In this document: positions 1 to 27,370 of the stretch, piece by piece
Numbering within the stretch: the first letter of the stretch is position 1
Layout: every line of letters begins with the position of its first letter
Virus record (IMG/VR): IMGVR_UViG_3300005939_000035
Span: 1-27,370 of that record
Source of the DNA: a virus
Reading direction: 5' to 3' (one strand)
DNA length: 27,370 nt
Notes under the pieces: model-generated
What the model was told of the DNA's origin: nothing
What the model saw: only the letters and a program-made list of their open reading frames with translations
The model's database searches: none
Position numbers and translations under genes: made by a program

Positions 1-2
1 TT

Positions 3-368
3 AAGAAAAAACTAAGTCTTAAAGAAAAACATGATAGAGATCGTGAAATGGTTAAGGGTGTCTTTAAGTTTGAAGAAGTTCCCGGCGGAAGTATGGGTTT
101 TGCTTATAAAAAGTATAAGAACGATCCAATCGAGCGATACGACATGGTTGATGGTATGGCATATACAGTTCCTCGCGGAGTTGCAGAGCATTTAAACAAA
201 AATGGATGGTATCCGGTACATAATTTTGCTGTCGATGAACATAATAAGCCTCTTATGAGAATAGGCCAAAAGAAGCGTCGCTTCAGTTTTCAGAGTTTAG
301 AATTCTTAAACGCTGATGATTTTGCACAAGCAGAAGATAGTAGAATCATTATAGCGTCTAAGGTGTAA
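3..368 (+). CDS. Conserved phage protein, 5'-truncated by window edge
   Basis: The frame is open from the first bases of the window, so the ATG at 48 is probably internal and the true start lies upstream. No convincing ribosome binding site precedes 48, and the residues before it (KEKHDRDRE) are charged and look like normal coding sequence. The visible part is about 121 residues, mixed alpha/beta in character, with no signal peptide or membrane segment. It precedes the tail connector genes on the same strand, so a virion or morphogenesis role is inferred from position and from a general resemblance to proteins next to tail adaptors in environmental podovirus genomes. No catalytic motif was recognised. 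The coding call is firm; the function is not. Confidence 0.75.
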   Translation, partial: KKKLSLKEKHDRDREMVKGVFKFEEVPGGSMGFAYKKYKNDPIERYDMVDGMAYTVPRGVAEHLNKNGWYPVHNFAVDEHNKPLMRIGQKKRRFSFQSLEFLNADDFAQAEDSRIIIASKV

Positions 369-429
369 TCTGCTTTTGCTAGAATAAAAGGGAACGAAGT
401 TTCCCCAATTAAAATTAGAAAGGCTATTG

Positions 430-1404
430 ATGGCATCATCTACTCTCGATACAATACGTATCAAAGTAAGGCGACTTACCCATAGTCCCTCACCTTCTCA
501 ATTAACGAATACTGAAATCAACGAGTATGTTAACACTTTTTACCAATACGACTTTCCAGAGCATTTGCGCTTGCTCACTGGATTAGTTCCATTTGTTTTT
601 TATACAGAACCTGGTAAAGATTTATACGCAACAAATTCTGACACGTTGACCCCCATTAATGGCCTTTCTGATTTTAACAATCGCTTTATATCTATACATC
701 CTCCTGTCTATGTTGACGGAAGACAGGCAAAGCTTTCTCAATCAGAGGGCGAATTCTATGGCCATTATCCAAAGAATAAAGCTGTTGGCTCAACAGGCTT
801 AACTGGTAATGGAGTAACATTAACTTTTGTTGGAACTGTTGCAGCTATACCAATTCAAAGAAACAGTGTCTCGTTTACATCTATTAACACTGCCGGCTCA
901 ACACTTAATCTTATCGATAATGGAACAGGTACTCTCTCTGGAGATGGTGCTGGATCTATAAATTATGAGACGGGTGTTTTTGGATTAACATTTTCAAGTG
1001 CTCCTGCTGCGAGTGAGCCTATTATGTTTCATACATTCCCCTATGCAGCATCACGTCCAAGCTCAGTCCTTTATTACAGTAATTCTTTCACGCTTCGACC
1101 TATACCTGACGGCGTTTATGAAATCAGAATGCAGGCTTTTAAGTCATTTACGAATCTTATTGAGAACACTGATGTGCCAGAGCTCGAACAATGGTGGCAA
1201 TATATAGCATATGGTGCAGCTAAAAAAGTCTTTGAAGATCGTGCCGACTTAGAGGGTGTCCAAGCAATAATGCCTGAGTTTAAAAAGCAGGAAACTCTCG
1301 TCCTAAGAAGAACTCTTGTTCAACAATCAAATGAACGAACGAGCACCATATACGACTCAATTAATAATAATAGTAGTAATTCTTGGAACGGTAACAACTT
1401 TTAA
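430..1404 (+). CDS. Probable head-tail/tail adaptor protein
   Basis: A 324-residue protein. ATG 430 is chosen over the in-frame TTG at 427 because AAAGG lies at a sensible distance upstream. The helical N-terminus (about residues 1-50) and C-terminal helical part (about 235-310, with EQWWQYIAYGAAKKVFEDR) resemble ring-forming tail adaptors of the T7 gp11/P22 gp4 type. Between them (about residues 120-205) is a Thr/Ser/Gly-rich beta-sandwich-like insertion. The C-terminal tail is Asn/Ser-rich. It is followed by a gp53-like tail protein and a nozzle-sized protein, the order expected for a short-tail assembly. The adaptor role is inferred from fold pattern and gene order; it could instead be another tail completion protein. 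Confidence 0.55.
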   Translation: MASSTLDTIRIKVRRLTHSPSPSQLTNTEINEYVNTFYQYDFPEHLRLLTGLVPFVFYTEPGKDLYATNSDTLTPINGLSDFNNRFISIHPPVYVDGRQAKLSQSEGEFYGHYPKNKAVGSTGLTGNGVTLTFVGTVAAIPIQRNSVSFTSINTAGSTLNLIDNGTGTLSGDGAGSINYETGVFGLTFSSAPAASEPIMFHTFPYAASRPSSVLYYSNSFTLRPIPDGVYEIRMQAFKSFTNLIENTDVPELEQWWQYIAYGAAKKVFEDRADLEGVQAIMPEFKKQETLVLRRTLVQQSNERTSTIYDSINNNSSNSWNGNNF

Positions 1405-1421
1405 TTACATAAGGACTGAAA

Positions 1422-2003
1422 ATGGCATATAACGCAACAATTCCGAAACCTACAGACGCTTTGCAAGATTCTCAGGGCGATATTTTAGATAACTTTGCCG
1501 CAATTAAGCTATTTGTTGATGTTGACCATAAAACATTTGGCGATGCCAACCAGGGCGCACACGCTAAAGTAACATTACCCGACTTTGCTGCTGCAGCTAC
1601 ATTTACAGGTACTAACGCCGGTATTTATGCACAGACATCTACGCTTACAACAAAAAATGAACTCTATTCACATGTTACTGGCAGAACAGATGTTCCATTT
1701 ACTGCATCTTATGGCGATGAAACGGCAACACAAGGTTGGGCATACTTACCTTCTGGAATACTTTTGAAATGGGGCAGGGCTTCTAAAACTGGTTTAGCGC
1801 AGTCTGTTTTTTTCGAAAAGAACGTAGGAGTCATCCCTGAATTTACTAAAATTTATAATGTCCAAGTTACAACAAATGATCCAGGGAATGTTTTTGCATG
1901 GATACAAAGCTACACAGCCATAGGTTTTACAGTTAACTGTGCAGAAAGAACAACGACAACAGCTTCATTATGTCGTTTTGACTATCTTGCTATAGGTAGA
2001 TAA
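1422..2003 (+). CDS. Tail protein with gp53-like C-terminal domain
   Basis: A 193-residue protein with AAGGA just upstream of ATG 1422. The N-terminal third (PKPTDALQDSQGDILDNFAA) looks like a virion-attachment segment. The last 90 or so residues follow the pattern of the tail-fibre gp53-like C-terminal domain: a GW-YLPSG-ILLKWG start, alternating beta strands with an F..V core, and a terminal FDYLAIGR. That domain is a small beta-sandwich at the tips of tail proteins in many phages. The stop is one base before the ATG of the 734-residue gene, so the two are translationally close. It is likely a minor tail or short fibre component; receptor specificity cannot be inferred. Confidence 0.6.
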   Translation: MAYNATIPKPTDALQDSQGDILDNFAAIKLFVDVDHKTFGDANQGAHAKVTLPDFAAAATFTGTNAGIYAQTSTLTTKNELYSHVTGRTDVPFTASYGDETATQGWAYLPSGILLKWGRASKTGLAQSVFFEKNVGVIPEFTKIYNVQVTTNDPGNVFAWIQSYTAIGFTVNCAERTTTTASLCRFDYLAIGR

Positions 2004-2004
2004 T

Positions 2005-4209
2005 ATGGCACAAAAAGATCGTTTTTTTATAGGACCAATGAATTCAGGTCTGCAAAACGACGTTAAACCATGGCTTCTTCCAGATGATGCATTTTCAAAG
2101 CTCAATAATGCTTATGTTTTTAGGGGTAGTTTAAAAAAGCGGTTTGGATCTTATTTAATTGGTGATGTTGAAAAAGTTGATCCTTTAAGGTCTCGATTGC
2201 GCATTAATCTTGGGAAAACTGATCCAATTACAGGAAATCTCGCCGGGTCCGCTCCAGGTATAAAATATAATATAGGCCAGCAATTCTCTATTGGAACTGA
2301 AGTATTTACGGTAACAACTATTGGCGCTCCTGCTGATATGATTACAACAGGTTCTGCCACCAAGAAAAAATATAATACAACTAATGGTGCCTTTGAGATT
2401 GAAGGCGCTACGGTTGACACTACGTGCTATTTTTATCCAGCCGACCCAGTTATGGGTTTACCAAGTTACGAAGGCACAGCGATCAACTTTGAGCCGCTCT
2501 GGGCATTTGATACACAGTTCGCCTATGAATACATATCTGGTGCTTTTGCTCGATTGGGAACTGCACTTTGGAGTGGAACAGATTCCGATTACTTTTGGCA
2601 TGTTAACTATCGTGGAATAACTCCCTATGATATCTATAGTTTTGTAACAAACTTTGTTGCTGCTGACGGTATTAAGTATTGGAACGGTTTAGTATGGAAC
2701 GTATTAAATCCAAAGACATCTCAAATTATCGCTCCAGCAAAAGTAGAAAATAAACTCGTAACATGTAAGATCATTATTTCATTTAAGAATAGGCTTCTAG
2801 CGCTTAATACGATTGAGAGCATAGACGGATCTAATAAAAACTTTGCAAACAGATGTCGATACTCACAGAATGGTGATCCTTTCGATACCGATGCATGGCA
2901 AGAAATCACTCCTGCCGGAAGAGGCGGATGGATTGATGCGCCGGTTAAAGAGCAAATAGTAAGTGCTCAACTCTTAAGGGATCGCTTAATTGTTTTCTTT
3001 GAGAGAAGCTCGTGGGAACTTGTTTATACCGGTAACCAGATAACTCCATTTGTATGGCAACAAATCAACTCAGAGCTTGGCGTAGAGTCATCTTTCTCCT
3101 CAGTTCCTTTTGATGGAGCTGTTATTGGTATCGGTAATGTTGGTATTCACGCCTGCACGGGCGCAAGTGTCGACAGAATTGATAACTTAATTCCTGATGA
3201 AGTATTTAATATTAAAAATACAGATGGTGCCGTTAACAGGGTTTATGGGATACGTGACTATTTTAGCGAAATGGTTTATTGGACGTTTCCAACTGATGCA
3301 AAGTTTACCAAGAAGATCTTAGCATACAATTATGCAATGAGTTCATGGGCTTTTTTTGATGATTCTTTTACCTGTTTTGGGTATTATCAGCCAACGGAAT
3401 CAAAGACCTGGGAAATAAGTGAACTTAAATGGCTAGAGTATTCAGAGCCGTGGAAAGATCCGCAGTTTAAAGCACAATATAGAACCGTTGCTGCTGGAAA
3501 TCAGCAAGGATTTGTCTCTATATTTAATGTTGGCCTTGAAAGAAATGCTCCAGCATTATCAATAGCAAACATCTCAGGATCAGAAAATGAGTTTGTTGTC
3601 ATAGATCACACGTTAAGTAACGGTGATTATGTATTGGTAGAAAATATTTCTTCCGATTTTGCTTTGTTTGAGATCTTAAATGATAAGATCTTCCAGGTAG
3701 AATTTGTTGATGACGATACAATAAAACTCTTGAATGAAAACGGTTCTTATATAGATATTGGAGCTGGTGATACGTACTTTGGTAAAGGAACGATCTCAAG
3801 AGTTAGCCAGATAGATATTGAAACGAAAGAATATAATTTCTATAGAGAGAAGGGAGCATCTGTTGAAGTGAGCAAGGTTGATTTCTTTGTTGATAAGACA
3901 GCGAAGGGAGAAGTGACCGTTGATTACTTTACCTCAAGTTCCGATATATCTTTAAGAGGTGATAGTGCTGTTTCAAAGTCTATTATGGGTAATGGAACCT
4001 TAGAAACATTTGCGTATCCAACCGTTACGCTTGAAGCATCTCAAACGAGAGTATGGCACCCCGTTTATTTCCAGGCTCATGGAGATGACATTAAGTTAAG
4101 AATATTCTTAACGCCTGCTCAGATGTTCGATCCAGATATAGCGTTATCTCCTTTCCGGCTAAATGCGATGATATTTCACGCAACAACTGGTGGATATAGA
4201 CTTGGCTAG
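2005..4209 (+). CDS. Large tail protein, nozzle/stabilisation-like
   Basis: A 734-residue protein starting 1 bp after the previous stop, with AGGTAG as a possible binding site inside the upstream gene. The N-terminus (GLQNDVKPWLLPDDAF, then LNNAYVFRG and KKRFGSY) resembles the opening of podoviral nozzle or stabilisation proteins (T7 gp12, P22 gp10), where an LP..A/N..Y..G...KR.G pattern is common. Size is close to T7 gp12 (about 790). The body is rich in aromatic beta-strand segments, as expected for a propeller-containing nozzle. There is no membrane segment. Gene order after the adaptor fits. It was not resolved from a generic large tail protein, hence moderate confidence in the role and high confidence in the gene. 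Confidence 0.6.
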   Translation: MAQKDRFFIGPMNSGLQNDVKPWLLPDDAFSKLNNAYVFRGSLKKRFGSYLIGDVEKVDPLRSRLRINLGKTDPITGNLAGSAPGIKYNIGQQFSIGTEVFTVTTIGAPADMITTGSATKKKYNTTNGAFEIEGATVDTTCYFYPADPVMGLPSYEGTAINFEPLWAFDTQFAYEYISGAFARLGTALWSGTDSDYFWHVNYRGITPYDIYSFVTNFVAADGIKYWNGLVWNVLNPKTSQIIAPAKVENKLVTCKIIISFKNRLLALNTIESIDGSNKNFANRCRYSQNGDPFDTDAWQEITPAGRGGWIDAPVKEQIVSAQLLRDRLIVFFERSSWELVYTGNQITPFVWQQINSELGVESSFSSVPFDGAVIGIGNVGIHACTGASVDRIDNLIPDEVFNIKNTDGAVNRVYGIRDYFSEMVYWTFPTDAKFTKKILAYNYAMSSWAFFDDSFTCFGYYQPTESKTWEISELKWLEYSEPWKDPQFKAQYRTVAAGNQQGFVSIFNVGLERNAPALSIANISGSENEFVVIDHTLSNGDYVLVENISSDFALFEILNDKIFQVEFVDDDTIKLLNENGSYIDIGAGDTYFGKGTISRVSQIDIETKEYNFYREKGASVEVSKVDFFVDKTAKGEVTVDYFTSSSDISLRGDSAVSKSIMGNGTLETFAYPTVTLEASQTRVWHPVYFQAHGDDIKLRIFLTPAQMFDPDIALSPFRLNAMIFHATTGGYRLG

Positions 4210-4262
4210 TTATTACTTGGTAAAATAATAGAGAGTTATTCTTTAAGCCTAAGGAATAGATC

Positions 4263-4676
4263 ATGAACAAACTTCTCTTTATTATTTTACTAACTTCAAA
4301 CACATTTTTAGCTCCATGCCAGGTCCATGAAAGAGCAATTGAAAAGAAAATGATAACAGTAATCTCTAACAATCCGGAACTGGCTAAAAAGGTAAAAGAT
4401 CGGATAATGACCGTAAGTCCTAATAAGTTTGTTGCAATGAAAGTATTACAACGAAACACATCTTTTTCTTATCCTGCTGTTCATACGATTCAAGAGGTTG
4501 TAAAGAATCAGGCACAGGAAAGAGAAGACGCCCTTGAAGAGGTAAGGCCTGGAAATGATCTCTGCTCATCAAGAACAACCGTCTTTATTTTTATGGGTGC
4601 AACGGTAGCATGTAGTACAGTTATGTCAGCTTTAATAGCTGGAGCCACAGCTCTTACGATTCATTTTACAAGTTAA
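4263..4676 (+). CDS. Small exported/membrane protein, unknown function
   Basis: A 137-residue protein with AAGGA before ATG 4263. The N-terminal 20 residues (MNKLLFIILLTSNTFLAPC) look like a Sec signal. A Cys follows, but LAPC is not a good lipobox. A charged middle (about 25-100) follows, then a C-terminal hydrophobic segment from about residue 104 (TTVFIFMGATVACSTVMSAL) that could span the membrane. It sits at the end of the tail-connector operon and is followed by a hairpin. Options are a lysis-associated membrane protein, an envelope-modifying protein, or a cargo gene like the two signal-peptide proteins near 20-21.5 kb. There is no clear family. Confidence 0.6.
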   Translation: MNKLLFIILLTSNTFLAPCQVHERAIEKKMITVISNNPELAKKVKDRIMTVSPNKFVAMKVLQRNTSFSYPAVHTIQEVVKNQAQEREDALEEVRPGNDLCSSRTTVFIFMGATVACSTVMSALIAGATALTIHFTS

Positions 4677-4681
4677 AACCC

Positions 4682-4707
4682 CCTAGGCAACTTGTCTCAA
4701 GCCTAGG
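4682..4707 (-). terminator. Hairpin between convergent genes, probable terminator
   Basis: Perfect 7-bp arms CCTAGGC (4682-4688) and GCCTAGG (4701-4707) lie between the end of the + gene at 4676 and the end of the - gene at 4748. On the minus strand the hairpin is followed by GGGGGTTTTAA, a weak U run; on the plus strand it is followed by an A-rich stretch. It may work in both directions. The T run is short, so efficiency is uncertain. Confidence 0.5.
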
Positions 4708-4747
4708 AGGAAAAAAAGAGATGAGCAAACAGGCGATGTTACAACAC

Positions 4748-5287
4748 CTATTGCTTTAAATATTCTAGTACAATATAGGCTATTGTGTAACTACTTCTTG
4801 CTGAACTTGTCGTTACTTTTACATTTGTTGAATCAACATCTATTGCGATCTGTCCAGTTCCTGCGAATGGGAGTGGTATATAGTTTAATCCTGTTGGGTC
4901 AGACGCAGCGCCATATATCCTGGTAAAAGAAGTATTGGCATCAATAGTTAACTCATGAGCTACTGATTTTGATGTACTATTTGGAAGAGCACCAAAGTCT
5001 ATAACTTTTCTAAATACTTGCCTGTATTCTGGTGTTTGCCCAGCTGAAGAAGAAAGAGTTTGGTCAGGGAAAAAGAGCTGGCCATTTATAAATTCAGATA
5101 AGTCATAGTAGCCAGAGTCTTTTATGTTAACCATTAAAGCAATATTATTAACACTTTGATAAAGTCTCACAAGGATATCTTTAAATTCTTGGCTCTTTAT
5201 ATCAACGTTGTTGATGTTTACTGCATCAAAGATACTAGTTGTTGGTAAAAAAGCACCGGTATTAGTTCTTTCTGGGGATAAAGCCAT
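4748..5287 (-). CDS. Probable virion-associated protein, unknown function
   Basis: A 179-residue protein on the minus strand, with AGGAAAG upstream of its ATG (5287). It opens MALSPERTNTGAFLPTTSIF, then a helical stretch with VRLYQSVNNIALMVNIKD and NGQLFFPD, then a beta-rich C-terminal half (VFRKVIDFGALPNS, FTRIYGAASDPTGLNYIPLP) ending in YIVLEYLKQ. The Asn/Thr/Ser-rich beta segments look like a phage surface or structural protein. No enzyme motif or membrane segment is present. It is the only gene on this strand between two rightward structural operons, so it has its own promoter, probably in 5288-5370. A virion role is inference from composition and context. Confidence 0.6.
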   Translation of the reverse strand: MALSPERTNTGAFLPTTSIFDAVNINNVDIKSQEFKDILVRLYQSVNNIALMVNIKDSGYYDLSEFINGQLFFPDQTLSSSAGQTPEYRQVFRKVIDFGALPNSTSKSVAHELTIDANTSFTRIYGAASDPTGLNYIPLPFAGTGQIAIDVDSTNVKVTTSSARSSYTIAYIVLEYLKQ

Positions 5288-5323
5288 AGTCTTTCCTGTT
5301 TTATGAACTGCTATATTGTATAT

Positions 5324-5331
5324 AGTATACT
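5324..5331. promoter_or_regulatory. Palindromic AGTATACT, possible shared -10 of divergent promoters
   Basis: The 83-bp gap between divergent genes (start at 5287 minus, 5371 plus) is very A+T-rich. AGTATACT is its own reverse complement and so presents TATACT on both strands. No good -35 was found at 17 bp on either side, so this is tentative. Confidence 0.25.
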
Positions 5332-5370
5332 GATCATAGGGCTATAAGTTTAAAATATTAAGGAGAAATT

Positions 5371-6018
5371 ATGGCGTTTTTAGGCGGTTTGTTTGGTGGA
5401 GGAGGGCAACAAAATCAATCCCCTCAGGGTGGTGGGAGACTCCCCGAAGGTTTTCAACACGCTCCTCGGTTTGGTTCTAACGTAGAAGGCGCTTTGGACC
5501 AGCTTTTGAAAATGAGCATGAGCGGAATACAGCAAGGACAGGGTGGCTTCCAGCCGATAAAAGATCAGGCTATGAGTGACTTTCATAATAAAACAGTCCC
5601 TACAATCTCAGAAAGATTTACTTCTATGGGCGGCGCAGGCGGTCAAAGTGGGTCAGGATTTGCACAGGCAATTGGTGGAGCTGGTGCTGATTTAGAGGGG
5701 CAACTTGCTGCCATGCAAGGTCAATACGGCCTTCAGCAACAAGGCCAATTACAAAATTTATTACAAATGGGTCTCACTCCTCGCAATGAGACAACATTTC
5801 AACAACAAGATCCAGGATTTATGCAATCTTTTGGAGGTCCTATGGCGCAAGGCATCGGATCATTATTACCTTTATTACTTTCTGGAGGCTTAGGCGGCTT
5901 AGGTGGCATGGCTAGTGGAATAGGAAGCGCCGTTGGAGGCTTAGGTAACTTTGCATCGTCAATGTTTGGTGGCAACAAGCAACAGGCATCAAATCAAACC
6001 GGAGGTATCTTTAGATGA
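5371..6018 (+). CDS. Gly/Gln-rich probable internal virion (DNA ejection) protein
   Basis: A 215-residue protein with AAGGAG spaced well before ATG 5371. It is strongly enriched in Gly, Gln and Met. It begins MAFLGGLFGGGGQQ and contains a helical part with an FHNKTVPTISERF motif and SGSGFAQAIGGAGADLEGQ. It ends in a hydrophobic glycine-rich stretch (about 160-205) that could insert into or pass through a membrane. This composition is typical of small ejection or internal head proteins of short-tailed phages, released to help DNA cross the envelope. It overlaps the next gene by ATGA, so the two are translationally coupled. Family assignment by eye only. Confidence 0.6.
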   Translation: MAFLGGLFGGGGQQNQSPQGGGRLPEGFQHAPRFGSNVEGALDQLLKMSMSGIQQGQGGFQPIKDQAMSDFHNKTVPTISERFTSMGGAGGQSGSGFAQAIGGAGADLEGQLAAMQGQYGLQQQGQLQNLLQMGLTPRNETTFQQQDPGFMQSFGGPMAQGIGSLLPLLLSGGLGGLGGMASGIGSAVGGLGNFASSMFGGNKQQASNQTGGIFR

Positions 6019-7310
6019 TACAGGAATTTAGAAATCGTAGATCAGCTTCTGGAGAGATGGGGCAAGGCCTCGGAATGGGATTAAGCTCTGGCCTTGAAGC
6101 CATGGCCCAGCAGCAGATGCAAAATCTTGCAGATCAACGTCAGCAGCAACAAGCGTCTGAAGGGTTGCAAGCGCTTGGCTATACTCCAGAAATGGCAACA
6201 CAGCTCTCACAGTTGCCACCACAAGCATTGCAAGAACTTGTGAAATATAAGGCTCAAGAGCCATCACAACAGGCATATGCAAATGCTATTTCTCAAATGT
6301 TAGGGCAAGGACAGCAACAAGGTATGCAACAACCTGGAATGCAAGAGCAGCAGATGGGAATGCAGGACCAACAACCGGTGATGCCTGGGCAAGAACAGCA
6401 AATGGGAATGCAGGGCCAACCAATGGCAGCTGGCCAGCAGATGGGGACTCCGTCATTATCTGGATTAAACGAGAAACAAGCAACTGAGCTTGCGAAGCTT
6501 GGAATGGAACGACAGAAGATGAATGCAAAAGAGCGTAATGAGCTTAAAAAGCAGGCATTTGCTGAAAAATCTCATGTCGAAAAGCAGAGATTTGCTGAGA
6601 AGAAAGAAGAAGCAAGGGTTGAAGAAGAGTCTTGGAATAAAATTCAGCCTAAGCTAGCCAAATGGGAAGAATCATATACTAAAGGTGGAGATGACTTAGC
6701 TCTTGCTGATGAAATGATGGATCTTAATGCAAGTGGCGAGATAGATTCTCCTGGATATGTAGCTTTTTTAAAAAATATCGGTTTAGATATGGGTACATTA
6801 ATGAGCCCAGGAACTACTCAATTTAAATCCTTAGGTCTAGGTTTTATGGGTGGAGCTAAAGAAATATATGGTGGAAAAATCTCAAATATTGAGATGCAAT
6901 TATTTTTAGAATCTATACCAAGCCTTAGTCAATCTCCAGAAGGAAGAAAGAGAATTCTTGCTGGAATTAAGAATCTTTCAAGGGCAAGAAGACTTCCATT
7001 TACTGAATCAAGAAGAATTCTCAAAGAAAACAATGGGAAAATTCCAAGAGACTTTTCAATGCAAATAACGGAAACTGTTGATAGAAAAAGAACAAAATTA
7101 GCTAAATTCTTTAAGAAAGATCTTGCGCGTAAAGTTCCAAAGGCACAAAATAGAGGAGTAACTGCTGCTCAATCTATTGGTGGTTCTATTATTGGCGGAA
7201 TTGGAGGAATCTTGAAAAAGGCATTACCAGCTGCTATTGGAGGTTTGGTCGGTGGTGTTCCAGGTGCAATTGGAGGTGGACTTGCTAGCTATGCTGGAGG
7301 AGCAAAATAA
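6015..7310 (+). CDS. Gln/Met-rich probable DNA ejection protein
   Basis: A 431-residue protein whose ATG overlaps the preceding stop (ATGA). Residues 20-150 are low complexity, rich in Gln, Met and Gly with repeated GMQ/QQMGM motifs. Residues 150-210 are a charged coiled coil (KLGMERQKMNAKERNELKKQ onward). A folded helical region follows at about 210-370. The C-terminus is a glycine/isoleucine-rich stretch (GGSIIGGIGGILKKALPAAI) typical of membrane-active segments. Together with its neighbour this suggests a two-protein ejection apparatus that leaves the capsid and forms a conduit across the envelope. That role is inferred from composition, size and position. No lytic transglycosylase motif was seen. 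Confidence 0.6.
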   Translation: MIQEFRNRRSASGEMGQGLGMGLSSGLEAMAQQQMQNLADQRQQQQASEGLQALGYTPEMATQLSQLPPQALQELVKYKAQEPSQQAYANAISQMLGQGQQQGMQQPGMQEQQMGMQDQQPVMPGQEQQMGMQGQPMAAGQQMGTPSLSGLNEKQATELAKLGMERQKMNAKERNELKKQAFAEKSHVEKQRFAEKKEEARVEEESWNKIQPKLAKWEESYTKGGDDLALADEMMDLNASGEIDSPGYVAFLKNIGLDMGTLMSPGTTQFKSLGLGFMGGAKEIYGGKISNIEMQLFLESIPSLSQSPEGRKRILAGIKNLSRARRLPFTESRRILKENNGKIPRDFSMQITETVDRKRTKLAKFFKKDLARKVPKAQNRGVTAAQSIGGSIIGGIGGILKKALPAAIGGLVGGVPGAIGGGLASYAGGAK

Positions 7311-7315
7311 TTTAT

Positions 7316-7567
7316 TTATAAATATATAGCTACATACAAGATTGCAAGTAGTAACAGTATTGAAATTACAATCAATGATCTGTTGCTGCTTGCGTCTTTT
7401 TTCATTTGAAGTAGCTTTTCTGCTTTAACTATTCTTCGTCTATGCTCATGAAAACACTTCTTTGAGCAATATTTACGTTTTATTTTTTTACCGTCCCACG
7501 TGAAAAACTTATGACAATTCGCGCAAATTGATCTTCGTTCAGATTTAGGGTCAACGGTTTTTGTCAT
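7316..7567 (-). CDS. Tail-anchored zinc-finger protein
   Basis: An 83-residue minus-strand protein. Four cysteines form C15-x2-C18 and C34-x3-C38, with 15 residues between pairs, a compact treble-clef or zinc-ribbon arrangement. A basic helix follows (HEHRRRIVKAEKLLQ). Residues 64-83 (SLIVISILLLLAILYVAIYL) form one strong C-terminal membrane helix with nothing after it, so the finger would face the cytoplasm. The start codon lies inside the end of the upstream ribbon-helix-helix gene (17-bp overlap), so the two are co-translated. Function unknown; a membrane-tethered nucleic-acid or protein binder is the simplest reading. Confidence 0.65.
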   Translation of the reverse strand: MTKTVDPKSERRSICANCHKFFTWDGKKIKRKYCSKKCFHEHRRRIVKAEKLLQMKKDASSNRSLIVISILLLLAILYVAIYL

Positions 7568-7715
7568 TATCCATTCTTTCGATGATTGACTGAATGATAT
7601 ACGCAGACATAGTCATTCCGAGCTCGGCTGAGCTTATCTTTATCTTTTTATGAAATCTCGACGGCACTTTAACTACCAATCGTGTCTCTTTTTGCTGTTT
7701 TGTTGTTGTCTTCAT
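7551..7715 (-). CDS. Ribbon-helix-helix (Arc/CopG-type) regulator
   Basis: A 54-residue protein from ATG 7715; an in-frame TTG at 7733 would add six residues. The pattern is a beta strand (TRLVVKVPSRFHKKI) followed by two helices (SSAELGMTMSAYIIQSIIER), as in Arc/MetJ/CopG dimeric DNA-binding proteins. Length is normal for the family. No Shine-Dalgarno is visible at either start. Paired TGTACA palindromes lie immediately upstream of the ATG, a natural autoregulatory operator. It precedes and overlaps the zinc-finger membrane protein, so it probably controls this two-gene unit and possibly the fibre operon starting at 7831. Confidence 0.6.
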   Translation of the reverse strand: MKTTTKQQKETRLVVKVPSRFHKKIKISSAELGMTMSAYIIQSIIERMDNDKNR

Positions 7716-7716
7716 A

Positions 7717-7730
7717 TGTACAAATGTACA
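7717..7730. promoter_or_regulatory. Double TGTACA palindrome, candidate operator
   Basis: TGTACA-AA-TGTACA sits one base upstream of the regulator's ATG. Each half is itself a perfect palindrome, and the halves are 8 bp apart centre to centre. Closely spaced repeated half-sites are what dimer pairs of ribbon-helix-helix proteins bind. The assignment is inference from position and symmetry. Confidence 0.4.
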
Positions 7731-7787
7731 CAAACATAAAAGTTTTGTTAAGCAAATTATGAATAAAGTACGATTGGAGTAGAAGTT

Positions 7788-7800
7788 GGCAATTATTGCC
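7788..7800. promoter_or_regulatory. Palindrome GGCAATTATTGCC between divergent genes
   Basis: A perfect 13-bp palindrome with a single central base lies 30 bp before the fibre operon's first ATG. It is followed on the plus strand by a T-rich run (TTATTTTATT), so it could be an operator or a weak terminator. Nothing else decides between them. Confidence 0.3.
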
Positions 7801-7830
7801 TTATTTTATTACAAACTTATGGAGATATTA

Positions 7831-10029
7831 ATGGCTGTCAGGAATACGAAACCTAAAATGGCATATGGTCCAGGTGATGACCTTGTTCAAATACCAGCAG
7901 CGCCAATTATTGCAAAACGCGCTCCAACAACAAGTGACTTTGCTCAGCTCGGAACAACATGGGTTGATAAATCAGCTGATACTGTTTATGTTTTAACAAG
8001 CATTTCTTCTAACTCAGCAAACTGGGCTACAAGTCCTGCATCTGGTGTTGCTACATTTACTTCTGTTGAAGTTGATGGCGGTGATATAGATTGTATTAAC
8101 GGTAGTGGAATTACTATCGATAGTGGTAATCTTACCGTTTCTGCTGGAAACGTAAGTGTTGTTGGAAACCTAGCTGTTACTGGTGATTTAGATTTAACCG
8201 GTGATTTTGATATTACATCTTCTGATGCTGTTTCAATAACATCGTCAAAAGATGCTGTCCAAGCTGTATACTTACACGCTGATGGTGGTACATCAGAAAC
8301 AATCGAGATATATGCTGACCAAGGTACAGCTGTAAACTCAGTAAACATACATTCAGATGTTGGTGGAATAACACTTACCGCAACAGGCCTTGCTACAGCA
8401 GATGCAATAAACTTAAGTGCTCTAGCTGGTGGCGTAGATATAGATGGAATCTTACAAGTTAATATTGCAAGTGCGCAAGATGCTTCTGATGCAGTTAAAA
8501 TAGTCTCATCTGCTGGTGGTATGGATATTACTGCTATTGGTGAAGCTGCTCAAGATATAGACATCTCTAATACAGGTGGTTCAGTTAACATCTCTGCTTC
8601 TGAAGCAATTGCTGATGCGGTTGTCGTAACGGCTTCTGCTGGTGGAATAGATATTGCTGCTGTCGGTGGAGCTGGGCTTGATGTTGATATTAGTAATACA
8701 GGTGGTTCAGTTAACATCTCTGCAACAGAAGCTATCGCTGATGCAGTTGTCGTATCTACGACTGCTGGTGGTATTGATATTGCTGCTGTCGGTGGAGCTG
8801 GACTTGACGTTGATATTAGCAATACAGGTGGTTCAGTAAATATTTCTGCTACAGAAGCAATTGCTGATGCAGTTGTAATCTCAACAACGGCTGGCGGAAT
8901 AGACGTTGTAGCTGTAGGTTCCGCTGGTCTTGATGTTGATATTAGTAATACAGGTGGTTCAGTAAATATCTCTGCTACAGAAGCTGTAGGCGATGCGATT
9001 GTTATCGATGCTTCAGATGCTGCTGGCGGAATAGATATTAAAGCTGGTACAGGCGGAATCTCTGTTGGTGATGAAGTTGATACAACAACAATTAGCGTTG
9101 GCGATGTTGCTCCAACGGCAAGTAGAACAATAACAATTGGTGGTGGTCAAGTTGCTACTGCTGCGGTTACAGACACGATAGATATTGGTGTTGATGGTGC
9201 TACAGCAAATGCTGACTCTATTAAAATTGTAAATGTTGGTACTGGTGCTCTTGCTACAGGTCTTAATACCGTTAATATTGCAAGCGGAAATGTTGCTTCC
9301 GGTACACATGCTGTTAATGTTTCAACAGGAACCGGAACTAAGATTGTTAATCTTGGTAATGCTGACGCAATAACAACATTAAATGTTGATGCTATTACTT
9401 TAATTAACGATAGCGTTAACGCAGATACGAGCATTAATACAGGTTCAAGTACAGGTGTTGTTGCTGTTGGTAACGCAGCTGCTGGAGCGGTTACTGTTGA
9501 TACTGCTGCAAATATAGCTCTTAACAGTGCTACAGCTTCTAACTTTACCGTTACTGGCGCAAGCGCAGACTTAACACTACTATCAACAGGTGGATCGGTT
9601 AATGTTTCAGCTACTGAAGCAGTTGGTGATGCTATTGTTCTTGATGCTTCAGACGCTGCTGGCGGAATAGATCTTAAAGCTGGCACAGGCGGAATAGATA
9701 TTGCTGCTGCTGGAATTGTAACAATGACTCCTGCAACTGCAACTGCTGCTGCTGCCGCTGTAACAATCGATGCTAACGTTGGTGTTGCAACCCTTACGGG
9801 CTTAACAACAGCTTCTGCTGCAAGCCAGATATTTACAATAACAGATAGTATTGTAACCGTTGGTTCTGCACTACTTGTTTCGATAAGTAATCTTGGTGCA
9901 AATGACGCTCAAATGACCGTAACCAGAGTTACTCCTGGAGCTGGATCATTTACCGTTACAGCAACAAATAATGGTGCTGCTGCACTTAATGGTGATGTAA
10001 TTATCACCTATTGGGTAATCGCTGCGTAA
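7831..10029 (+). CDS. Repetitive beta-helical surface/fibre protein
   Basis: A 732-residue protein. ATG 7831 is preferred over upstream codons because GGAG lies 6 bp before it. The N-terminal 65 residues (AVRNTKPKMAYGPGDDL onward, with FAQLGTTWVDKSADTVYVL) look like a virion-attachment domain. The rest is almost wholly short hydrophobic strands with Gly, Ala, Asp, Ser and Thr turns. Four 42-residue tandem repeats carry SNTGGSVNISATEAIADAVV. A second region has hexapeptide-like NVGTGALATGLNTVNIASGN strands, as in trimeric beta-helices. The C-terminal 90 residues form a cap (TVTRVTPGAGSFTVTATNNG). There is almost no Cys or Trp. It is probably a long fibre or capsid/tail surface decoration, first in the adhesin operon. 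Confidence 0.7.
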   Translation: MAVRNTKPKMAYGPGDDLVQIPAAPIIAKRAPTTSDFAQLGTTWVDKSADTVYVLTSISSNSANWATSPASGVATFTSVEVDGGDIDCINGSGITIDSGNLTVSAGNVSVVGNLAVTGDLDLTGDFDITSSDAVSITSSKDAVQAVYLHADGGTSETIEIYADQGTAVNSVNIHSDVGGITLTATGLATADAINLSALAGGVDIDGILQVNIASAQDASDAVKIVSSAGGMDITAIGEAAQDIDISNTGGSVNISASEAIADAVVVTASAGGIDIAAVGGAGLDVDISNTGGSVNISATEAIADAVVVSTTAGGIDIAAVGGAGLDVDISNTGGSVNISATEAIADAVVISTTAGGIDVVAVGSAGLDVDISNTGGSVNISATEAVGDAIVIDASDAAGGIDIKAGTGGISVGDEVDTTTISVGDVAPTASRTITIGGGQVATAAVTDTIDIGVDGATANADSIKIVNVGTGALATGLNTVNIASGNVASGTHAVNVSTGTGTKIVNLGNADAITTLNVDAITLINDSVNADTSINTGSSTGVVAVGNAAAGAVTVDTAANIALNSATASNFTVTGASADLTLLSTGGSVNVSATEAVGDAIVLDASDAAGGIDLKAGTGGIDIAAAGIVTMTPATATAAAAAVTIDANVGVATLTGLTTASAASQIFTITDSIVTVGSALLVSISNLGANDAQMTVTRVTPGAGSFTVTATNNGAAALNGDVIITYWVIAA
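8569..9060 (+). repeat. 126-bp in-frame tandem repeats, about four copies
   Basis: The AATACAGGTGG landmark recurs at 8569, 8695, 8821 and 8947, exactly 126 bp apart (42 codons). A degenerate unit precedes the first. Copies differ mostly at synonymous or conservative positions. The last unit changes after about position 8985 into a segment repeated again at 9586-9696. Confidence 0.85.
9586..9696 (+). repeat. Dispersed copy of the 8950-9060 repeat segment
   Basis: This 111-bp stretch encodes nearly the same residues as 8950-9060 (ATEAVGDAIV, then DASDAAGGID, then KAGTGGI). It is offset by exactly 636 bp, with mainly third-position differences, so the protein was kept under selection after the duplication. 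Confidence 0.8.
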
Positions 10030-10040
10030 GAGGATTTAAT

Positions 10041-10069
10041 ATCGGGTATTCTAATATTGAATGCCCGAT
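10041..10069 (+). other. 10-bp stem hairpin between fibre genes
   Basis: Arms ATCGGGTATT (10041-10050) and AATGCCCGAT (10060-10069) pair over 10 bp with one G-T wobble and a 9-base loop. It lies 11 bp after the 732-residue gene and 20 bp before the next start. There is no T run, so it is more likely an mRNA-stabilising or partial-attenuation structure than a full terminator. Confidence 0.5.
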
Positions 10070-10089
10070 TAACTATAGATAGGAAAATT

Positions 10090-10317
10090 ATGGAATTATC
10101 GCCACGCATATCTGCAAAAGTTATCAACACAGACGAAAATGGAACAGAAAGAACCTATGAATTTACATTTCCAAATGGGGCTCCTGCTTCTGAAATTCTA
10201 CAGTCTTTGGCTGACATGCACAAAAAGATTCTTGAAGAAGCTAAGAAAAATGAAGAAAAAGAATCTGCTGGAGAAGTCGATGCAGATGCTAAATGCGATG
10301 ATGTAGAAAGCAAATAG
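10090..10317 (+). CDS. Small acidic hypothetical protein
   Basis: A 75-residue protein. ATG 10090 is chosen because AGGA precedes it closely; an in-frame TTG at 10057 lies inside the upstream hairpin and is unlikely. The N-terminal half has beta character (SPRISAKVINTDENGTERTY). The C-terminal half is a highly charged helix (EEAKKNEEKESAGEVD) ending in an acidic tail. No family was recognised. It lies between two virion-type genes and may be a small scaffold, chaperone or virion accessory. Confidence 0.6.
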   Translation: MELSPRISAKVINTDENGTERTYEFTFPNGAPASEILQSLADMHKKILEEAKKNEEKESAGEVDADAKCDDVESK

Positions 10318-10338
10318 ATTCTAAAAAAGGAAAGTTTT

Positions 10339-10680
10339 ATGGCTGCAAGTCTAGAAATGCGAATTGAGCCGATCAGGTCTCTTGTCGCAGCTTCAGTTGG
10401 CGCAACATATACGAATATTGGAACGCCACTTAATAAACCGACTCGCATGGTTATCATTCAAAATGAAACAAACGCATCAGTAATGATTTCATTTGCTGCT
10501 GAAGATGACCATATACAAATGAGAGCTGGATCACAGATTATTATCGATGTCTGTACGAATGAAGTCCAATCTCAAGGGTTTTATATTTCAAAAGAAACCC
10601 AGTTTAAAGTTAAATATACAGGAGTCGCTCCAACGTCCGGAAGTGTGAATATTACATCCATGTACGCAAGGGGTTCATAA
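10339..10680 (+). CDS. Small beta-rich virion-type protein
   Basis: A 113-residue protein with AAGGAAAG before ATG 10339. It opens MAASLEMRIEPIRSLVAASV and then alternates strands and turns (TRMVIIQNETNASVMISFAA, IIIDVCTNEVQSQGFYISKE, FKVKYTGVAPTSGSVNITSM), consistent with a single beta-sandwich. There is no signal peptide or membrane segment. Its last base is shared with the ATG of the 500-residue fibre gene (TAATG), indicating translational coupling. It is likely a small tail or head decoration protein or fibre adaptor, inferred from fold pattern and position. Confidence 0.6.
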   Translation: MAASLEMRIEPIRSLVAASVGATYTNIGTPLNKPTRMVIIQNETNASVMISFAAEDDHIQMRAGSQIIIDVCTNEVQSQGFYISKETQFKVKYTGVAPTSGSVNITSMYARGS

Positions 10681-12182
10681 TGTCACAGATTTCTGCACCA
10701 GGTGGTATTACAACAATAACAGGTGACAGCGGCGGATCAGTTCTGCCAGACGGTTCAGGTAATATCTCCTTAGTAGGATTAAATGTTATAGAGGTAGTAG
10801 GAGTTCCTACCTCAAATCAAATATCAGTATCTTTAAACAACGGAACTGACGGTCAACTTTTAATTGGTGGTGGAGCACTACCTATTTGGGCTAATATAGT
10901 ATCAGCTGGTGGGACTATTCTTATTAATAATAGTGCCAATTCAATTAATCTTGAATCTTCTGGCGCAGTTCCAATTCAATTTGATACAGACGTTGGCGCA
11001 GCAGTTCCCGTATTAGGTGTCTTAGACATTATGGGTGGAACTAATGTAAATACGTCTGGTGCTGGAAAAGTTGTAACGGTTAACTTAGGTACAGATCTAA
11101 CAGCTCTTTCGTCAATTACGATGGACGCTACTGGATCAGTGCAAACTGGAACGACAAGCGGAGACGTAATTACTGCTCAGGCATATGATGTTACTGCAGC
11201 CGCATATGAAACATTTGCAACATTAACAGCTGACGCTACAACCCCAACTATGGACTTAAGTGACTCAGTTACCAAGTCTGGTGGTTATATTTATCGCGCT
11301 GGTGGAACAGATGTTCCCGTTGCCGATGGTGGAACCGGAGCATCGACACTGACTGATCATGGTGTATTGGTCGGATCAGGAACTAGTGCAGTTACTCCTC
11401 TTGCTGTTGGTACAGATGGACAGGTTATCTTGGGTTCAACTGGTGCCGACCCTGTATTTGCAACACTTGCGTCAGCTGGTAGCACAATTACATTCACGCC
11501 AGGAGCTGGAACACTTAATCTTGAAGCGGGCGGAGCTGTAGCAATATCTGCTCCAACTGATGCTGGAACTGCAACACCTGCAGCTGGAGCGCTGACGCTT
11601 ACTGGCGGAACCAATATTGCAACGACGGGTACTGGATCTACCGCAACTATTAACTTTGATGGAACTCTTCCTGTTGCAAGTGGTGGTACTGGTATTGCTA
11701 CGGCTACAACATACGCTGTGCTTTGTGGTGGAACAACTGCTACAGGTGCTTATCAATCAATCGCTTCAGTTGGAACGGCTGATCAAGTTCTAACGTCTAA
11801 TGGCGCTGGCGCATTGCCAACATTCCAAGATGCTGGTGGTGGTGGTGGAGGAATGCCATGGAGTAGCCAGCTTGCTGGAACATTTACTATGGCTGTTAAT
11901 ACTGGATATATTCCATCAAACTCTGCATCTAAGATTACAGCAACACTACCATCGACTGCAGCATTTGGAGATGTTGTAGCTATCGCTGGTGAATGTGTTG
12001 GAGGCTGGAGAATTGCTCAGAATGCTAGTCAAATTATTCACTTTGGTAATACAGATACCTCAACAGGGACTGGTGGCTATCTAGAATTTACAAATAGATA
12101 TGACAGTGTTGAATTGATTTGTGTTCTTGCAAATACAGAATGGACTGTAAGATCATCAGTTGGAAATATAACCGTTGTATAA
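10680..12182 (+). CDS. Tail fibre / receptor-binding protein
   Basis: A 500-residue protein coupled by TAATG to the preceding gene. The N-terminal part (about 1-110) carries the module NGTDGQLLIGGGALPIWANI followed by SAGGTILINNSANSINLE, also present in the three downstream fibres. The middle repeats GGTG-x-T and GTDGQVILGSTGADPVF units typical of trimeric fibre shafts. A poly-Gly hinge (about residue 393) leads to a C-terminal domain of about 105 residues with FTMAVNTGYIPSN, GECVGGWRIAQNASQIIHFG and ELICVLANTEWTVRSSVGNI, a conserved-looking tip domain seen in many phage fibres. The role is host adhesion; the receptor is unknown. Confidence 0.75.
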   Translation: MSQISAPGGITTITGDSGGSVLPDGSGNISLVGLNVIEVVGVPTSNQISVSLNNGTDGQLLIGGGALPIWANIVSAGGTILINNSANSINLESSGAVPIQFDTDVGAAVPVLGVLDIMGGTNVNTSGAGKVVTVNLGTDLTALSSITMDATGSVQTGTTSGDVITAQAYDVTAAAYETFATLTADATTPTMDLSDSVTKSGGYIYRAGGTDVPVADGGTGASTLTDHGVLVGSGTSAVTPLAVGTDGQVILGSTGADPVFATLASAGSTITFTPGAGTLNLEAGGAVAISAPTDAGTATPAAGALTLTGGTNIATTGTGSTATINFDGTLPVASGGTGIATATTYAVLCGGTTATGAYQSIASVGTADQVLTSNGAGALPTFQDAGGGGGGMPWSSQLAGTFTMAVNTGYIPSNSASKITATLPSTAAFGDVVAIAGECVGGWRIAQNASQIIHFGNTDTSTGTGGYLEFTNRYDSVELICVLANTEWTVRSSVGNITVV

Positions 12183-12196
12183 AAAGGAACATTAAA

Positions 12197-12400
12197 GTGG
12201 TATTAGAAACTACGATGATCGTGCGTGGACTAATCATTGCTGTTGCGCTTCTTGTTGGAAGCGCATCAGTCTATTGGCTTGGTAGTGATAATAATATTGA
12301 AGAATCGGCTGAAATTGTAATTAAAGAACAGACCGGATTTGATTTAGATATTACTCCATTTTCCATAGAGAAGAAGGACGATAAAAATGGCAACAAATAA
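12197..12400 (+). CDS. Small single-span membrane protein
   Basis: A 67-residue protein. GTG 12197 is chosen because AAGGA lies 9 bp upstream; ATG 12215 is an in-frame alternative giving 61 residues. One membrane helix near the N-terminus (RGLIIAVALLVGSASVYWLG) is followed by an acidic 40-residue tail (NNIEESAEIVIKEQTGFDLD). It overlaps the glycine-rich adhesin gene by 14 bp. The architecture would fit a spanin-like or pinholin-like lysis partner or a membrane-associated assembly factor, but no lysis enzyme is nearby. Confidence 0.6.
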   Translation: MVLETTMIVRGLIIAVALLVGSASVYWLGSDNNIEESAEIVIKEQTGFDLDITPFSIEKKDDKNGNK

Positions 12401-13259
12401 TAGTGTTAATGGCACAACTAAGACAACTACGTTTACAGCAAGTGGAACACTTACGGTCGATGCAAGAACGCAATCTATGGATGTTTATGGATGGAGCGGT
12501 GGAGCTGGAGCTGGTTCTGGGTGTCGTGGGGCAAGTACCGCTTCTACTGGAGGATCTGGAGCTGGATCAGGCGGAATGTTTCTTTATAAAATTCCGGGGC
12601 CGTTCCTTGCTAGTACAACTGTAGTTACAATTGGAGCTGCTGGATCTGGTGGAGCATCTCAAACTTCTGACGACACCGTTGGAAACGACGGGACTGACGG
12701 CGGAAACTCTAGTATATGGCCTAGCGTTTTTCTTGTAGATAGTGGTGGAAACAAGGGTAAAGGCGGCGTAAGCTCTTCTTTTATTAGTGGCGGAACTGCA
12801 GGAAAATGGTATCTACATGGTCAACTATTTGGAGAAGGCGGACGATCAGGTGGAGGCGGAAAGAACATTGATGGCGGAACTTCTACAACTTCATCCTACT
12901 CTAACACTTTACAAGGTGGATCTGGTGGAGGCGGAGCAGGGGCTGATTCTGGAACTGAAAGAACCGGTGGAGCTGGCCAAACTCTATTCGCAAATGCTGG
13001 TGGAGCTGGCGGTGTAGAGTCAGGTACTATAGATGGAAGCGATGGAAGCACTTATACAGCAGCAAATACATTGTGTGGTGGAACTGGTGGCGGAGGCGGT
13101 GGAGGCCAAAGCATCGGAGCTGCAGCTGGTAATGGGGGGAATGGTGGCTTTCCTTCTGGTTCTGGTGGCGGAGGAGGCGGATCTCTAAATGGGACCAACT
13201 CTGGAGCCGGTGGAGATGGTGCCGCGGGACAGATAATTATTATAGAACATTTAGGATAA
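12387..13259 (+). CDS. Glycine-rich tail fibre tip / adhesin
   Basis: A 290-residue protein whose start overlaps the previous gene. The N-terminal 35 residues (TTKTTTFTASGTLTVDARTQ) form strands, and the rest is extremely glycine-rich with tracts such as GGGAGAD, GGGGGGGQ and GNGGNGG separated by short Ser/Thr/Asn loops. This is the composition of poly-glycine-II sandwich domains found at distal adhesins of T4-like phages. It ends GAAGQIIIIEHLG, a closing strand common in this class. It is probably a receptor-binding tip, with variable loops between the glycine tracts determining specificity; that inference rests on composition. Confidence 0.7.
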   Translation: MATNNSVNGTTKTTTFTASGTLTVDARTQSMDVYGWSGGAGAGSGCRGASTASTGGSGAGSGGMFLYKIPGPFLASTTVVTIGAAGSGGASQTSDDTVGNDGTDGGNSSIWPSVFLVDSGGNKGKGGVSSSFISGGTAGKWYLHGQLFGEGGRSGGGGKNIDGGTSTTSSYSNTLQGGSGGGGAGADSGTERTGGAGQTLFANAGGAGGVESGTIDGSDGSTYTAANTLCGGTGGGGGGGQSIGAAAGNGGNGGFPSGSGGGGGGSLNGTNSGAGGDGAAGQIIIIEHLG

Positions 13260-13262
13260 GTT

Positions 13263-13442
13263 ATGGCTGATCATACAAACAAATATGCTATTGTTAGCGC
13301 TGATGGAGTTGTAATCAATATAATCATCTGGAAGGGTGATTCATATTTGCCAGGAACTGGAAATAGTCTTGTCTACAATCCGGTTGCTGCAATAGGTGAT
13401 ACATTTGATTTTGATACATTTGAATTTACAAAACCAGAATAA
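13263..13442 (+). CDS. Tiny fibre-operon accessory protein (59 aa), paralogue 1
   Basis: A 59-residue protein starting at ATG 13263, 3 bp after the adhesin stop, with AGGATAAG upstream inside the preceding gene's end. It reads MADHTNKYAIVSADGVVINI, then IIWKGDSYLPG and IGDTFDFDTFEFTKPE. It parallels the next small gene: a YAIV..DGVV.NIII strand pair, a proline/glycine turn, then G..F/Y....F..P. This pattern is seen in small tail-fibre assembly or attachment domains in phages, where G-D-x-Y/F-D...F..P closes the domain. Function is inferred from operon position. Confidence 0.65.
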   Translation: MADHTNKYAIVSADGVVINIIIWKGDSYLPGTGNSLVYNPVAAIGDTFDFDTFEFTKPE

Positions 13443-13455
13443 ATAGGAGTCAATC

Positions 13456-13626
13456 ATGACAAAAACTGCTTTGATTAACAGTGAAAATATAGTGGTAAGT
13501 ATTATTATAAGCCCTATTAATTATAAGATCCCTGCAGGATTTACATCAGTAAATATTGATGGGAAAGCTGTTTACGTTGGATATGTATATAATCCAAGTG
13601 ATGAAACTTTCTCAGCACCTCAATAA
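13456..13626 (+). CDS. Tiny fibre-operon accessory protein (56 aa), paralogue 2
   Basis: A 56-residue protein with TAGGAG 5-8 bp before ATG 13456. It reads MTKTALINSENIVVSIIISP, later GFTSVNIDGKAVYVGYVY and ending ETFSAPQ. It aligns along its length with the preceding 59-residue protein, though identity is low: A-I/L-V/I with VV.III near the N-terminus and G..Y/F....F..P at the end. It ends 9 bp before the first C1q-type fibre gene. It may be a chaperone or adaptor for the fibres; no direct evidence. Confidence 0.6.
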   Translation: MTKTALINSENIVVSIIISPINYKIPAGFTSVNIDGKAVYVGYVYNPSDETFSAPQ

Positions 13627-13635
13627 GGAATTAAG

Positions 13636-14916
13636 ATGGCTCGAGCAAAAAAAGGTGGTGTTTCAGGGTTAAATCCTCTCGCTTATTTAGGGGTCGAGCC
13701 ATCGGCTCCATCTGAGGTTCTTCTTAATAAGAGAAGGCCAACGGCAAAAGATTTCTCTGATTATGTTATAGGAACATGGTGGCTCTTTGTAGAAGAGCAA
13801 GAAGTATGGCTATTGATTGATAAAAGAGAAGGTCTTGCTTCGTGGATTATGCTCTATCCGAGTTCAAGCGGAGCTGGAGCGTCAACATTTGAAGCTGATA
13901 CTGGGACCGCAAATGAAGTTGATGAGACTATAAAAATTCTTGGATCTAAAAATATATCAACATCCGCGACTGGAAATACAATAACAATAGATCTTGAAGA
14001 CTCAATATCTATCTCTAATAATTTGACTATTAGTGGATCTCTTGCAGCAAGCGCTCTTCTTAATGTTGGAGATGCTTGTACTGATACTTTTGTTACATGC
14101 GGAACAACTTTAGAAGTAAAAAATGGCATAACAATTGCATCTGGCGGCTTAGATTCAACTGGTCAAACGCGCATAAGAAGCTTTTCATCTGGAGTGCTAC
14201 AGTCCGATACATATGGAAGTATATCATCACCTGCTGGAACAGATGGACAAGTATTACTTGCTGGAACTGATGGACCAAAATGGTCTAATATTACATCTAA
14301 TGATGGAACTTTGGTCATAACTGAAGGTGCAAATAGTATAAACATAGATCAAGCAGGCGGAGCACCTGCAATAGCAACTGGAGCAAATGTTTCATTTTAT
14401 GCGACAGGCTCAGTTACTTATAATGAGTATGAAATTTTCAGTCCAACACCATCATCGCCTTATTACTTTCCCATTGGTAGTAAATTTGCATGTTCAACTG
14501 CATATGATACTTATAGCAAGTTTTTCCCTGGAGATGGAGCAGGAAAGGGAGCTTATTATATTGTTCCAATATCTGGTAAATATCTAATATCGAGCGTCCA
14601 GTATATTGTTAAATCAAGTGGAACAGGAACGAAAAATGATCCTGCTTTCTTAATGGGGGCAGACATTAAAATTGGAGATACTCATTATTGCCCTACAGGT
14701 TGCGATTATGTTGTTATTCCCGCAAAAAATGCACCTCCTATTATGTTTAATACTGAAGTTATGCTTGATTTAAAGGTAGGTGATAGAATAGATTTTTCTG
14801 TTTTTGTTTATATGAATTATCTAGCTTCTGGTACTTCCTTTAGAATTGATGGTTCTAATTATCATGAAACGGATAGTCTTCCTGCGAGTCATATTTTCGG
14901 AAACTTAATTGGATAA
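13636..14916 (+). CDS. Fibre/receptor-binding protein with C1q-like head, copy A
   Basis: A 426-residue protein with AAGGA before ATG 13636. There are three parts. Residues 1-75 are an attachment domain shared with two downstream genes (GLNPLAYLGVEPSAPSEVLL, IGTWWLFVEEQEVWLL, then ASW-LYP). Residues 80-255 are a beta shaft (ISNNLTISGSLAAS, then STGQTRIRSFSSGVLQS, then GTDGQVLLAGTDGPKWSNI). Residues 260-426 are a C1q/TNF-like jelly-roll head (KFFPGDGAGKGAYYIVPISG-KYL, VGDRIDFSVFVY, SHIFGNLIG). C1q-type heads are trimeric binding modules. The role is probably host-receptor or surface-glycan binding; attachment by the shared N-terminus is inferred. Confidence 0.75.
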   Translation: MARAKKGGVSGLNPLAYLGVEPSAPSEVLLNKRRPTAKDFSDYVIGTWWLFVEEQEVWLLIDKREGLASWIMLYPSSSGAGASTFEADTGTANEVDETIKILGSKNISTSATGNTITIDLEDSISISNNLTISGSLAASALLNVGDACTDTFVTCGTTLEVKNGITIASGGLDSTGQTRIRSFSSGVLQSDTYGSISSPAGTDGQVLLAGTDGPKWSNITSNDGTLVITEGANSINIDQAGGAPAIATGANVSFYATGSVTYNEYEIFSPTPSSPYYFPIGSKFACSTAYDTYSKFFPGDGAGKGAYYIVPISGKYLISSVQYIVKSSGTGTKNDPAFLMGADIKIGDTHYCPTGCDYVVIPAKNAPPIMFNTEVMLDLKVGDRIDFSVFVYMNYLASGTSFRIDGSNYHETDSLPASHIFGNLIG

Positions 14917-14925
14917 GGATATATA

Positions 14926-16140
14926 ATGGTTAATAATAGGAAATCGGCAGGCGCAAATCCTTTTTCATATCTTGGCGTAGAAGCAGGTAATCCGTCAGAA
15001 ATATTATTTCAATCTCGCCAACCAACAGCAGATGATTATGCAAATATTAGTGTTGGCGCTTGGTGGTTAATGATTGACGCTCAGGAAGTATGGCTTCTTC
15101 TTGCAAAGAAAGCTGGCGTAGCATCTTGGTCTAAATTATATCCAGTAGCTGCTGGCGCTTCTACTGATTCTTTTGTTACTGATTCTGGTACCGCCACACC
15201 TGAAAACGGAGACCTTGGAATAGGAGGAAACCTAAGTTTCGAAACTTACGCGATAGGTGACACTTTAGAGATATTTACAGATGAGTCACTTACTGTTTTA
15301 AATAATATGACCGTATCTTTTTCCTGGCTAAAATCAGGAGGCTCTTTTACGAGTGCTTCGCTAACAACAACAAATGGTATTGTGTGCTCTAATGTTTCTA
15401 CGTCTGGAGAAATTATTACTGTTGCTGCAGGGGGAGCTGATATAGCAACCAGTGTTGATCTACAAAGTTTAGGGGTTGGTGTTGTACAATCTAATGCGAC
15501 GGGAGTTTTATCTTCAGACAACGGAACAAACGGACAGGCTCTTATAGGTGGAACTGCAATTACTCCTGTATGGGCAAGTATAGCATCTGCAGATGGATCT
15601 ATTGATATAACAGAAACTGCTAATGGAATTGATTTATCTCAAGACGGTGGAGCTATTGGGCCAAGTGGTCAAGAGTATACATTTCTTTATTATGCGAGCG
15701 AGCCTGAGACGGGTTCTTCTAGCTTCTTTATAGGTAGCCAGAAGAAACTTATAAAAGATTATGATCCATCAAATATGTTTTTCCCTGGTGATAGTGCAGG
15801 TACTGGTGCAAAATTTACCGCTCCTATTGATGGTGTTTATCATATTCATGCAACGGTAAGCAGAGCAGACGCTGGACCACAAACTTCATATTCCCAAGTA
15901 AAGATTATTTCTCCAACAAGTTACTGCTTGATGCTAGAGCCACCCTTGTATTATAGGAATCTAAGGCAGAATCGCACAAGAATCTATTCTTCGGTATTTG
16001 ATAATATGTATGTCTTAACTGCTGGTCAGGAAGTTACATTTCAGGTTCTTGTTACGGGTGGGCCTGTTGCTATTTCAAAGAACACATCACCTATTCAAGG
16101 TTTAAGAACGACCTGGATAAGTGGACATTTAATTCGATAG
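14926..16140 (+). CDS. Fibre/receptor-binding protein with C1q-like head, copy B
   Basis: A 404-residue paralogue of the preceding gene, with AAGGA 8-12 bp before ATG 14926. The N-terminal 75 residues match closely (NPFSYLGVEAGNPSEILF, RQPTADDY, VGAWWLMIDAQEVWLLLAKK). The shaft shows the same VVQSNATGVLSSDNGTNGQ and IGGTAITPVWASI units. The head (about 240-404) keeps the C1q landmarks MFFPGDSAGTGAKFTAPIDG-VY and TWISGHLIR but differs at most loop positions, so it probably binds something different. A conserved base with diverged head is the usual signature of receptor-binding diversification. Confidence 0.75.
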   Translation: MVNNRKSAGANPFSYLGVEAGNPSEILFQSRQPTADDYANISVGAWWLMIDAQEVWLLLAKKAGVASWSKLYPVAAGASTDSFVTDSGTATPENGDLGIGGNLSFETYAIGDTLEIFTDESLTVLNNMTVSFSWLKSGGSFTSASLTTTNGIVCSNVSTSGEIITVAAGGADIATSVDLQSLGVGVVQSNATGVLSSDNGTNGQALIGGTAITPVWASIASADGSIDITETANGIDLSQDGGAIGPSGQEYTFLYYASEPETGSSSFFIGSQKKLIKDYDPSNMFFPGDSAGTGAKFTAPIDGVYHIHATVSRADAGPQTSYSQVKIISPTSYCLMLEPPLYYRNLRQNRTRIYSSVFDNMYVLTAGQEVTFQVLVTGGPVAISKNTSPIQGLRTTWISGHLIR

Positions 16141-16148
16141 GAGATTTG

Positions 16149-17378
16149 ATGAGTAAGAAAAATGGGTTAACAGGGCTAAACCCTTTAGCATATCTTGGAG
16201 TAGAACCATCATCTCCTCCTGAGATTATTATGGGATCATATAGACCAACCGTTAACACTGGTAGACATAGCTTAATTGGTACATGGTGGCTCATGACTGA
16301 GGCACAAGAGGCTTGGATATTGATTTCAAAAGAAGATGGTGAAATGTCCTGGCTTCAGCTTTATCCAAATAGTGGATCAGGCGCTGGAGCTGTAAATTTC
16401 GTAACGGATGCTGGAACCGCAACTCAGGCTGCATCAATTATAAACTTTTTAGGTGGTTCAAATATAGAAACTTCTGGTAGTGGTAACTCTGTGAAGATTT
16501 CGCTTTCAAATTCTATATCTCTTTCTGGTCCAGTTGCTATAGGACAAAACATTTTAGTTGAGACAAGCGCAACGGTAGATCATGCGCTTGTTAATAAGGA
16601 CTTGCATGTAGAAAGTTATATTAATGTTGGGACTGGAGTAAGTGTTACAGATGGATTTTTAAATTCAACCGGTACAACAAGATTGAGAGATTTGAGCGCT
16701 GGAGTTGTTCAATCAGGTGCTACAGGAATATTGTCATCTGATGGTGGGACTGATGGGCAAATGCTTATAGGAGGAACTGGCATAGCGCCAGCTTGGGCAA
16801 ATATAACATCAACTGGAAGTACTATTACTATTGTTGATGGAGCTAACTCTATAGATCTTGCACAGGTTCCATCGCCTGTAAACAGTGTTGCATTTAAAAT
16901 TCACTCATCTGGAGCAGAAGCGTTTTCGGCTCCTACGGGAACCCATACAGATGCTTATCTGGGGACGAAAAAAGTATGGGTCGTAGATCATGACCCAGTA
17001 GGAGTAATTTTTCCCGGAGACGGATTAACACTTCCTATTGAATTTATTGCACCCGTTTCAGGAATGTATTATTTTGCAATAAACTCTATGACATTTAAAG
17101 ATAATTTTAATACGGCAAGAATAAATCTTGCAATTGAAACATCAAGCTCTTATAGCGCATCAGCATGGTCGTGGAGAGAAGATCCAGACTGGCACACTAA
17201 ATCAAAAATGACTCATTCGGTTCAGTTGGCTTGTTATATACCAGCCGGCGGTAAAGCATATTTTCTTGCAGAAGCATATAATACTGGAACTTACACAACA
17301 AATTTTGTTGTTGGTGAAAATGTAATAGCTGGAAGAGAAGTTGGATGGATTTTTGGATATTTAATAGCTAGTTATTAG
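16149..17378 (+). CDS. Fibre/receptor-binding protein with C1q-like head, copy C
   Basis: A 409-residue third paralogue. ATG 16149 is preferred over the adjacent TTG 16146 because AGGAG lies 5-6 bp upstream. The N-terminus again reads GLNPLAYLGVEPSSPPEIIM, RPTVN, IGTWWLMTEAQEAWILISKE. The shaft has STGTTRLRDLSAGVVQSGAT and GTDGQMLIGGTGIAPAWANI. The head (about 255-409) shows VIFPGDGL...IEFIAPVSG-MYYF and VGWIFGYLIASY, i.e. C1q-like, and includes a Trp-rich loop (SAWSWREDPDW) not seen in copies A and B. It is the last gene of the rightward structural operon and is followed by structured intergenic DNA. Confidence 0.75.
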   Translation: MSKKNGLTGLNPLAYLGVEPSSPPEIIMGSYRPTVNTGRHSLIGTWWLMTEAQEAWILISKEDGEMSWLQLYPNSGSGAGAVNFVTDAGTATQAASIINFLGGSNIETSGSGNSVKISLSNSISLSGPVAIGQNILVETSATVDHALVNKDLHVESYINVGTGVSVTDGFLNSTGTTRLRDLSAGVVQSGATGILSSDGGTDGQMLIGGTGIAPAWANITSTGSTITIVDGANSIDLAQVPSPVNSVAFKIHSSGAEAFSAPTGTHTDAYLGTKKVWVVDHDPVGVIFPGDGLTLPIEFIAPVSGMYYFAINSMTFKDNFNTARINLAIETSSSYSASAWSWREDPDWHTKSKMTHSVQLACYIPAGGKAYFLAEAYNTGTYTTNFVVGENVIAGREVGWIFGYLIASY

Positions 17379-17440
17379 ATGAAACTCAATTTCTATTTTG
17401 GATATAAACTGTGCTAAAGTTCCAATAGACTGTACAATTA

Positions 17441-17542
17441 ACACACTCCCTTTGCGCAACTAAGGAACCAAGGATCTAGTATAAGCGCAAAGAGAGTGCG
17501 TGATTTGCTGGATGAGAAAAGGAGCAAGTCCCATCCAGCAAA
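17441..17542 (-). ncRNA. Tandem long hairpins, candidate structured RNA on minus strand
   Basis: Hairpin 1 pairs 17441-17457 with 17485-17501 (17 bp, 27-base loop). Hairpin 2 pairs TTTGCTGGATG (17504-17514) with CATCCAGCAAA (17532-17542), a perfect 11-bp stem with a 17-base loop. Only two bases separate them. Read on the plus strand hairpin 1 has two mismatches (A-C and C-A); on the minus strand both become G-U wobbles, so all 17 pairs form. That asymmetry argues the functional RNA is on the minus strand, at the 3' end of the ERF operon, 11 bp past its last stop. Neither strand has a proper U run. It could be a 3'-end stabiliser, an unusual terminator pair or a small RNA. Confidence 0.5.
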
Positions 17543-17553
17543 AGCAGTGCTTG

Positions 17554-18159
17554 TTATGATTTCTTTATAGCCTTTATCTCTCTTATTCTTTTTATTGAAT
17601 TAAGAAATGCAGATTTAGGCATTTGTGATAAACTTTTTAATCCCATTTTTTTTAGAATTTCTTTAGCGAGCTCTAATTCGTTTTTAAGTTCACTTTCCAA
17701 CTGGCCAAGCTGGTCTCTTGAGATAAACGCGTCTACTTCTGGTTGCTCGTCTGGCTGTATTTTTCTGGAGTGAGCCATAGCTCTTTCGCCATCATCATCA
17801 ATCGTTACAACCCCAACCATAGCTGCATAACAGTACCTTTTTAGGTAGGTGATATAGCTGCCATTGCTTTGAATATCGTTTTTTGGTGGAGTTATAGGCA
17901 TTCGACATTTTATCCACTGACCAGAAGAATGCATAATCATTGTTTCAAGGAACTTTACTCCATCTTCAAACTCTGTGCCTTGTAAGACACTAAGCTGATG
18001 ATTTGATAATGCACCGCGAGATGCATTAACTATTTCTGTAAAATTTGCATACTTAGATTTGAAAAATGGATTTGTTTTAGTCTTCTGCGCAACATCCATT
18101 TCACCTTGTGCTTTTGCTAGTGCAGCAGCTATTTCATTGATGCTATCCGACATTAACAT
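17554..18159 (-). CDS. erf: ERF-family single-strand annealing protein
   Basis: A 201-residue minus-strand protein; AAGGAG lies 5-6 bp before ATG 18159 (MLMSD). The N-terminal core has the ERF signature: INEIAAALAKAQGEM, then NPFFKSKYANFTEIVNASRG and LSNHQLSVLQGTEF, then SGQWIKCRMPI and a YITYLKRYCYAAMVGV helix followed by DDDGE, typical of ERF/Sak-type phage recombinases. These proteins form rings on ssDNA and anneal complementary strands during phage recombination and replication. The C-terminal 60 residues are a charged helical tail likely used for SSB or DNA contact. It is the last gene of a three-gene leftward early operon. Confidence 0.85.
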   Translation of the reverse strand: MLMSDSINEIAAALAKAQGEMDVAQKTKTNPFFKSKYANFTEIVNASRGALSNHQLSVLQGTEFEDGVKFLETMIMHSSGQWIKCRMPITPPKNDIQSNGSYITYLKRYCYAAMVGVVTIDDDGERAMAHSRKIQPDEQPEVDAFISRDQLGQLESELKNELELAKEILKKMGLKSLSQMPKSAFLNSIKRIREIKAIKKS

Positions 18160-18168
18160 AACAACTCC

Positions 18169-18375
18169 TTAATACTCTGTTAAAATGCGATCTACAAAAA
18201 GATTACCATCTTCAGACGAATTACGTACCTGCATCTCAACTTCTTTCGACTCACGCAAGATTTGGGCCTGTGCTTTATAAATACCGGCACATGTTTCGCC
18301 AACTTCTTCACCACTGTTAATTAAGAGTTTTGCTGTTTTACCTAAAAGTAGGAATGCTTCGTATTTCTTTGTCAT
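18169..18375 (-). CDS. Small hypothetical protein in early operon
   Basis: A 68-residue minus-strand protein with AAGGAG spaced before its ATG (18375), ending 9 bp before the ERF gene start. It is predicted mostly helical with mixed charge (MTKKYEAFLLLGKTAKLLIN, EEVGETCAGIYKAQAQILRE). No domain was recognised. Its location between a hypothetical gene and the annealing protein suggests a recombination or early takeover accessory, by position only. Confidence 0.65.
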   Translation of the reverse strand: MTKKYEAFLLLGKTAKLLINSGEEVGETCAGIYKAQAQILRESKEVEMQVRNSSEDGNLFVDRILTEY

Positions 18376-18388
18376 TAATATCTCCTTT

Positions 18389-19051
18389 TTATTGTTTAAC
18401 TTTAGCTACCCAGCCTTCGCTCGTTAAAAGATAATTATCTTGGCACCACATCAAGGTGGTTAAACGATCAATTTCGCATTTTATTGCCTTATGTCTAGCA
18501 TCCCTCTTCTCATAGTTGTTATTCCAGCTAAATCTACAAGGAAGTGACATCTTAGCACTAAAAACAGCTTCGTGATCGTCTATCGATCGGCCATTTAAAA
18601 TTTTTCTAAATGCGGCCTCTTCATCTTTATCAAACTTATCATCGATCTCGTCACGTCTTTTCAAAAGCGCAACTTTTACTTCTTTAATTAATTTTTTAGT
18701 AATCTTGTCATAAGCTCCGTATCTTATCATTTTAGGAGCCATATCTATGAGCGTTCTTGTTGTTTCAGGGCTTTCCCACTCAAAACTGGCAAATCTATTT
18801 AGCTTGGCAGCTTGTTGATTGATAAAGAATTGAATCGCTACATCAAGGAGATAAAAATATTTTTTATCTATAAACTCTTGCGTTGTATCCTCTATCCCTT
18901 GAACTGTGCCCGCTTCACCATACAATGAAGTAAAAAAGTCAGCCTTATAAGATTCTATCAAGTAACATAGATTACTTATCTCAGCACCTGTTAATTCGGA
19001 TATACGCTTTTCTGAGAGAGTTTCTAGAGTTTCAATTATTTTATTTTTCAT
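18389..19051 (-). CDS. Early hypothetical protein, first gene of ERF operon
   Basis: A 220-residue minus-strand protein with AAGGA 9-10 bp before its ATG (19051). It is helical and charged. N-terminal residues 1-75 (IIETLETLSEKRISELTGAE, NLCYLIES, FIDKKYFYLLDVAI) match the 70-residue protein encoded at 24138-24350, so the two are paralogues with the shorter one lacking the C-terminal two thirds. No catalytic motif or membrane segment is seen. It is driven by a strong promoter 40-70 bp upstream, whose sequence is duplicated before the short paralogue. Function unknown; an early, strongly expressed host-takeover or replication accessory is a reasonable guess. Confidence 0.7.
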   Translation of the reverse strand: MKNKIIETLETLSEKRISELTGAEISNLCYLIESYKADFFTSLYGEAGTVQGIEDTTQEFIDKKYFYLLDVAIQFFINQQAAKLNRFASFEWESPETTRTLIDMAPKMIRYGAYDKITKKLIKEVKVALLKRRDEIDDKFDKDEEAAFRKILNGRSIDDHEAVFSAKMSLPCRFSWNNNYEKRDARHKAIKCEIDRLTTLMWCQDNYLLTSEGWVAKVKQ

Positions 19052-19092
19052 TTTGGTTCCTTGGTCTTTATTTAAATTCTTTATCTATTAAT

Positions 19093-19121
19093 AGTATAGC
19101 ATGCATATAAAGACAAGTCAA
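19093..19121 (-). promoter_or_regulatory. Strong sigma70-type promoter, copy 1
   Basis: On the minus strand, TTGACT (19121-19116), a 17-bp spacer and TATACT (19098-19093) preceded by TG (extended -10). It lies about 70 bp before the 220-residue gene. About 55 bp including both boxes is almost identical to 24066-24122 on the plus strand. Confidence 0.8.
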
Positions 19122-19128
19122 GACAATA

Positions 19129-19158
19129 CTGGCAATATCGATACAAATATGCTATGTT
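19129..19158 (+). promoter_or_regulatory. Candidate divergent promoter for first HTH gene
   Basis: CTGGCA (19129-19134), an 18-bp spacer and TATGTT (19153-19158) preceded by TG. It would start transcripts near 19165, which excludes the ATG at 19154 as start and supports the TTG at 19199. Confidence 0.4.
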
Positions 19159-19198
19159 TAATAATGAAATAAAGTTGAATTTGATTGAGGGGACTATT

Positions 19199-19492
19199 TT
19201 GGAAAATAAAATTATAAACAGTTTTATCTATTACATTGAGAATTTAGATAAGTTAGCGGAGCTTTTGTTTGAGCATCGGGCGCACTTTAATATTACTGTT
19301 ACAGCCCAGGCAAAAAAAGCAGGTATTAGTCGTTGTGTTATGCAACAACTGTTAAAGGGCGTTACGACACACCGTCCTGCTACGATTTACAAGGCTGTTC
19401 AGATGCTTAAGGGCGATTATGATAAAGAAGAAGAGAATGATAGGCTAATTAGAAGCAAAAAAAACAGAAATAAAAACAAGAGAAGTTTTTAA
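19199..19492 (+). CDS. Small HTH regulator, paralogue 1
   Basis: A 97-residue protein. TTG 19199 is chosen because GAGGGG lies 6 bp upstream, because ATG 19154 falls inside the likely -10 box, and because this start aligns with the paralogue at 19793. It reads (M)ENKIINSFIYYIENLDKLAE, then VTAQAKKAGISRCVMQQLLK, an HTH of the XRE/Cro type by spacing (A..AGIS...M..LLKG), then ATIYKAVQMLKG and a basic tail. It is divergent from the ERF operon promoter, so it is probably a repressor or Cro-like switch for that promoter. It ends at a terminator. Confidence 0.65.
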   Translation: MENKIINSFIYYIENLDKLAELLFEHRAHFNITVTAQAKKAGISRCVMQQLLKGVTTHRPATIYKAVQMLKGDYDKEEENDRLIRSKKNRNKNKRSF

Positions 19493-19563
19493 AAGTTGAA
19501 TAGTAGCAGTTACTGGGTTATAAGTTATAGTGTTGGTGAATAAAAGCTAGCACTTCAGAAAAG

Positions 19564-19599
19564 AGATCAGGGTATTCAATCTTCCCTGGTCTTTTTTTT
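19564..19599 (+). terminator. Intrinsic terminator after first HTH gene
   Basis: AGATCAGGG pairs with CCCTGGTCT (one G-U wobble) around an 11-base loop and is followed by an eight-base T run. It lies 70 bp after the stop at 19492. Confidence 0.85.
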
Positions 19600-19600
19600 G

Positions 19601-19685
19601 CGTTTTGTATCTACAAATCATTACAACAACATTAAGTATAGATATAGTACACAAATGCTCATTAAATATATGTAGATACAAAACG
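19601..19685. promoter_or_regulatory. Perfect 15-bp inverted repeat, 55-bp spacing
   Basis: CGTTTTGTATCTACA (19601-19615) and its exact reverse complement (19671-19685) flank an A+T-rich 55-bp segment upstream of the second HTH gene. The core AGATACAAAA recurs at 24026-24035 near the duplicated early promoter. Spacing suits looping by a repressor; too distant for a terminator. Together with the adjoining terminator and the promoter at 19732, it accounts for the 300-bp gene-free interval 19493-19792. Confidence 0.5.
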
Positions 19686-19731
19686 TAGTTAAATAATAAC
19701 ACATATTTTTTAGTAATAAAGTGTGAAAAGA

Positions 19732-19770
19732 TTGATAAAGCGCATCAATTCACATATTCTTATGATAAGA
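19732..19770 (+). promoter_or_regulatory. Promoter of second HTH gene with overlapping operators
   Basis: TTGATA (19732-19737), 17-bp spacer, TATTCT (19755-19760). TTGAT-7-ATCAA covers the -35, and the palindrome TCTTAT-G-ATAAGA (19758-19770) covers the -10, arranged as expected for autorepression. Confidence 0.55.
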
Positions 19771-19792
19771 ACAATACTTTCAAGGAGATAAA

Positions 19793-20029
19793 ATGAAAGA
19801 ACAATTGAAAAGTCTTAAATATTATGTTGAAAATGTAGATGAGCTAAGAAAAGTTCTTGATGATTTTCTAGAAAAAAACCCACAAAGCATTACATCTTTA
19901 GCTAAGAAGCTTGAAATTCACTGGAAAACATTAAATTCTTTTATTAAAGGTAGTGGAATTACTTATAGTTATAACATCGCTAAAATATATAATTTATTAA
20001 AGTCCAATCACCAATCGCTCAGTAAGTAA
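19793..20029 (+). CDS. Small HTH regulator, paralogue 2
   Basis: A 78-residue protein with AAGGAG before ATG 19793. It aligns with the 19199 gene from end to end: YYVENVDELRKVL against YYIENLDKLAELL, and ITSLAKKLEIHWKTLNSFIK against VTAQAKKAGISRCVMQQLLK, then NIAKIYNLLKS. The middle is an HTH of the XRE/Cro kind. It has no long basic tail. It has its own promoter with palindromic operators, so the pair may form a lysis-lysogeny-style or early-late switch. Which promoter each binds cannot be told from the sequence. Confidence 0.65.
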   Translation: MKEQLKSLKYYVENVDELRKVLDDFLEKNPQSITSLAKKLEIHWKTLNSFIKGSGITYSYNIAKIYNLLKSNHQSLSK

Positions 20030-20036
20030 TCCATTC

Positions 20037-20104
20037 TATACAATATACATGTTCTCTGTATTCTAGGTATTGTATGTACTTTATTTTTTAAAAAGCAGGA
20101 ATAT
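20037..20104 (+). promoter_or_regulatory. Shared promoter/leader of secreted-protein cassette 1
   Basis: TATACA (20037), 16-bp spacer, TATTCT (20059), then ATTGTATGTA (20069-20078) and TTTTAAAAAGCAGGAATAT (20086-20104). All four blocks recur in the same order at 21064-21135 before another secreted-protein gene. GCAGGA is the ribosome site. Confidence 0.55.
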
Positions 20105-20109
20105 ATATC

Positions 20110-20679
20110 ATGCATAAACTAAACCAAATATTGTCGACAGTAGCTTTTTGCGGTTCATTGTTCTTTATGAGCAACACTTGCGATGCTATGGTCAGACAAA
20201 TCAATCCATCCAAGGTTCATGTTTCACATCAACAAGGGCAAGTTGATCTGTTCCATGGCTTGAAAGACTTCTTTGTTAAGAAAGAAGGTAAAGTTAGTAA
20301 AGTTGAAAGATACTTTGTTGATAAGAAAATTCGTAAAATAAATACAGAAAAGCTCAAGGGCTTTTTAAGGCATAATTATCTTACTGTTAATCAAATGAGT
20401 GATGGTGAGTATTCAGTTAAGGCTCATGTAAGAGGTTTAGGTGGCGGACTTGCTGGCGCATCAGTTGGCGCACAGGTTGGAAAAGGTGCTGCGTATGTCT
20501 TTTTTATTGTTGGAGCTGGAATCGTAACATCCCCTGTTGAACTTGTTGGCGGTCCAGGCGCTCATACTGTTGCTGCTGCAGCATTATTGGCAACATATTC
20601 TGTTCCTATTGAAGCTGCAACAAATGTTGTCGCAGTTGCAGGTGGTCTTTTAGGTGCAATATTCACTGGCCCAGTTTGA
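20110..20679 (+). CDS. Secreted hydrophobic protein, cassette 1
   Basis: A 189-residue protein with AGGA upstream of ATG 20110. The N-terminus is a clear signal peptide (LNQILSTVAFCGSLFFMSNT, cleavage likely after CDA near residue 26). A basic, charged domain follows (about 30-105; GLKDFFVKKEGKVSKVERYF). The last 80 residues are Gly/Ala-rich hydrophobic (GLGGGLAGASVGAQVGKGAA, VFFIVGAGIVTSPVELVGG), able to form two or three membrane helices. The overall plan resembles the protein at 21138. It may be a superinfection-exclusion or envelope-modifying cargo (moron) protein. Pore formation is possible but unsupported by any motif. Confidence 0.65.
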   Translation: MHKLNQILSTVAFCGSLFFMSNTCDAMVRQINPSKVHVSHQQGQVDLFHGLKDFFVKKEGKVSKVERYFVDKKIRKINTEKLKGFLRHNYLTVNQMSDGEYSVKAHVRGLGGGLAGASVGAQVGKGAAYVFFIVGAGIVTSPVELVGGPGAHTVAAAALLATYSVPIEAATNVVAVAGGLLGAIFTGPV

Positions 20680-20697
20680 TAGATAAAAGATCATAAA

Positions 20698-20796
20698 ATG
20701 CAAAACTTTCTTGAGATATATCTTGGAATGCTACTTATCTTTCCCGTTATGTATGTCGTTAAATTTTGTATTTTAGGATATAAGCATGATGACTAA
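20698..20796 (+). CDS. Tiny membrane peptide (32 aa)
   Basis: A 32-residue open frame MQNFLEIYLGMLLIFPVMYV onward, almost entirely one membrane helix ending KHDD. Its stop overlaps the start of the next gene by 11 bp, suggesting coupling. The ribosome site is weak (AAAAGA). Such short hydrophobic frames also arise by chance, so support is limited to the overlap and hydrophobicity. Confidence 0.4.
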   Translation: MQNFLEIYLGMLLIFPVMYVVKFCILGYKHDD

Positions 20797-21013
20797 CGAA
20801 CAAATATGGCACATGTTACTAGCATTCTTTTTATGGTTAATAACCTTTGAGTTGTTTCCAAAGAAGTATCTTTACACTCGATCAGAAATAGAAATATTTA
20901 GACGAGGTGGTGCTGATGATGGGTTATTCTCTACAGCAGCTATTACAAAAATAACAAGCTACATGATCGGCATGGCGATAGTGATGTTCGGTATTGTAAA
21001 ATATATTTACTAA
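20786..21013 (+). CDS. Two-span small membrane protein
   Basis: A 75-residue protein with AGGATA before ATG 20786; ATG 20789 follows at once. Two membrane helices (IWHMLLAFFLWLITFELF near the N-terminus and ITSYMIGMAIVMFGIVKYIY at the C-terminus) flank a charged loop with RSEIEIFRRGGADDG. Size and two-helix hairpin topology match class II holins, but no endolysin is adjacent and the gene sits in a regulatory/cargo region. It could equally be an exclusion protein. It is followed by a strong terminator. Confidence 0.55.
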   Translation: MMTNEQIWHMLLAFFLWLITFELFPKKYLYTRSEIEIFRRGGADDGLFSTAAITKITSYMIGMAIVMFGIVKYIY

Positions 21014-21021
21014 TATAATTG

Positions 21022-21045
21022 GGGGCCTTCGGGTCCCTTTCTTTT
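21022..21045 (+). terminator. Intrinsic terminator with UUCG loop, cassette 1
   Basis: GGGGCC-TTCG-GGTCCC (six pairs with one G-U) followed by TTTCTTTT. Nearly identical to the terminator at 21474. Confidence 0.9.
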
Positions 21046-21063
21046 ACACATTCTAACTTCTTC

Positions 21064-21135
21064 TATACATTTCTAATTATTTCTTATATTCTCCACATTG
21101 TATGTAGTTCATTATTCTTTTAAAAAGCAGGAATA
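21064..21135 (+). promoter_or_regulatory. Shared promoter/leader of secreted-protein cassette 2
   Basis: TATACA (21064), 17-bp spacer, TATTCT (21087), ATTGTATGTA (21097-21106) and TTTTAAAAAGCAGGAATAT (21117-21135), in the same order and spacing as at 20037-20104. The sequence between blocks has diverged, so the blocks are probably under selection. Confidence 0.55.
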
Positions 21136-21137
21136 TT

Positions 21138-21452
21138 ATGAAAAACCGTTCTCTATCCTTGATCGTACTTTGTGTTGGAGCACTATTCTTAAACAGCGCT
21201 TGCCAAGCTGGACCTCTTTTGGGATTTGCTGGGTATTGTGCTACAAAAACAATTGGTTATGGCGCAGCAGCAGTTGGACTTGTAACAGTAGCACCAACAG
21301 TGGTAGCAACTGGGCCGCTTGTTACAGTAGGTGCACTCTTTGGTTTCGGCGGAGCAGCCGCAGCCGCAGGAGTATTAACATCAACAGCTGTGGCTATTGA
21401 AAGCGCATCGGTTACTGTCGGAGCATTTCTAACCGCTCTACCAACAATATAA
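21138..21452 (+). CDS. Secreted hydrophobic protein, cassette 2
   Basis: A 104-residue protein with AGGA before ATG 21138. The signal peptide (RSLSLIVLCVGALFLNSACQ, cleavage likely after QA near residue 24) is followed by an 80-residue stretch of Gly, Ala, Val and Thr (AAAVGLVTVAPTVVATGPLV, FGFGGAAAAAGVLTSTAVAI) with almost no charge, likely two or three membrane helices. Compared with the 20110 protein it lacks the basic domain and keeps only the signal and hydrophobic C-terminus. Function unknown; an envelope-resident cargo protein is inferred. Confidence 0.65.
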   Translation: MKNRSLSLIVLCVGALFLNSACQAGPLLGFAGYCATKTIGYGAAAVGLVTVAPTVVATGPLVTVGALFGFGGAAAAAGVLTSTAVAIESASVTVGAFLTALPTI

Positions 21453-21473
21453 AAATTAAATTTGTCTACGAAT

Positions 21474-21495
21474 GGGGCCTTCGGGTCCCTTTTTA
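21474..21495 (+). terminator. Intrinsic terminator with UUCG loop, cassette 2
   Basis: GGGGCC-TTCG-GGTCCC followed by TTTTT, 20 bp after the stop at 21452. The same 16-base hairpin as at 21022. Confidence 0.9.
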
Positions 21496-21522
21496 TATGA
21501 AATATATAGAGAAAAAGCAAAA

Positions 21523-21601
21523 GCCTGTGAATTTATCCTTTACAGGAAGTTCCACAGGCAGTAACTTTTTAATGTAACAACTTAGATTAGTATTCTAAGT
21601 T
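21523..21601. other. Two hairpins in intergenic region
   Basis: GCCTGTG (21523-21529) pairs with CACAGGC (21553-21559), and inside the loop TCCT and AGGA can pair. AACTTAGA (21579-21586) pairs with TCTAAGTT (21594-21601) around a 7-base loop. Neither is followed by a T run. They may be operator sites or 5'-leader structures for the small genes and replication gene downstream. No promoter was identified with confidence between 21496 and 21636. Confidence 0.4.
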
Positions 21602-21636
21602 ATCGTATTTTATTAACCCAACCAAAAGGTAACAAA

Positions 21637-21708
21637 ATGAAAATGCAAACAACACAAAGGGAGATAAGCACCATGAAAATTAACCAACCAAGGGAAATAA
21701 TCACATGA
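21637..21708 (+). CDS. Possible leader peptide (23 aa)
   Basis: A short frame, MKMQTTQREISTMKINQPRE and three more residues, preceded by AAAGGT and overlapping the next ATG (ATGA). The polar sequence has no family. It may only serve to couple translation into the 51-residue membrane protein. Weak call. Confidence 0.25.
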   Translation: MKMQTTQREISTMKINQPREIIT

Positions 21709-21860
21709 TTAAAGATACGCTACTTCATAAAACCTGTCAAGCTTTTATTTCACTCTTTCAATTATTATCAAATCCAGACTTTAGTACGGCCATTTGTGTT
21801 ATTTGGTTCGTTATAGTTCTAATTGCTATTTTCTATTTATTGCTAGGAGATAACAATTAG
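21705..21860 (+). CDS. Small single-span membrane protein (51 aa)
   Basis: A 51-residue protein from ATG 21705 with AGGGA 8-9 bp upstream. The N-terminal half is amphipathic (TLLHKTCQAFISLFQLLSNP). The C-terminal half is one membrane helix (TAICVIWFVIVLIAIFYLLL) ending GDNN. It ends just before the replication-type gene and carries that gene's AGGAG in its last codons. No family was recognised. Confidence 0.5.
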   Translation: MIKDTLLHKTCQAFISLFQLLSNPDFSTAICVIWFVIVLIAIFYLLLGDNN

Positions 21861-21873
21861 TAGTTTAGCTAGA

Positions 21874-22926
21874 GTGTTACCATCTACTATTACGAATTAT
21901 CGCAAGACAAATAGAAAAGAGTCGCGATATGATTTTAAGTTTAAGAGGCAGTTGCATACTGAAGTCTTAGAGAATCCAGAATATTTCTTTGGTGGACTTT
22001 CTAGGGTTGGTAAAGAAATATTAGAGTATTTTATTTGGGCTAGTAAGAACCACCACTGTATAGCACCAACGCAAAGCTTTATAGCTAAAAAAGTGAGGTC
22101 TAGCCGATCTCATGTAAACAGAATAATAAATAAGCTTGCATATCTAGGTATTATTAAAAAAACTTATCGTCACTTAACTTCATGTATTTATGAGCTTGGA
22201 CTCTTCCTTAGCAACCATTTTAATTTAACTAGATTAGCTTCGATCTTCACGTATATAGGCTATTACAACAAAAAGAGCACACAATATAAATATTATATAG
22301 ATATGTATATATATAAGTACTTAGTAAATAAAAAAACTAAAGGTAAAGCTATGAATTCTGATCAAATAAGCTCTCCCTTTTCCAAAAGACTGGAAAAGGC
22401 AGCAGAAGAAGTAAATTTAACTCTTCGTGGAATGATAGCACTGTGCCCATTTACAGACGATGTAATAGAATATGCAGTTTCAATTCTTAAAATAAAGTTA
22501 AAATCTAGAAAATTAATTGGAGATTACGGCCCATGGTTGTGTTCTGTTGCCAATAAACACTGCGCTGGACTTGGATTGACTCCTAATTGGAAATACAAAG
22601 GAGAGTTAACAAGGCTTTATGGAGACAGTATTGGCGAAGCTTATACAGACTGGGAAAAAACAAGAAAAGATAAGTTTAAGCGTGATAGAGAGAAAAAAGA
22701 AGGTTCGCACTTAGAGAAAAAGAAAAAGAGTACCTTTAGTGAAAAGAAAACAAATAATAGTAAACCAATTGGCTCAGTAGACACAGGACTGTATAAGGTT
22801 CATGTATTTGAAGAAGAAACGAAAGAAGATCCATCCCTTTTTGAGAAGAAGATTAAAGAAGCAATTAAGTCGACTAAGGAAAACCAAGGAGCTAACATAT
22901 ATCTAAAGATGCTTTTAAATCCATAA
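21874..22926 (+). CDS. Winged-helix replication-initiation-type protein
   Basis: A protein of about 350 residues. Residues 40-110 form a winged helix: GLSRVGKEILEYFIWASKN, TQSFIAKKVRSSRSHVNRII, LAYLGIIKKTYR. The middle is helical with aromatic residues, and the C-terminal third is a Lys/Glu-rich linker (KKEGSHLEKKKKSTFSEKK) with a final short helix. This plan fits phage replication proteins of the O/DnaD-like kind, which bind an origin and recruit a helicase. Start is uncertain: GTG 21874 has no good ribosome site, while AGGAG at 21845 would suit an unusual ATT at 21856. It is followed by RusA and terminase genes on the same strand. Confidence 0.6.
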   Translation: MLPSTITNYRKTNRKESRYDFKFKRQLHTEVLENPEYFFGGLSRVGKEILEYFIWASKNHHCIAPTQSFIAKKVRSSRSHVNRIINKLAYLGIIKKTYRHLTSCIYELGLFLSNHFNLTRLASIFTYIGYYNKKSTQYKYYIDMYIYKYLVNKKTKGKAMNSDQISSPFSKRLEKAAEEVNLTLRGMIALCPFTDDVIEYAVSILKIKLKSRKLIGDYGPWLCSVANKHCAGLGLTPNWKYKGELTRLYGDSIGEAYTDWEKTRKDKFKRDREKKEGSHLEKKKKSTFSEKKTNNSKPIGSVDTGLYKVHVFEEETKEDPSLFEKKIKEAIKSTKENQGANIYLKMLLNP

Positions 22927-22940
22927 TAATTAAGGAGATT

Positions 22941-23372
22941 GTGTTGGATCTATTACGTTTTATGAAATTTAAAGATATGGACCATGGTGCTCTTGTTTAT
23001 ACTGTCCCAGGTAAGCCAATTCCACTCGCTAGAGCACGGCACGCGAATGGACATGTCTACGACTCACAAAAACAAGAAAAGGCTGTATACGCCGTTCAGA
23101 TTAAGAAACAACATAACTCCGATATTTTATGGAACGAACCAGTAATCTTAAATGTTATGTTCTATATGAAAATCCCAAAAGCACAATTGAAACAACTCTC
23201 CCAAAAACCACATATTAAACGACCAGATCTTAGCAATCTTATTAAGTTTGTTGAAGATGTATGTACCGGAATAGTATATACAGACGACTCTATAATATCT
23301 GCCTGCTATGCTTATAAGACCTATAGCCTTAACCCAAGGACAGAATTCTTTATCGAACCATGGAGTGAGTGA
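22941..23372 (+). CDS. rusA: RusA-family Holliday junction resolvase
   Basis: About 143 residues. AAGGAG lies before adjacent GTG 22941 and TTG 22944; TTG has the better spacing. The fold signature is present: YTVPGKPIPLARARHANG near the N-terminus, then KRPDLSNLIKFVEDVCTG (about 93-110) and VYTDDSIIS (112-120). RusA enzymes are dimers that cut Holliday junctions using clustered aspartates; here D96, D106 and D115/D116 are visible. The position matching E. coli RusA D72 is Ser98, a variant that also seems to occur in other phage members. The role is resolving branched DNA before packaging. It overlaps or abuts the next gene. Confidence 0.85.
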   Translation: MLDLLRFMKFKDMDHGALVYTVPGKPIPLARARHANGHVYDSQKQEKAVYAVQIKKQHNSDILWNEPVILNVMFYMKIPKAQLKQLSQKPHIKRPDLSNLIKFVEDVCTGIVYTDDSIISACYAYKTYSLNPRTEFFIEPWSE

Positions 23373-23374
23373 AA

Positions 23375-23938
23375 ATGAGCAGAGTTTACAATAAATATTC
23401 AAAAAAAAGAACCGAAGGCGCTGTTAAAAAGACCTTTGGGAATATAACACTAGAGCATAGCAAATCAGAAGAAAGGATTTCGAAAATGCCCGTTGAGGTT
23501 ATTGACGAGATTCGAAACCCCTTCAATGGACTACGACAACCCGTTACTAATCGGTATTTAGAGAGACTTGCTATTGAACTAGTTGAATGGGCTAATTTAG
23601 ATAGCTCTATCGTTATACAGAAGTTCTTAGCACAGAAAGGGATCACTGGAGACAACTTTTATCGATGGTCGTGTGTTTGCCCTGCCCTGATAGAAGCACG
23701 GAAAATAGCGAAGCTTTTAGTGGGCTGTAGACGAGAAGAAGGTGGCCTTAGAAAAGAACTTGATGGACGGATGGTTACAGCATCAATGCCAATGTACTTC
23801 CCAGAGTGGAAAGAGTTCATGGAATGGAAAGCCAAAATTAAAGAGAGAGCCGACGAAAGTAACCTGCAGAAAGTTGTTGTTATTGAGAAGTTTCGAGATC
23901 CCGAAGATGTTATAAAGGTGAAGGGAGATACAGAGTGA
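23375..23938 (+). CDS. Probable terminase small subunit
   Basis: A protein of 187 residues from ATG 23375, chosen over GTG 23369 because GGAG upstream is better spaced. A basic N-terminus (RVYNKYSKKRTEGAVKK) is followed by an HTH-like helical part (about 55-110; NRYLERLAIELVEWANLDSS, GDNFYRWSCVCPALIEARKI) and a helical oligomerisation segment with YFPEWKEFMEWKAKIKERAD. The ending has VVVIEKFRD. Helical DNA-binding proteins ending in a short acidic/hydrophobic tail, immediately before the large subunit, are typical small terminases. Here two genes intervene. Assignment by architecture and position. Confidence 0.6.
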   Translation: MSRVYNKYSKKRTEGAVKKTFGNITLEHSKSEERISKMPVEVIDEIRNPFNGLRQPVTNRYLERLAIELVEWANLDSSIVIQKFLAQKGITGDNFYRWSCVCPALIEARKIAKLLVGCRREEGGLRKELDGRMVTASMPMYFPEWKEFMEWKAKIKERADESNLQKVVVIEKFRDPEDVIKVKGDTE

Positions 23939-23949
23939 CTGTAATAGAG

Positions 23950-23991
23950 ATAGAGTAGACAAGATAGAACATAGAGTAGACAAGATAGAAT
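23950..23991 (+). repeat. Two 21-bp direct repeats after the small terminase gene
   Basis: ATAGAGTAGACAAGATAGAA plus one base occurs at 23950 and again at 23971, end to end, identical in 20 of 21 positions, two helical turns apart. They lie 12 bp beyond the small terminase stop. They could be protein-binding iterons, e.g. a packaging (pac/cos-type) or regulatory site. Confidence 0.7.
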
Positions 23992-24025
23992 AGATAACGG
24001 TCAGAAAAATCCCATATTTTTGTCA

Positions 24026-24035
24026 AGATACAAAA
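24026..24035. promoter_or_regulatory. AGATACAAAA motif, candidate operator
   Basis: Same 10-mer as the core of both arms of the inverted repeat at 19601-19685. It lies 32 bp upstream of the -35 of promoter copy 2. Short enough to occur by chance in A+T-rich DNA. Confidence 0.3.
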
Positions 24036-24066
24036 ACAAAACATTTAGAGTATGTATCGGTAACGC

Positions 24067-24095
24067 TTGACTTGTCTGCGTATGCATGCTATACT
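24067..24095 (+). promoter_or_regulatory. Strong sigma70-type promoter, copy 2
   Basis: TTGACT (24067-24072), 17-bp spacer, TATACT (24090-24095) with TG extension. The sequence from 24066 to about 24122 matches the reverse strand of 19122-19066 with about five differences, and the distance to the start codon is conserved (71 versus 70 bp). Confidence 0.8.
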
Positions 24096-24137
24096 ATAAG
24101 TAGATAAAGAATTTAAATAAAGGCCTGGGACGAAGAG

Positions 24138-24350
24138 ATGAAAGTAATAATAGAGACGCTCGAGACTCTTTCCAAGAAGAAGCTTATAGATGTGACGTAT
24201 GATGAGCTACTTGACCTCTGCGCTCTGCTTGTAGAGAATGATGGTGATTCTGTCTTTGAGGGTATATTGCCCACGTTTATAGAAGAGAAGTATGTGGCTC
24301 TCGCCAACGAGTCTATTAGTGAATGTTATGGCGATGTGTTTGATAGTTAA
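24138..24350 (+). CDS. Truncated paralogue of the early 220-residue protein
   Basis: A 70-residue protein from ATG 24138; only a weak purine-rich site (GAAGAG) precedes it. The sequence IIETLETLSKKKLIDVTYDE, LDLCALLVEN and TFIEEKYVALANESI aligns with the first 75 residues of the minus-strand protein at 18389-19051, and the promoter region is duplicated too. It ends in its own stop with a terminator downstream, so it may be a stable one-domain version rather than a dead fragment. The function of either copy is unknown. Confidence 0.65.
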   Translation: MKVIIETLETLSKKKLIDVTYDELLDLCALLVENDGDSVFEGILPTFIEEKYVALANESISECYGDVFDS

Positions 24351-24373
24351 AAGTTTTGAATAGATAAATATTA

Positions 24374-24400
24374 CGGGACGACGCTTTGGAAGTCGTCTCG
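24374..24400 (+). other. 9-bp stem hairpin in 3' region
   Basis: CGGGACGAC (24374-24382) pairs with GTCGTCTCG (24392-24400), one G-U, 9-base loop. It precedes the terminator at 24414 and may protect the 3' end of the short early transcript. Confidence 0.5.
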
Positions 24401-24413
24401 ATACAACCAAATG

Positions 24414-24436
24414 TGCCGCAGGTGCGGTCTTTTTTT
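24414..24436 (+). terminator. Intrinsic terminator after truncated paralogue
   Basis: GCCGC-AGGT-GCGGT (five pairs, one G-U) followed by CTTTTTTT. Flanking ACCAAA and TTTGGT can extend the base. Confidence 0.75.
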
Positions 24437-24484
24437 GGTCATCTAAATATATTTGGAGACTAAGAAAGAAAAAAAAGGGTTTAT

Positions 24485-24796
24485 GTGAACGATAAAGAAC
24501 TAGAAGAACTGCAGAGAGAGTTAGATGAGCCTGAAGAGATTAGAGAGGCTAAAGAAAGAAAAGTAAGAGTAGTTACTGAGGGCGCGCTTAGAGGTTATTT
24601 GCGCAGGAATGATGCTGCGAGGTACTTAGGTGTTTCTAATAGCTTATTGAGTAGCTGGGCGAAAAAGGGAAAGATCAAGTCTTATCAACACCCAATAACT
24701 TACCGGGTCATTTATAAAAAGACCGATCTAGAAGAAATTATTGATAATATAAGGCTTATAAACCCTAATAACCCTCGCTTTAGAGGCTCTTTTTAA
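24485..24796 (+). CDS. HTH_17/excisionase-like DNA-binding protein
   Basis: A 103-residue protein from GTG 24485 with AAGGG upstream. A charged N-terminal helix (EELQRELDEPEEIREAKERK) precedes a MerR/excisionase-type winged HTH: LRRNDAARYLGVSNSLLSSW, then AKKGKIKSYQHPITYRVIYK and a DLEEII helix. The pattern A-A-x-x-L-G-V-S...L..W...G.I is typical of HTH_17 proteins. It lies directly before the large terminase gene, where a second small-terminase-like or late regulatory role is possible. A true excisionase is less likely because no integrase is seen. Confidence 0.65.
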   Translation: MNDKELEELQRELDEPEEIREAKERKVRVVTEGALRGYLRRNDAARYLGVSNSLLSSWAKKGKIKSYQHPITYRVIYKKTDLEEIIDNIRLINPNNPRFRGSF

Positions 24797-24845
24797 GGTA
24801 AAAATATAGAAGCTTGTAAGCAGCAATCGCTCACGCGGTGTGAAA

Positions 24846-24908
24846 TATCCCGTAGATGAGGTCTTTTTAAGTTCCATCGAAATATACTTGGAGCCGGAAA
24901 AAAGAAAA
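24846..24908 (+). repeat. Diverged copy of the 24413-24476 intergenic block
   Basis: CCGTAGATGAGGTCTTTTT and AAATATACTTGGAG followed by an A/G-rich run match CCGCAGGTGCGGTCTTTTT and AAATATATTTGGAG at 24416-24465 in order and spacing. The hairpin of the first copy is lost here, so this copy would not terminate. It lies in the 199-bp gap before the large terminase, whose own GGAG is at 24987-24990. Confidence 0.6.
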
Positions 24909-24995
24909 AAGACATATACCTCTTGAAAAATAGCGTGATCAGAACTACGGTAAGTATAAGTTCACTGTTCACGTAAGCATTCTGATGGAGCGAAG

Positions 24996-27370
24996 ATGAA
25001 GATTGATACAAAGATATATCTAGACAAATTTAAACCTAGAGACTTCCAGTATCAGCTCTTCGACGCATTTGAGAACAAGAAGATTAGAAAACTCGTCTGT
25101 GTTTGGCCTCGCCGGTGTCTTGCTGGTGATACACAGATCATTATGGCCAACGGCTCATGGAAAGAGTTGAAAGATGTCAGCGTTGGGGACCAGATCCTTT
25201 CGTGGAATGGTGAGGGTTTTGAGCCCGATGTCGTTGAAGACTCATGGAAGACTGAAGAGAAAGAAACCGTTCTAATCAAATCACCTAACGCGTTGCCGTT
25301 AACATCGTCACTAGATCACAAGTTCGCGTACTTAAAGACAACCGGTAAGACTCTCGGTAAGTGTGGAAACAACGAGATCATTGTTAAGTCAGCTGAGTGG
25401 AGCAAGGCTAAAGATGTCCGCTTCAAGCGTGTCTTAACTTACTCTGGATCAGAAGGTAATGTTAACGATCCTGTATTAGCTAAGCAGATGGGAACAGCAA
25501 TCGATGTCCATAAGTCGTTGCCCTCACGCGTTTGGGACTTCGACCGCGAGTCACTCCTCTGTTTTTTGGGAGCAGTTTTCTCTAAGATTGGTTCATTTAA
25601 GTCGGAACTTAAGAAGGATCATTATTGCAGTGGCTTTGAGTTGAAGGGGAGTCTATTCAAGAACTTCATCTTCGATATCTTCTGGGTTTTTAAAAAGTTA
25701 CAGCTCCTGACAAAAAAGCCTGTAGTAAGTGGAGACCTTGTGTGGGTGTTGCGCATTATTGATGAGTCCACCGTAGAATTTTTAGCAGAAAATTTAGACT
25801 TTCAAAACAGTAAAATAACAGAAGCCCTCGCTCCATATATAAGAAGAATGGATGGTTTATTCAAGCCGGTTGTTAAGAAGGTATTCGGATGTATTGCTGC
25901 AAAGCCGGGCAAGCCGGAGAGATCTGGTAGAATGCGGTTGTACGATATAAGAACACGTAAGAATCATAATTTTATAGCTAATGGTTTTGTTGTACACAAT
26001 TCGGGAAAAGATATCTGCGCATTTAATCTTGTCATTAGAGAGGCGCTGAGAACGGTCGGTGTTTACTACTACATCTTCCCGTCTTATTCACAGGCTCGTA
26101 AAGTCATATGGGATTCGTTGACTAATGACGGACAACGTTTCTTAGACTTTATCCCTCCAAAGCTTGTGAGTAAGACTAATAGTCAAGAGATGAAAGTTAC
26201 GTTAGAGAGTGGTTCGCTTATCCAGCTTATCGGTTCGGATAATATAGATTGCTTTGATGAGAAGACAGAGATATTAAGTGAAGACGGTTGGAAGTTGTTT
26301 AAAGATCTATCTAAAGATGAACGTGTTGCAACTCTTGTTGATGGACAACTTAAATATAATGTCCCAACAGAGCATATGGAATATGACTACTCTGGCGATA
26401 TGTATAGAATAAGTAGCAAAAGTATTGATATGTTTGTTACTCCTAACCATAGATTTTATGTGAGATCTTCAAAGGGATTTTATAAGTTTAAGGATATAAG
26501 TGATCCAACTATACGCCATGATAGTATCCCGGCTAAATCTTCATGGAAAGGCGAGGAGCGTGAAACGTTCCACTTCCCTTCTGTAAGTAGAGGATCAGTT
26601 TACTCGAGCAGGGGGCTTGATAAGAGATCTCTTCCAATGGAAGATTTTGTTGCTCTTTTAGGTATATATCTTTCAGAAGGATGCACATTTCAAAACAAGG
26701 AAAACAACCGTATAACTATTACTCAACAAAAGCCTATTAATAAGATTAAGATCGCTAATCTTTTAGTACGATGTAACATAAAGTTTTCCGAAAGAAAGGG
26801 TAACTTTAATTTTAATTGTAGGTTGATGCACTCTTACTTTTCACAGTTTGGCCTACAGCACAAGCGCTATATCCCTAAAGGCATAAAATCATTATCACCA
26901 CGCTATCTTAAGATTCTATTAAATTGGTTGGTTCTTGGTGATGGGTACAAGAATGACAATAATATTGGGTATTATTCAACATCCAAAAGATTGGTAGATG
27001 ATATACAGGAAATTGTGATTAAACTTGGACTTAGTGCTAATATTACTGAGAAAAAACAATCGGTTTCCATGATAAGAGGGCGTGTAGTTAAGCCAACAAA
27101 GATTTTATATGATTTGTTGATTAGAACATCTTGTTTCAAGCGCCTATCTTCAAGTAATAAAAACTACATAAGTAAAGAAAGTTATATAGGGAAAGTTTAT
27201 TGCGTGTCCGTTCCCTCTGGAGTTATAAAAGTTAGAAGAAACGGAAAAGAATGTTGGTCAGGAAATTCCATTGTTGGTTCTAATCCTCGTGGGTGTGTGT
27301 TTTCGGAATATGCTATTCAAGATCCAAGGGCATACCAATTTATTCGTCCTATTTTGGCAGCTAATAAAGG
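24996..27370 (+). CDS. terL: Terminase large subunit containing two inteins, 3'-truncated by window edge
   Basis: The frame is open from ATG 24996 (GGAG 5 bp upstream) to the window end, 791 codons without a stop. Extein 1 (1-40) ends VCVWPRR; extein 2 (336-418) begins SGKDICAFN; extein 3 (758 onward) begins SIVGSNPRGCVFSEYA. Joined, they give the Walker A WPRRSGKD, an ATPase core with FPSYSQARKVIWDS, and Walker B CVFSE, the ATPase of phage DNA-packaging motors. Residues 41-335 and 419-757 are inteins. The nuclease half lies beyond the window. Packaging requires both inteins to splice out. It follows the HTH and small-terminase genes. Confidence 0.93.
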   Translation, partial: MKIDTKIYLDKFKPRDFQYQLFDAFENKKIRKLVCVWPRRCLAGDTQIIMANGSWKELKDVSVGDQILSWNGEGFEPDVVEDSWKTEEKETVLIKSPNALPLTSSLDHKFAYLKTTGKTLGKCGNNEIIVKSAEWSKAKDVRFKRVLTYSGSEGNVNDPVLAKQMGTAIDVHKSLPSRVWDFDRESLLCFLGAVFSKIGSFKSELKKDHYCSGFELKGSLFKNFIFDIFWVFKKLQLLTKKPVVSGDLVWVLRIIDESTVEFLAENLDFQNSKITEALAPYIRRMDGLFKPVVKKVFGCIAAKPGKPERSGRMRLYDIRTRKNHNFIANGFVVHNSGKDICAFNLVIREALRTVGVYYYIFPSYSQARKVIWDSLTNDGQRFLDFIPPKLVSKTNSQEMKVTLESGSLIQLIGSDNIDCFDEKTEILSEDGWKLFKDLSKDERVATLVDGQLKYNVPTEHMEYDYSGDMYRISSKSIDMFVTPNHRFYVRSSKGFYKFKDISDPTIRHDSIPAKSSWKGEERETFHFPSVSRGSVYSSRGLDKRSLPMEDFVALLGIYLSEGCTFQNKENNRITITQQKPINKIKIANLLVRCNIKFSERKGNFNFNCRLMHSYFSQFGLQHKRYIPKGIKSLSPRYLKILLNWLVLGDGYKNDNNIGYYSTSKRLVDDIQEIVIKLGLSANITEKKQSVSMIRGRVVKPTKILYDLLIRTSCFKRLSSSNKNYISKESYIGKVYCVSVPSGVIKVRRNGKECWSGNSIVGSNPRGCVFSEYAIQDPRAYQFIRPILAANK
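25116..26000 (+). other. Intein 1 in terL, inserted in Walker A (295 aa)
   Basis: The intein starts at Cys41 (CLAGDTQIIMANGSWKELKD, SVGDQILSW) and ends IRTRKNHNFIANGFVVHN, with Ser336 as the +1 nucleophile. Block B is present as SSLDHKF. These are textbook splicing blocks A, B, F and G, so a Cys1/His-Asn/Ser+1 mechanism is expected. The middle 140 residues have one LAGLIDADG-like stretch (LLCFLGAVFSKIGSF) in which the catalytic acidic position is Lys or Gly, and no clear second motif, so the endonuclease looks decayed. Insertion is exactly between R and S of WPRR-SGKD. Confidence 0.92.
26250..27266 (+). other. Intein 2 in terL, upstream of Walker B, with LAGLIDADG endonuclease (339 aa)
   Basis: It starts at Cys419 (CFDEKTEILSEDGWKLFKDL) and ends GVIKVRRNGKECWSGN, with Ser758 as +1. 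Block B is FVTPNHRF. The penultimate residue is Gly, not His, as in the WSGN-ending class of inteins. Two endonuclease motifs are visible: FVALLGIYLSEGC (acidic residue Glu561) and LLNWLVLGDGY (Asp649), both with the catalytic acid kept, so homing activity is plausible. The insertion joins GSDNID to SIVGSNPRG. Confidence 0.92.

Follow-up and report, generated by a model that had tools for sequence, protein, structure and literature searches.

What are two long in-frame inserts doing in the ATPase domain of a phage terminase, and are they part of the control of the gene or mobile elements that have invaded it? This question is raised by the last open reading frame of the IMG/VR virus record IMGVR_UViG_3300005939_000035, which we analyzed over its whole length of 27,370 bases (the window). 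An earlier annotation of this DNA (the sequence-only reading) described a gene for the terminase large subunit (TerL) that reads through 791 codons and encodes two inteins, at residues 41-335 and 419-757. Our analysis confirmed that the ORF at 24996-27368 (+), which opens with an ATG at 24996 and is stop-free over its 791 codons, is the start of a TerL gene with two in-frame inteins, here named a and b (Table 1), and that both sets of boundaries are exact, i.e., C...HN followed by S, and C...SGN followed by S. The window TerL protein is incomplete, with the gene cut by the end of the record.

Table 1. Coordinates of the TerL exteins, the two inteins and their motifs in the window
Feature	Residues	Positions	Strand	Remarks
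TerL extein 1	1-40	24996..25115	+	Ends in WPRR of Walker A; aligns with extein of intein-free TerLs
Intein a	41-335 (295 aa)	25116..26000	+	Splits Walker A, RR/SGKD; Cys1, terminal HN, +1 Ser; endonuclease degenerate
Intein a, block B S-L-D-H		25308..25319	+	S/T-x-D-H in relatives; alignment A1
Intein a, second LAGLIDADG remnant FLGAVFSKIG		25563..25592	+	Lacks the acidic residue; region of the first motif deleted; A1 versus L087
Intein a, blocks F/G YDIRTRKNHNFIANGFVVHN		25941..26000	+	intein_Cterm; near-invariant in A1
TerL extein 2	336-418	26001..26249	+	SGKD...GSDNID; 249/249 nt same as L004
Intein b	419-757 (339 aa)	26250..27266	+	Cys1, terminal SGN, +1 Ser; LAGLIDADG endonuclease
Intein b, block B TPNH		26439..26450	+	Alignment A2
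Intein b, LAGLIDADG motif 1 LLGIYLSEG		26655..26681	+	Acidic residue intact; A2
Intein b, LAGLIDADG motif 2 WLVLGDG		26925..26945	+	Acidic residue intact; A2
Intein b, blocks F/G GKVYCVSVPSGVIKVRRNGKECWSGN		27189..27266	+	Penultimate Gly replaces His; A2
TerL extein 3	758-791	27267..27368	+	Holds putative Walker B CVFSE

The exteins belong to a phage terminase. Once joined they form 157 residues, which gave no match in a Pfam search but which match the phrog_2 TerL family in a profile search (2.8e-10), and which match 181 phage records by tblastn, 131 of them over 80% or more of the length at a single place; this is the continuous terminase match predicted for the spliced protein. With the inteins removed, the window TerL aligns gap-free with more than 100 intein-free phage TerLs. 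We looked for misalignment of these insert-free homologues at R40/S336 and D418/S758, and found that they align across both junctions, which agrees with the proposal that removal of the inserts restores the ATPase motifs. Homology, together with Walker A and Walker B motifs that emerge once the inserts are removed, identifies the protein as a phage terminase large subunit. Both inteins were also correctly placed at or near these motifs, intein a within Walker A and intein b 13 residues ahead of the putative Walker B Glu771.

Each insert has its own Cys1, block B, and terminal Asn followed by Ser, as visible in the alignments of intein a (A1) and intein b (A2). Intein a is an in-frame insert in a conserved protein, is missing from homologues, and has the class 1 residues Cys1, block B, C-terminal His-Asn and +1 Ser. 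The profile matches that had been predicted for both inserts were obtained in part. For intein a, NCBIfam intein_Nterm (residues 41-110) and intein_Cterm (residues 316-336) match above their cutoffs, and Pfam Intein_splicing matches residues 57-335 with 34.8 bits, slightly below its cutoff of 35.8. Its predicted structure (pLDDT 69.6) has a Hint fold that resembles the Ssp DnaB mini-intein 1mi8 with a target-normalized TM score of 0.82. A two-motif LAGLIDADG homing endonuclease is no longer present in this intein, whereas the copy in L087 keeps both motifs (LSDG and SGDG) in A1. The same site is also filled in L004, L054, L057, L118, L012 and L073, and no match to intein a was found among annotated phages.

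Intein b presents the reverse picture, with an intact two-motif LAGLIDADG homing endonuclease in which both acidic residues are present. Pfam LAGLIDADG_3 matches residues 645-716 above its cutoff, and intein b alone gives a weak match to intein_Nterm (E 0.009). Over all 339 residues it aligns with an insert annotated as “hypothetical intein” in the thymidylate synthase of Corynebacterium phage P1201 (DQ499600; E 2e-25), a full-length homologue with 26.6% identity that differs in lying in another host gene. The class 1 residues Cys1, TPNH block B, terminal Asn and +1 Ser are present, and the penultimate Gly, in the place of His, is invariant across all intein b alleles in A2. The endonuclease part of the structural model resembles I-DmoI; the model has a pLDDT of 55.9, with the splicing part below 50, so that its matches to inteins are partly endonuclease-driven. 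A profile built from the intein b alignment found no sequence match among solved structures. Intein b also occurs in L083, L086, L084, L085, L121, L136 and L095, the L084 copy being degenerate at the LAGLIDADG motifs (FLGQG and LGDRT in A2). GC3 is 0.30 in intein b, versus 0.46 in intein a and 0.43 in extein 2.

A near-identical gene supplies the empty b site. In the record IMGVR_UViG_3300022855_000171 (L004), intein a is present and intein b is absent exactly at the predicted junction, with GSDNID running directly into SIVGSNPRG, and the exteins are identical to those of the window over 50 nt and 249 nt and match at 103 of 104 nt downstream of b. Since L004 shows the empty b site in DNA, chance is excluded for the intein b insert, and with the profile matches this upholds the claim of two inteins in the window TerL. 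Our scan found no empty site-a allele of the window lineage, in collections that may omit records very near the window. Comparison of intein a between the window and L004 (95.6% amino acid and 96.6% DNA identity) demonstrated that all 30 nucleotide differences fall within window positions 25501-25826, the former endonuclease region, where they form 12 synonymous and 13 nonsynonymous codons, with no differences in the other 559 nt of the intein or in 299 nt of flanking extein. This block suggests a recombined patch.

These comparisons also bear on whether the inserts could be decayed elements that no longer splice, leaving a dead TerL. Loss of the intein a endonuclease and the penultimate Gly of intein b would fit such decay, but no splicing block is damaged, both inserts are read through without a stop, the Gly is shared by every b allele, and intein a is unchanged between the window and L004 in its N- and C-terminal splicing parts while the middle differs at 30 sites; we regard a dead gene as the least credible of the readings weighed here. 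What we consider very probable is an ordinary phage TerL in which two class-1-like inteins, mobile and independent of each other, have settled, and which persist as selfish elements and not as regulators.

Within one near-identical lineage, the inteins come and go separately. The window, L083 and L095 carry intein b, which L004 lacks, and L004 and L095 carry an intein at a third site, c (FVS/TPRGKNH, in the coupling or C-motif), which is empty in L083. The two site c copies, at 1308-2522 of L004 and 186-1400 of L095, have intact LAGLIDADG motifs and are 100% identical. Intein b has moved horizontally: between L083 and L086 it is 93.1% identical in DNA (84% at third positions), versus 76.4% (48%) for the exteins downstream of b. 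Between the window and L083, intein b differs at 1 of 617 nt and the adjoining flank at 4 of 104. In addition, L083 and L004 differ most densely close to site c (16/120 within 60 nt of it, versus 29/867; p 2.6e-5, with the 60-nt window picked post hoc), a pattern that would be a signature of co-conversion, as homing would give. The differences in occupancy, an intein b more alike than its exteins, and the differences gathered around site c together indicate ongoing homing, i.e., the inteins in this TerL lineage appear to be moving now.

Our survey of 151 non-redundant TerL loci, collected by a C-terminus-anchored search together with extein and intein searches, identified five intein sites, of which a is filled in 8 loci, b in 8, c in 4, d in 3 and e in 2, and 122 of the 151 loci are empty at all five. 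Site states for inteins cut by contig ends and for overlapping d/e matches were assigned by reading the sequences. In a few cases a contig ends at an intein site (e.g., the end of the window and the start of L004), and the window gene leaves its record 19 nt short of the position of site c. Sites d (SHF/[CS]DAMRY) and e (QEY[FY]/CSFTxGVEG) are in the nuclease part of TerL, with such nuclease-domain inteins seen in L054, L057, L020 and L026; just upstream of its full TerL, at 3286, L026 also has a second, N-terminal TerL-like ORF of 250 aa.

Double occupancy occurs as a+b in the window, a+c in L004, b+c in L095, L121 and L136, a+d in L054 and L057, and d+e in L020. As the a+b pair is found in the window contig only, it could be a chimera made in assembly, with haplotypes of one intein each fused at the 249-nt extein between the sites, whose sequence is the same whether or not b is present. 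L004 carries a but not b, both L083 and L095 start inside b and so leave site a out of view, and our scan, of collections that may omit records very near the window, found no second contig with the N-terminal junction of intein b. Against this, other pairs do sit together on one contig, as with a+c in L004, b+c in L121, d+e in L020 and a+d in both L054 and L057, so that TerL genes of this clade do carry two inteins at a time, and we judge a chimera unlikely and two inteins in one gene the better account. We also observed that b and c co-occur in 3 of the 4 loci bearing c (Fisher p 0.0006 in the 80-locus C-terminal set, uncorrected for relatedness). We tentatively suggest, at somewhat less than even chances, that this TerL lineage may be an arena for inteins at several sites, where alleles with single, double and perhaps triple (a+b+c) occupancy would be in flux within one phage population, and where b and c co-occur above expectation, so that neighbors would influence each other's homing. 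Neighboring inteins in the archaeal MCM gene interfere with co-homing, and the haloarchaeal MCM inteins a and d are similarly neighbors within a gene in which alleles with just one site filled are common (PMC10643990); MCM, however, is an archaeal helicase whose inteins were tested in vivo, whereas the window inteins are known from sequence alone.

Based on this anatomy, each intein in the precursor would self-splice through its Cys1, Asn and +1 Ser chemistry, so that Walker A and the stretch leading up to Walker B are rebuilt and the ATPase is continuous. Because both inteins fall in or close to ATPase motifs, splicing should have to occur twice before the motor is active, as the sequence-only reading had held for packaging. 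That reading went on to propose a timing, redox or condition switch, in which TerL would stay inactive until both inteins splice on a signal such as redox, and so time late packaging. An unspliced precursor should indeed be inactive, some other inteins are documented to splice conditionally (work cited in PMC7156551), and intein a persists though its endonuclease motifs are lost. The control would not, however, be conserved, as near-identical L004 is without b and related phages are without a or both; five tested TerL inteins spliced readily (PMC5050341), and no condition-sensing feature was identified in the window inteins. A switch accordingly finds no support here and is very unlikely, and since relatives lack one or the other intein and 122 of 151 loci lack any, neither is a required control element. 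Under the invasion by selfish elements that we favor, intein a would be the older resident, immobile with its endonuclease decayed, and intein b a recent arrival whose intact LAGLIDADG endonuclease would cut empty alleles, into which intein b would then be copied by recombination. Both would be selfish elements maintained in a gene that is essential and conserved.

Inteins at such ATPase motifs of TerL are already in the literature, as are TerLs holding a pair of inteins. Kelley et al. (2016; PMC5050341) place all seven of their terminase intein sites in the ATPase domain, among them the P-loop, Walker B and C-motif, and report five mycobacteriophage TerL inteins that splice, readily in a reporter, and two tested that cleave. 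The mycobacteriophage inteins are alike in their P-loop, Walker B and C-motif sites, in some having an active endonuclease and in their patchy distribution; they differ in belonging to another TerL lineage, and the passages used here make no mention of two inteins per TerL. A further difference is that site b of the window lies between Walker A and Walker B. The TerL of cyanophage Mic1 also has two inteins, one with an endonuclease domain, but only one of these is in the ATPase domain, the other being in the nuclease domain, whereas both window inteins are in the ATPase domain (PMC7156551). The TerL of crAss-like phage OBYQ01000140 is split by two inteins into three fragments; that phage uses an alternative genetic code, the window the standard code, and the likeness drawn here is in intein number (PMC7886860). 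The earlier view that two inteins in one ATPase domain are unusual was thus right about the placement at ATPase motifs and overstated the rarity, given these two double TerLs and the P-loop, Walker B and C-motif sites of Kelley et al. No report of two inteins both in a TerL ATPase domain was found in the literature searched, most subscription journals being outside its scope.

The double-intein TerL is therefore itself a modest find, of a kind already known. Its value is in near-identical phages that differ in the intein set of one gene, and in which an exactly empty site, signs of horizontal movement and a decayed neighbor can be seen; together these make a natural intein-mobility system where gain, decay and neighbor effects are directly testable in one phage gene.

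One scan of genome contigs returned a sole match, a Simkaniaceae MAG contig (L172, JAPOVA010000035.1) with a 38% related TerL. Its coverage is 279, whereas a second contig in that bin has 14, which makes a mis-binned virus possible; with this and with a match as weak as 38%, we name no host from it. Elsewhere in the window we observed an Erf-like annealing protein at 17554-18159 (-), a RusA-like resolvase at 22941-23372 and an excisionase/MerR-like protein at 24485-24796. The region at 24065-24349, upstream of TerL, has a 73% match to 1548-1832 of L086, where it is downstream of TerL, which suggests a rearranged or duplicated region of small ORFs.
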